From the NCBI GenBank assembly GCA_031271905.1, contig JAISUT010000058.1, positions 1-48,997 of the forward strand: a stretch of 48,997 nucleotides of DNA. Reading direction: 5' to 3'. The DNA is from Acidobacteriota bacterium. Lineage in GTDB: Bacteria; Acidobacteriota; UBA6911. Each line of letters begins with the position of its first letter. Position 1 is the first letter of the stretch. The position numbers and the translations under genes were made by a program. Under the pieces are notes generated by a model. It made no database searches. It was not told the DNA's origin and saw only the letters and a list, made by a program, of their open reading frames with translations. Shown one piece after another: positions 1 through 48,997 of this stretch.

Positions 1-2
1 AT

Positions 3-86
3 GCCGAAGGCGACAGCCTTGAAAAGATCAATCGCGTCACCAAGATCCCCATTGAGACGTTGAAAGAGAAGCTGTCCGTGCATTAA
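3..86 (+). CDS. 3' end of a gene, LysM-like C-terminus (partial)
   Basis: The window opens inside a reading frame that runs to TAA at 84-86. The last 27 residues contain GDSLEKINRVTKIPIETLKE, which resembles the second half of a LysM peptidoglycan-binding motif (GDSL.kIa...v....L). That suggests the C-terminus of an envelope or cell-wall-associated protein. The call rests on one short motif, and everything upstream lies outside the window. The next 150 bases hold no gene I can support. Confidence 0.5.
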   Translation, partial: AEGDSLEKINRVTKIPIETLKEKLSVH

Positions 87-238
87 CGGCTGCCGATTCG
101 CATGGGGCGTTTCAAAAACAACAGATCGGAGGCGCATATAGAGTCTTTCCACAAACCATCAAATTGTCAGTCGCCAGCCGTCAAACCGCCGTTTTGCGCC
201 CGTCTTGTGTCCGTGCCTTTAGACGCATTCAGACGCCT

Positions 239-784
239 TTATCGGCTCGCGTCCCCTTCGTCCGTCTGCGGATGCGCCTCTGCTTCCGGCGGCGGAGCGG
301 TGTTCCTGTACACGCGGATCGTGTTGGCAGGAATTTGGCTTTGCCCCTTGACGTCAGGTCGGATGACGGATTCCTCGACGTTTATGCCGCGTTTTTTCAA
401 GTATTCGATAACATCCTCCGAGGCGTCTCCTTGCGCCGCATTGGTTTTGGGAGCAGCGTTCGAACGTGCCGCCGGTTGTTCCGCGCCGGTGGTGCCAACG
501 GACTGCCCGTAGGAGGCGGGCGCATCCTTCGCGGCGTCGCCCACGTCGGCGGGTTTGCCCCTGTTTGACAGCAGCAGGGCGACCACGAGCGTCGCGGCTA
601 TCCCCAGCGCGGCGAGCGCGCCATACTTCTTCAGGCGGGCCGTCCTCTGCGCCCGCAGACGCCGTCGCTCCTTTTGACGGAGCGCCGCCGCCTTCCCCGT
701 TCCTTTGGGCGAATCGTCGAGACCGTCCCTGCCGACCTTGGCGGCGTTGCCGATCGTCTTCTTGAAACTGGATTTTTTCTTCAT
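239..784 (-). CDS. Single-pass membrane protein of unknown function
   Basis: A 181-residue protein that I do not recognise. The frame is open further upstream, but the ATG at 784 is preceded by a G-rich ribosome-binding site and begins a lysine-rich N-terminus (MKKKSSFKK). Residues 1-52 are very basic and probably cytoplasmic. One transmembrane helix spans about residues 54-73 (GALAALGIAATLVVALLLS). A low-complexity Ala/Pro/Gln linker follows, then a charged C-terminal segment (EYLKKRGINVEESVIRP) that may be a small folded module. The predicted topology is N-in with a periplasmic C-terminus. It lies downstream of, and on the same strand as, the large secreted protein, from which a strong hairpin at 960-1005 separates it. 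The function is unknown. Confidence 0.65.
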   Translation of the reverse strand: MKKKSSFKKTIGNAAKVGRDGLDDSPKGTGKAAALRQKERRRLRAQRTARLKKYGALAALGIAATLVVALLLSNRGKPADVGDAAKDAPASYGQSVGTTGAEQPAARSNAAPKTNAAQGDASEDVIEYLKKRGINVEESVIRPDVKGQSQIPANTIRVYRNTAPPPEAEAHPQTDEGDASR

Positions 785-959
785 GCGAGTGCCCCCCCTG
801 TTGTTCGGTTCGTTTGGTTCGGGATGTCTGCGGGTTTCGGCTCTCCCCGCGTCAAGAAAAGAAGGAGCGGTTCCGATGCGGTTCCGAGGCCGCCCCTTGG
901 TGGGCTTTGGCGCTCCGGCGCCGCCGAACGCACAGCATGTCCGGCGGCGCCGATGCAGG

Positions 960-1005
960 ATCATCCGGCGGCGACAGGGGAGATTCCCCGCCACCGCCGG
1001 ATGAT
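960..1005 (-). terminator. Strong hairpin downstream of the FGE-domain protein
   Basis: A perfect 12-bp inverted repeat (960-971 with 994-1005, arm atcatccggcgg) encloses a second small stem (GGGGA/TCCCC). It begins 12 nt after the TAA of the gene ending at 1018. No T-run follows, so it is either a non-canonical terminator or an mRNA 3'-end stabiliser. Confidence 0.55.
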
Positions 1006-1017
1006 GGTTTGCGGTTG

Positions 1018-4000
1018 TTACTCGGATGCTTCGACTAACACCAGTCGAAGCCCGAAGATGTCTTTTATAGTGCTCCGTTCAGCTCTTGCATTAGTAGTAC
1101 CGCGATCACCGTATGCGGTGTCGGCAGTAATCTTGAAACTTCCACCGCGAACTAGTCCGTAGACGCCGTCATCCAGATTGAGCGGATCGACAGTTGGGGC
1201 GTCTGTGTCGGTGCTATAGCTGTTATAGGTTGAGCTATAGGCATCTGCGACCCATTCTGCCACGTTCCCGGACATGTCATACAGCAACAACTCATTGCGG
1301 GAGTCGATATAGTCGTCTACACCGACGCACCCTGCATAAGGGAGCTTGCTGTAAATGTTTTTGTCTTTGCCGACAGGATGCGGTTGCGCCACGATCGTGG
1401 TCGCAATGTCCAAATCCTTGGTTGCGTTGTCAGAGGACCACGACATGTATTTGTAAGTACCGTCGATATCGGGGACAGCCGTGATTTGGCAAGTCGTCTG
1501 GTCAATCGCGTATGCGCCAATCCATCGGATCACCCCGCAAGTGTACGGAATCAGCTTTCCGTCACTATCATACTGGCAACTCTTGCTTTTGACGCCACCG
1601 CGCGCCGCCCATTCCCATTGCGCTTCCGTAGGCAACGCCCACTTCATGCCGGGAACGGCATACGCTTCCGTCGCGTTCAGTTTGGCGATAAACTCATTGG
1701 CTTTTTGCCAAGAGATAGCCGACGCTGGCAACTGGTTTTGATCCCAACCGGAAGGAATCTTGGACGAGTTGAAACCGGTAGCAGTCCAAGTAGCAGTCCA
1801 AGGTGTGTCGTCTTCACCCATGACGGCCTTCCATTGGGCTTGCGTCACTTCGGTCTGTCCGATGTAAAAGTCCTTGGTCAGCTTTACAGGGTGCCTTGGT
1901 CGAGAACTTGCACTACACGCAGAGGTAGTCAGATTGAGATTTGTCGTCACGCCATTGGCATTAACATAGGTGCCGTTGGCACCATTGGCGCTGCCGCCAG
2001 TATTGCATCCCATCATGAACTCCCCATGTTCCACATAGTGCATGGTGATTCCCGATACGGTCATCGTTTCGGGCGGCTCCGTCACTTCAACAGTCGCCTC
2101 ATCGGAAACCTCCGTCCCGTTGGCATCCTTGAAGGACACCTTCACGGTGCAACTTCCAACCGTCGCGGGGGCGGTGTAGGTCGCGTTGTAGGTTCCGCTG
2201 CTGGCCGTGCTGGCAAGATCGGTTCCGGGGTTGTAGCCGTCATCGACCACGTTGCCGCAATCCGCTTCCTCCACCGTCCACGTCGGACCTTCTGTGATCG
2301 ACTGGCCTTGGGGCAGGGTCACGCTCGCCTTGAACGGAAGCGTCTTCCCTTTCACCACGGTTGCCGTGTCTCCCGACGCGATGGTGATCAGCGCGTCGTC
2401 GAGCGTCACCGTCAAAGTCGCGGTGTCAGTCCGGGATTCCTCGTTCGAGGTCACCGTGATCGTGTAAGTCCCCGTTGCGGTCGGTGTGCAGACCACCCTG
2501 GAACCGTCTATGTCGCATCCGGCTTCGGAGGGAGCCGATAAGGAGAAACCAGTGTCCGTGGCGTAGTTGCTCACCGTCACGTCGAAAATCGCCGAAGTCC
2601 CGCCGAGGGCCATGCCCTGCGACTTCGACGTGAATCCGATCACGACGGCATCCTTCACATACAAAGTCGTCGTCGCGGTCTTCGTCGGGTCTTCGGTCGA
2701 TGTCACCTTGATGGCGTAGCCGGACAGGTTCGCCACCGTGGGCGAGCAGGAAAATTCAGTGCCGCCCACGCCGCTTCCGGGGCATCCAGCACCAGCATCG
2801 ACGGTGATGCCGAAGCCGGTGTTCGCGGCGTTAGACACCGCCACCGTGAACTTCGCCTCGGTCTCGTTTGCAATGGCGGTCGCCGTCGGCGATGATGCAA
2901 AGGCGATGGAGACGGGTGCTTTTACGTTCAGCGTAGCCTCGGCCTCCTTCGTCGGATCGGCGTCCGATGTCACCGTGACGGTGTAGGTTCCCGCCGCCAA
3001 CGGAGAGCAGACCAACGTCGAACCGCTCTTGGAGCATCCGGCTCCGGAGGGAACCGAGAAGGAGAAGCCCGTGTCAGTGGCGTTGCCCACCGTAACCGTG
3101 AAGGTCGCGGAGGTTTCCCCCACCACCGCGCTCGCCGTCTTCGGCGCGATGTCTATGGAGACAGGATAGGAGGCTGTCAGCGTCGCGGAGTTTTTCTTCG
3201 ACGTGTCGGCTTTCGCCGTCACCTCTATGGTGTGGGAACCCGACGCGGTCGGGACGCAGACCAGCGGGGTGCCGCTCGTGCCGCTTGCGGGGCATCCGGC
3301 TCCAGCAGGAGCGGAGACTGTGAAGCCTTTGTCGGCGGCGTTTGCCACCGTCACGTTGAAAGAAGCATCCTCTCCGACAGCCACGCTCGTCGTCCCCGAG
3401 ATGGTGATGGAGACGGGATCGTTTGCCGTCAGCGTCGCCTTGGCGGTCTTCCCAGTGTCGGCGACCGCCTTCACCGTGACCGTGTATTCGCCTGACGCGG
3501 TGGGGGTGCAGACCACTTTGGAGCCGTCTACGACGCATCCGGCCTTGGACGAGGCAGAGACTGTGAACGTCTTGTCGGCGGCGTGCTCCACCGTCACGTC
3601 GAAGGTCGCCGGTTCGTTCACCAGCACAGTCGCCGGATTCGGCGAAATGGCGATGGTGACGGTCTCGGTATCGTCAGGAGTTCCGTCGCTCGGCGAACCC
3701 TGTCCCATGGAAAACACAAGACGAAGACCTATGCGGTCGCTTATACCTTCACCGTCGATGAGGGTGCGCCCGATGGGAGTTCTACCGCTGTACACAGTCA
3801 TGTCTAGGCTACTTTGAGCCCAGCTTCCACCGCGATACAACCCGCGGTCGTATTCTCCTCCGTCAGAGGGGCCCGTGGGATCGACGGCTGGTTCGGTGGT
3901 GCTGTAGCGTTCATAGGTTTTTTCCCACCAGTCTTCAACCCATTCCCCTACATTCCCCGCCATGTCATATACGTCTAATTCGTTGGGCAACTTCAACCCT

Positions 4001-6243
4001 ACCTCGTGTGGTTGTTGCGCATAATAGGGAGCCGTCGGATCATATCCGCTGTTGTTGGCATCCCACCCCACATTTTTAGGACTATTTGTATCAGGGGTTA
4101 TCCCATCATCCTGATAAGCTCCACTGTAGCGAATCACTCCGCAACTGTATGGTGTTGTCACCCCATTGTCATCCTTGACGCAACTTTTGCTTTTGACGCC
4201 GCCGCGCGCGGCCCACTCCCATTCTGCTTCCCACGGCAGACGCCAAGTCCTTCCGTTTCCGGCATCCAGCTCGTTCAGTTTGTCGATAAACGCATGGACG
4301 GCAGTCCAACCGACGCCTGTCGCGGGCAAGCGGTTGCGGTCAACTCCTTCAGGAATAGGTTTCGTTATCTTCTCGTCCCACACCTGTGTCCAAGGCGTGT
4401 CGCTTGCTCCCATGATGGCCTGCCACTGGGCTCGTGTCACCTCGGTCTTGCCGATGTAGAAGTCCTTGGTCAGTTTTACGGGATGCTTCGGTTGGGAATA
4501 TGAAGAACACGAATTTCCTTCCGTCTCCTTGTCGCAACCCATCATGAATTCGCCGTGCTCGACATAGCGCATGGGGATGCCCTGAACGATTATCTCGTCC
4601 GCCGGTATTTCCACGGTGACCGCCGCCGTCGCGGTTATCGCCGTCCCTTCGATGTCGAGGATGGACGCCTGCACCGTGCAGCCCTTCTCTGCCGCGGGGG
4701 AGGTGTAGACAGCGGCGTAAAGCCCGGTCCCGGGGTCGTAGCCGTCATTGACAACGCTGCCGCAATCCGCTTCCACCACCGTCCAGACCGGCGTCTGCGT
4801 CGGCTGCCCGACGGGCGTCGTCACGTCTGCCGTGAACCGCACCGTCTGCGACGGCGCAACCGTCGCCTTCTTGGGGCTCAACGCGATGGTCGGCTCGGCG
4901 AGCGTCACCTCGAACTCCGCCTCGTCCGTCTGCGTCGCGTCCCCGGTCGCCGTCACCGTCACCGTGTAAACCCCAGGCTTGGTCGGCGCGCATTCCACCA
5001 CGTCTTCGCCCGCCTTCTTGGCGCATCCCGCGCCCGTCGCGGGGTCGGTCGCCACCGTGAAGTCCGTGTTCTGCGCCGTCACCTCGAACGCCGTCTTCTC
5101 CCCCACCGTCCCGCTGGCGTAGCCGGGCGTGATGGCGACGGAGACGTTGAGCACGGCGGGCGTCGTCACGCACATCTCGTTGCTCGCCCCCGACCTGTTC
5201 TTGGCATTGTCGAACGCCGCGACGGTGTAGCAGTACGTCGTGCTCGCCTCCAGCTTGATGTCGGAATAGTAGAGCGTCGTCACCGTCCGCAGCAACGCGC
5301 CGTCGCGGAGGACCTCGTAGCCCGCCACGCCCGACTCCTCGTCTTCCGCCCTCGCCCACGCGAGATAGACATAGTCGGCGGAAGCCGTCGCCGTCAGCAG
5401 CTCCGGCACCGTCGGCGCCGTCGTGTCGGGCGGCGCGACGTAGGGCGGCTCGATGCCGGGCTCGCCAGTCTCCACGTAGCCCACTATCGCGTCGATGATC
5501 GCGGGACCCGTCAGGTCGCCGCGCAGGTAGGCGTTCGGGAAGTCGTGGCATTCGTCGCCCGGCTCCGCGTCCTCCGGGCACGACGCGGGGGCGCTCTCCG
5601 TGAAGTTCGGCGGGCGGCTCCCCGCCACCGCCGTGCTCCGGTCGCCGTAGAGGGTGATGTAGTCGCTGGCGGGACGGCCGCCGACGTGGTCGTCGGGCGT
5701 CCCCACCGCCAAGATGTGCAGGTTCCCTATGTTGGGGTTCTGCAACTCATCCTGCACGATGCGGTACGCCTCGTTGGCTATGTAGTTGCCGTTCGAGTGC
5801 GCCACCACCACCACGCGCTTCCCCTCGGACAGCCACTTGTCGTACCACTCGTTCGCATGCGTGGCGATGTTCGCCCGCAGGTCCTTGTCGTAGCGGGTGA
5901 AGTCGGCGGCGGTCAACGCCGGATCCCCCTCGCTCCACTTGTAGAGCACCGCCCCGGAGGTCGATGCCGCCGCCACGCAGAACTCCATCGCGTCGACGGC
6001 TTCCGGCGCGCCCAGCGCCTTGTACTTCTCAGCCACCTTGTCCTTCAACATCATCGTGTAGACCAATGCCTCGCGAGGCGTGGTCTCCACGCCGTTGCCG
6101 AACAGCACCACGGTCTTGACCCCTTCGCGCAGCTCGGGCTTGCACAGGTAGTCCCACCCGCCGTCCGCGTCCCCTGCCGCGCAGAGGGACGGGAGCCACA
6201 AGGCCGCCATCAACACCAGCAGTTTCACCAGTCTGTATCTCAT
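1018..6243 (-). CDS. Secreted multidomain protein: hydrolase-like, Fn3, Ig-like repeats and two FGE-sulfatase-like domains
   Basis: A 1741-residue exported protein. The ATG at 6243 was chosen because it starts a clear signal peptide (MRYRLVKLLVLMAALWLPS..CAA) with GGAG upstream; the open frame continues 126 codons further with no sensible N-terminus. Domains in order: an alpha/beta-hydrolase or lipase-like region, residues ~25-270, with the nucleophile-elbow-like motif AHSNG near residue 149; a fibronectin type III domain, ~271-360; two Ig-like stretches, ~361-553; an FGE-sulfatase (SUMF1-like) domain, ~554-843; about five near-identical Ig-like repeats with the signature GAGC...VC.PT..G.Y.V.V, ~854-1281; another Ig-like unit; and a second FGE-like domain, ~1396-1738, ending GLRLV. 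The lipoprotein gene 29 nt upstream probably shares its transcript. The FGE folds may be binding modules rather than enzymes. The FGE segments have lower GC than the repeats. Confidence 0.85.
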   Translation of the reverse strand: MRYRLVKLLVLMAALWLPSLCAAGDADGGWDYLCKPELREGVKTVVLFGNGVETTPREALVYTMMLKDKVAEKYKALGAPEAVDAMEFCVAAASTSGAVLYKWSEGDPALTAADFTRYDKDLRANIATHANEWYDKWLSEGKRVVVVAHSNGNYIANEAYRIVQDELQNPNIGNLHILAVGTPDDHVGGRPASDYITLYGDRSTAVAGSRPPNFTESAPASCPEDAEPGDECHDFPNAYLRGDLTGPAIIDAIVGYVETGEPGIEPPYVAPPDTTAPTVPELLTATASADYVYLAWARAEDEESGVAGYEVLRDGALLRTVTTLYYSDIKLEASTTYCYTVAAFDNAKNRSGASNEMCVTTPAVLNVSVAITPGYASGTVGEKTAFEVTAQNTDFTVATDPATGAGCAKKAGEDVVECAPTKPGVYTVTVTATGDATQTDEAEFEVTLAEPTIALSPKKATVAPSQTVRFTADVTTPVGQPTQTPVWTVVEADCGSVVNDGYDPGTGLYAAVYTSPAAEKGCTVQASILDIEGTAITATAAVTVEIPADEIIVQGIPMRYVEHGEFMMGCDKETEGNSCSSYSQPKHPVKLTKDFYIGKTEVTRAQWQAIMGASDTPWTQVWDEKITKPIPEGVDRNRLPATGVGWTAVHAFIDKLNELDAGNGRTWRLPWEAEWEWAARGGVKSKSCVKDDNGVTTPYSCGVIRYSGAYQDDGITPDTNSPKNVGWDANNSGYDPTAPYYAQQPHEVGLKLPNELDVYDMAGNVGEWVEDWWEKTYERYSTTEPAVDPTGPSDGGEYDRGLYRGGSWAQSSLDMTVYSGRTPIGRTLIDGEGISDRIGLRLVFSMGQGSPSDGTPDDTETVTIAISPNPATVLVNEPATFDVTVEHAADKTFTVSASSKAGCVVDGSKVVCTPTASGEYTVTVKAVADTGKTAKATLTANDPVSITISGTTSVAVGEDASFNVTVANAADKGFTVSAPAGAGCPASGTSGTPLVCVPTASGSHTIEVTAKADTSKKNSATLTASYPVSIDIAPKTASAVVGETSATFTVTVGNATDTGFSFSVPSGAGCSKSGSTLVCSPLAAGTYTVTVTSDADPTKEAEATLNVKAPVSIAFASSPTATAIANETEAKFTVAVSNAANTGFGITVDAGAGCPGSGVGGTEFSCSPTVANLSGYAIKVTSTEDPTKTATTTLYVKDAVVIGFTSKSQGMALGGTSAIFDVTVSNYATDTGFSLSAPSEAGCDIDGSRVVCTPTATGTYTITVTSNEESRTDTATLTVTLDDALITIASGDTATVVKGKTLPFKASVTLPQGQSITEGPTWTVEEADCGNVVDDGYNPGTDLASTASSGTYNATYTAPATVGSCTVKVSFKDANGTEVSDEATVEVTEPPETMTVSGITMHYVEHGEFMMGCNTGGSANGANGTYVNANGVTTNLNLTTSACSASSRPRHPVKLTKDFYIGQTEVTQAQWKAVMGEDDTPWTATWTATGFNSSKIPSGWDQNQLPASAISWQKANEFIAKLNATEAYAVPGMKWALPTEAQWEWAARGGVKSKSCQYDSDGKLIPYTCGVIRWIGAYAIDQTTCQITAVPDIDGTYKYMSWSSDNATKDLDIATTIVAQPHPVGKDKNIYSKLPYAGCVGVDDYIDSRNELLLYDMSGNVAEWVADAYSSTYNSYSTDTDAPTVDPLNLDDGVYGLVRGGSFKITADTAYGDRGTTNARAERSTIKDIFGLRLVLVEASE

Positions 6244-6272
6244 ATCATTTTCTCCATTCCTATCGCACGCCC

Positions 6273-7175
6273 CTATTGCACGTCGCATTTGTCTTTGTGC
6301 CCGTCGCCGGGCTGGCCGCCTGACTGGCGGATCATCTTGCCGCCGAAGAACCTGTCGAACTCGTCCGACTTCCACTGGCTGCTCTCGGAGTCGGCGATGA
6401 CCGCCGCCGCCAGCGCCGCGTTCTCCGCGTCCGCGCCGTCGCCGCCGAAGACGGCGTACAGGCACTCGGCGGCCCGCATCTGGGCGCTCGCTATCGCCTG
6501 GATCGCCGCGTCGGACTTGCCGGGGTCGTCCAGCGCCGCCTGCGCCGCCACCGCCATCTGCGTCAGCGCCGCGCGCTTGGCAAGGTCGGCGTCGGCAGGG
6601 TACGCCTTCTTCACATACCATTGCACGTCGTCGCGCACCCCGTCGTCGTCCGAATCCGCCGCCTTGGGCTTCTCGCTGGACTCCGTGACGCCCGACGGCT
6701 TGTCCACCACCGCCACCGTCTGCGACGCCAGCTTCTTCGTGCCGGAGGTGACTTGGTACTGCACCTTCTCGTAAGGGGCGACGATGGTCGTCGTCAGGGT
6801 GTAGAGCCCCGTCGCCGCGTCGTATTCCATCAGCCCCAGGTCGATGGACGTGCCGTCGGCGGCGACCTGCACCAGATGCAGCTCCACGCCGTCGCCCGCC
6901 TCCCCTTCGGGGAGCGTCGCGGTCGCCGTCACCGCCGCCGTCTGCCCGTAGGGGACGACCGTGGGCGTGACCGCCACCGTCGCCGCCGAGGCGGTCGCGC
7001 CGCCGCCATTGCCGGTGTTGTTGTCATTGTTGTTGTCGCCGCCGCCGCCGTTGTTGTCGGCGGGGCTGACCTGCGCGCCTTTGTCGTCGCTCGACGAGCC
7101 GCCGCCGCATCCGGCGGCGAGCAGCAACGCCAGCGCCGCCAAGGCGAGCCCCGTCTTCCTCAAAAACCTTTCCAT
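6273..7175 (-). CDS. Lipoprotein with Ca-binding-like loop
   Basis: A 300-residue lipoprotein. The ATG at 7175 has a near-perfect Shine-Dalgarno sequence (AGGAGG, 6 nt upstream). The signal peptide MERFLRKTGLALAALALLLA ends in the lipobox LAAGC, predicting lipidation at that Cys. A Gly/Asn-rich low-complexity tether follows, then an Ig-like beta domain (about residues 60-160, with YGQTAAVTATATLPEG). The C-terminal part begins with DSDDDGVRDDVQWYV, an EF-hand or thrombospondin-3-like acidic loop, and continues as an Ala-rich helical region. It lies 29 nt upstream of the 1741-residue secreted protein on the same strand, so the two probably form an operon and may form a surface complex. The biochemical role is unknown. 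Confidence 0.75.
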   Translation of the reverse strand: MERFLRKTGLALAALALLLAAGCGGGSSSDDKGAQVSPADNNGGGGDNNNDNNTGNGGGATASAATVAVTPTVVPYGQTAAVTATATLPEGEAGDGVELHLVQVAADGTSIDLGLMEYDAATGLYTLTTTIVAPYEKVQYQVTSGTKKLASQTVAVVDKPSGVTESSEKPKAADSDDDGVRDDVQWYVKKAYPADADLAKRAALTQMAVAAQAALDDPGKSDAAIQAIASAQMRAAECLYAVFGGDGADAENAALAAAVIADSESSQWKSDEFDRFFGGKMIRQSGGQPGDGHKDKCDVQ

Positions 7176-7307
7176 GGCATCCCTCCTAAAGTTTTCCATC
7201 CCGCGTCCGATAAGGATGCGGGGGGATGGCGCGAACCGCCACCTCCGTCCGCGTCTCCCGCAACCAAGCGGGAGAAGGTTCCAGCATCGGCACCCGAAGG
7301 AACGAAG

Positions 7308-7350
7308 GCGGCGGCAAGCCGCCGCGCTCCAAGGCGGGGCTTCGCCCCGC
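7308..7350. repeat. Double palindrome of a dispersed intergenic repeat
   Basis: Two hairpins lie in tandem: gcggcggc-aa-gccgccgc (7308-7325) and gcggggc-ttc-gccccgc (7334-7350). The second is identical to the hairpin at 27565-27581. The segment caagccgccgcgctcc between them also occurs near 15074. The rest of the 340-nt gap 7176-7515 holds only the hairpin at 7461-7498 and no gene. Confidence 0.7.
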
Positions 7351-7460
7351 GCCCCGCACAAATCGCTTGATAATTGCCGTCGTGTTCAACTAATCTATTA
7401 GCCCTTGCCCCCGCGTCGGGCTTGTCCATACCGTGGGAAGACCGGCGCGGAGGTTCGGTT

Positions 7461-7498
7461 GCGGGGGAGCCGATCCATGACGGAAACGGCTCCCCCGC
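7461..7498 (-). terminator. Hairpin downstream of the ModA-like gene
   Basis: A perfect 12-bp stem (gcgggggagccg at 7461-7472 with its complement at 7487-7498) and a 14-nt loop lie 17 nt beyond the stop codon at 7516. There is no T-tract, so this is a probable but non-canonical terminator. Confidence 0.5.
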
Positions 7499-7515
7499 GA
7501 GATGGACATGGACTG

Positions 7516-8457
7516 CTACTGGTAGCAGTTATCGGCCAAGAACGTACCCCAACTGCCATTGTTGATTTTCTTCTGGATGAAGACATTCAAACTTGCTGAA
7601 GTCGCGTTCGAAGTGGGCGTGAGGGCAGCGGTCTGCTCCCGCAAGTAGTCTTCACCCGTGAATGCAACGTATACATAATCAGGGGTGTTCGGAGAGGGAA
7701 TGTTCGGTGCAATCCCTGCGCAAATCTGGGCTTTGCTGATAAAGCCCGCCTTGGCCGTGGTAGTTCCACCAGCCACGATATTGAACGTCTGGGCTATATT
7801 GTCAGACAATGGGGCATATATCCAATCGGGGGTGGGGCTCGCCTGAACATTAAAATTCACTGCGTTCCCCATAGCGGTCAATATATCTTCTGCCGCTTCC
7901 CCGTAAGGAGCTAGAGTGGGAAAGGCGACCGCTACATCACGCGAAGCACTAATTTTCAAGCTGGCGGCGATGTCATAGCCGCTAAGAACGCTGCTTTCGA
8001 TTGTTGCGGCAGTATCAGTAGGAGTCGCCCATCCAGAGATTAATCCACCGACGTTCGCTATCCCTCCTGCCGCAGCGTTATAGGGAGCAAAAAGCACAGG
8101 TATCCCATGTGCATAATCGAACCAGCCATCAAATGTTGTTGCAGAATCATCAGCGGCGAAAAACATATTGTAGTTTCCAATATTCGCCAAAAGCGTTGCT
8201 GTCGCATTGTGGCAGACGGTGATCGCTGTGTCGTCAACCGTGGACAGGTAGTCGCTTACGAACTTCAACGCCGGATAGTAGAAGTTCGAAGCGACACCGA
8301 TAGTGGCGGTGTTCGTGGCAGGTGGATTGGTGACATCTGCCGAAAGTAGCGTACTGCAAACATCCGGTGTCGCCACAACTTGCGCGAACCCGGACACCGT
8401 GGCGAGCGCCACGGCGAGAACGACCAGACCCGCGAACATCGTAAGTTTTTTCAACAT
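7516..8457 (-). CDS. Periplasmic ModA-like substrate-binding protein
   Basis: A 313-residue exported protein. The ATG at 8457 is preferred over an in-frame ATG 15 nt upstream because GGGGAG sits 7 nt before it and the signal peptide (MLKKLTMFAGLVVLAVALA...SGFA) starts there. The mature N-terminus (IGVASNFYYPALKFVSDYL, then YNMFFAADDS and APYGEAAEDILTAMG) follows the layout of molybdate-type substrate-binding proteins: an A.s-type strand, an anion-site segment, a D-rich 'ADP'-like turn and the P.G..A...L.. helix. No ABC permease or ATPase gene is adjacent, so it may be an orphan sensor or binding protein. Four cysteines outside the signal peptide (PDVCS, VCHNA, QICAG, DNCYQ) could form disulfides and are unusual for ModA. 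Local GC is lower than in the flanking adhesin. Confidence 0.55.
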   Translation of the reverse strand: MLKKLTMFAGLVVLAVALATVSGFAQVVATPDVCSTLLSADVTNPPATNTATIGVASNFYYPALKFVSDYLSTVDDTAITVCHNATATLLANIGNYNMFFAADDSATTFDGWFDYAHGIPVLFAPYNAAAGGIANVGGLISGWATPTDTAATIESSVLSGYDIAASLKISASRDVAVAFPTLAPYGEAAEDILTAMGNAVNFNVQASPTPDWIYAPLSDNIAQTFNIVAGGTTTAKAGFISKAQICAGIAPNIPSPNTPDYVYVAFTGEDYLREQTAALTPTSNATSASLNVFIQKKINNGSWGTFLADNCYQ

Positions 8458-8748
8458 ACTCTTGCTCCCCATTCATTTGCTTCTTTTCACATTTTGGCGA
8501 TCCCGGCGCTTCCGGCCCCCTTGGACCGTCGGCGTCGGAACCACCGACTGTTGGTTGTCGATGTTCGAGCCGCGTCATAAGCGACGCGACCCTCCGCGCG
8601 ATCCAACCACGTCGCGCAAACCCGTGAAAATCCTTTTGCCCCCGACCGCGAAACGGTTGCGCCTTGGCAGCCATGCCGCTCCCGGCGATGCCGCCCATCA
8701 GGCGTGCGCGCCCCCATGCGCCCCTGTGACCGCGCGCATCGCCGGGCG

Positions 8749-11700
8749 TCACCTTTCCTCCTCGCACGAGTCGTCGCCGTCGGCGCACTCCTCCCCTTCG
8801 ACCGTCACCGACCTCACCCGCGCGCTGTAGCCGGTGCCGTCGTCGATGCGGCTGTCAAGCGTCCGACGGGCGGCGGGCGCCTCCTGCCCGGCGTCCGCCT
8901 CCGGGCGCGGCTCCCGCTCCTGCCGCACATCCTCCACGGCGCGCCCCGTCTCGGCGCGGGCGGGGGCGGCGGCGGTCGCCGCCTCGACCTGCGCGTCGGC
9001 GTAGCCGTTGTCGGCGCCCACGCCCCCCTTGCCGACAAGGCCGCCCACATGGTCGCCGCCGTTGCCCACCACCGTGCCGGTCGCCGCCGAGTTGCTGACC
9101 GTGCCTCCGGTCTGGCTCCCCACGAGCCCCCCCAGGTTGTTGACGCGCCCGTCGGCTATGGCGATGACGTTCCCCGTGGCGTAGGCGCGGACGATGTCGC
9201 TCCGCACCGCCGAGCCGATCAGGCCGCCGATCATCCCCCCCGCCTCCGCGCCGAGCGAAAGGTCGGTCTCGCGGGTGCCGATGACGTTCCCCGTCGCGTA
9301 GACGTTGTCCACCTTCACCGGGGTGCCTTCGGCTAGGAGCAGGTAGCCGACCTCCCCGACAAGGCCGCCCACCTTCCAGCCGCCCAGCACGTCGCCTGTG
9401 GCGAACGAGTCGGTCACCGCGTTCGGGAACGGCTTCGGCTCCCATTGCCCCGCGATCACGCCGACAAGGCCGCCCACCTGCTCGCCGTCGAGCGCCGTCA
9501 CGTCGCCCGACGCCCACGAGTTGCTGACGTTCGCGTAGTACGCCTCCCCCAGCAGCCCCCCGACGGTCGATGACCACTCCTGCGAGACGTACCAGTCGCC
9601 GGAGCTGCCGACGGGCAGCTCCACCAGCCGCCCGTACTCGTCGTACATGGCCAGCTTCTCGCCCGTGTCCCGGTTGACGTAGTAGAGGACGACCCCCGCG
9701 CCGGTCACGTCGCCCGTCGCGTGGCTGTCGGCTATGGTGACGGTGGTCGCGTTGCCCACCAGCCCGCCGAGGCGGCTGCCCGACGAGGAGACCGCGACGT
9801 CGGAATAAGACCGCTCGATGCGCGGGCCGGTTCCCGCGACGTACCTGTCGCCGGCGTAGGTCGCGTTGCCGAGCATCGTGCCGACCAGGCCCCCGGCCGT
9901 GCCCGTCCCCTGTATCCTGCCCGTGCTGTACGCCTGACTCACCACCGTGTCGGCCGCCGAGCCGGCCAGCGCGCCGAGCCCGCCCTTGCCGGTGATGCTG
10001 ACGTTCTCCACGCCGATGTCGCGGACGAGGTTCATGCCCCCCGCGCTGGCGACCACCCGCCCGACCAGCGCCACGTTGTTCTCCGTCGGCGCGTCCAGCG
10101 TCAGGTTGGAGACCGTGTGGCCGAACCCCGCCAGCGTGCCCGACATGGCGGCGAGCACCGAGGGCGTCCCCTTGTGCGCCGCGCTCCACTCCGTCGCGTC
10201 GATGTCCTGCGCCAAGGCGAAGTAGCCGGTCGCCGTGCCGTCGGCGTCGGCATGGGTCGTCGCGAGCGCAGCCAAGTCGTCGAGGCTGTGGATCAGCACG
10301 GCGGCCTCGCCGTTGACTTCCAGCGTCGCGTCCGCGCCGGACAGGGTGACGCTCGCGAACTCCGCGTCATCGGGGACGGCCTGCGCCACGGGGACCATGC
10401 GCCACACCGTCTTCATCGTCCCTGTCGCCTCGTCCCACTCCGGCACGGCGCGCATCTCCAAGACCGCCCCGCTGTACGCCGCCCGCGTCCGCAGGTGGTA
10501 GTCGCCGCCGTAGCCCAGCGACAGCCCCGCCTTGCCGCCCGTCGCCGTCACGGGCTTGTTGAAATAGATGTCTTTTCCGGCGTGGAGCCCCAGCGCCGTG
10601 TCTGCCGACCATGCGAGGGCTTCGTCCACGACGATGTCCCCTTGGCGCGCCGAGAGCGAGAAGCCGCGCTCGGCGAGGTTGCCGTTCACGAAGCCGCCGG
10701 TCAGGTCGCCCCCCGCGCCGATGGTGATCCCGGCGTTCTGCTCCCACCGCCACGAGCCGCCCGCGCCGGTCGAGAGACTGTCCAGCGTGAAGCCGCCCGT
10801 CAGCGCCACCGAGTCGCCCGCCGTCGTCAGCCTGCCGCCGTCGCCGAGCGCCACCGAGCCGCCGAGCGCCACCGCGCCGGTCAGGTCGCGGTCGGATATG
10901 TCGTCGCCCGCCAGCTTCAGGCCGTCCAGCGTCAGCGTCAGCCCGTCCGTCGCCGCCAGCAGCGCGTCGCCGCCCCCCTTGACGGAGCCGCTGTGCTCCA
11001 CGCCGCCCTTGGCCGCCAAGGCGAGGAAGCCGCCGTCCGCTATCACGACGTCCCCCGCCGAGACGACCTTGCCGTCGCCCCGCGACACATTGAACACGAG
11101 GACGTCGCCGCCCCCCATGAAGCCCGCCACGTCGGGGAGGTCGAACGCGCTCGCCAGCAGGCCGCCCACGTCCACGCGGGAACCGGCGGCGAACAGCACC
11201 CCGCGCGCGTTCAGCACGAAGACGCGCCCTTTGGCCAAGAGCGTCCCCTCGATCACGCTCGGCAGGTCGGTCACGACCCGGTTGAGCGTGACCGACTCGC
11301 TGGACGGCTGGTTGAACACCAGCGTCTCGCCCGCCCCCAGCGAGAACCGGAGCCAGTCGAGCACCGCCCGCTCGCTCTCCTGCTCCACCACCGCCGTCTT
11401 GCCCGAAGGCGACTGGTAGACGGTCGCCTCGCCCGCCGCCACGCGGTCGAACACCAGCCGCGCGTCGCCCACGATGACGCTCCCCACGCTCCCCGCCACC
11501 GTGTAGTTCGGGTTGTTCGCCTTGAGCGCGGAGGTGTCCGTGACGCGCCACACGTTCGGCGTCGAGGCGTCCTTGCTGGCGGTCGCCGTGCCGCTCAGCG
11601 TCACCTTGTCGTCCCCGGCGACGTTGGTGAGGCGCAAGTCCTGCGCCGCCACCGTGAACTCCGACGCCGCGCCCGCCTCCGCCAGCGCGTAGAACTGGAG

Positions 11701-14700
11701 CGGGCGCGGCGTTATGGCCGCCGCCGTGGTGCGCGTGGTCGCGCCGGAGAGGGTGTAGTTCCCCGCGTCCGCGCCGGACAGCGCTATGCCGCTCACCGTC
11801 ACCGTCCGGTTCCCCGCGTTCTTGTTGTTGAACGACGCCGCCGCGTAGGAGACCGACAGGTCGTCGCCCGCCACCGCGCCGGATACCGTCCCGCTGGCCG
11901 TGGCGGCGGTCGTGCCGTCGTACACCTTGTCCTCGCCCGCCACCGTCGCCGTCACCGCCTTCGGCGTGATGCTCGCCGCCGTCGTCGTCGGCAGGACGTA
12001 GTTGGAGAGCTTCCCGCCGCTCGCCCCCGTGCCGTCCGACGCCGTGTAGGCCAGGTCTACCGTCTTGCCCTCGCCGGCGTTCCCGTCGCGGAACGCCGCT
12101 GCCGTGTAGACGACGCTCAGCGTCTCGCCGCGCACCAGCCCTTGCAGGCCGCCGCCGGACACGCCTTGCTTCAACGTCGCCGAGGTGTCGTCCGCGCCGT
12201 TGTACACCCGGTCGGCGACCACGCCGGAGATCGTCAGTTGGCGCGGCAGCACGCGGACCACCCCGCGGACGTTCGCGTAGGAGGCGGCGTCCAGCGTGGA
12301 GGCCGCGTCCCAGACCCCGGCGTCCACGGTGTTGCTCTTGGGCGATACGCTGTCGCCCCCTTGCAGGCCGCGCGCCGTGACCGAGACGCCGCTGCCGTAC
12401 TGCGGGGTGCCGGAGAGGATCACGACCGGCGTGTTGCGCAGGACGGGGCGGCCCGACTTCGACTCGCCCCACACGTCCGGACGGCCCGCGCCGAAGGCGT
12501 AGCTCGCAAAGGACGCCGCCGCGTCGGCGGACAGCATCGCCGCCCCCGCCGTGCGCCCCAGCAGCGAATCCCCGATCCAGTAGGCGTTCTCGATGTTCCC
12601 GCTGTTGCGCGCCGCGAAGCCGTACATCCGCTGGCCGAAGGCGTTCACCGGCTCGAAGTCCGCGCCGCTGTTGTTCACCACGTTCATCGTGGCGTAGGCG
12701 TTGCGGATCGTCCCCGAGTTGTCGTAGGCGAAGCCCGCGTCCCAGCTCGAATTCGCGCCCAGCGTGGCGAACCGCGTCGTGTAGGCGTCCTCGATGAGCC
12801 CCGCGTTCTCCCCGACGAAGCCGCCGAAGCGCGGCGCGTAGTTGGACACGTTGTCGGAGACCGAGTAGGTGTACGCCTCCGCGACGGTGCCGGTGTTCCT
12901 GCCGACGAAGCCGCCGACGGACAGGCGGGAGGAGGTCGCGCCGGTCAGCGACACGGTGTTGGCCGCGTAGGCGCGGCGCACCACGCCGGCGTTGTCGCCG
13001 ACGAAGCCGCCGACGAAGCCGGAGGCCGCCGAGACGGACAGGTCGTTGATGAGGGTGCCGCTCCCCATCCAGCTGTCGAGTATCGTCCCGCCCGCCTCGT
13101 TGACCCCGACGAAGCCGCCCGTCGTGCCCGCCATGTCGTGGATCGTCCCCTGCGCCGAGCTCCACGAGATCAGGCCGGAGTTCGTCCCCGCCAGCAGCCC
13201 CGCCGCAGACACCCACGTCGCGGTGTTGGCAAGGTCGGTTATGTACAGCCCGCCGCTGACGGCGGCGTTGACGACGCTCCCACGGTTGACGTCGGCAAGG
13301 ACGCCCGACGAGGCCTTCCGGCTGGAGGAGTCCGCCGCGACAGTCCCGGTGACGGAGAGGTTGCTGACCGACGCGCCCTTGGCGATGGTGCCGAACACGC
13401 TCTGCGCCGCGCTGGAGAAGTTCTCGATCTTGTGGCCGAGGCCGTTGAACTTGCCCGTGAAGCCGGAGTCGCCGCCGCCGTCGAGCGCCGTCCATCCGGC
13501 GACGGACGACATGTCGATGTCGCTTCCGAGGGCGTAGCGCCCGGAGGGGTTGGCGCGCGCCGCCGCCAGTTGGCTGGCGGTGTTGACGACCGTGTACGCC
13601 TCGCCCCCCAGCTTCAACGCGCCCGTTCCCGTGAAGTCGATGCGGGCGTTGCCGTCGCCCACGGCGGTGTAGAGGCCGTGGGGCGTCCCGTCGGCGTTCG
13701 CCCCCTTCCCGTAGTTCGCCGTCAGGCCCGCCGTCCCCGTCGCCGCCAGCACGTTGTTGACGTAGACGTTGCTTGTCGCGGTCAAGGTCAGGGTGTTCTT
13801 CGACCACGACAGCGCCCCGTTGACGTTGATGTCGCCGTCGTTCGTCCCGCCGTTGCCGCTCCCCTGCGTCGAGACTATCGTCACGCTCCCCTTCGCCAGG
13901 GCGGCGTTCAGCGTCGCCGCGCTCACGTCGCCGTCGTTCGCCGTCGAGCCGATGGTGAAGCCGTCCGGGTCGATCAGCCATTCGCCGTCCGCGCCGCGCG
14001 CCGCGTGGGTGTCGATGACGGCGCCGTCGGCCACCGCCACCCGGTCGCCGCTCGTCTCGACGAAGCCCCCGTCGCCGCCGTCCGGCGCGCTCGCGTCCAG
14101 CGTCCCGGAGACGTCCGCCTCGCCGCCGTCCGCGTAAAGCTCGATGCGCCCCTTCAGGTCGCCGACGGTGCGCGCCTGGACGGAGCCCGTCATGTTCACC
14201 TGCGCCGTCACCAGGTCGCTCGCCGCCATCGCCGTCAGGTACACCCGGCCGCCGTCGGCCACCACCGCGCCCCGGTTCTCCACCAGGGCGTCCAGCGCCC
14301 CCTCGTCCACCGCCACGCCGAGGAGCGAGCCGCCGCCGTCGAAGTCCAGGCGTATTTTGTCGCCGGACGCCATCGCGACCGTCCCCCGCGTCGCCGTGAC
14401 GACGCCGCGGTTGGACACCGAGCCGCCCAGGAGCGCGACGTAGCCGCCGTCGCGCGCCTCGACGGCGCCCTCGTTGACCACCGCGCCGCCCCTGCCGTCG
14501 CCCTTGCCTTTGAAAACGTAGCGCCCGGCGGCGAAGTCGGCGTCCGTCAAGTCCAGCGCGCTGGCGACGAAGCCGCCCGCGTTCACGGTCGCGCCTTTCG
14601 CGATCAGGACGCCGTTGGAGTTCAGCAGGAACACCTGTCCGTCGGCGCGCAACGCCCCTTCGATGACGCTCCGCTCGCTCCCGACGACGCGGTTGAGCGT

Positions 14701-14961
14701 CACCGACGACGCCCCCGGCTGGTTGAAGTTCACCGCCTCGCCGGCTTTGACGCTGAACGACTGCCAGTTGATGGACGCCCGTTCGGTCGTCTGGTTGACG
14801 TTCGTGACGTTGCCGGACTGCGCGACGGTCGCCACGCCGCTGGTCACCACCGCGCCCTGCGGGCCGGACTGCGCCAAAAGCGCCTGTCCCGGCGCAAGCA
14901 GCGCCATCAGCGCCGCCGCCGCGGCCTTTTGCCTTAGTTTCTTCGCGTCCCGTCCGTTCAT
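8749..14961 (-). CDS. Filamentous-haemagglutinin-like two-partner secretion exoprotein
   Basis: A 2070-residue TpsA-type surface or secreted adhesin. The ATG at 14961 has GAGG 8 nt upstream, and the N-terminus is a long signal peptide ending near LLAQS. Residues ~30-250 form the haemagglutination/TPS secretion domain (VTNVNQTTERASINWQSFSV; FNQPG..SVTLNRVVG; LLNSNGVLIAKGATVNAGG). GLUG-type repeats (GGFVG.N.G.v..aY) cover ~550-800. MBG/YDG-type repeats (DRVYNG..., DKVYDGTTAA) cover ~900-1095. A second TPS-like domain (LDWLRFSLGAGETLVFNQP, VLNARGVLFAAGSRVDVGG) occupies ~1165-1330. More GLUG repeats follow (~1650-1970). The C-terminus is acidic and contains two Cys. No TpsB/FhaC transporter gene is in the window. 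It is monocistronic as far as visible. A poly-C tract lies about 410 nt upstream. Confidence 0.9.
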   Translation of the reverse strand: MNGRDAKKLRQKAAAAALMALLAPGQALLAQSGPQGAVVTSGVATVAQSGNVTNVNQTTERASINWQSFSVKAGEAVNFNQPGASSVTLNRVVGSERSVIEGALRADGQVFLLNSNGVLIAKGATVNAGGFVASALDLTDADFAAGRYVFKGKGDGRGGAVVNEGAVEARDGGYVALLGGSVSNRGVVTATRGTVAMASGDKIRLDFDGGGSLLGVAVDEGALDALVENRGAVVADGGRVYLTAMAASDLVTAQVNMTGSVQARTVGDLKGRIELYADGGEADVSGTLDASAPDGGDGGFVETSGDRVAVADGAVIDTHAARGADGEWLIDPDGFTIGSTANDGDVSAATLNAALAKGSVTIVSTQGSGNGGTNDGDINVNGALSWSKNTLTLTATSNVYVNNVLAATGTAGLTANYGKGANADGTPHGLYTAVGDGNARIDFTGTGALKLGGEAYTVVNTASQLAAARANPSGRYALGSDIDMSSVAGWTALDGGGDSGFTGKFNGLGHKIENFSSAAQSVFGTIAKGASVSNLSVTGTVAADSSSRKASSGVLADVNRGSVVNAAVSGGLYITDLANTATWVSAAGLLAGTNSGLISWSSAQGTIHDMAGTTGGFVGVNEAGGTILDSWMGSGTLINDLSVSAASGFVGGFVGDNAGVVRRAYAANTVSLTGATSSRLSVGGFVGRNTGTVAEAYTYSVSDNVSNYAPRFGGFVGENAGLIEDAYTTRFATLGANSSWDAGFAYDNSGTIRNAYATMNVVNNSGADFEPVNAFGQRMYGFAARNSGNIENAYWIGDSLLGRTAGAAMLSADAAASFASYAFGAGRPDVWGESKSGRPVLRNTPVVILSGTPQYGSGVSVTARGLQGGDSVSPKSNTVDAGVWDAASTLDAASYANVRGVVRVLPRQLTISGVVADRVYNGADDTSATLKQGVSGGGLQGLVRGETLSVVYTAAAFRDGNAGEGKTVDLAYTASDGTGASGGKLSNYVLPTTTAASITPKAVTATVAGEDKVYDGTTAATASGTVSGAVAGDDLSVSYAAASFNNKNAGNRTVTVSGIALSGADAGNYTLSGATTRTTAAAITPRPLQFYALAEAGAASEFTVAAQDLRLTNVAGDDKVTLSGTATASKDASTPNVWRVTDTSALKANNPNYTVAGSVGSVIVGDARLVFDRVAAGEATVYQSPSGKTAVVEQESERAVLDWLRFSLGAGETLVFNQPSSESVTLNRVVTDLPSVIEGTLLAKGRVFVLNARGVLFAAGSRVDVGGLLASAFDLPDVAGFMGGGDVLVFNVSRGDGKVVSAGDVVIADGGFLALAAKGGVEHSGSVKGGGDALLAATDGLTLTLDGLKLAGDDISDRDLTGAVALGGSVALGDGGRLTTAGDSVALTGGFTLDSLSTGAGGSWRWEQNAGITIGAGGDLTGGFVNGNLAERGFSLSARQGDIVVDEALAWSADTALGLHAGKDIYFNKPVTATGGKAGLSLGYGGDYHLRTRAAYSGAVLEMRAVPEWDEATGTMKTVWRMVPVAQAVPDDAEFASVTLSGADATLEVNGEAAVLIHSLDDLAALATTHADADGTATGYFALAQDIDATEWSAAHKGTPSVLAAMSGTLAGFGHTVSNLTLDAPTENNVALVGRVVASAGGMNLVRDIGVENVSITGKGGLGALAGSAADTVVSQAYSTGRIQGTGTAGGLVGTMLGNATYAGDRYVAGTGPRIERSYSDVAVSSSGSRLGGLVGNATTVTIADSHATGDVTGAGVVLYYVNRDTGEKLAMYDEYGRLVELPVGSSGDWYVSQEWSSTVGGLLGEAYYANVSNSWASGDVTALDGEQVGGLVGVIAGQWEPKPFPNAVTDSFATGDVLGGWKVGGLVGEVGYLLLAEGTPVKVDNVYATGNVIGTRETDLSLGAEAGGMIGGLIGSAVRSDIVRAYATGNVIAIADGRVNNLGGLVGSQTGGTVSNSAATGTVVGNGGDHVGGLVGKGGVGADNGYADAQVEAATAAAPARAETGRAVEDVRQEREPRPEADAGQEAPAARRTLDSRIDDGTGYSARVRSVTVEGEECADGDDSCEEER

Positions 14962-15373
14962 GGCCGTGTCCTCGTATGGTCGTTTATATGTTTGTTCCTA
15001 TTTCGCAAGTTTTGCGGGCGGCCGTGCCGCGATATGGAGCGCGGGAGCGGGCTCCCGCCTTGGAAAGCGGCGTCAAGCCGCCGCGCTCCGCACGCGCCGA
15101 CGCAGCCCTTGGACAGGCGAAGCCGCGCGTGGCGCATCCGGCGGACGCCTCTCTGAGGCTGCGTCTCTGCGGCCGGCGGCGAGTTGGTTTTTCGCGGATT
15201 TCGCGTGGTTCGCGGTTGAATGGTTCGCGGTTGAAAAGCGGCGGGCGCGGCGTCTTGACGCGCGCGGCTAGAGCGGGCGCGCCGTTGGTCGCGGCGCCTG
15301 TCGCGGCGGGATGGTGAAGGAATCGGCGGCTGGGAGAATATTTCCCCCATATATATAGGGCTAGGGTTGCATA

Positions 15374-15389
15374 CCCCCCCCCCCCCCCC
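15374..15389. repeat. Homopolymeric (C)16 tract
   Basis: Sixteen consecutive cytosines lie about 413 nt upstream of the adhesin start codon (G16 in the transcribed direction). A run of this length is prone to slipped-strand length change, and such tracts near surface genes often act as phase-variation switches. That role is inferred here. Confidence 0.85.
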
Positions 15390-15526
15390 TTCGGGTTCGG
15401 GGCGGCGGGTTCGCGGTTCGTCAATTCCGTGAATTGGTTAGAGCTTTTGGAGCTCTTGGATGCTGCGGCTGCGTCACCAGGTTTGGCGGCGCACGCAGGT
15501 GCGGCGCAGGCGCCGGAATTCGCCAA

Positions 15527-15553
15527 TTTCATCAATTCCGTCAATTCTGCCAC
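15527..15553. repeat. Short 9-nt imperfect tandem repeat
   Basis: Three 9-nt units of the form c-g/a-c/t-caatt-y (cgccaattt, catcaattc, cgtcaattc) stand in tandem. A related cgtcaattc motif with an inverted partner occurs near 15419. This looks like a degenerate minisatellite, and no coding role is supported. Confidence 0.55.
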
Positions 15554-15843
15554 GACCGCCGGGGCATGGTCAGCGCTTTTGGTTCCGTTGCCCTTGCTTC
15601 CGATGTTGCGGACGGTCGTCGTTCCCATACGTTCCAAGTCTCTTCACGAGGTTTCGTCCGGCGCCTCCCGCGTGGATTTGCTGCTGGCTCGCGCATCCGT
15701 AACGCTTAACGGACTTGAGTCTCGTTTATGGTGCGACCCTATCGTGCTCGTTTCCGCCAATCGTGTCAATGTTTTTTTTGCGCTACAGGGCGCTACAGGG
15801 ATGGGATTTTCCGGCGATCCCTTGCGTGAATCCGCCGTTTGTC

Positions 15844-15886
15844 GCACGGGCGAGCCTGCGTCCCACGCAGACGGCGGCGTGCCGCC
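15844..15886. repeat. Dispersed palindromic repeat, copy A
   Basis: This 43-nt element matches the copy at 16324-16366 at 36 of 43 positions. The shared core is cccacgcagacggcggc. It folds into two small stems, TGCGT-CCC-ACGCA and GGCGGC-GT-GCCGCC. Confidence 0.75.
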
Positions 15887-15998
15887 ACACAACCGCGAAG
15901 CCGACCGCTCGGCAGGGACCGAGAAACGCCCTGCGGGTAACTTCGCTGCAGTGGTAGGATGTGGCTGCATGTGCGACAGCCAAGACCCGTTTACGTAG

Positions 15999-16145
15999 CT
16001 GATCTTCATGGCATTGCAGAAGATTTCCCGGAGGTGGACAATGCCCTTCAAGAACTGGGGGCTGTCCTCCACCAGTTCTCGATTTTCTATGGGGACAGGG
16101 TGCCGTTGTGATGGAACCGTTTACACAAAAATATTTATAGGCTCG
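15999..16145 (+). mobile_element. IS256-family transposase C-terminal remnant and element end
   Basis: From CTG at 15999 the frame reads LIFMALQKISRRWTMPFKNW, matching the conserved C-terminal LALrNisKKWTMPi.nW segment of IS256 (mutator) transposases. After the G-run at 16056-16060 the match continues in a second frame as GAVLHQFSIFYGDRVPL and stops at TGA 16109-16111. IS256-type transposases end in just this way (..ALNqF.I.FgDRvPl). The AT-rich tail at 16112-16145 (ccgtttacacaaaaatattt) resembles the terminal region of such elements. The rest of the element is missing, so this is a frameshifted relic. Confidence 0.7.
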
Positions 16146-16148
16146 TCG

Positions 16149-16262
16149 TCAGAGCTTTTTCCGCTTATCCAGCTTGCGCACTTCGCCCGGCGTCAGGTTC
16201 ATCACTTTTGCGATAACTTCAACCGGTAGGCGCAGAACGTCACCCGCCACGTGCGCGCCAGC
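16149..16262 (-). pseudogene. Remnant of an Rpn/PD-(D/E)XK-like gene C-terminus
   Basis: The minus strand carries GDVLRLPVEVIAKVMNLTPG and then EVRKLDKRKKL before TGA at 16149. The pattern lp.e.Iak...Lt.eEv.kL resembles the C-terminal helix-turn motif of Rpn-family recombination-promoting nucleases and YhgA-like proteins. Nothing of the catalytic domain is present. It lies against the IS256 relic, which may have disrupted it. The family call is tentative. Confidence 0.35.
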
Positions 16263-16320
16263 TCCGAGTATGGACGCCCCTTCAGGCTCTGTGAGGAGTG
16301 GGAACGGCGAATGCGAACAT

Positions 16321-16344
16321 GGGGCACGGGCGAACCCGTGCCCC
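16321..16344 (-). terminator. Hairpin downstream of the DUF1573-like gene
   Basis: A perfect 10-bp stem (GGGGCACGGG at 16321-16330 with CCCGTGCCCC at 16335-16344) and a CGAA loop lie about 20 nt past the TAG at 16365. It overlaps copy B of the dispersed palindromic repeat. There is no T-tract. Confidence 0.55.
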
Positions 16345-16366
16345 ACGCAGACGGCGGCTCGCCGCT
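16324..16366. repeat. Dispersed palindromic repeat, copy B
   Basis: This is the second copy of the 43-nt element at 15844-15886. It overlaps the last bases of the DUF1573-like gene and supplies part of its downstream hairpin. Confidence 0.75.
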
Positions 16367-17084
16367 ACTTCGCGTACTGGATCATGAGGAACAGGCCGCT
16401 GCCGCCGGCGTTGATGGCGTTGGAATCGACCAGTATCAGTTCCCGCTCCGCGCCGACCTCGGCCACGCCCTTCAGTTGCAGCTCGACGTCCTGCGACTGG
16501 CCCGGCTCGATGGTGATGTCGCCGGACGCCGCGCCGTCGTAATAGACGTTCTTGCCGTCCTTCGACCGCATGCCGGTGACGACCAGCGGCAACGAGCCCT
16601 CGTTTTTCACCGTGAAGACCTGCGTCTTCCCGGTCTCAAGCTCCGCGCCCGCGATGGACACGCGCCGGGGCGCGACCGCGATCTTCGCGCCGGGGGCCTC
16701 CTTGACCTCGCCGGACATCTTGAATATCTCGATCTTCTCTTGGCCGGGGATGTCGGTCGTGAAGATGACCTTCTTGTCGAACGGCCCGGGCCGCCCCTGC
16801 GTCAGATAGGTCACCTGAAGTTCGGTCTTCTCGCCTGCGTCCAATGCGTGCTTTCCAAGCACGGCCTCCGTGCACGCTCAACTGGTCTGGACGTTGGTGA
16901 TTTCGACCGGCGCATCCCCCGTGTTCTCGATGACCACCGTAACGACGGCGTTGACCCCTTCGTCGATCACGCCGAATTCTTTGTGGTCGGGCGTGGCGGT
17001 CAGTCCCGCCGCCCAGGCGCCGCACGCCAACGACAAGGCGACGACGAGCGCCGACACCGCCCCGACGGTTCTCCCTGTTTTCAT
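16365..17084 (-). CDS. Exported DUF1573-like protein with in-frame TGA; candidate selenoprotein
   Basis: Read through the TGA at 16878-16880 this is a 239-residue protein. The start ATG (17084) has AAGGA upstream and a signal peptide (MKTGRTVGAVSALVVALSLA..AWA). Residues 30-68 (DHKEFGVIDEGVNAVVTVVI, then ENTGDAPVEITNVQTS) are a typical DUF1573 N-terminal half. The family continues as TSCgCT. Here the codon is TGA, followed in the same frame by ACTEAVLGKHALDAGEKTEL and another 150 codons of good family sequence. TGA therefore replaces the first Cys of a C-x-C pair (U69-A-C71). A hairpin with a UUGGAAA loop starts 14 nt after the TGA. The second half (~112-239) is another Ig-like beta domain. 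It lies 59 nt downstream of the tetrahaem cytochrome gene. The alternative is a nonsense mutation or a base error. TGA is a normal stop elsewhere in the window. Confidence 0.7.
16846..16880 (-). promoter_or_regulatory. Candidate bacterial SECIS element and UGA codon
   Basis: After the TGA (16878-16880), a 5-bp stem CGTGC/GCACG (16863-16859 and 16851-16847) closes a 7-nt loop, UUGGAAA. The loop begins 19 nt after the TGA. Bacterial SECIS loops typically sit roughly 16-37 nt downstream and carry early-loop guanosines, so the geometry fits. Competing pairings exist: GCACGG-AGG-CCGTGC, and an outer GCGTGC/GCACGC. The active fold is uncertain. Confidence 0.5.
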
Positions 17085-17110
17085 AAAACAAATTTCCTTT
17101 CTGTGGTGGT

Positions 17111-17134
17111 TTGCAAAACCGCTTGCAAAACTGC
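17111..17134. repeat. 12-nt tandem repeat between two genes
   Basis: Two near-identical 12-mers, ttgcaaaaccgc and ttgcaaaactgc, are followed by a degenerate third unit reaching the stop codon of the cytochrome gene. They fill the 59-nt gap between the cytochrome and the DUF1573-like gene. Confidence 0.7.
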
Positions 17135-17143
17135 TCGCCAAAG

Positions 17144-17605
17144 CTATTCGCCGTGCGCCGACTTTATCTTCTCGGCGTAGTCGAATCCGGGGTCCTGCCC
17201 CTTGGTGTGGCACGCGCGGCACAGCTCCTCGCCCGGCTCGCGCACCATCTTCCCGCCCATCGGGTCTCCGACATGCTTGCCGCCCGGCCCGTGGCAGACT
17301 TCGCACTGCACCCCCGCCATCTCCGGCGTCAGCTCGTAGTCGATGAAGCCGCCGTCCTTCTCGTACCCGGTCACATGGCATTTGGCGCAGTCGGCAACCC
17401 CCTCCTGGCTCGTCTTCTTCAGGCTCTCGATCGCCTTGGCGTGCCGCGTCCCCTCGTACGAAGCGCCGATGTCGGAATGGCACATCGCGCATTTCTCCTT
17501 GCCGACGTATGCAGCCCCCTCCTCGGAACGGATGGACTGGACGCCTGCGGAACCCGCCATGAGAAGGGCGATGGCCGCGACCCCGAAAATGTTCTTCCTC
17601 GTCAT
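17144..17605 (-). CDS. Exported tetrahaem c-type cytochrome
   Basis: A 153-residue periplasmic electron carrier. The ATG at 17605 has GGGGAGAG 7 nt upstream. A signal peptide (MTRKNIFGVAAIALLMAGSA) precedes a cytochrome c554/c'-like domain with four haem motifs in order: CAMCH, CAKCH, CEVCH and CRACH. Extra histidines (TRHAKA, GKHVGD, SAHGE) are possible distal ligands. The spacing CAMCHSDI...TRHAKA and CEVCHGPGGKHV is typical of the cytochrome_C554 family. It is the first gene of a two-gene unit with the DUF1573-like protein, which may be a redox partner or assembly factor. It is divergent from the flavoprotein gene at 17740. The electron donor and acceptor cannot be assigned. Confidence 0.92.
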   Translation of the reverse strand: MTRKNIFGVAAIALLMAGSAGVQSIRSEEGAAYVGKEKCAMCHSDIGASYEGTRHAKAIESLKKTSQEGVADCAKCHVTGYEKDGGFIDYELTPEMAGVQCEVCHGPGGKHVGDPMGGKMVREPGEELCRACHTKGQDPGFDYAEKIKSAHGE

Positions 17606-17660
17606 GCTGTCTCTCCCCCGCGTTTTAAAGACATCAACTGTAACATATCGGCGGGGATTT

Positions 17661-17690
17661 TGGACATACGGCGGAATCCTGTAGTAAAAT
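17661..17690 (+). promoter_or_regulatory. Candidate sigma-70 promoter for the flavoprotein gene
   Basis: TGGACA (17661-17666) and TAAAAT (17685-17690) are separated by 18 nt. Each differs from consensus at one position, and they lie about 50 nt before the ATG at 17740. Confidence 0.5.
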
Positions 17691-17739
17691 CGGAGCCGGA
17701 TTGCGCGGCGCACCGAGCGCGGCGACAGGGAGGCGGGCG

Positions 17740-19245
17740 ATGGACGGTGGAATCGGCAAGATGGGTCGGCGGAGGTTCCTCGGCGCGGGTGGCGCGGCGC
17801 TCGCGGCCGTCGGCGGCGGGCTCGCCCTGGGCTCCGCGGCGGAGCCGGAAAAATGGGACGAAACCTATGACGTGCTCGTCGTCGGCACCGGCTTCGCGGG
17901 GCTGTCGGCGGCCGTCGAGGCGCGCAACGCGGGCGCTACGGTGCTGGTCATCGACAAGATGCCGGTCTACGGCGGCAACTCCGTCGTCAACGGCGGCGAC
18001 TTCGCCGCGCCCGGCAACAGCTTCCAGAAGGAGGCGGGCATCGAGGACTCCCCCGACCTGATGCTCAAGGACATGCTCAAGGCCGGCCTCGGCCTGAACC
18101 ACCCCGAACTGGCCCGCACCGTCGCCGAGCGCGCCAACGAGAACCTGGAGTGGGCGCGCGACTACATCGGCGCCGAGTTCACCCGCCTCAACTTCCACGG
18201 CGGCCATTCGGTCAAGCGCTCCGTGCAGACCGTGAACCAGTCCGGCTCCGAGCTGGTGAACAAGCTCCTGGGCAAGGCGCAGGAGCTGGGCGCCGAGGTC
18301 GTCCTGCGCACCAAGATGGACGACCTTGTCACGGACGCCTCCGGCGCGGTCCTCGGCCTGAAGGTCCGGCGCGGCTACAAGTGGCCTGACGAGGCTTCCG
18401 GCAAGGCGGCCTTCTTCCGCGCCCGGCGCGGGGTGGTGCTGGCATCCGGCGGCTTCTCCCGCGACACGGCGCTGCGCATGGTCCACGACCCGCGCCTGAC
18501 CGACGAGTTCGGCTCGACGAACCATCCCGGCGCCACCGGCGAGGCGTTGCTCGCCGCCTGCCGCGCCGGGGCGATGGACGTGCAGATGGACTGGATACAG
18601 CTCGGCCCCTGGACCAGCCCCGACGAGCCGGGCTTCGGCTACACGCCGCAGGTCTGCGAGCGCATCGTCGGCTACGGGCTGATGGTCGATCCCGCAACCG
18701 GCAAGCGCTTCTTCAAGGAGACCGGCAACCGCAAGGAGCGCGCCGACGCCATCATCGCGCTCGGCCACCCCGCCGTCATCCTCGGCGACGCGGCGGCCGT
18801 CGGCAGCCAGGTGGTGCCGCTCGGCCTGCAAAAGGCGATGGAGACGGGGGCGGTCAGGAAATTCGACTCGCTGCAGGGGCTGGCGCAAGCCTACGGCATC
18901 GCCGTCGAGCCGTTCCTCGCCGAGGTCGCCCGCTGGAACGGCTTCGTGGAGAAAAAGCACGACCCGGACTTCGACTGCATGATCTTCCCCGACGCCCGGC
19001 CGACCGCGACGCCGCCGTTTTACGCCATGCGCCTCTGGCCGCGCGTGCATCACACCATGGGCGGCCTGGTCATCGACAAGGAGGCGCGGGTCGTGGGGTT
19101 CGGCATGAAGCCGGTCGCCGGGTTGTACGCTGCGGGGGAGGTCGCCGGCGGGGTGCATGGCGCGGTGCGGCTGGGCAGCGTGGCGATGGCCGACTGCGTG
19201 ATCTTCGGACGCATCGCCGGACGCAACGCCGCGCGAATCGCGTGA
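17740..19245 (+). CDS. Tat-exported fumarate-reductase-type flavoprotein
   Basis: A 501-residue FAD-dependent periplasmic reductase of the flavocytochrome c / fumarate-urocanate reductase family. The ATG at 17740 has GGGAGG 7 nt upstream. The N-terminus carries a twin-arginine signal (MGRRRFLGAGGAALAAVGGG). An FAD-binding Rossmann motif (VLVVGTGFAGLSAAVEARNA) follows at ~residues 44-63. Family landmarks near the active site are present: TNHPGATGE, GKRFFKETGNRKERA with arginines near the proton-donor position, HHTMGG, and HGAVRLGSVAMAD (the substrate-binding Arg region). The haem domain found in single-chain flavocytochromes is missing. It is encoded instead by the next gene, so this looks like a split flavocytochrome. 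The natural substrate (fumarate, urocanate, acrylate or another enoate) cannot be told from sequence alone. Confidence 0.9.
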   Translation: MDGGIGKMGRRRFLGAGGAALAAVGGGLALGSAAEPEKWDETYDVLVVGTGFAGLSAAVEARNAGATVLVIDKMPVYGGNSVVNGGDFAAPGNSFQKEAGIEDSPDLMLKDMLKAGLGLNHPELARTVAERANENLEWARDYIGAEFTRLNFHGGHSVKRSVQTVNQSGSELVNKLLGKAQELGAEVVLRTKMDDLVTDASGAVLGLKVRRGYKWPDEASGKAAFFRARRGVVLASGGFSRDTALRMVHDPRLTDEFGSTNHPGATGEALLAACRAGAMDVQMDWIQLGPWTSPDEPGFGYTPQVCERIVGYGLMVDPATGKRFFKETGNRKERADAIIALGHPAVILGDAAAVGSQVVPLGLQKAMETGAVRKFDSLQGLAQAYGIAVEPFLAEVARWNGFVEKKHDPDFDCMIFPDARPTATPPFYAMRLWPRVHHTMGGLVIDKEARVVGFGMKPVAGLYAAGEVAGGVHGAVRLGSVAMADCVIFGRIAGRNAARIA

Positions 19246-19314
19246 ATGTGGAAAATGTAAATGTGTCGGCACGGCGCGCCGCGCCGTCGCCGAGGGAGCG
19301 ACAGGAAGATTGAC

Positions 19315-19716
19315 ATGGAGCCCATCCGTCTGAGGCGTTGCTTGATTGTAGCGATTGTAGCGGTCGTCGCGACCGCGCTGGCGGCCTGGGGCTGGGCGGG
19401 TCAAGCCGTTCCGGCGCCGGGCGCGCCGGACGGGAAACCCGCCTCGGCCGCCGACCGGCACAAGGCCAAGGGGGTCGGTTGCGAAGGGTGCCACGGCAAG
19501 GATGAGCCGGCCTTCGTCCCCTCCGAGCGCTGCCTCGCCTGCCACGGCGGCACGGCGGCGGCGCTGGCGCAAAAGACGGCGGCGACGGAGCCGGAGAACC
19601 CGCACGCCTCGCCGCATTGGGGCGGGCGGATGGGGTGCGACACCTGCCACCGGCAGCACGAGCAGGCGGTGGACTGGTGCTCGCACTGCCACTCTTTCAA
19701 TTTCCGGGTTCCTTAG
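19315..19716 (+). CDS. Tetrahaem cytochrome c, flavocytochrome c3 haem-domain type
   Basis: A 133-residue electron-transfer protein. The ATG at 19315 is preceded by AGGAAG at 7 nt. One N-terminal hydrophobic segment (CLIVAIVAVVATALAAWGWA) acts as a signal or anchor. Four haem motifs follow (CEGCH, CLACH, CDTCH, CSHCH), with extra histidines (DRHKAKG, NPHASPHWGG, RQHEQ) as likely sixth ligands. This is the pattern of the small tetrahaem domain of FccA-type reductases. It lies 69 nt downstream of the flavoprotein gene on the same strand and is very probably its electron-donor subunit. A GC-rich imperfect hairpin follows at about 19718-19757. Confidence 0.92.
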   Translation: MEPIRLRRCLIVAIVAVVATALAAWGWAGQAVPAPGAPDGKPASAADRHKAKGVGCEGCHGKDEPAFVPSERCLACHGGTAAALAQKTAATEPENPHASPHWGGRMGCDTCHRQHEQAVDWCSHCHSFNFRVP

Positions 19717-19818
19717 CGGGGCGGAGCCTCGTTTTGAAGCGCGGCGGCTTTCGCCCCTTGATGGAACATGTCTGTTAGCTCGCCGCCCCAATCCGTTGTT
19801 TTGTCCAGCCGTTTTCCT

Positions 19819-19840
19819 GAATTCCCTTGGAATTCCCTTG
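19819..19840. repeat. Exact 11-nt tandem duplication in a non-coding gap
   Basis: gaattcccttg occurs twice in exact tandem. The 341-nt gap 19717-20057 otherwise holds an imperfect GC hairpin after the cytochrome gene and copy 1 of a 67-nt direct repeat. I see no gene in it. Confidence 0.8.
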
Positions 19841-19886
19841 GAATCGGAAAAAATCCTATCGTTTCGAACCGGGCTGTTGTACAGTG

Positions 19887-19953
19887 CGAATTTCGGAAGT
19901 TAAATGGATGGAAAACAGGGCCGGTACAGGTCGGGAAGTTGACATGGCGCACG
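19887..19953. repeat. 67-nt direct repeat, copy 1 (upstream of membrane protein)
   Basis: This copy aligns without gaps to 20798-20864 at 58 of 67 positions. All nine differences are transitions. The most conserved part is the last third (caggtcgggaagttgacat). The element flanks the gene at 20058-20726, with the partner copy downstream. Neither strand shows conserved coding. Confidence 0.85.
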
Positions 19954-20057
19954 GTCGAGAACAGGCGAACGGTTGCCACCGATAACAGATGCCGGAAATT
20001 GGGACGCTCACAAACCCAATGAAAATGCAGATTGTGTTCCTAACACGGTGAAACACC

Positions 20058-20726
20058 ATGTATTTCTTTTGGATTTCATTCTGCGTCCTTTCTCTCCTAT
20101 ACGCAGGCTGGACGCGAATACCCAACGGCGATCGACTGTCGAAGTGGGTCTTTAACCTGTGGATGATAGCCTGTCTGGTCTTTGGGATCATCTTGACGAT
20201 CCATGCGCCTTCCATGTGGAATCACACTTCGGTTGTCCACATGGCGGTTCGGGGGCGGCAAGAATCAGGCACGGAGATGAATTTTGTCGTGGCGGCGCTC
20301 GGTGTGGCGGTATCCCTCCTACTCCTGTCGATGGCTAGCGGCAATTTCATCGCTTGGCTGTTCGCCAAGGCGAAACGTTCAGGTGAAGACGCGAAAAATG
20401 ATGTTTTTGCGGTAACGGATCCAGTTGATCCGGAGGCAGCATGTACTGTCTGTGTCACACGACGGGACAGGGGGGCAGACAGTTGCGGGAAGAAGTTGAG
20501 CGTTTTTCTGAACGACAAACCCATCGGAAGACTCAGAAATGGGGAATGCTTGTTGGCGAGAACTACCTCGCCGCATGGAGTGCTCAAGGTGGTGGGGGCG
20601 GGATGGAATGACATACATACCCGTCGGCAGGAGTTCGAGGGAATCGCCGGAACAACAATCCAGTTCTCATGCAGTTTCCACTATAAGGCAAACGTGTTCG
20701 ATGTGAATCTTGATCGGAGCAACTAG
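20058..20726 (+). CDS. Inner-membrane protein of unknown function with C-terminal beta-like domain
   Basis: A 222-residue protein not recognised as a named family. Three hydrophobic helices are visible at about residues 1-17 (YFFWISFCVLSLLYAGW), 31-50 (VFNLWMIACLVFGIILTIHA) and 75-100 (FVVAALGVAVSLLLLSMASG). A soluble C-terminal part follows, with several cysteines (CTVCVTRRDRGADSCGKK) and a beta-rich stretch (LSVFLNDKPIGRLRNGE) that resembles DUF2846-type domains. GC content is below that of the metabolic genes. The gene stands alone between two copies of a 67-nt repeat, next to a truncated Rpn gene, so this looks like an accessory island. The start ATG has a weak GGTGA upstream. Confidence 0.6.
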   Translation: MYFFWISFCVLSLLYAGWTRIPNGDRLSKWVFNLWMIACLVFGIILTIHAPSMWNHTSVVHMAVRGRQESGTEMNFVVAALGVAVSLLLLSMASGNFIAWLFAKAKRSGEDAKNDVFAVTDPVDPEAACTVCVTRRDRGADSCGKKLSVFLNDKPIGRLRNGECLLARTTSPHGVLKVVGAGWNDIHTRRQEFEGIAGTTIQFSCSFHYKANVFDVNLDRSN

Positions 20727-20797
20727 AGTTCCGACAACTCCCTTTATGCCAACCTTTGACGGAGCATGACACAACTTCAGATTCAGGCAACACAACC

Positions 20798-20864
20798 CGA
20801 ATTCCGGGAGTCGGATGGATGAAAAACAGGGCTGGTGCAGGTCGGGAAGTTGACATGGCACACG
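20798..20864. repeat. 67-nt direct repeat, copy 2 (downstream of membrane protein)
   Basis: Partner of 19887-19953, in the same orientation, with start points 911 nt apart. The rest of the 348-nt gap 20727-21074 holds only short open frames on both strands with no family signature. One minus-strand segment around 20934-21046 (MRKKVDGVTDIFEERKMEGI) might be a scrap of an old gene. Confidence 0.85.
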
Positions 20865-21074
20865 TTACCAGAAGTTGTATACTCGCTCGTCCGACGAGAA
20901 ATGCAACTTATCCTACCTATACTCGGTCAGGGAAAATATTGTCGCGCCTGTCTGGGCGGGCCGATGACATCCGTCAGTTTCGTGTCGTCGAATATCCCTT
21001 CCATTTTTCGCTCCTCGAAGATGTCCGTGACCCCGTCGACCTTCTTCCGCATGGCCTTGGTCGAAAATGCTCAT

Positions 21075-21512
21075 TTACCGTAGTAAACTCCGCTTTTCGA
21101 CCTGCGGCGACGCCTTGTCTGCGAGGTTTTTAGAGGCTCCCATCATCCGCAGCGCCATCCACTGGTCGGGCTGGCTTTGGAACTCGAGCATGATATAGAC
21201 CCAGAGCCAGCGTCCGGCGACCTTGACGCGCCGGACCAGGTCGTCGTGCCGCTCCTTCTCGTCCTCGGAGACGTAGCTTGCGCCGACGCGGGTGAGGGTG
21301 GAGAAGTCTGCGTCCTTGCGCCACTCCCCCGGCGCGTAGCCGACGATCAGGTCGCGCACCACCTCCGGGCAGATGAACAGGATCTTGTAGGCGCGGTCGG
21401 AGCTCCGCCGCCCGGCCTTGGGCTTCGCGGCGGTTTTCGCGATGCCGGTCTTTTCCGCGTGTGTCTTCGGGGTCTTGATTTTGGCTTTCTTGGCTTCGGT
21501 CATAACGGTCAT
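21075..21512 (-). pseudogene. Truncated Rpn-family nuclease / PD-(D/E)XK transposase-like gene
   Basis: The start is taken at ATG 21512, with GGAG just upstream. After a Lys-rich lead, the sequence matches the N-terminal domain of Rpn (YhgA-like) recombination-promoting nucleases: AYKILFICPEVVRDLIVGY, DFSTLTRVGASYVSEDEKER, HDDLVRRVKV..RWLWVYIML and EFQSQPDQWMALRMM. The family normally runs to about 250-330 residues. Here homology stops after MALRMMGA and the frame ends about 20 codons later at 21075, so the C-terminal half is lost. E and Q of LEFQS correspond to the nuclease core. It is probably non-functional. It lies upstream of aguB on the opposite strand. Confidence 0.75.
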
Positions 21513-21727
21513 AACGCTCCGAGTATGCCGCACCCGGCGTGAGTGTGCAATTGGTGAAATCCCCCAGATGGCGGCATGGAACCGCCGACCGAAATTCCAC
21601 CTTCAAACAGCCGCCGGATAGATGTAACCTGTTGTCCCGCTTGTCCCGCGACGTGGAGCGTCCCTGCGACGGCAGGCGGCGGGGCGTCTTTCGGCGGCGA
21701 ACGGTTTTTCCCCAGGAGCGGGATGCG

Positions 21728-22657
21728 ATGGTTCGGAAGGTCACGATAGGATTGGCGCAGATGGCGATGGGGCGGGAGCCCGCCCGCAACCTCGACCGCG
21801 CGACGGGGATGGTGCGGGACGCCGCCGCCCAGGGCGCGGACGTCGTCTGCCTGCCGGAGCTTTTCACCTCCCTCTATTTTGCGCAGTACGCGAACCCCGC
21901 CGGGCCGGGGAACGTCCCCGAAGGCGCGCGCGGGAAAGCGGACGCGCCGCTGGAGGAGATCCCCGGCGACGCCTCGCGGCGGCTCTCGGAATGCGCGGCG
22001 GCGAACAAAGTCATCCTGGTCGCCGGCTCCGTCTACGAAAAAGCCGCCACCGGCTTTTTCAACACGGCGATGACGTTCGGCCGCGACGGGCGGATGCTGG
22101 GAAAATACCGGAAAATCCACATCCCGCACGACGAGAGCTTCTACGAGCAGCACTACTTCGCGCCGGGCGACCTCGGCTTCAAGGTCTACGCGACCGACAA
22201 GGGCAACATCGGGACGCTCATCTGCTACGACCAGTGGTTTCCGGAGGCGGCGCGGGCAAACGCGCTGATGGGCGCGGACATCGTCTTGTACCCCACGGCC
22301 ATAGGCACGGCGCAGGGGCTCGACCAGGCGGAGGGGGGCTGGCAGGAGGCGTGGGAGAACGTCATGCGGGGGCACGCCATCGCCAACGGCATGGTGGTGG
22401 CGGCATGCAACCGCGCCGGGCACGAAGGCCGGATGGATTTCTGGGGCGGGTCGCTTGTCATCGACGCCTTCGGCAAGACGCTCGCCCGCGCGGGCGGGGA
22501 CGAGCAGATCCTGCTGGCGACCGTGGACTTGGAGCATGGCCGCGAGGTGCGCGAGGGGTGGCGCTTCTTCCACAACCGCCGCCCGGACCAATACGGCGAG
22601 CTCGTGGAAAGGCGGCGGGACGGGGGACGGGACGGAAAGAAGGGATGCGATGACTGA
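21728..22657 (+). CDS. aguB: N-carbamoylputrescine amidase
   Basis: A 309-residue cytoplasmic nitrilase-superfamily enzyme that hydrolyses N-carbamoylputrescine to putrescine, CO2 and ammonia. The ATG at 21728 has AGGAG at 10 nt and begins the usual VRKVTIGLAQM core. The catalytic triad is visible: Glu in CLPELFTSLYF, Lys in KYRKIHIPHD and Cys in GTLICYDQWFPEAA. The AguB-typical segments FYEQHYFAPGD and the C-terminal WRFFHNRRPDQYG are intact, and length matches the family (about 290-310). It overlaps aguA by 8 nt, so translation is coupled. The two enzymes convert agmatine to putrescine for polyamine supply or acid/nitrogen metabolism. Confidence 0.95.
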   Translation: MVRKVTIGLAQMAMGREPARNLDRATGMVRDAAAQGADVVCLPELFTSLYFAQYANPAGPGNVPEGARGKADAPLEEIPGDASRRLSECAAANKVILVAGSVYEKAATGFFNTAMTFGRDGRMLGKYRKIHIPHDESFYEQHYFAPGDLGFKVYATDKGNIGTLICYDQWFPEAARANALMGADIVLYPTAIGTAQGLDQAEGGWQEAWENVMRGHAIANGMVVAACNRAGHEGRMDFWGGSLVIDAFGKTLARAGGDEQILLATVDLEHGREVREGWRFFHNRRPDQYGELVERRRDGGRDGKKGCDD

Positions 22658-23714
22658 AGCGACGCCGGAATCGCTGGGGTTCAGGATGCCTGCGGAATGG
22701 GGCGAACACGCCGCCACCTGGCTGTCCTGGCCCAAGAACCCGCTCACGTTCCCCGAACACGTCCTCGGCGACGTGGAGCAGGTCTATTGCCAGATGGTGC
22801 GCGCCCTGGCCGCAGGGGAGGTCGTCAAGATACTGGTCGATGACGCCGCCGCCGAGCGGCGCGCCGCCGCCTTGTTGGAGGAAGGCGGCGCGGACATGTG
22901 CCAGGTGCGGTTCTTCCGCATCCCCAGCGCCGACGTCTGGATCCGCGACTACGGGCCGACGTTCCTGCGCCACACCGCCACCGGCGAGCGGGCGGCGGTG
23001 AAGTGGCGCTTCAACGCCTGGGGCGGCAAATACGACGACATCCTCGGCGACGACGCGACGGGCGACGCCGTCGTGCGAACGTTGCCCGACAGGATATTCC
23101 GCCCCGGCATCGTGCTCGAAGGCGGCTCCATCGACGTGAACGGGCTGGGGACGGTGTTGACCACCGAGCAGTGCCTGCTCAACCCGAACCGCAACCCGCG
23201 GCTCTCCCGGGGCGCAATCGAATCCGCCGTGAACCGGCACATCGGCGCCTCGCGGATGATCTGGCTCAAGTCGGGCATAGACGGCGACGACACCGACGGC
23301 CACGTGGACGATTTCGCGCGCTTCGTCTCGCCACGCCGCGTGCTCTGCGCCTGGGCGACTTCGGACAGGGGGGGGAACGCGGCGGCGTTGCGGGAGAACT
23401 ACGACATCCTGCGCGTGGCGCGCGACCAGGACGGCGAGCCGCTGGAGGTGGTGCGGCTGCCGTTGCCCGAGCCGCTGTGGCTTGAGGAGGAGAAGCGCTG
23501 GCTGCCGGCGAGCTACGCCAACTTCTACATCGGCAACCGCGCGGTGCTGCTGCCGGTCTTCGGCGACCCGATGGACGGCGAGGCGGTGGCGATCCTGCAA
23601 TCCTGCTTCCCCGGCCGCGAGGTCGTGCCGATTGGCGCGGTCGCGCTGGTCTACGGCTACGGCGGCATCCACTGCGTCACGCAGCAGGAGCCCGTCGCGC
23701 CCCCCGCGTCATAG
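22650..23714 (+). CDS. aguA: Agmatine deiminase
   Basis: A 354-residue cytoplasmic peptidyl-arginine-deiminase-family enzyme that converts agmatine to N-carbamoylputrescine and ammonia. The start ATG (22650) lies inside the end of aguB, with AAGGG upstream. The N-terminus MPAEWGEHAATWLSWPKNP is the family signature. Guanidino-site residues appear in VWIRDYGPTFL, EGGSIDVNG and GIDGDDTDGHVDDFARF, and the catalytic Cys lies in YGGIHCVTQQEP near the C-terminus. Length is typical. Its product is the substrate of AguB. No agmatine antiporter or speA is in the window. Confidence 0.95.
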   Translation: MTEATPESLGFRMPAEWGEHAATWLSWPKNPLTFPEHVLGDVEQVYCQMVRALAAGEVVKILVDDAAAERRAAALLEEGGADMCQVRFFRIPSADVWIRDYGPTFLRHTATGERAAVKWRFNAWGGKYDDILGDDATGDAVVRTLPDRIFRPGIVLEGGSIDVNGLGTVLTTEQCLLNPNRNPRLSRGAIESAVNRHIGASRMIWLKSGIDGDDTDGHVDDFARFVSPRRVLCAWATSDRGGNAAALRENYDILRVARDQDGEPLEVVRLPLPEPLWLEEEKRWLPASYANFYIGNRAVLLPVFGDPMDGEAVAILQSCFPGREVVPIGAVALVYGYGGIHCVTQQEPVAPPAS

Positions 23715-23831
23715 GGCGCGCCGCGCCCCGAGCCCGATTTCCCCCTGGTTCGCGTCCCCCGATGCGGTAGAATCTACGCATATTCGTTCGGGCTTGGGGA
23801 CTCATAATGCCCGGGGGGAGGGGACGGGGTC

Positions 23832-25001
23832 GTGGCATTGCGAAAGTTGAAGAACATATTGGTCACGGGCGGCGCCGGGTTCATCGGGTGCAATTTCATA
23901 CGGTTGCTCCTGCACGGGCAAAAGGACTTCACGGGGCGCATCGTCAACCTCGACGCCTTGACCTATGCGGGAAACCCCGCCAGCCTGCCCGCCAGCTTCC
24001 CCGACGGGTTCTTCGGCGGCGCGGGCGGCGTGGAGGGGCGCTTCGGCGGGGACGCCCCGGGGCCTGACGCGGGGCGCTATTTCTTCGAGCGCGGCGACAT
24101 CTGCGACCGCCCCTTCGTGGAATCGGTCTTTAGCAAATATGATATCGACACGGTGGTGCACTTCGCCGCCGAGAGCCATGTGGATCGCTCCATCCTCGGC
24201 CCCGGCGCCTTCGTCCAGACCAACGTGACCGGCACCTTCACCCTGCTGGAGGCCGCCCGCTCCTTCTGGGCGGACGGGGCGGACGGCGGCGGAGGCGCGG
24301 GCGGCTTCCGCGAGGGGGTGCTCTTCCACCACGTCAGCACCGACGAGGTCTACGGCTCCCTGGGCGAGACCGGCAAGTTCACCGAGGAGACCGCCTACGA
24401 CCCGCGCTCCCCCTACTCGGCGAGCAAGGCGGCGTCGGATCACCTGGCCATGGCGTATCATCACACCTACGGACTGCCGGTCACCCTGTCCAACTGCTCG
24501 AACAACTACGGCCCCTGCCAGTTCCCGGAAAAGCTCATCCCCCTGTCGATCCTCAACATGACCGAGGGGAAGCCCCTGCCGGTCTACGGCGACGGCAGGA
24601 ACATCCGCGACTGGATTTTCGTGGACGACCACAACCACGCGGTCTGGACCATCCTGCAAAAAGGGGCGGTCGGCGAGAAGTACAACGTCGGCGGCGAGAA
24701 CGAATGGGAGAACATCCGGCTGCTGGGCGCGCTGATCGACATCGTGGCGGGCCAGACGGGCATGGACGCGGAGAAGATCCGGGGCACGGTCGCCTTCGTC
24801 AAAGACCGTCCCGGCCACGACCGGCGCTACGCCATCGACTGCTCGAAGATCAAGCGCGAGCTGGGCTGGAGGCGGCAGACCGATTTCGCGGAGGGGCTGG
24901 GGAAGACCGTGGCGTGGTATCTGGGGCACCGCGCGTGGACGGACGGCATCCGCAGCGGCGAGTATCTGCGCTGGGTGGAGGAGAACTACGGCTCGCGGTG
25001 A
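23832..25001 (+). CDS. rfbB: dTDP-glucose 4,6-dehydratase
   Basis: A 389-residue NAD-dependent SDR enzyme, the second step of dTDP-L-rhamnose synthesis. I chose the GTG at 23832: it follows a G-rich Shine-Dalgarno stretch and precedes the Rossmann motif ILVTGGAGFIGCNFIR. Other landmarks are HFAAESHVDRSI, HVSTDEVYGSL, the catalytic YSASK, and GRNIRDWIFVDDHN. It is about 35 residues longer than usual because of two Gly/Asp-rich insertions (near residues 55-75 and 150-165), which look like surface loops. It starts a four-gene rhamnose operon. A TAGAAT -10-like box lies at 23768-23773 with a poor -35. Confidence 0.95.
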   Translation: MALRKLKNILVTGGAGFIGCNFIRLLLHGQKDFTGRIVNLDALTYAGNPASLPASFPDGFFGGAGGVEGRFGGDAPGPDAGRYFFERGDICDRPFVESVFSKYDIDTVVHFAAESHVDRSILGPGAFVQTNVTGTFTLLEAARSFWADGADGGGGAGGFREGVLFHHVSTDEVYGSLGETGKFTEETAYDPRSPYSASKAASDHLAMAYHHTYGLPVTLSNCSNNYGPCQFPEKLIPLSILNMTEGKPLPVYGDGRNIRDWIFVDDHNHAVWTILQKGAVGEKYNVGGENEWENIRLLGALIDIVAGQTGMDAEKIRGTVAFVKDRPGHDRRYAIDCSKIKRELGWRRQTDFAEGLGKTVAWYLGHRAWTDGIRSGEYLRWVEENYGSR

Positions 25002-25029
25002 TTCCAGGCCGCCCTTGGGAGTGTGAGGA

Positions 25030-25902
25030 ATGAAAGGCATCATACTGGCGGGGGGCGCGGGGACGCGCCTGCATCCCATCACCAAGGCGGTGTCCAAGCA
25101 GATACTGCCGGTCTACGACAAGCCGATGATCTACTACCCCCTCTCGGTGCTGATGCTGGCGGGCATCCGGGACGTGCTGGTCATATCGACCCCCAACGAC
25201 CTGCCGCTCTTCGAGAAGCTCTTCGGCGCCGGCGACTGGCTGGGGATGGCGTTCTCCTACAAGGTGCAGGAGAGCCCCCGGGGGCTGGCGGACGCCTTCA
25301 TCCTCGGCAGGGGGTTCATCGGCGGGGACGACTGCGCCTTGGTGCTGGGGGACAACATGTTCTACGGCAGGGGCTTTTCCGGCACCTTGAAAAGCGCCGC
25401 CGGCAAGGTGGCGTGCGGCGGGGGCGGGGTGATCTTCGGCTATTACGTGAAAGACCCCGCGGCTTACGGCGTGGTGGAGTTCGACAAGGACGGCAATGCG
25501 GTCTCCATCGAGGAGAAGCCCGCGCAGCCCAAGTCGCATTACGCGGTGCCGGGGCTTTATTTCTACGACAACCGGGTGGTGGAGATCGCCCAGGGGATCA
25601 AGCCCTCCGCGCGGGGCGAGATCGAGATCACGGCGGTGAACAACGCCTATCTCGCCGAGGGGCGCCTGACGGTGGAGGTCTTGGGGCGCGGCATGGCGTG
25701 GCTCGACACGGGCAGTTACGACGGCTTGCTGGAGGCGGCGAACTTCATCGCCACCATCCAGAAGCGGCAGGGGGTGTACGTCTCCTGCATCGAGGAGATC
25801 GCCTACCGCAACGGATGGATAGGCCGGGACGACCTTTTGAGGATGGCGGCGTCGTACAAGACCGACTACGGCGCATACCTCTCGTTCATCGCCGGCGTCT
25901 GA
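25030..25902 (+). CDS. rfbA: Glucose-1-phosphate thymidylyltransferase
   Basis: A 290-residue cytoplasmic nucleotidyltransferase that forms dTDP-glucose from dTTP and glucose-1-phosphate, the first step of dTDP-rhamnose synthesis. The start ATG has GAGGA close upstream. The motif [20 protein letters not shown] is the nucleotide-binding signature. [50 protein letters not shown] and [13 protein letters not shown] are all family-conserved. Length matches (about 290). It lies 28 nt after rfbB in the same operon. The product feeds rhamnosylated O-antigen or other glycans. Confidence 0.97.
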
Positions 25903-25929
25903 GGAACTGTCAATGGAGGAGAGCGATTT

Positions 25930-26475
25930 ATGCCTGTGACCGTCACACCCTGTCCGATCGAAGGGCTTTGGGAGATACGGCCCAAGGTCTTCAGCGACCG
26001 CCGCGGCTATTTCTTCGAGTCCTGGTCGAAGCGGGACTTCGCCGCCGCCGGACTCGGCATGGACTTCGTCCAAGACAACCAGTCGCGCTCGTACAAGGGC
26101 GTCTTGCGGGGGCTGCACTTCCAGAAGGCCCACCCGCAGGGGAAGCTCGTCCGGGTCATCGAGGGCGAGGTCTTCGACGTGGCGGTGGACTTGCGCCCCG
26201 GCTCGCCCACCTATAGCAAGTGGCACGGCGTCACCCTCGACGGCGAGCGGCAGAACCAGTTCTACATCGGCGAGGGCTTCGCCCACGGCTTCCTGGTCTT
26301 GAGCGACGTCGCCGTGTTCGCCTACAAATGCACCGATTTCTACCACCCTGAGGACGAGGGGGGGATCATCTGGGACGACCCCGTCATCGGCATCGCCTGG
26401 CCCGACCTCGGGGGCGAATACCAGCTTTCGGACAAGGATCGGGCGTTGCCCCGCCTCGACTCCTTGTCCAGGTAG
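25930..26475 (+). CDS. rfbC: dTDP-4-dehydrorhamnose 3,5-epimerase
   Basis: A 181-residue cupin-fold epimerase acting on dTDP-4-keto-6-deoxyglucose. The ATG at 25930 has GGAGGAG upstream. Family motifs are present: FSDRRGYFFESW, QDNQSRSYKGVLRGLHFQK with the catalytic His, the segment after GKLVRVIEGEVFDVAVDLR, and FAHGFLVLSD with the active-site Tyr/Asp region downstream. Length is standard. It lies between rfbA and rfbD, 27 nt and 55 nt from its neighbours. Confidence 0.96.
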   Translation: MPVTVTPCPIEGLWEIRPKVFSDRRGYFFESWSKRDFAAAGLGMDFVQDNQSRSYKGVLRGLHFQKAHPQGKLVRVIEGEVFDVAVDLRPGSPTYSKWHGVTLDGERQNQFYIGEGFAHGFLVLSDVAVFAYKCTDFYHPEDEGGIIWDDPVIGIAWPDLGGEYQLSDKDRALPRLDSLSR

Positions 26476-26530
26476 GGCGCGCAGGCGCCCGAGCGACGGC
26501 GGCGGGGGGCTTCCGCCCAAGGGGGGTGCA

Positions 26531-27436
26531 ATGGGGAAGAACACGGTCTGGCTGATTGGCGACAAGGGGATGCTCGGCGCCGAGCTTGCCCCTGTCTTGG
26601 AAGGGCGCGGCTTTCCCGTCGTCGGCACCGACCGCGAGGTGGACGTCACCGACGCGGCGGCGCTCCGGGGGTTCGCCCAAGGGAAGGGTTTCGCCTGGAT
26701 CGTCAACTGCGCCGCCTACACGGCGGTGGACAAGGCGGAGGATGACGCGCAAGCCTGCCGCCGCCTCAACACCGACGGCGCGGGGAACATCGCCGCCGCC
26801 GCCCACGCCATGGGGGCGCGGCTCATCCACATCGCGACCGACTACGTGTTCGACGGCAGGGGGGTGGTGGAACCCGGCGCCGCCGCCCCCCGCCCCTACC
26901 GGGAAGACGACGCCACGGCGCCCATCGGCGTCTACGGCGCCACCAAGCGCGACGGCGAGCGCGCCGTGGCGGCCGTCGCGCCCGACTCCTACATCGTCCG
27001 CACCGCCTGGCTCTACGGGCGGCACGGCAACAACTTCGTCCGCACCATGCTCCGGCTCATGAAGGAGCGGGACGCCGTGTCGGTGGTGGACGACCAGCGC
27101 GGCAGCCCCACCTGGGCGTTCGACCTGGCCGGGGCCGTCGCCGCCTTCGCCGCCGCCGCCGCCGCGGGGCGGCCCGCCCCATACGGCATCTACCACTACA
27201 CCGACGAAGGCGCCGTCACCTGGTTCGACTTCGCGCGGGAGATACACCGGCAGGGGCGCGCCCTGGGCTTGCTCGACAAGGATTGCGACGTGCGCCCCTG
27301 CACCAGCGCGGAGTTCCCGGCGAAGGTGACGCGCCCCGCCTACTCGGTCTTGGACAAGGGGAAGGTCAAGGCCGCCCTGGGCTTGGACATCCCGGATTGG
27401 CGGGCGAGCCTCGGACGCTATTTGTCGCAGGGCTGA
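26531..27436 (+). CDS. rfbD: dTDP-4-dehydrorhamnose reductase
   Basis: A 301-residue NAD(P)H-dependent reductase, the last step to dTDP-L-rhamnose. It starts at ATG 26531 after a GGGGGG stretch. The Rossmann segment VWLIGDKGMLGAELAPVLEG is followed by DVTDAAAL, VNCAAYTAVDKAEDDAQAC, ATDYVFDG, the catalytic YGATK and VRTAWLYGRHGNNFVRTM. The end of the gene abuts a cluster of hairpins. The complete rfbBACD set means the cell can make dTDP-rhamnose. The acceptor glycan genes are not in view. Confidence 0.96.
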   Translation: MGKNTVWLIGDKGMLGAELAPVLEGRGFPVVGTDREVDVTDAAALRGFAQGKGFAWIVNCAAYTAVDKAEDDAQACRRLNTDGAGNIAAAAHAMGARLIHIATDYVFDGRGVVEPGAAAPRPYREDDATAPIGVYGATKRDGERAVAAVAPDSYIVRTAWLYGRHGNNFVRTMLRLMKERDAVSVVDDQRGSPTWAFDLAGAVAAFAAAAAAGRPAPYGIYHYTDEGAVTWFDFAREIHRQGRALGLLDKDCDVRPCTSAEFPAKVTRPAYSVLDKGKVKAALGLDIPDWRASLGRYLSQG

Positions 27437-27461
27437 CCCGCCCTGCCCCCGGCGCAGGGCG

Positions 27462-27581
27462 CAACCCCTTCGGGGTTGGGATTTGTTTTGATCGATCACC
27501 CAGGGCAGGTCGCGCTTCGCGCGCCCAACCCTGGGCTTCGATGCGCAACCGCCTTGCGGTTGTGGCGGGGCTTCGCCCCGC
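27462..27581. repeat. Cluster of four tri-nucleotide-loop palindromes
   Basis: Four hairpins lie within 120 nt after rfbD: CAACCCC-TTC-GGGGTTG (27462-27478); CGCGC-TTC-GCGCG (27511-27523) inside an outer CCCAGGG/CCCTGGG stem (27499-27535); CAACCGC-CTT-GCGGTTG (27546-27562); and GCGGGGC-TTC-GCCCCGC (27565-27581). The last is identical to 7334-7350. They may terminate the rhamnose operon, and they look like a dispersed palindromic repeat family. Confidence 0.85.
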
Positions 27582-27651
27582 ACCCCGTCATTAGCGCCAT
27601 CCCGAACGCCAAACAAGGAAGCAAAAATAAGCCAAAATCGGAAGCAAATAC

Positions 27652-27680
27652 TTGACGAACCAGGAAGTCGAGTGTATGGT
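27652..27680 (+). promoter_or_regulatory. Candidate sigma-70 promoter for the ATPase gene
   Basis: TTGACG (27652-27657) and TATGGT (27675-27680) are 17 nt apart and lie 36 nt before the preferred GTG start at 27716. Confidence 0.5.
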
Positions 27681-27715
27681 AGTCGCATCCAATGACCTCC
27701 GGAGGTTGGCTTAAG

Positions 27716-28981
27716 GTGGAGCGAAGATATCTAAAACGCATTGCAGACGAAGTATTGGACAAACACTTGGCCGCCTCGGGCGCCGTATTGATAGAGGGTG
27801 CGAAATGGTGCGGCAAAACGTGGACGGCAGAGCAAAAAGCCAAAAGCACGCTCTTTATGCAAGACCCCGACAAAAAAGCGTCCAACCTGAAAGCGGCAGA
27901 TACAAAGCCTTCATTGTTACTCAGGGGCGACAATCCGAGATTGCTGGATGAATGGCAGGAAGCACCGGTGCTTTGGGATGCTGTACGTTTCGCGGTTGAT
28001 CGTGCCGGTGAAACCGGAATGTTTATTTTAACCGGTTCTGCCGTGCCGTCGGATAATGTTGTGTCTCACACCGGTACCGGAAGGATCGCTCGAATGCTAA
28101 TGAGAACAATGACGCTTTACGAGTCCCTTGAATCAAGCGGTGCCATTTCTCTTAAAGCCCTGTTTGACGGGACAACAGATGGTGCCGGCATGTCAACGCT
28201 ATCCATAGAAGAGCTGGCTTTTGCATTGACACGCGGCGGATGGCCAGCGTCCATCGGGAATAGCGAATCGATTGCGCTGCAGCGCACCCGGGACTATGTG
28301 GAAGCAATTATCAATCAAGATGTTTCCCGCGTTGACGGTGTGGAAAAAAGCCCTGCCCGTGTTCGCGCATTGATGCGGTCGTTGGCGAGAAATGTCTCGA
28401 CCACGGCTAATTCTTCAACAATACGAAACGACATCTCAGGTGATGAAGACACCATATCGGAAAAGACTATCGCCTCATATATCAATGCACTCAGGCGCAT
28501 ACATGTCGTCGAAGACTTGCCCGCGTGGAATCCGGCGATGCGATCCAAGACAGCACTGCGAACGTCGCCAAAACGCCATTTTTCGGATCCTTCTATAGCC
28601 ACGACAGTCCTTCGTATGACGAAAGACAGCTTGCTGAATGATTTCAATACTTTCGGTTTGCTTTTTGAATCCCTGTGCATTCGCGACTTGCGTGTTTATG
28701 CCGAAGCGATCGACGGAGAAGTGTTTCACTACCGCGACAAGAGCGGCTTGGAAGCTGACGCTGTTATCCATTTAAACGATGGGCGTTGGGGCGCAATCGA
28801 GGTTAAAATGGGAGCCAAGGAAATCGAGGAAGCCGCAGAACACCTTATTACGCTTAAAGTGAAGGTCAATACTGATAAAATGCGCGAGCCAGCGTTCCTG
28901 ATGGTATTGACCGGCGGGGAACTCGCATATAAACGCAAAGACGGAGTATTTGTCGTACCTTTAGGATGCTTGAAGAATTAA
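27716..28981 (+). CDS. AAA ATPase with DUF4143 C-terminus
   Basis: A 421-residue cytoplasmic ATP-binding protein. The GTG at 27716 was chosen because GGAGG sits 10 nt upstream and the family starts with (M)ERrYLKRIADEVLDKHL; an ATG eight codons earlier is possible. The Walker A motif is IEGAKWCGKTWTA (~residues 26-38), Walker B lies near LLDEWQEAPVLWD, and a sensor-type strand is MFILTGSA. The C-terminal half carries the DUF4143 domain, with LLFESLCIRDLRVYAE, HYRDKSGLEADAVI and WGAIEVKMG (a PD-(D/E)XK-like strand pattern). This family is widespread and often horizontally transferred; the function is not established. GC is lower than in the rhamnose operon, which supports acquisition. Confidence 0.9.
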   Translation: MERRYLKRIADEVLDKHLAASGAVLIEGAKWCGKTWTAEQKAKSTLFMQDPDKKASNLKAADTKPSLLLRGDNPRLLDEWQEAPVLWDAVRFAVDRAGETGMFILTGSAVPSDNVVSHTGTGRIARMLMRTMTLYESLESSGAISLKALFDGTTDGAGMSTLSIEELAFALTRGGWPASIGNSESIALQRTRDYVEAIINQDVSRVDGVEKSPARVRALMRSLARNVSTTANSSTIRNDISGDEDTISEKTIASYINALRRIHVVEDLPAWNPAMRSKTALRTSPKRHFSDPSIATTVLRMTKDSLLNDFNTFGLLFESLCIRDLRVYAEAIDGEVFHYRDKSGLEADAVIHLNDGRWGAIEVKMGAKEIEEAAEHLITLKVKVNTDKMREPAFLMVLTGGELAYKRKDGVFVVPLGCLKN

Positions 28982-29271
28982 CGAACGGGGACGAGTACCA
29001 GTACCGAACAGGGGGATATGAAGAAACCGTCGCACAATGCGTCGGTCTCCGCCTTCTCGGTGTTCACCCGCCGCTTCTTCACGACGTCGGGCAGCACCTC
29101 GCCGGTCTGTTTGTCCGCGACGTCTTCGGCGGTGTATTCCTCGTAGCCGTGCTTGACCGCATAGACGTTGTTTCCCAGAACGCATCGCACCCGCAGTAGA
29201 CCAGCGCGAAACAGGCCGCCGCGCGCTAGAAAGCCGCACTTGTCGCCGCCGCCAGCCCTCCTTTTGGCCAA
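28978..29271 (-). pseudogene. Possible gene remnant between the ATPase and the small membrane protein
   Basis: The 493-nt gap 28982-29474 holds no convincing intact gene. On the minus strand a 97-codon frame contains a coding-looking centre (NNVYAVKHGYEEYTAEDVAD, then KQTGEVLPDVVKKRRVNTEK), while its N-terminal third looks random. I do not recognise the family. It overlaps the end of the ATPase gene by 4 nt and is probably a decayed fragment. A TAGAAT box (29325-29330) to its right may belong to the following plus-strand genes, but I see no good -35. Confidence 0.3.
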
Positions 29272-29474
29272 CTTTTTTGCAGGAACACAGGGAAAACGCC
29301 CTTAAAAAATGAACCGAATTGGAGTAGAATCCATCAATTAAAATTGGATGCCTTGGCGCACAAAATCTTTTTTGGTTTGATGCGTAGACATTCGCGTGCC
29401 TCTCCAATGCCCGCTTTTCCGCTGGTGCGACAGGGGCTTTACAATTGGCTCGTCAGGAAAGGAAGTTGCATCAA

Positions 29475-29666
29475 ATGTATTTGGATCCAGGATTCGGCAG
29501 CATGGTGGTTCAAGGCCTGGTGGGGTTGGTTGCCGTCGCAAGCACATCATTCTACCTGTTTCGACAGAAGATAAAGAACTTTTTCAGCAAGGGTCAGAAA
29601 AAATATCCGTCGGGGGAGGGGGAGGCAGTGACATCTCCCTCGGAGGAAGCGGTCGATGGCGAGTAG
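29475..29666 (+). CDS. Small single-pass membrane protein
   Basis: A 63-residue protein. The ATG at 29475 has AGGAAAGGAAG upstream and starts MYLDPGFGSMVVQGLVGLVA. This is the recurrent N-terminus (YLDPG.GS..vQ) of a family of tiny membrane proteins found beside glycan or methyltransferase genes. One helix is visible, about residues 7-26, then a basic stretch (RQKIKNFFSKGQKK) and an acidic tail. It overlaps the methyltransferase gene by 11 nt, so the two are translationally coupled and probably work together, perhaps with this protein as a membrane anchor or adaptor. The function is otherwise unknown. Confidence 0.75.
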   Translation: MYLDPGFGSMVVQGLVGLVAVASTSFYLFRQKIKNFFSKGQKKYPSGEGEAVTSPSEEAVDGE

Positions 29667-31026
29667 CGGTAACACGGAGTACAGCTCGTTCCGAGATCCT
29701 TCGGGACGGGTGTTCGAACGCAATGGCGTAATCTACCGCCAAGTCAACCCGGTATACCTGCCCCACTACGAACATCTCATAGGATCAGGGTTGTACGAGG
29801 ACTTGGTGCGCGCGGATTTGCTCGTCCCGCACGATGAGGTCGGCGAATGCGACGCCCCTGGCGGGCGCGGGAAGGTCATCCGCCCGGAGCAGATCCCCTA
29901 CATATCCTATCCCTACGAATGGTGTTTCGAGCAGTATCAGGACGCCGCCCTCGCAACGCTCCGCGCGCAGCGGCTCGCCTTGCGGCATGGCATGACGCTG
30001 AAAGACGCGAGCGCCTACAACGTGCAGTTCCGTTGCGGGAAGGCGGTGCTCATCGACACGCTGTCTTTCGAGGATTACACAGAAGGCCCGTGGACGGCAT
30101 ACGGGCAGTTCTGCCGGCATTTCTTCGCCCCGCTCCTCCTCATGGCGCACTTGGACGCCCGCCTCGGGAAGATGATGCAGGAGTACATCGACGGGGTGCC
30201 CTTGGACTTGGCGTCCACGCTCCTCGGCCGCAAAGGCGGGCTCGCGGCATGGCAGCACATACGCCTCCACGCCGCCTCGATAAGACGTTTCGGCGAGACG
30301 TCGGGCAACGGCAGGGTGAAGCCGGTCGCCCTCAAGAAGGAGCGTCTGGCGGCCATCGTCGAGAGCCTCATCCGCAACGTAGAGGGGCTGAAGCCTAAAG
30401 AGAAGGTCACGGAGTGGGGCGACTACTACCGGGGGACGAATTACAGCGATGCGTCGGCCGAGGTGAAAAAGGCGCTCATAGCCGGTTTTTTGGGCAAGAT
30501 GGGCAGCATCGGATGCGCCTGGGACCTCGGCGCCAACGACGGCCGCTATTCCCGACTCGCCATAGGGGACGGCACCTCGGTGGTGGCCTTCGACATCGAC
30601 TCCATGGCGGTGAGCCGGAACTGGCGCGATGTGAAGAGAAGCGGGGAAAACCTGTTGCCCCTGCTTTTAGACCTCGCCGCACCGAGTCCCGCCATAGGCT
30701 TCGCCAACCGCGAGCGCAAAACCATCGACGAACGCCGGAAACCCGACGTCACGCTCATGCTGGCGCTAGTCCACCACCTCGCCATCTCCAACAACCTGCC
30801 GCTCGGCATGATCGCCGAATGGGTCGCGTCGTTTACGAAGTTCCTCGTCATTGAATTCGTCCCCAAGGGCGACTCCCAAGTGCAACGGCTTTTGAGAACC
30901 CGCGCGGACATCTTCCCGGGCTACACGGAGGAGCATTTCGAGCAGGCGTTCGCGGCGCATTTCACGTTGCTTGAAAAAAAGCCCATCGAAGGCACGGTGC
31001 GGACGCTGTATCTCTTTCGGACTTGA
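29656..31026 (+). CDS. NoeA-like SAM-dependent methyltransferase
   Basis: A 456-residue protein. The start ATG (29656) lies inside the preceding small gene. The N-terminal half (~1-230) includes FRDPSGRVFERNGVIYRQV, LRHGMTLKDASAYNVQFRCG and LIDTLSFEDY; the last two resemble the catalytic and metal-loop layout of kinase-like folds (D.s..N.q and iDt). The C-terminal half (~250-456) is a class I methyltransferase: motif I is AWDLGANDGRYSRLA, an acidic motif lies at VVAFDIDSMAV, and LMLALVHHLAISNNLP follows. This two-part arrangement is typical of proteins annotated NoeA-like nodulation or class I methyltransferases. The substrate is unknown. A strong bidirectional hairpin follows the gene. Confidence 0.8.
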   Translation: MASSGNTEYSSFRDPSGRVFERNGVIYRQVNPVYLPHYEHLIGSGLYEDLVRADLLVPHDEVGECDAPGGRGKVIRPEQIPYISYPYEWCFEQYQDAALATLRAQRLALRHGMTLKDASAYNVQFRCGKAVLIDTLSFEDYTEGPWTAYGQFCRHFFAPLLLMAHLDARLGKMMQEYIDGVPLDLASTLLGRKGGLAAWQHIRLHAASIRRFGETSGNGRVKPVALKKERLAAIVESLIRNVEGLKPKEKVTEWGDYYRGTNYSDASAEVKKALIAGFLGKMGSIGCAWDLGANDGRYSRLAIGDGTSVVAFDIDSMAVSRNWRDVKRSGENLLPLLLDLAAPSPAIGFANRERKTIDERRKPDVTLMLALVHHLAISNNLPLGMIAEWVASFTKFLVIEFVPKGDSQVQRLLRTRADIFPGYTEEHFEQAFAAHFTLLEKKPIEGTVRTLYLFRT

Positions 31027-31053
31027 ACGGCGACCGCATGCGCCCCGCACCCG

Positions 31054-31099
31054 CCCGGGTCGCGTGACGATGCGGCATCCCGCCTTCACGCGACCCGGG
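31054..31099. terminator. Bidirectional hairpin between convergent genes
   Basis: A perfect 14-bp stem (cccgggtcgcgtga at 31054-31067 with its complement at 31086-31099) and an 18-nt loop lie in the 108-nt gap between the convergent methyltransferase and copper-ATPase genes. It could terminate both. There is no T-run. Confidence 0.7.
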
Positions 31100-31134
31100 G
31101 GAATGGGGATGCGGGCGGGCATGCTCCAGGGAGG

Positions 31135-33462
31135 TCACAGCTCCAGCCTGCCGAGACGCAGGGCGTTGCCGATCACGGAGATCGAGCTGCAGGTCATGGC
31201 GGCGCTGGCGATCATCGGGTCGAGCAGGATTCCGGCGAGCGGATACAACGCCCCTGCCGCCACCGCCACCCCCAGCACGTTGTAGACGAAGGCGAAGAAA
31301 AGGTTCTGCCGGATGTTGCGGATGACGCTGCGGCTGAGCTTGCGGGCGCGCACCACGCCACCCAAATCGCCTTTGAGCAGGATGACGCCGGCGCTCTGGA
31401 TGGCGATGTCGGTCCCCGTGCCCATGGCGATGCCGACATGCGCCGCCGCCAAGGCGGGCGCGTCGTTCACCCCGTCCCCCGCCATCGCCACGACCTTCCC
31501 CCCGGCTTGCAACTGCCGGACGACCTCGCTTTTCCGTTCGGGGGAGACCTCCGCCTCCACCGCGTCGATGCCGAGCCGCCACGCCACCGCAGCAGCAGCC
31601 TCGCGGCCGTCGCCGGTGAGCATGACGATCTGCACCCCCTCGCGGTGCAAGGCGTCGATCGCAGCCTTGGCGGACTCCTTGACCGGGTCGGCGACGCCGA
31701 GGATCCCCGCCTGCGCCCCGTCGATGGCGACCCGCACCACGGTCTGCCCCTCGCGGCGCAAGGCTTCGGCGGCGTCATCGAGCGCGCCGTCGCCGGCGAG
31801 GCCGACGCCGAGCCGCCCGAACAACTTTAAATTCCCTATGGCGACGGCGTGCCCGTCCACGGCGCCCGCGACCCCTTCGCCGGGCAGCGACCGCAGCCCT
31901 TGGACTTCGGCGAGCGGCATACCGCGCCCTTGCGCCGCCGCGACCACCGCAGCCGCCAGCACATGCTCGCTCCCCCGCTCGAGGCTCGCCGCCAGACGCA
32001 AAAGTTCGCCCTCGTCAACCCCCTCGACCGCCCGCACCGCCGTGAGCGCAGGCTTGCCCTCGGTCAAGGTGCCCGTCTTGTCCACGACCAAGACCCCCGC
32101 CTTGCCGAGCAGCTCCAGCGCCTCGGCGTTTTTGACCAGCACCCCCGCCCGCGCCCCGCGCCCCGCGCCGACCATGACCGACATCGGCGTCGCCAGCCCC
32201 AAGGCGCAGGGGCAGGCGATGACCAACACCGCCACGGCGCCCACCAAGGCGTGCGCCATGCGGGGCTCGGGCCCCACTGCGGCCCAGACGGCGAACGTCG
32301 CCAGCGACACCACGGCCACCGTCGGCACAAACCATGCCGCGACCTTGTCCGCCAATCGCTGGATGGGGGCGCGGCTCCGTTGCGCCTCGCCCACCAGCCG
32401 GACGATCTGCGCCAGGAGCGTGTCCCGCCCCACCTTCTCCGCGAGCATCACAAGGCCGCCGGAACCGTTGACCGTCCCGCCGGTGAGGCGGTCGCCGCGC
32501 GCCTTCCCGACCGGCATCGACTCGCCCGTCACCATCGACTCGTCCACGGCGCTCTCGCCATCGAGCACCGTCCCGTCCACCGGGACCTTCTCGCCGGGGC
32601 GCACCCGCAGGCGGTCGCCGGGAGCGACCTCGTCGAGCGGCACGTCCCGCTCGTCCCCGCCCGCACCGAGGACGCGGGCGGTCTTGGGCGCCAGCTCCAA
32701 CAGGGAGCGGATGGCGGCGCCGGTCTTGGCGCGCGCGCCGAGTTCCAATATCTGCCCGAGGAGCACCAGCGTCGTGATGACCGCCGCCGCCTCGAAATAG
32801 ACCGGCGGCGCACCCGCCCCCCCCATCCCCCGATGGGCGTGGAACGATTGAGGCAAGACGCCGGGCAACGCCGTCGCGACCACGCTGTAGGCGTATGCCG
32901 TCCCCGTGCCGACGCCGACCAGGGTGAACATGTTCAGGCTGCGGTTGCGGACGGAATTCCACGCGCGTTCGAAAAAGGGCAGCCCCCCCCACAACACCAC
33001 CGGGGTCGCCAGCGACAACTGGAGCCACGCGCCGCCGGGGACGCTCCAGCCCGTCGCCATCTCGCCCATCGCCAGAAGGAACACGGGGATGGTCAGGGCG
33101 AGGCAGACGCGGAAGCGGCGCTTCATGTCGAGCAGTTCGGGGTTCGCCGCTTCCCCGCCCCGCAAGCCGGCGACGTCCGGCTCCAGCGCCATGCCGCAGA
33201 CGGGGCACGGCCCCGGCTTTCGCTGGCGCACCTCGGGATCCATCGGGCAGACGTACTCGACATCCCCGTCGCCATCCGTGGCGGACGCGGCGCCCGCAGG
33301 CGATTCCCCCGCAGTCAGCCATCGCTCCGGGTCGGCGCGGAATTTCTCCAGGCAGCCGGGGTTGCAGAAGTAGTACGTCGCCCCGCCGTAGTCGAAGCGC
33401 CCCGCCGCCTTCTCAGGCGCGAACACCATCCCGCACACGGGATCCTTCACCCGCTCGTCCAT
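31135..33462 (-). CDS. Copper-type P1B ATPase with YHS and heavy-metal-binding N-terminus
   Basis: A 775-residue inner-membrane metal-efflux pump. The ATG at 33462 follows GAGG at 3 nt; a TTG four codons earlier is the only longer option. Domains: a YHS metal-binding module (~residues 6-50, DPVCGMVFA and [12 protein letters not shown]); a heavy-metal-binding segment (~69-96, YVCPMDPEV and [11 protein letters not shown]); eight predicted TM helices; the Cu-translocation motif CPC ([12 protein letters not shown], ~417); the phosphorylation site DKTGTLTEG (~462); and the hinge [10 protein letters not shown] (~667). The conserved His-Pro of the nucleotide domain reads SEHVLAAA here, with Val in place of Pro (~498). 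No MerR-type regulator or chaperone gene is adjacent. Confidence 0.93.
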
Positions 33463-33506
33463 AAGCCTCTTCAATCCCCTTCCCCGGCGCCTCGTTCAAA
33501 ATGCCG

Positions 33507-34550
33507 TCACCTTGCGGGCGCGGCCTTCGCGGCGGGGCGGCCGACCTGGGCGAAATAGTTGGTGACGCCGTCGGGGTCGTTGAGCCAGACGGTGATGAGG
33601 TCGAAGCCCCCCAGCTTGTTGAGCGGGGTCTCGACCGCGACGCCGCGAGCCTTCCCCTTGGCGTCGGCCAGCGCCGCGTCGCTGACCACATACTGGATGC
33701 CCGCGCTCCCCGTGTCGACACCCCGCCCGTCGCCCGCCTGGTAAAGGTAGACCGTCGTCTCCTTGTGCCGGTAAGGGTGTTTGGTGACGCCCAGCAGCTT
33801 GTCCTCCTCCGGCGGCAGCTCGTCCAGCCCCACGAAGTCGCGGTAGAAGGCGCGGCTCGCATCCAGGTCGGAGACGCTGAGGCCGATGCCGACGCCGTCG
33901 TCCGCGTTCGGCTTCGCCCCCGGCCTGATGACGACCTCGATCTGAAACCCCGCCGGATCCTCGACCAACGCGGCCCTCGTGCCGTCGCCCTGGTCGCTGA
34001 ACGCGGGCGCGGGAAAGCCTGCGGCGGCGAAGGCGTCCGTCACCGACTTCTCGTCGGGGTAGGACAAGGCGAAGAAGCGGATGCCCGTCCCCCCCCTGTA
34101 GCCGCCCGACAGGTCGTACTTCCTGTCGCCCTGCTGCCCCGCCGACAACTTGACCTGTCCGCTGCCGACGCCGGTCAACAGCATCTGCTGGGATGAGGTC
34201 AGTTGGATGGGGCTGAGCGAGCGCAACGCCAGCGCGCCCGTGTAGAATTTGACCATGGCGTCCGTCTGCTCGCGCGGGAAGCGGCGGAACACGTTCATTG
34301 AGTCTTGCCGGAACAGGTTGCGGACGGGGCTTTCCAACTGCTCGCGCGTCAGCTCCCCCGGCTTGTAGGCGAGATCGTCCGATACCTGCATCGTCGCCCC
34401 CTCGGGGGTGGTCACCTGCCGCTCTTGGGCGGGGGCGACGGCGACGGCGACGGCGACCAGCACGGGGAGCGCCCGGGCGAAGACGGCGGGGACGGCACGG
34501 GCGAAGGGGGGGAAAACGGTGGCGGCGAGCTTGTCCTTCATCATCTTCAT
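33507..34550 (-). CDS. Exported VOC-superfamily (glyoxalase/bleomycin-resistance fold) protein
   Basis: A 347-residue protein with an N-terminal signal-like segment (FARALPVLVAVAVAVAPAQ). The start ATG at 34550 has GGAGG 10 nt upstream. Two VOC half-modules can be seen. The first (~90-205) has MVKFYTGALALRSLSP, then FFALSYPDE and ALVEDPAGFQIEVVI. The second (~215-335) has GIGLSVSDLDASRAFYRDFV, YLYQAGDGRG and ITVWLNDPDGVTNYF. Acidic residues in FQIEVV and the D/N-containing ends could hold a metal. Export of a VOC protein is less common than cytoplasmic location. It lies 44 nt upstream of the copper ATPase on the same strand and is divergent from the molybdopterin subunit gene. The substrate is unknown. 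Confidence 0.75.
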   Translation of the reverse strand: MKMMKDKLAATVFPPFARAVPAVFARALPVLVAVAVAVAPAQERQVTTPEGATMQVSDDLAYKPGELTREQLESPVRNLFRQDSMNVFRRFPREQTDAMVKFYTGALALRSLSPIQLTSSQQMLLTGVGSGQVKLSAGQQGDRKYDLSGGYRGGTGIRFFALSYPDEKSVTDAFAAAGFPAPAFSDQGDGTRAALVEDPAGFQIEVVIRPGAKPNADDGVGIGLSVSDLDASRAFYRDFVGLDELPPEEDKLLGVTKHPYRHKETTVYLYQAGDGRGVDTGSAGIQYVVSDAALADAKGKARGVAVETPLNKLGGFDLITVWLNDPDGVTNYFAQVGRPAAKAAPAR

Positions 34551-34841
34551 GGCCTCACATCCTCCGGGAATCTGACGTAGTAAACCACAGTTTGATGAAT
34601 TCTGTTAGCGGAAATGGCGTTTCGTTGTAAGATCATGCAGGTTGCGCCCCGCGCCCCGTCCGGGAAACATACCGGGAGCGCCGGACGTAAGGATATTCGG
34701 CGGTCGCAACCGGTTCAAACGCAGTCGCTGTCGGTGCCCTGTCATGGATCGACGCATTGCCGCAAGGCGGCGCACCACAGCAAACCACAGGCACCGGACC
34801 CACGGGCCGCGGCGCCGGATGAAGAGAAGAAAGGACATGTC

Positions 34842-37250
34842 ATGGCAGACTTGGCAGGTGTGAACGGAGAGAGGAAAGAATTCAAAGTCGTCGGCAAACC
34901 GAACCTTCCGGGGGTTCTGTCCTGGTCGCAGGCGAGCGGGGTGGCGAAATTCGGCGCGGACTACGTCGTGCCCGACATGCTCGAAGCCAAGTTCCTGCGC
35001 AGCCCCTACGCCAACGCCCGCATCAAGAGCATCGACGTGACCAAGGCCAAGGCGGTCCCCGGGGTCGTGGACATCCTCACCTGGGAGGACGACGACCTCA
35101 AGGGCGCCGGCGGCGGAGGCGGCTTCGGCGGCCCGCCGCAGAGCTTCATCAGCAACTACGCCGACCAGGAAGGCTTGGAGGTGGGCGTCATCGTCATCGC
35201 CGAGAACGGCGACATCTGCGACGAGGCGCTGCGGGCGCTGGTCATCGACTGGGAGGTCCTGCCCCACGTCACCGACCTGCTCGAAGGGCGCAAGCCCGAC
35301 GCCCCGGTCGTCCGCCCCGTGGTCGCGCCCCCAAAGGCCCCGGCCGGCAAGACGGCGGGCAAGCCGGGCGGCATGGGCGGCGGCATGGGCATGGGCGGCG
35401 GCAACCCGCCCAAGAAGGGGAACGTCTCCTACTCCAACGTCAACGACGGCGACATCGAGCAGGGGTTCAAGGAAGCGACGCACGTCATCGAGTACGACGT
35501 GAACACGGCGGCATTCGCCGGCCACATCCCCAACCCGCTCGGCACGGTCGCCTGGTGGTTCGACGACCCGCTCCACGGCGAGGGCAAGAGCCTGCAGATC
35601 GAAGGCGTGCCCTGGGGGCACGACCAGGTGGCGGGCTCGGCGCGCATCTCTTCCGAGAAGGTGTTCCAGAACTGCATGTTCGTGGGGGGCAGGTACTGCG
35701 ACTGGGGCATCCGCAAGTCGCAGCAGATCACGCCGATCTTGGCGCGCCGCACCGGACGTCCCGTCCGTTGCATCAACAGCCGCGCCGACCAGTACGACTT
35801 CAACCTGAACCAGCGCTACGTCCACATCAAGATCGGCTTCAAGGACGACGGCCTGATCACCGCCATCGACGACTTCTCCGTCGCCGACGGCGGCTCGCAG
35901 GGCAGCTCCAACTTCGGCAACACCATGGACCAGACCTACGGCCCGTACTTCACCACCAAGTGCGTGAACGTCAAGCAGAACATGGAGGTCGTGGACTCCA
36001 ACCGCGGCAAGATGTACGTCAGCGGCCAGCACAACCCGATGAGCTGGGACTCCCTGATGACGGGCATCCACCTGATCGCGGAAAAGCTGGGCAAGGACCC
36101 GGTGGAGATCGCGACGCTGAACCTGCACGGCCCGGACTCGCAGGAGGACGCGCGCCCCGTCCCCAGCTACGAAGCCTGCGTGGCGGCGATGAAGAAGATG
36201 ATGAACTGGAGCTGGCACAAGGCCGGGGCGAAAAAGCTCCCCGACGGGCGTCTGCACGGGGCGAGCTTCCGCTACAACCAGTGTCCGCGCCACTCCGTCT
36301 CCGGCTACGAGGCCAAGCTGGAGCTGCGCGGCGGCGTCATACACCTGGCGTCCAAGGGGCCGATCATCGGCCACTACGGCCTGGAGTGCAACGCCATGGT
36401 CATCGCCGAGGAGCTGGGGCTGGAGTTCAAGGACATCAAGATCGACCTCGACCATCATGAGACCTACCGCCCGTTCGGCGGCGGGAGCGACGGCTCCACC
36501 GCGTCCTCATGGGCGGTCAAGGAATGCGCCAACAAGCTGAAGAAGCTGATCCTGGAGGCGGCGGTCGCAGAGGCGGAGAACCCTCCGGCGGCGGGCGGCT
36601 TCGGCATGGGCTTCGGCGGCTTCGGCGCGAAGCCCGCGCCCAACCCGTTCAAGGGCTTGAAGCCCGAAGACCTCGACATGCAGGACGGCAAGGTCGTCGT
36701 CAAGGCCGACCCGTCCAAGGGGCTGCCTCTCGGCCAGGCGGTCAGGGGCAACCTGTTCGCCACCTACTCCGGCAGGCCGCCGGCCGCGGCCTGGGCGCAG
36801 CGGGGCAAGGTTCTGGACACCATGGACGTGGCCACCTGCGAGGTCGCCGTCGATCCGGAGACCGGCGAGGTGGAGATCCTGCGCTTCGGCGTGGTCGCCG
36901 ACACGGGCAAGATCCTGCGCCGCACGTCGCTTGAGAGCCAGATAGACCAGGCGATGGATTTCAGCACCGGCTGCCAGCTCCAGGAGGAGTTCGTCTTCGA
37001 CAAGAACACGGGGGTGCGCCTCACCTCGAACATGTTCGAGTACAAGAAGGTGAGCATGCTGGACATGCCCAAGGTGCAGACCGAGCTGCTGGAGACGCGG
37101 GCGGGCAACGCCTGCTACGGCAGCAACGGCATCAGCCACTCGCTGGCGAACACGCACCTGGTCATCATGGCCATCCACAACGCCACCGGCAAGTGGGTGG
37201 AGTCCCCGGCGACCCCGGACCGGGTGCTGAAGGCGCTCGGCAAGGCGTAA
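34842..37250 (+). CDS. Xanthine-dehydrogenase-family molybdopterin-binding subunit, atypical
   Basis: An 802-residue large subunit of the aldehyde oxidase / xanthine dehydrogenase type. The ATG at 34842 has AGGA at 8 nt; the frame is open 76 codons upstream with no sensible sequence. The N-terminal alpha/beta hammerhead is clear (FGADYVVPDMLEAKFLRSPY, ~residue 35-54; VPGVVDILTWEDDDL). The Mo-cofactor segments include PFGGGSDGSTASSWAVKECA and TCEVAVDPETGEVEIL. Two oddities stand out: Gly/Met-rich insertions at ~163-192 and ~582-604, and a C-terminal active-site region (ACYGSNGISHSLANTHLVI) where homologues have GxGE with the catalytic Glu. No FeS or FAD subunit gene is adjacent. It may be a divergent or non-hydroxylase member. 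A long hairpin follows. Confidence 0.85.
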   Translation: MADLAGVNGERKEFKVVGKPNLPGVLSWSQASGVAKFGADYVVPDMLEAKFLRSPYANARIKSIDVTKAKAVPGVVDILTWEDDDLKGAGGGGGFGGPPQSFISNYADQEGLEVGVIVIAENGDICDEALRALVIDWEVLPHVTDLLEGRKPDAPVVRPVVAPPKAPAGKTAGKPGGMGGGMGMGGGNPPKKGNVSYSNVNDGDIEQGFKEATHVIEYDVNTAAFAGHIPNPLGTVAWWFDDPLHGEGKSLQIEGVPWGHDQVAGSARISSEKVFQNCMFVGGRYCDWGIRKSQQITPILARRTGRPVRCINSRADQYDFNLNQRYVHIKIGFKDDGLITAIDDFSVADGGSQGSSNFGNTMDQTYGPYFTTKCVNVKQNMEVVDSNRGKMYVSGQHNPMSWDSLMTGIHLIAEKLGKDPVEIATLNLHGPDSQEDARPVPSYEACVAAMKKMMNWSWHKAGAKKLPDGRLHGASFRYNQCPRHSVSGYEAKLELRGGVIHLASKGPIIGHYGLECNAMVIAEELGLEFKDIKIDLDHHETYRPFGGGSDGSTASSWAVKECANKLKKLILEAAVAEAENPPAAGGFGMGFGGFGAKPAPNPFKGLKPEDLDMQDGKVVVKADPSKGLPLGQAVRGNLFATYSGRPPAAAWAQRGKVLDTMDVATCEVAVDPETGEVEILRFGVVADTGKILRRTSLESQIDQAMDFSTGCQLQEEFVFDKNTGVRLTSNMFEYKKVSMLDMPKVQTELLETRAGNACYGSNGISHSLANTHLVIMAIHNATGKWVESPATPDRVLKALGKA

Positions 37251-37263
37251 CGCCGCAGAGGCG

Positions 37264-37321
37264 CGCAGGGCGACCCTTGGGAGGCGCCGAACGACATCGC
37301 GCATCCCAAGGGCGCCCTGCG
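37264..37321 (+). terminator. Long hairpin after the molybdopterin subunit gene
   Basis: An 18-bp inverted repeat with one bulged A (cgcagggcg-a-cccttggga at 37264-37282; complement at 37304-37321) and a 21-nt loop begin 13 nt after the stop codon. It is a probable terminator without a T-run. The 433-nt gap 37251-37683 otherwise holds only the promoter at 37503-37530 and no gene. Confidence 0.65.
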
Positions 37322-37502
37322 ACAGCCCCCCCCCCGGACCGGCGAGCCGAACCGACCGCGTCCGCCAAAGACGTGACGGGCGGCGGCGCCTCCCTCCACG
37401 CCTCCCCCCGCAATGCGACGCCTTCATCGCGCGGAATCGCGCGTCAGCCCCAGGCTTCCCGCCAGACGCCCCCCATCGCCCCAGACGTCCGCCGCACCCC
37501 AT

Positions 37503-37530
37503 TTGACAAATCCGTTTCCGATGTTTAAAT
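37503..37530 (+). promoter_or_regulatory. Candidate promoter of the Hsp20 pair
   Basis: A perfect -35 TTGACA (37503-37508) is followed after 16 nt by TTAAAT (37525-37530). The ATG is about 150 nt downstream, which leaves a long leader with repeated gacaacac motifs. I found no clear sigma-32 box. Confidence 0.5.
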
Positions 37531-37683
37531 AACAGGAGTGCGCCCGGTGAGACAACACGGGCGACAACACAAAACCACGTGACGACGCAACCGAGCGCGG
37601 CACCAAAACCGGACAAGATGATTCCGAATCGCGCCCGTGCGGCAGTTGCGCCCGCATGCGTCGTCGCCACAGGAGGTTCAACC

Positions 37684-38148
37684 ATGACTTCGAGGTTCGA
37701 CTTTTTTGAGAACATGGCGCGGATGCGCCGCGAGCTGGATCATATCCTGGGCGCGGGCGGCGAGGCATGGAGCTTCCCGTTTTCCAGCGTCTCCTTTTTG
37801 CCGGGACGGGCGTCGCGCGCCTATCCGCTCATGAACATCAGCGAGGACAAGGACAACTTCTACGTAGACGCCTTGGCGCCCGGCCTTGCGACCGAGACGC
37901 TGAACGTCTCCGTCTCCGGCGACCAGTTGGTGATCTCGGGGGAGAAGAAGCCCCTGCCCAAGAGCGTGAAATCCGAGTTCCTGCACCGCAGCGAGCGCTC
38001 CGCCGGACAGTTCTCGCGCAGCCTGACCCTATCGGCGCCGGTGGAGGGGGAGCGCGTCGAGGCCTCTTACGCCGACGGCGTGCTGAAGGTCAAGCTGCCC
38101 AAGGTGGAGGCGGCGAAGCCGCGCCAGATCCAAGTCGCCTTGGGCTGA
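37684..38148 (+). CDS. Hsp20/alpha-crystallin small heat-shock protein (first)
   Basis: A 154-residue cytoplasmic holdase chaperone. The ATG at 37684 has a textbook AGGAGG 8 nt upstream. The alpha-crystallin domain begins near YPLMNISEDKDNFYVDALAP and runs through LNVSVSGDQLVISGEKK, FSRSLTLSAPVEGERVEASY and DGVLKVKLPKVEAAKPRQIQ; the last contains the dimer-stabilising A-DGVL motif. The N-terminal arm (MTSRFDFFENMARMRREL) is typical. It forms a pair with the second Hsp20 76 nt downstream. The two have different N-termini and may form mixed oligomers. Confidence 0.95.
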   Translation: MTSRFDFFENMARMRRELDHILGAGGEAWSFPFSSVSFLPGRASRAYPLMNISEDKDNFYVDALAPGLATETLNVSVSGDQLVISGEKKPLPKSVKSEFLHRSERSAGQFSRSLTLSAPVEGERVEASYADGVLKVKLPKVEAAKPRQIQVALG

Positions 38149-38224
38149 CGCCAGTGCGCCCCGATAGGAATTTGCGAAAGTGATCGAAGGGAAAATCCAA
38201 GGGAAACGAAGGGAGTATGAAACC

Positions 38225-38629
38225 ATGACTGAAAAAACCACGGCACTCACGACCGAAAGCCCGAAGACGGTCGCCGACAAGACGCAGGCGACCCGCGACG
38301 AATCGCTCTACCTCGCCCCGCCGGTCGATATCTTCGAGTCGGAGGACGCCCTCACCGTGGTCACCGACCTGCCCGGCGTGACCAAGGAGGACGTCGACGT
38401 CCGCGTCGAGGACGGCATCTTGACCATCAAGGGGAAGGCGAGCTACGCGCCCGCCGCAGAGACGTTGCGCGAGGAGTTCCAACTGCGCGGCTACTACCGC
38501 CAGTTCCAGCTCAGCGACCTCATCGACCAGAACAAGATCTCGGCGGAGGCGAAGAACGGCGTCCTGACCATCCTGCTGCCGAAGGCGGAAAAGACCAAGC
38601 CGAGGCAGATACAAGTCACCGTGGGCTGA
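38225..38629 (+). CDS. Hsp20/alpha-crystallin small heat-shock protein (second)
   Basis: A 134-residue chaperone, partner of the preceding gene. The ATG at 38225 has GGGAG upstream; the frame is open from 38180 but lacks a better start. A Thr-rich polar N-terminus (TEKTTALTTESPK) precedes the alpha-crystallin core: PPVDIFESEDALTVVTDLPG, VDVRVEDGILTIKGKA, FQLRGYYRQFQLSDLID and AKNGVLTILLPKAEKTKPRQ. Tandem Hsp20 genes of this form, one with a short Thr-rich arm, are common in proteobacteria and probably co-transcribed. Confidence 0.94.
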   Translation: MTEKTTALTTESPKTVADKTQATRDESLYLAPPVDIFESEDALTVVTDLPGVTKEDVDVRVEDGILTIKGKASYAPAAETLREEFQLRGYYRQFQLSDLIDQNKISAEAKNGVLTILLPKAEKTKPRQIQVTVG

Positions 38630-38846
38630 CTCCGATAGGCTGACGGCCCGGCCCGGTCTCGGCCCGGTCAATTAAGGGATAATCATTTTCCGAGATTTCT
38701 GTTACCATGTGCGGGATGTCCCGGAGTCCGGGGCGGCGGGCGGGCTTGACGGCCTCCGCCGCCCCGACGCCACAGGCGCGGACTCCGTCGGACAGGTCGG
38801 ATAGGATGCATCGTGACACGGGCCGGGGTGCCTGAAAGGAGAAAGC

Positions 38847-39524
38847 ATGAGTTCCACGAATGACAGCGGAAAAAGCGACCGGAGGGAGTTCTTCCAAGGC
38901 GTCACCTCCGGGGTGGCGGGGTTGGCGATGGTCTCGGCGCTGGCGCAGATGGGGGTGCCAGTCGTGAACGCGGCGCAACCGGACCAGAAGGTCGAAGCCA
39001 AGCCCAAGCAGGCGGAGTCGCCCTTTTTCAAGAACCCGCCGCCATGGCCCAAGGGCACCGACGGGCACATCTACGACCATCTGTTCACCAACAAGCTCCG
39101 GGAGAACTCGCTGATACCGGACGTCGTCCCCGGCCCGCAGGCGTATTTCCGGGGCGACAGCGACCTGCCCGGCGCGAAGATCAACATGGGCTGGCAGATA
39201 TTCACCAAGCCCTACAAACTGGAGATGGAGTCGCACCACCACGACTGCGACGAATACCTGTTCTTCCTCGGCTCGACCTTCCCAGACCTGGTGGGTTCGT
39301 TCGACGCGGAGATCGAGTATTTCATGGGCAAGGAGTACGAGCGGCACATCATCACCAAGGCCACGGTGCTCTACATCCCGGCGGGCTTGGAACACAACCC
39401 CTGCGACATCCGCCGGGTGGGCAAGCCCCTGTTCTTCAGCGCATTGGAACTCGCCCCCTATTTCAACGGCGTCTACCAGACGATGGGCTACATGGCGTTC
39501 AAGAGCGCCACGAAGATCCCCTAG
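38847..39524 (+). CDS. Tat-exported cupin-like protein
   Basis: A 225-residue protein. The ATG at 38847 has AAGGAG at 6 nt. A twin-arginine signal (SDRREFFQGVTSGVAGLAMV) predicts folded export, often linked with a cofactor or metal. The mature part has a cupin-type metal-site pattern, MESHHHDCDEYLFFLGS (H, H, E) and later YIPAGLEHNPCDIRRVGKPL with a further His. It continues with FSALELAPYFNGVYQTMGY. I do not recognise a named family. It could be a metal-dependent lyase/oxygenase-like protein or a binding protein. It stands alone between the Hsp20 pair and the PilX-like gene. Confidence 0.7.
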   Translation: MSSTNDSGKSDRREFFQGVTSGVAGLAMVSALAQMGVPVVNAAQPDQKVEAKPKQAESPFFKNPPPWPKGTDGHIYDHLFTNKLRENSLIPDVVPGPQAYFRGDSDLPGAKINMGWQIFTKPYKLEMESHHHDCDEYLFFLGSTFPDLVGSFDAEIEYFMGKEYERHIITKATVLYIPAGLEHNPCDIRRVGKPLFFSALELAPYFNGVYQTMGYMAFKSATKIP

Positions 39525-39648
39525 GGCGGCGGCATGGCACAACGGCGAGGCGGCCGTCCTGCGGTCGCCCCGACATCCCGCAGATTTTTTCCAATGGGGT
39601 GAAATAAAAACGGGGGTCGCGAAACTTTGCACATGGAGGGATAATTCC

Positions 39649-41151
39649 ATGGCAAACGACGCGAATCGCAGACACACCTTTCACCATCGCAAAAACTCTT
39701 CACGGCTCGGAGCGCCCCCGCGCCCGCCCCGCCCCACGCCCGAGTCAGGCGTAGCCTTGCTCGTGGTCATGTTCATGCTCGGCCTCGTCTCCATCCTGGG
39801 ACTCGTCCTGACGATGCGCGCGACGACGGAGGCGCGCATCGGCGACAACTCCGAAAGCCACATGCGGGCGGTCTACGCGGCGCTGTCCGGCCTGGAACAC
39901 GCCCGGATGCTCGCGCGCGGGATCGAATTCGACGCCTGGCTGCGCGGGCCGGACGGCGTCTGCGACAACACCCCCGCGTACAGGGCGGAGGCGCGGCGAT
40001 TCAGCTTCCGGCTCCCCGTCCCCGTCGCGACCGCGCAAAGGCTGGACATCGCCGCGCCGCTCGCAGACCTGGGCGCGACGTCCGACGACGGCGTCCCCAA
40101 CACCGGGCTTTTTTCCGGCAGCCCCGGCACGGAGTTGATTCCGCGGCTGGGAATCGCGCAGTGGGCGGGGCCGTTCCCCGCCTCCCGCTATTTCGTCAAA
40201 GTCGCCGACAACAACGGGGAGGCGTCCGAACTCGCCGGGGACGCGGGGGACGACCCCTTCTCCGACGGCGACGGCATCGTCATCGTCCGCGCCGTCGGCG
40301 TCGCCGGGACGTTCGCCGAACAGGTCGGCGCGAACATCCGGCGCAACTCCGTGGCGGTCTACGAATCGCGGTTGAAGCGCGCCGCGACCTGGAACCTCGG
40401 CGCGGCGATGACGGTCGTGGGACCTGCGGCGGCGGCGAGCTTCACCGGGACGCCGGAAATCGCGGGAGGAGACGCCGTCGGCATCGGCGTGCTGGACACC
40501 GCCCCCGACGACGGGGCGTCCCCGGAGGCCGCCTTGCGGGCGGCGGCGGCAAGCGGCGGGACGGTGAGCGGCGGCGGGCTGTCGGAACCCTCCGTGCGCG
40601 ACCTGACGGCGGCGGCGCGGGCCGACCGGGACAAGGCGTGGTTGCTTGACGCCTCCCGGCTCCAAGGCTTCGCCACCCGCGACGCCCCCCAGGCGGCGGA
40701 CCGGGTCTACGACGGCGGACAGCTCTGGACGGCGTCAAGCACGCCGCCCCTCGGCGCCTACGACAAGGACCTGCCCTGGAACGCCCCGTCGCAGGCGCCG
40801 CGCGTCACCCTCGTGCGCGGCGACCTCGCGGCACCGGATGGTCTGAGCGGCGCCGGGGTGCTCGTCGTGACCGGCGGCCTGGAATGCGCCGGGACCTTGG
40901 ATTGGCGCGGGCTGATCCTGGTGTTGGGCGAAGGGCGGCTGTCATTGGACGCAGGCGGCCCGGGCGTGGCGGGCGGGCTGGTCGTCGGGAAATTGACCGG
41001 GACCGGCGCAGGCGCGGCCTTCGGCGCGCCGGAAATCGAAATCGGCGGCGCGACCAAGGTCACGGCGGATCGCGAGCTGGTCCGCATGGCGCTACGCCTT
41101 TTCCCGGTGGAGCGGGTCGGCTTCCGCGAGATCGCGGGCATCGACCCCTAG
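39649..41151 (+). CDS. PilX-like type IV pilus assembly / minor pilin protein
   Basis: A 500-residue envelope protein. The ATG at 39649 has GGAGGG 9 nt upstream. After a basic cytoplasmic lead, the segment PESGVALLVVMFMLGLVSIL, then LTMRATTEARIGDN, is the PilX_N signature: a G/S followed by the hydrophobic alpha-1 helix, Glu, and an A...R.G.N/D motif. The rest is periplasmic, beta-rich and Ala/Gly/Asp-rich, and no CxxC is seen. PilX-like proteins are minor components that prime or tune pilus assembly, but no other pil genes are in the window. A short hairpin follows the stop codon. Confidence 0.75.
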   Translation: MANDANRRHTFHHRKNSSRLGAPPRPPRPTPESGVALLVVMFMLGLVSILGLVLTMRATTEARIGDNSESHMRAVYAALSGLEHARMLARGIEFDAWLRGPDGVCDNTPAYRAEARRFSFRLPVPVATAQRLDIAAPLADLGATSDDGVPNTGLFSGSPGTELIPRLGIAQWAGPFPASRYFVKVADNNGEASELAGDAGDDPFSDGDGIVIVRAVGVAGTFAEQVGANIRRNSVAVYESRLKRAATWNLGAAMTVVGPAAAASFTGTPEIAGGDAVGIGVLDTAPDDGASPEAALRAAAASGGTVSGGGLSEPSVRDLTAAARADRDKAWLLDASRLQGFATRDAPQAADRVYDGGQLWTASSTPPLGAYDKDLPWNAPSQAPRVTLVRGDLAAPDGLSGAGVLVVTGGLECAGTLDWRGLILVLGEGRLSLDAGGPGVAGGLVVGKLTGTGAGAAFGAPEIEIGGATKVTADRELVRMALRLFPVERVGFREIAGIDP

Positions 41152-41153
41152 CC

Positions 41154-41171
41154 GCAGGCGCCTCCGCCTGC
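41154..41171 (+). terminator. Short hairpin after the PilX-like gene
   Basis: A perfect 7-bp stem GCAGGCG-CCTC-CGCCTGC starts 2 nt after the TAG at 41149-41151. A direct duplication ccgcaccgtcc follows. It lacks a T-run. Confidence 0.4.
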
Positions 41172-41213
41172 CGCACCGTCCCCGCACCGTCCCCGCAGTG
41201 CCGCAGAGGCGGT

Positions 41214-41242
41214 TTGGCATCCATGGCTTTCCGTAGTAAAAT
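41214..41242 (+). promoter_or_regulatory. Strong candidate sigma-70 promoter for the XRE-cupin regulator
   Basis: TTGGCA (41214-41219) and TAAAAT (41237-41242) have the ideal 17-nt spacing, each with one mismatch to consensus. They lie 32 nt before the ATG at 41275. The same TAGTAAAAT block is seen upstream of the flavoprotein gene at 17740. Confidence 0.6.
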
Positions 41243-41274
41243 TCCCGCTCATTTGCAAAGGGGGGCTGGACGCC

Positions 41275-41838
41275 ATGGCAGGAGAAGGCAAACTGGGGGA
41301 TCGGATACGGGCGTACCGCGAGCGGTTGGAGCTTACGACCGAGGCGCTGGCGGAAAAATCGGGCGTCGGGGCGGCGGTGCTTGCGGCGGTGGAGGCGGGC
41401 GACGTCTACCCCGCGCTGGGCGTCTTGGTCAAGATCGCGCGCGCCTTGGGGCAGCGCCTCGGCACGTTCATGGACGACCAGTACCGCGCCGACCCGATCA
41501 TCATGCGCGCCGGGGAGCGCGCCAGCGAGAGGATCAGCCACAAGGCGGGCGCCTCGGGCGGGTTCGAATACTTCCCGCTCGGCCGCGGCAAGACCGACCG
41601 GCACATGGAGCCGTTCTACATCGAGATCGCAAAGGACGCCGCCCGGCAGGTCTCCTCGCACGAGGGGGAGGAGTTCATCGCCGTGGTCTCGGGCGAGGTC
41701 GAACTCGAATACGGCGACGCGACGACGACGCTCCACGCCGGGGACACGGCATACTACAACTCGGTCGTGCCGCACATCCTGAAGGCGGGAGGGGGCGAGC
41801 CCGCCGGCATCTACGCCATCGTGTTCACCCCGTTCTAG
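41275..41838 (+). CDS. XRE-family transcriptional regulator with C-terminal cupin domain
   Basis: A 187-residue DNA-binding regulator. The ATG at 41275 follows a G-rich ribosome site. Residues ~6-65 form the helix-turn-helix (LGDRIRAYRERLELTTEALA, then EKSGVGAAVLAAVEAGDVYP). Residues ~105-185 form a cupin_2 domain (MEPFYIEIAKDA, VSSHEGEEFIAVVSGEVELE, HAGDTAYYNSVVPHILKAGG), which probably binds a small effector. It lies immediately upstream of, and on the same strand as, an acyl-CoA synthetase, and has its own good promoter. This arrangement is typical of regulators that sense a carboxylate or acyl substrate. It likely controls the synthetase, inferred from position only. Confidence 0.9.
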   Translation: MAGEGKLGDRIRAYRERLELTTEALAEKSGVGAAVLAAVEAGDVYPALGVLVKIARALGQRLGTFMDDQYRADPIIMRAGERASERISHKAGASGGFEYFPLGRGKTDRHMEPFYIEIAKDAARQVSSHEGEEFIAVVSGEVELEYGDATTTLHAGDTAYYNSVVPHILKAGGGEPAGIYAIVFTPF

Positions 41839-41917
41839 CCGGCAACGCGGTCGTGGCGCGTCTCGGCGCCATGCGGAATGAAACAGGAAATTGGAAACCA
41901 GGAACCAGAAGACCGAA

Positions 41918-43660
41918 ATGAACGACAAGACCTTCGACCTGACCGACCCGTTCGGCACCGCCCCGTCCAAGCCCCCGTTCCAGCAGGCCGTCTCGACCGG
42001 CGCGCCGTGGAACAACCTGCCCGTGACGCGCGACTACACGCTCGGGCAGCTCCTGGACCAGACCATCGCCCGTTGCGGCCCGCAGGACGCGGTGGTCTAC
42101 GCCGACCGCGACTACCGCCTGACCTGGTACGAGTTCGGCGAGGAGGTGGACCGCATGGCGCGGGGGCTGATGGCGCTCGGCGTCAAACGGGGGGAGAAGA
42201 TCGCGCTCTGGGCGACGAACGTCCCCCACTGGGTCACGCTCATGTTCGCGGCTGCCAAGATCGGCGCGATCCTCCTGCCGCTGAACACCAACTACAAGTC
42301 GGCCGAGATCGACTTCGCGCTCACGCAGTCGGACACGGAGAACCTTTTCCTCATCAACGGCTTCCGCGACACCGACTACGTCGCGACGATCTACGGGCTG
42401 ATCCCGGAGCTGCGGGGGCAGCCGCGCGGCTCGCTCAAGTCGGAGAAGTACCCGCACCTGAAGCGCGTCTTCTTCCTCGGCCCGGAAAAGCACCGCGGCA
42501 TGTACTCGCTCAACGAGCTGCTCGCCCTTTCGGTCGCGACCAGGCAGGAGGACTACCTGGAGCGCCAGCGCGGGAACAACTGCCGCGACGTGGTGAACAT
42601 GCAGTACACCTCGGGCACGACGGGCTTCCCCAAGGGGGTGCAGCTCACGCACTCCAACATCGGCAACGACGGCTTCTGGATCGGGGCGTGCCAGAACTTC
42701 TCGGCGCGCGACCGCGTCTGCATCCCCGTGCCGCTGTTCCACTGCTTCGGCTGCGTGCTGGGGGTGATGTCCTGCGTCAACCACGGCGCGACGATGGTGT
42801 TCGTGGAAAAGTACGACGCCGTGACGGTCATGATGTCGATCGAGAAGGAGCGTTGCACGGCGGTCTACGGCGTCCCGACGATGTACATCGCCATGCTCGA
42901 CCACCCGCTGTTCGACCGTTTCGACTTCTCCTCGCTGCGCACCGGCATCATGTCCGGCTCGACCTGCCCGGTGGCGCGCATGCAGCAGTGCGTGGACAAG
43001 ATGAACATGCGCGAGATCACCAACCCCTACGGCCTGACCGAGTCGGGGCCGGTGATGACCCAGACGCGCTACTTTGAAACCAGCATCGAGCGCAAGTGCA
43101 ACTCCATCGGCCAGGCGCTGCCCGGCATCGAGGTCGCCATCATCAACGCGGAGACGGGCGCGCTGTGCGCCGTGGGCGAGCAGGGGGAGATCTGCTGCCG
43201 GGGCTTCAACACCATGAAGGGGTATTACAAGATGCCGGAGGCGACCGCCAAGTGCATCGACACCGACGGCTGGCTCCATTCGGGCGACATCGGCTGCATG
43301 GACGCCGACGGCTACTTCTACATCACCGGGCGGCTGAAGGACCTGATCATCCGCGGCGGCGAGAACATCAGCCCCAAGGAGGTCGAGGACTTCATCGGCC
43401 ACATGCCGGGGGTGCAGGACGTGCAGGTGGTGGGGGTGCCGAGCAAGAAGTACGGCGAGCAGCCGGCGGCCTTCGTCATCAAAAAGCCGGGGGCGGACAT
43501 CACCGAGCAGGACGTGCTCGACTTCTGCCGCAACAAGATCGCCTGGTTCAAGACGCCCAAGTACATCGCCTTCGTCGAGGAGTACCCGATGACCGCGAGC
43601 CAGAAGATCCAGAAGTACAAGCTGCGCGAGACCGCCGCCCAGCTCTGGCCCGACGCCTAG
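41918..43660 (+). CDS. AMP-dependent acyl-CoA synthetase
   Basis: A 580-residue adenylate-forming ligase that activates a carboxylic acid with ATP and CoA. I chose the ATG at 41918 (MNDKTFDLTDPF); a TTG nine codons upstream is less likely. Conserved parts: the phosphate-binding loop MQYTSGTTGFPKGVQLTHSN (~228), the A5 motif NPYGLTESGPVMTQTR, the A7-A8 region GWLHSGDIGCMDADGYFYIT and GRLKDLIIRGGENISPKEVE, and a C-terminal lysine in MTASQKIQKYKLRE for the adenylation step. Length and motifs match medium/long-chain or aromatic acyl-CoA synthetases of the FadD/CaiC-like group; the substrate is undetermined. It follows the XRE-cupin regulator by 79 nt. Confidence 0.93.
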   Translation: MNDKTFDLTDPFGTAPSKPPFQQAVSTGAPWNNLPVTRDYTLGQLLDQTIARCGPQDAVVYADRDYRLTWYEFGEEVDRMARGLMALGVKRGEKIALWATNVPHWVTLMFAAAKIGAILLPLNTNYKSAEIDFALTQSDTENLFLINGFRDTDYVATIYGLIPELRGQPRGSLKSEKYPHLKRVFFLGPEKHRGMYSLNELLALSVATRQEDYLERQRGNNCRDVVNMQYTSGTTGFPKGVQLTHSNIGNDGFWIGACQNFSARDRVCIPVPLFHCFGCVLGVMSCVNHGATMVFVEKYDAVTVMMSIEKERCTAVYGVPTMYIAMLDHPLFDRFDFSSLRTGIMSGSTCPVARMQQCVDKMNMREITNPYGLTESGPVMTQTRYFETSIERKCNSIGQALPGIEVAIINAETGALCAVGEQGEICCRGFNTMKGYYKMPEATAKCIDTDGWLHSGDIGCMDADGYFYITGRLKDLIIRGGENISPKEVEDFIGHMPGVQDVQVVGVPSKKYGEQPAAFVIKKPGADITEQDVLDFCRNKIAWFKTPKYIAFVEEYPMTASQKIQKYKLRETAAQLWPDA

Positions 43661-43703
43661 GCGGCACCGCCCCGCAAGGCCGCCGCCTCCGCGTCGCCGG
43701 ACG

Positions 43704-44720
43704 TCACGGGCGGTTCCAGACGAAGGCGCCGAACTCCTTGCGGGGCAGGAAGCCCAGCCGCCGGTACCAGCCGCAGGCGCGTGAGTTCTTGTCGGAGACC
43801 GTCAGGCTCAGGGCGCCGAAGCCCCAGGCGCGGAGCTTGCCCAGGCATCGCCCCATCAGCGCGTCGCCCACCCCCGTCCCCTTGCAGTCTGGGCGCACGG
43901 CTATCTGCGGGAGCAGGGCGCTCCCTTCCGCGATGCGGGAGCAGATGGCGTAGCCGCAAGGCCCCCCCCCTTCGTCCAGCGCCATGAAGGAGGCGTCCGG
44001 CAGGAATACGCCGCAACCGGGATTCCCCACCAGGCTGCGCAGGTAGTTCTCGCAGGCCTCCGCCGTCAGGTAATCCTCGCAGATGTCCGCGTCCAACTCC
44101 CCCCGGTAGCTCTCCACCGTCATCTTGGCGGCACCTTTGAGCCGCGCGGTGTCGAAAGGGACGATGGTTGCGGAGGGGGTGCCGCGCCTTTCCACGGCGC
44201 GTCCGCCCCCGGCCCCGTCGCCAAGGCGCAGGGTCATGTAGAGGCGGGGGTAGCGCCGGAAGCCGTTGCGCGCGAAGACCCCGGCGAAGCTCTGCCGGCG
44301 GAAGGGGAGTATCTGGGCTTCGACGCGGCGGACGGCGGACGAGTCCCTGAAGCTCGCCACCGCCAAGTCCAGAAGGCCGTCCGCCACCTCCTGCGCGTCT
44401 TTGGCGGGGATCGTCCCCGTCGTGTAAAGCGCGCCGATGTTGCCTTTGGAACGCGCCTGGGGTTGCCCGGGGGACGAACTGATGAGGAAATAGATGTAGC
44501 CCGCCATCTTCCAACCCGCGCCAGCGGCGTCGCCGACGAAGGCGGCGTAGCCCGGCAGCATCTTCTTGTCGATGAAAGACAGCAGTATCTGCTGGATGAT
44601 GGAGTAGTCCCAGCCGAGTTCGCCCAGCCACGCCTCCTGCTCCTCCTGCATCAGCAGGGAGAGGTCGCGCAGGCGGGGGGCGCCCAACCGGCTTATCGGG
44701 ATGTAGCGGATGTCTGGCAT
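43704..44720 (-). CDS. Tandem GNAT acetyltransferase-like protein
   Basis: A 338-residue cytoplasmic protein. The start at ATG 44720 (MPDIRYIPISRLGAPRL) lies inside the 3' end of the HD-GYP gene (28-nt overlap), which suggests coupling. Two GNAT-like halves are visible. The N-terminal one (~1-160) is degenerate (MAGYIYFLISS, NIGALYTTGTIPAKDAQEVA). The C-terminal one (~175-338) keeps the acetyl-CoA loop IAVRPDCKGTGVGDALMGRC and the terminal AWGFGALSLTVSDKNSRACG, then WYRRLGFLP. The N-terminal half may be structural or bind a partner. The substrate is unknown. Co-transcription with the HD-GYP regulator suggests a signalling link. Confidence 0.85.
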   Translation of the reverse strand: MPDIRYIPISRLGAPRLRDLSLLMQEEQEAWLGELGWDYSIIQQILLSFIDKKMLPGYAAFVGDAAGAGWKMAGYIYFLISSSPGQPQARSKGNIGALYTTGTIPAKDAQEVADGLLDLAVASFRDSSAVRRVEAQILPFRRQSFAGVFARNGFRRYPRLYMTLRLGDGAGGGRAVERRGTPSATIVPFDTARLKGAAKMTVESYRGELDADICEDYLTAEACENYLRSLVGNPGCGVFLPDASFMALDEGGGPCGYAICSRIAEGSALLPQIAVRPDCKGTGVGDALMGRCLGKLRAWGFGALSLTVSDKNSRACGWYRRLGFLPRKEFGAFVWNRP

Positions 44721-45817
44721 GGGATCCCGAAGCCCTCGTCGCCGGATTCGGAGTGCATGCCGTTGACCGTGTCGCGGATCCCGACCCACGTGTCCACCGG
44801 CATGTCCAGGAACGCATCGGCGACATGCGGGTCGAACTGCATCCCGGAGCAGCGGCGTATCTCGTCGCGAGCATCCTCGAACGACTTCGCCGTGCGGTAG
44901 GGGCGGTCGCTGGTGATGGCGTCCACCGTGTCGGCGACGGCGAATATCCGCGCGCCGAGCGGGATGTCCGCGCCGCCGAGGCGGTTCGGATAGCCCATGC
45001 CGTCCCAGCGCTCGTGGTGGCACAGGACGATGTCGGCGGCGGGGGAGAGGAACTCTATCCCCGACAGGATGTCGTAGCCCGTCTCGGAGTGCTTGCGCAT
45101 CTCCAGCCACTCGCGGTCGGTCAGGCGCCCCGGCTTGAGCAGGATGGAGTCCGGGACGCCGATCTTGCCGATGTCGTGCAACAGCGCGCCGCACGCCACC
45201 TGATCCACCCCCTCGTGCTTCAAGCCGAGGTATTTCGCCAACGCGATGGCGTATTCGCGCACCCGTTGCGAATGCGCCCCCGTCTCGTGCTCCCGCACGT
45301 CCAAGGCGCTCACCATGGTCTCCAGCGTTATGCGGTAGCTGGCTTCGACTTCGCGCAACGTCTCGTGCAGCTCGGCGGTGCGCGAGCGGATGACGGCTTC
45401 GAGCTTCTCGCGGTGCCTGCGGTTCTCTATCATCAGGTTCCGTCGTTCCAACGCCATGTCCACGGAGTGCCGGATGGTGTTCAGGTCGAAGGGCTTGGTG
45501 ATGAAGTCGCAGGCGCCGATGCGCAGGGAGTCCACCGCGACCTGTATGTCCTTGAACCCGGTGATCATGATGAACGAGGTTTCGGGGTTTTGCGCACGGG
45601 CGCGGCGCAGGAACTCCATGCCGGACATGCCGGGCATCCTGACGTCGCTGATCACCAGGGAATAATTCCGCGCCTCCAGCTTTTCAAGCGCCTCGATGGC
45701 GCTCGCCGACTCCTGGCACTCCGAGCCGAGCTCTTCGAGCTGGCGCATCAGCACCGTCCGCACACTGTCTTCGTCATCCACGATCAGGATGCTTTCCCGC
45801 GTGTTCTGCATCGCCAT
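44693..45817 (-). CDS. HD-GYP cyclic-di-GMP phosphodiesterase response regulator
   Basis: A 374-residue response regulator. The ATG at 45817 begins MAMQNTRESILIVDDEDSVR; an AGGGCGG stretch lies upstream. The receiver domain spans ~8-125, with the acidic pair DDED, the phospho-acceptor Asp in LVISDVRMPGMSG, T in MITGFKD and K in FITKPFD. A coiled-coil linker (~130-180) precedes the HD-GYP domain (~190-360), which carries HDIGKIGVPDSILLKPG, HHERWDGMGYPNRLGG and FAVADTVDAITSDRPYR. All the metal-binding His/Asp residues expected in an active phosphodiesterase are present. No histidine kinase is adjacent. It overlaps the genes on both sides. Confidence 0.95.
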   Translation of the reverse strand: MAMQNTRESILIVDDEDSVRTVLMRQLEELGSECQESASAIEALEKLEARNYSLVISDVRMPGMSGMEFLRRARAQNPETSFIMITGFKDIQVAVDSLRIGACDFITKPFDLNTIRHSVDMALERRNLMIENRRHREKLEAVIRSRTAELHETLREVEASYRITLETMVSALDVREHETGAHSQRVREYAIALAKYLGLKHEGVDQVACGALLHDIGKIGVPDSILLKPGRLTDREWLEMRKHSETGYDILSGIEFLSPAADIVLCHHERWDGMGYPNRLGGADIPLGARIFAVADTVDAITSDRPYRTAKSFEDARDEIRRCSGMQFDPHVADAFLDMPVDTWVGIRDTVNGMHSESGDEGFGIPCQTSATSR

Positions 45818-46163
45818 CTTCGACCGCCCTAACTGTTGGTTGGTTGATCGCCCGCCGCTCCTCCGCCAGCTTCCCCAGCTCCCGGAGGACGTCCCGGTGT
45901 TGGGCCGCCATCGATTCCCGGAGAAAGCGCGCCTGCGCCCCCTGCGTCCAAAGTTGCGCCCCGCCGGCGTCCCGGAAGGGCGATTTGCGCGAAAGGAGGA
46001 CGCGACCGCCTGCAAACACCTGCGTCACGATGCACGGCTCCGGGAAGTTCGCGTTCTCCGTCTGCACATGGAGTTCGCGGCCGCAGAAAACCAAGGTGTC
46101 GTTCAGCCCCATCATGTGCTTCGGCTTCTTCGCCGTCGTGGGCGCCGCGTCGGAGGCTTTCAC
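45774..46163 (-). CDS. Small conserved-looking protein of unknown function
   Basis: A 129-residue protein I do not recognise. The GTG at 46163 is preferred because GGAAGGA is 5 nt upstream; an ATG 15 codons earlier lacks a ribosome site. A polar Lys/Ala lead is followed by a beta-rich module (GLNDTLVFCGRELHVQTENA, then PCIVTQVFAGGRVLLSRKSP) and a helical C-terminus (MAAQHRDVLRELGKLAEERR). Its 3' end overlaps the HD-GYP gene by 44 nt in another frame, so the two are probably translated together. It may be an accessory or sensor to the HD-GYP protein (inference from gene order). Confidence 0.65.
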   Translation of the reverse strand: MKASDAAPTTAKKPKHMMGLNDTLVFCGRELHVQTENANFPEPCIVTQVFAGGRVLLSRKSPFRDAGGAQLWTQGAQARFLRESMAAQHRDVLRELGKLAEERRAINQPTVRAVEDGDAEHAGKHPDRG

Positions 46164-46248
46164 GTCATCCTTCCCTCGCCTTGGATTTTCCGCCCCGTTC
46201 CCGTCCATGCCGCGCCCAAAATCCTTATCGACGCAAGGGATTGAATCT

Positions 46249-47424
46249 TTAATCGCGACGGCTGCGGAGTGCGCGCTTGACCTTTTCGATGGCGACGACC
46301 ATCGACACCATGAGCGTCACCATCACGACGGCGGCCAAGGCCGCCTCCGGCGCGTCCAACCGGTTGCGGAAGACGCGGTTCATCCCCGGGAACAGGGCGC
46401 AGCCGTAGACGATCACCAGGTGCACGACGTAGATCACCAATGTGTGCCTGCCGACCTGCTTGACGATTTGCGGGATGCCGCGCAGCCTTTGCGCGAGGAA
46501 GGACATCGCCCCGTTCAGCATCAGGACGACCCCGACCCGTCGCGCCACGACGCCGATCTGGCCGACCCATGCGGCGTCCCACCCGAAGACCGCCCCACCG
46601 AAGCGTGCGAGCAGGATGGACACGCCGAGGACGAGGACGCCGACCCCCGACAGCCTGCCGCTGAAGCCGGGCGAAGTGAAGGCGTCGGGACGCCGCGCCA
46701 GCCAACTGCCCAGGACGGCGCCTGAAAGCACGTAGCCCGCCCAGGGGAAGAAGGGGAAGTACGAGCCGGTCCCGTGGTAGAGGTATGCCGCTAAAAACGC
46801 GGGGAGGCGGTCTTTCCAGGCGACGGGCTCGGTGACGGTGAACATCCCGAAGAAGAAAAGCGCGCCGCAGAGGAACACCAGCCAATCCTTGAGCCGTGCA
46901 GTCTCCGCCACGAGGTCGAAGATCAAGATGAACAGCAGGCCGAAGCCGATGAGGTGGAGCGCATCGACCGTGAAGAACACCCGCCACTGGTTGGGGGTGA
47001 CCGTGCTGAAATCGACGATGTGGCGCCCTGGATAGCGCAGCAGGTAGCCGATGGCGACCAGGGTCAGGAAGCGGATGAAGCCTTTCTTGACGCGCGGGTT
47101 CTCGAAAAAGGGGATCTGGCCGGCCCGCAGCAGGTAGGTGAACACCGCTCCCGAGGAGAACATGAAGATCGGCGCGGTGAAACCCCGGATGCCGAGCCAG
47201 ACCGCGTAGACGGGCGAGTCGGGGCGGCGGCAGGCGCTGTCGAGGAAGGCGTCCACGGTGTGCCCCTCGACCATCATCAAGACCGCCAGAGCCTTCATCA
47301 TGTCGAGGAAGTATATCCGCCGCTTCCCCTGGGCCGCCGGCATCGCGGCGGACGCCGGCGCGGGTGTCGCCGGGGGCGCGGGCGCCCCCCCGCCCGCCGT
47401 CTGCAATGTGTCTGCCTGGTTCAC
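46249..47424 (-). CDS. DUF1624 / heparan-alpha-glucosaminide acetyltransferase-like membrane protein
   Basis: A 391-residue polytopic inner-membrane protein. The start is uncertain: the GTG at 47424 is used, but a start at the internal Met before PAAQGKRRIYFLDMM is also possible. The core begins RRIYFLDMMKALAVLMMVEG followed by HTVDAF. This is the DUF1624 / HGSNAT catalytic signature, with a conserved His after the first helix. About ten hydrophobic segments follow (GFTAPIFMFSSGAVFTYLL, FFPFFPWAGYVLSGAVLGSW, TLVIYVVHLVIVYGCALF). Such proteins move acyl groups across the membrane to sugars or similar acceptors. The Pro/Ala-rich lead looks unstructured. It is upstream of the small protein and HD-GYP genes on the same strand. 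Confidence 0.85.
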   Translation of the reverse strand: MNQADTLQTAGGGAPAPPATPAPASAAMPAAQGKRRIYFLDMMKALAVLMMVEGHTVDAFLDSACRRPDSPVYAVWLGIRGFTAPIFMFSSGAVFTYLLRAGQIPFFENPRVKKGFIRFLTLVAIGYLLRYPGRHIVDFSTVTPNQWRVFFTVDALHLIGFGLLFILIFDLVAETARLKDWLVFLCGALFFFGMFTVTEPVAWKDRLPAFLAAYLYHGTGSYFPFFPWAGYVLSGAVLGSWLARRPDAFTSPGFSGRLSGVGVLVLGVSILLARFGGAVFGWDAAWVGQIGVVARRVGVVLMLNGAMSFLAQRLRGIPQIVKQVGRHTLVIYVVHLVIVYGCALFPGMNRVFRNRLDAPEAALAAVVMVTLMVSMVVAIEKVKRALRSRRD

Positions 47425-47604
47425 GGCGTAAAAAATAACACCACTGCGGCGGATTGCCAAAAGGTTTGCGCGCTCGGCTGGCGCTTCTCGTAGAAGCCCG
47501 CGAACACGAGGTTGCGCAGACCGTCGATTCGGGGAACGCGGCTCCCCCGCGTTTTCAACGTTTCCGTCGTTCGATTAACTGAAAAAGTCAGGTTTTAGCC
47601 GACC

Positions 47605-47912
47605 TCAGATCTCGTAGCTCCAGAACTCGTCCTGCTCCAACTCGACGCTCTTGAGCTTGTCGTCGGACTTGAACTGCAACTCGGGGTTGCGCACGCTGGC
47701 CCGCGTCTTTTCCGGGACGCTCTTGGTGATGAAGGCGTTCGAGCCGATGACGACGCCCGTGCCGTGGTCGATGAAGAAGTGGTGGCCGAGCGACGCCCCA
47801 GGGTGGATGTCGATGCCGGTGATGCCGTGCGCGTGCCCGGTCATCATGCGCGGGATGAGCGGGACTTCGAGCAGGTAAAGCTCGTGCGCAGAGTGCGCGG
47901 CTGGGATTTGAC
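47605..47912 (-). pseudogene. cysE: Serine O-acetyltransferase relic with internal deletion
   Basis: The minus strand reads [20 protein letters not shown], then [20 protein letters not shown] and [12 protein letters not shown], closely matching the C-terminal catalytic domain of long-form serine acetyltransferases (CysE/EpsC). It then jumps from VVIG straight to [20 protein letters not shown]. Intact enzymes have about 50 residues of hexapeptide repeats between these segments. The 5' end is also missing: homology starts near 47912, at the edge of the AT-rich island. The frame still ends cleanly at TGA 47605. It is probably non-functional and marks an old insertion or deletion site. Confidence 0.8.
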
Positions 47913-47945
47913 AAACCAGTCTGGATATGCAACACTCACATCATT

Positions 47946-48185
47946 ATGCGAACGATTACATTGGCAATTGACGATGATACCTTTGTTTTAGGCGAGTCAT
48001 ACGCACGGGAAAACGGACTTTCCCTTGACGCTTTGGTTTCCAGCCTCATACGCCGTCAGGTCGCTGGTTTTGACAAACAAGCATGGCTTGACAGTACTTT
48101 TAGCATCATGGATGCCGCAGGTGGATGTTCCTCCGGCAAGCGCTGGACCAGAGAGGAACTGCATGAGCGTCAAGCCGTTTCTTGA
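47946..48185 (+). CDS. Antitoxin of a type II toxin-antitoxin pair
   Basis: A 79-residue protein with MRTITLAIDDDTFVLGESYA and RENGLSLDALVSSLIRRQVA, the short beta strand plus two helices of ribbon-helix-helix-like VapB/DUF6364-type antitoxins. A flexible toxin-binding tail follows. It overlaps the PIN toxin gene by 23 nt. The pair would be autoregulated by the antitoxin or its complex with the toxin (family knowledge). The ribosome site is weak. The gene begins the AT-rich island, just beyond the truncated end of the cysE relic. Confidence 0.8.
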   Translation: MRTITLAIDDDTFVLGESYARENGLSLDALVSSLIRRQVAGFDKQAWLDSTFSIMDAAGGCSSGKRWTREELHERQAVS

Positions 48186-48606
48186 TACGAACATTTTGGT
48201 CTACACCGCCGACTCGCGCCATCCTGAAAAGCAACTGACCGCCAGAAACATACTGTCGCATTTTGTTTTGAACTCCCGACCTGTTATTTCAATGCAAGTG
48301 TTGCAGGAGTTTTATACTACTGCGGTCAAGAAACTGAATATAGCGCAATTTGAAGCAAAGAAATTGTGCCATAATTTTACTATGCTGAAAACAGTAATAT
48401 TGGACACGCACAATCTGGAATGCGCCATTGATATTAGCATTGTATCGAAAATTTCGTTTTGGGACGCCATGATTATCGAAGCGGCAAAAACAGGCGGTTG
48501 CGACATTGTTTTGTCTGAAGATTTAAACGACGGGCAAACAATCGCCGGTGTAAAAATCATAAACCCTTTTGCCAACAGTGATTGGAAATCGAATATCGGG
48601 TTATGA
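48163..48606 (+). CDS. PIN-domain toxin (VapC-like ribonuclease)
   Basis: A 147-residue putative Mg-dependent endoribonuclease. The ATG at 48163 has GAGGA 6 nt upstream. PIN active-site acidic residues are visible: Asp in KPFLDTNILVYTAD (with the TN motif), Glu in QVLQEFYTTAVKKLN, Asp in SFWDAMIIEAA and the D/E pair in IVLSEDLNDGQTI. Length is typical of VapC toxins. It overlaps the upstream antitoxin and touches the next gene with an ATGA junction. Base composition is much richer in A/T than the chromosome around it, a sign of horizontal transfer. Confidence 0.9.
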   Translation: MSVKPFLDTNILVYTADSRHPEKQLTARNILSHFVLNSRPVISMQVLQEFYTTAVKKLNIAQFEAKKLCHNFTMLKTVILDTHNLECAIDISIVSKISFWDAMIIEAAKTGGCDIVLSEDLNDGQTIAGVKIINPFANSDWKSNIGL

Positions 48607-48878
48607 AAACAGAAAATATCTGCGATGAAATAACAGAATACCTTATCGCCAAATACACCAAACAATCTGCTCAAAATCTTGAACTCATAAAAGATTGGAC
48701 TCTTGAAAATGAAAGAATGAGCGCTTACTACGGGCGTGAACTTCTTGAACTTATCCAAAATGTAGACGATGCTTATTTAGAATTATGCGATAACGACCCC
48801 TCAAAAATTGGTCATGATGTAAAATGTCAAATAACCTATAAAGATAACAAACTTACAATTGCAAACACTGGCACTTAG
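48603..48878 (+). pseudogene. N-terminal fragment of a GHKL-type (sacsin-like) ATPase gene
   Basis: The frame starts at ATG 48603, overlapping the toxin stop codon, and encodes 91 residues. The segment YYGRELLELIQNVDDAYLEL is the N-box of HSP90/sacsin-type GHKL ATPases (E.lqN..Da), and DNKLTIANTGT is the start of the following G1 box (.N.G.pf). The family normally continues for many hundreds of residues. Here the frame ends at TAG 48876-48878, exactly where an IS5-like end begins. The TAG belongs to a TTAG target site. It is almost certainly disrupted by insertion. Intact relatives are often in defence or DUF3883-type loci. Confidence 0.75.
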
Positions 48879-48997
48879 GGAAACGCTGAACAATTCGCAG
48901 ATGCCTTCAGCATCCATGAGAAACCAGTTCAAAATTTTGGATTCGCCCCCTGTCGGGATGAAATTTCTGTCAGAACCGCATGGGACACCCCCCTTGG
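48879..48997. mobile_element. Left end of an IS5-group insertion sequence (partial)
   Basis: Homology of the ATPase gene stops at 48878. The next bases, GGAAACGCTGAACAATTCGC, resemble the terminal inverted repeat of IS5-group elements (GGAAggtgcGAAcAAgtc), and the preceding TTAG matches their YTAR target preference. The transposase gene would lie to the right, outside the window. The family call is from motif memory and needs the missing right end. Confidence 0.5.

What the first reader, a model, noticed from the sequence alone, without database searches (positions are those of the whole stretch)
16365..17084. Candidate selenocysteine in a DUF1573-like exported protein
Seen: one in-frame TGA (16878-16880) interrupts an otherwise intact 239-codon gene. 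It sits precisely where the family has the first Cys of a C-x-C motif (here TS-TGA-A-C-T). The next Cys is kept, giving U-A-C. Good family sequence continues in the same frame for about 165 codons, and TGA acts as a normal stop for other genes in the window. A hairpin with a GG-containing 7-nt loop begins 14 nt downstream, with the loop at about +19 nt, matching bacterial SECIS spacing. Known: anaerobic deltaproteobacteria are rich in selenoproteins. I do not recall DUF1573 as an established selenoprotein family.
Basis: partly seen in the sequence, partly recalled or inferred. Interest (0 to 1): 0.9.

Follow-up and report, generated by a model that had tools for sequence, protein, structure and literature searches.

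The report
Selenocysteine-containing DUF1573 exported protein
A bacterial gene that looks broken by a stop codon almost certainly uses that codon to insert selenocysteine into an exported protein of unknown function; it is a well-supported new branch of a selenoprotein family already known from other bacteria.

Summary
On the minus strand (17084 to 16365), a 239-codon DUF1573 gene has a single in-frame TGA at codon 69 (16878-16880), in place of the first Cys of the family's CxC motif. Evidence for selenocysteine is strong. The genome has selA, selB, selD (itself a Sec form) and tRNA-Sec. All orthologues in nine same-genus genomes (53-76% identity), and a Nitrospiraceae homologue, keep TGA there. 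Sequence after the TGA is under purifying selection. A 7-bp hairpin with a GGA loop starts 15 nt downstream, shows compensatory changes, and contains the gene's only run of codon-invariant columns (CTT-GGA-AAG). All but one of 32 Cys-containing homologues lack it.

DUF1573 is already an established selenoprotein family: OS_HP2, UxC/UGC motif (PMC2398784, PMC9312934, PMC13188914; NCBIfam NF041425). The organism is an acidobacterium, not a deltaproteobacterium. This clade scores below the NF041425 cut-off, so it is a divergent Sec branch. A cytochrome c554-type gene and/or an exported rhodanese gene always precedes it, never the Cys forms examined. The protein is predicted to be two exported Ig-like domains with the Sec-x-Cys pair in a loop. 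An extracytoplasmic Se/S redox role is plausible but untested.

The parts
16365..17084 (-). DUF1573 selenoprotein gene: 239 codons, Sec at codon 69
   Evidence: Read-through translation; PF07610 E=1.3e-23, NF041425 52.8 bits
16878..16880 (-). TGA codon read as selenocysteine (U69), first position of the U-A-C motif
   Evidence: TGA conserved in all same-genus orthologues
16847..16863 (-). Bacterial SECIS-like hairpin, 7-bp stem with GGA loop (CGTGCTT GGA AAGCACG)
   Evidence: covariation; codon invariance; absent from nearly all Cys forms
17010..17084 (-). Probable N-terminal signal peptide (about residues 1-25)
   Evidence: Sequence shows a K/R start, hydrophobic stretch and AWA-A end; low-confidence segment 1-25 in model; inference
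17144..17605 (-). Cytochrome c554-type multiheme cytochrome gene, 59 nt upstream on the same strand, probable operon partner
   Evidence: PF13435 E=4.3e-19; conserved neighbour in relatives

Best explanation
The gene encodes an exported DUF1573 selenoprotein. SelB with Sec-tRNA(UCA) decodes the in-frame UGA at codon 69, directed by a hairpin starting 15 nt downstream, so the first Cys of the family's CxC motif is selenocysteine (U-A-C). This part is well supported by comparison, though not shown by experiment. Inferred function: the two-Ig-domain protein works outside the cytoplasm, and its Sec-x-Cys loop is a redox or sulfur-binding site. It would cycle between selenenylsulfide and selenol/thiol, probably exchanging electrons or sulfane sulfur with the co-encoded cytochrome c554-type protein and, in most relatives, an exported rhodanese. 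The confidence given is for the Sec reading; for the redox/sulfur role it is about 0.5.
For: Machinery: selB, tRNA-Sec (70 bits, anticodon tca), selA and selD with its own Sec (GUAAKM) in the same 99.8% complete genome. Other TGA-bearing genes are present, e.g. five UGSC-family matches with one in-frame TGA each. Conservation: all ten matches above 50% identity in nine same-genus genomes have exactly one TGA, at this codon; a Nitrospiraceae homologue at 41% does too. dN is 0.17-0.36 downstream of the TGA with dS high or saturated. SECIS: same spacing and GGA/GGC loop, 98.6% of stem cells paired, covariation score reached by 0 of 500 shuffles; CTT and AAG are the only fully codon-invariant columns of 57 amino-acid-invariant ones, with GGA 9/10 between them. 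Hairpin score separates 16 Sec forms (16-23) from 31 of 32 Cys forms (0-13). Context: a c554-type cytochrome and/or rhodanese gene lies directly upstream in every locus of this Sec clade examined, and at none of the Cys-form loci. Fold: tandem Ig-like domains.
Against: No mass spectrometry or selenium labelling. The hairpin is not unusual by energy alone in this sequence. The redox/sulfur role rests on neighbouring genes and the CxC motif only; a metal-binding role fits almost as well. In the window itself no rhodanese adjoins the cytochrome; the best match in the genome is on another contig at 43%.
Confidence: 0.95

Rival explanations
1. The gene is a pseudogene or carries a sequencing error; the TGA is a real premature stop or a miscalled Cys codon.
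For: TGA differs by one base from TGC/TGT, and the window genome is a draft in 67 contigs.
Against: The same TGA occurs in independent assemblies of nine other species of the genus and in a Nitrospiraceae genome, with synonymous sites near saturation and intact sequence downstream.
Confidence: 0.01
2. UGA stops translation to give a 68-residue peptide, and the downstream part is made separately from an internal GTG start (16862).
For: An ORF of 165 aa with a GTG start exists at 16365-16862.
Against: Both halves form one DUF1573 domain (match 33-126) and one confident beta-sandwich fold; the position equals the family's Cys; the hairpin is under selection as a hairpin.
Confidence: 0.02
3. The protein is a Sec protein, but its U-x-C pair binds a metal (for example Cu or Hg) rather than doing redox or sulfur chemistry.
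For: CxC motifs often bind soft metals (general knowledge); a sub-threshold match to copper chaperone PCuAC (E=0.08); an E1-E2 ATPase with a heavy-metal-binding domain elsewhere in the window (31135-33474).
Against: The PCuAC match is not significant. The constant neighbours are a multiheme cytochrome and a rhodanese, not metal transport genes.
Confidence: 0.3

Closest known systems
OS_HP2 / DUF1573 selenoprotein family (PF07610, NCBIfam NF041425; Zhang and Gladyshev 2007, 2008)
   Same: Same domain; Sec replaces the first Cys of CxC; listed as UxC (PMC2398784) and UGC (PMC9312934, PMC13188914)
   Different: This clade scores 52.8 bits against a cut-off of 100; the motif is mostly U-A-C; it has a second Ig-like domain and a cytochrome/rhodanese neighbourhood; found here in Acidobacteriota and Nitrospirota
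Other Sec DUF1573 forms in the same bacterial family (L032, L045, L050)
   Same: Sec at the same column; hairpin at about the same distance
   Different: GTC loop instead of GGA, different C-terminal part, no cytochrome or rhodanese neighbour, separate place in the tree next to Cys forms
ASH / SPD-2 / Hydin Ig-like domains (PF22544, PF15780)
   Same: Predicted fold: top Foldseek matches are SPD-2 and axonemal central-apparatus proteins
   Different: Those are eukaryotic structural domains; sequence identity is low (8-17%) and no CxC/UxC site was looked for in them

Membership tests
Bacterial selenoprotein | Sec-decoding machinery in the genome (selA, selB, selC, selD) | tested here: met
Bacterial selenoprotein | In-frame UGA aligned with Cys in homologues and conserved in orthologues | tested here: met
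Bacterial selenoprotein | SECIS hairpin directly downstream of the UGA with G in the apical loop | tested here: met
Bacterial selenoprotein | Selenium in the protein shown by labelling or mass spectrometry | not testable with these tools
   No culture or protein data
DUF1573 (PF07610) | Match above the Pfam gathering score | tested here: met
   83.2 bits against 26.1
OS_HP2 (NF041425) | Match above the NCBIfam cut-off of 100 bits | tested here: not met
   52.8 bits; so described as a related, divergent Sec branch of DUF1573, not filed as OS_HP2 in the strict sense

The most novel reading that the evidence does not exclude
A distinct Sec branch of DUF1573 forms, with an exported rhodanese and a c554-type cytochrome, a previously undescribed extracytoplasmic selenol-based sulfur redox module, shared between Acidobacteriota and Nitrospirota.
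Probability: 0.35. Interest if true: 0.55.

Novelty: new member of a known kind. Interest (0 to 1): 0.35.

Why it matters
It places the DUF1573 selenoprotein type in uncultured Acidobacteriota, where ordinary gene callers will truncate it at residue 68. The conserved cytochrome/rhodanese context gives a testable hint to the function of a domain of unknown function. The coding-plus-hairpin constraint (invariant CTT-GGA-AAG) is a clean example of an RNA signal inside a gene.

Tried and rejected
The first genome-contig scan with the single protein found nothing; the alignment query worked. No relatives in viral contigs. No solved structure by sequence: only weak matches to antibody and ubiquitin chains. 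The idea that the LGKH residues exist only because of the hairpin was dropped: a Lentisphaerae Cys form has LGKH without the hairpin (L061); only the codon choice is hairpin-specific. Energy z-scores as sole evidence for the hairpin were rejected as too weak. A single origin of Sec across DUF1573 is not supported: the tree needs five Sec/Cys changes, of which well-supported branches force three. The original 2007 paper was not held, so its OS_HP2 sequence was not compared directly.

Full report
OBSERVATION. The gene is on the minus strand, 17084 to 16365. With TGA read as Sec it yields 239 residues with one recoded codon, U69 at 16880-16878, and ends at a normal stop. Pfam gives DUF1573 (PF07610) at E=1.3e-23 over residues 33-126, spanning the TGA. 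U69 stands where Cys homologues have the first Cys of CGC.

SEC MACHINERY. The window's genome (3.4 Mb, 67 contigs, 99.8% complete) has selB (364.6 bits, over the cut-off), tRNA-Sec (70.3 bits; ARAGORN anticodon tca), selA (553.7 bits) and selD (364.9 bits). The selD gene itself has an in-frame TGA, giving GUAAKM. Five matches to the UGSC selenoprotein family, below that family's cut-off, also carry one TGA each.

CONSERVATION. In the 60-genome relatives search, all nine other species of the genus carry an orthologue, and each of the ten matches at 53-76% identity has exactly one TGA and no other stop. All align at the same codon. Two more distant matches within the genus (L048, L050) also have it. 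A Nitrospiraceae homologue (41%) has it too. Downstream of the TGA, dN is 0.17-0.36 with dS from 0.9 to saturated. A pseudogene or sequencing error is excluded for practical purposes. The named relatives are Acidobacteriota MAGs.

SECIS. A hairpin CGTGCTT-GGA-AAGCACG lies at 16863-16847; the loop starts 22 nt after the TGA. Folding energy of the single sequence is not remarkable. Comparison is. In the clade the spacing and loop are constant and the stem changes in compensated pairs (CGTGC/GCACG, CATGC/GCATG, TATGC/GCATA, TACGC/GCGTA). On ten distinct sequences 98.6% of cells pair, three pairs show two-sided changes, and no shuffle of 500 reaches the covariation score; sliding the partner by 1-3 columns destroys it. 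Among 57 amino-acid-invariant columns only Leu+7 (CTT) and Lys+9 (AAG) are codon-invariant, with Gly+8 (GGA) at 9/10, although CTT is 18% of Leu codons and GGA 22% of Gly codons in these genes. Across 48 DUF1573 genes the best hairpin at the bSECIS distance scores 16-23 in 16 Sec forms and 0-13 in 31 of 32 Cys forms; one Cys form (L096) is an exception. Rows are related, so the rank-test p-value (7e-8) overstates independence.

EVOLUTION. On a tree of 47 domains, Sec and Cys interchange at least five times by parsimony, three forced by well-supported branches. The window's clade is all Sec. Three other Sec forms in the same bacterial family sit beside Cys forms and use a different loop (GTC).

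CONTEXT AND FOLD. The gene directly upstream (17605-17144, 59 nt away) encodes a c554-type multiheme cytochrome. In relatives, the Sec gene is preceded by this cytochrome, by an exported rhodanese with a YCDCGPGE motif, or by both in the order rhodanese-cytochrome-DUF1573, also in the Nitrospiraceae genome; none of the Cys-form loci has either in the flanks held (mostly 1.5-6 kb). In the window no rhodanese is adjacent; the nearest match in the genome is on another contig. AlphaFold2 gives a confident model (mean pLDDT 87.5; residues 1-25 poor) of two beta-sandwich domains, with U69 and C71 in the turn between strands 60-67 and 72-76. Best PDB matches are SPD-2/ASH/Hydin Ig-like domains.

WHAT IS KNOWN. 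DUF1573 is a catalogued selenoprotein family: OS_HP2, pfam07610, motif UxC (PMC2398784); DUF1573, UGC, credited to Zhang and Gladyshev 2007 (PMC9312934 and PMC13188914); NCBIfam NF041425. The present clade falls below the NF041425 cut-off. No paper on Acidobacteriota DUF1573 selenoproteins or on the cytochrome/rhodanese association was found in the library, which holds only openly licensed papers.

MECHANISM. Shown by comparison: Sec insertion at residue 69 by the standard bacterial route. Inferred: export, and a role of the Sec-x-Cys loop in redox or sulfur transfer with the co-encoded proteins (my probability about 0.5; metal binding about 0.3). The stated confidence of 0.95 is for the Sec reading.

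VERDICT.

Noticed in passing
L051 about 4.2 kb downstream; L052, L056, L058, L059 within 5 kb: UGSC-family genes with an in-frame TGA (UGSC motif) lie within about 5 kb of the DUF1573 selenoprotein gene in five relatives.
   Followed up: partly
G000 contigs C19, C62, C42, C35, C25 (L106, L108, L111-L113): The window's genome has at least five UGSC-like matches with one in-frame TGA each, suggesting a rich selenoproteome.
   Followed up: partly
window 8749-14961 (-): Large 2070-aa protein with TPS secretion domain, YDG and GLUG repeats; looks like a two-partner-secretion exoprotein.
   Followed up: no
window 22455-23714 (+): Full-length Porphyromonas-type peptidyl-arginine deiminase match (PF04371, E=1.2e-112), possibly an agmatine deiminase-like enzyme.
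   Followed up: no
L096: A Cys-form DUF1573 with a strong hairpin at SECIS distance; could be chance or a former Sec gene.
   Followed up: no
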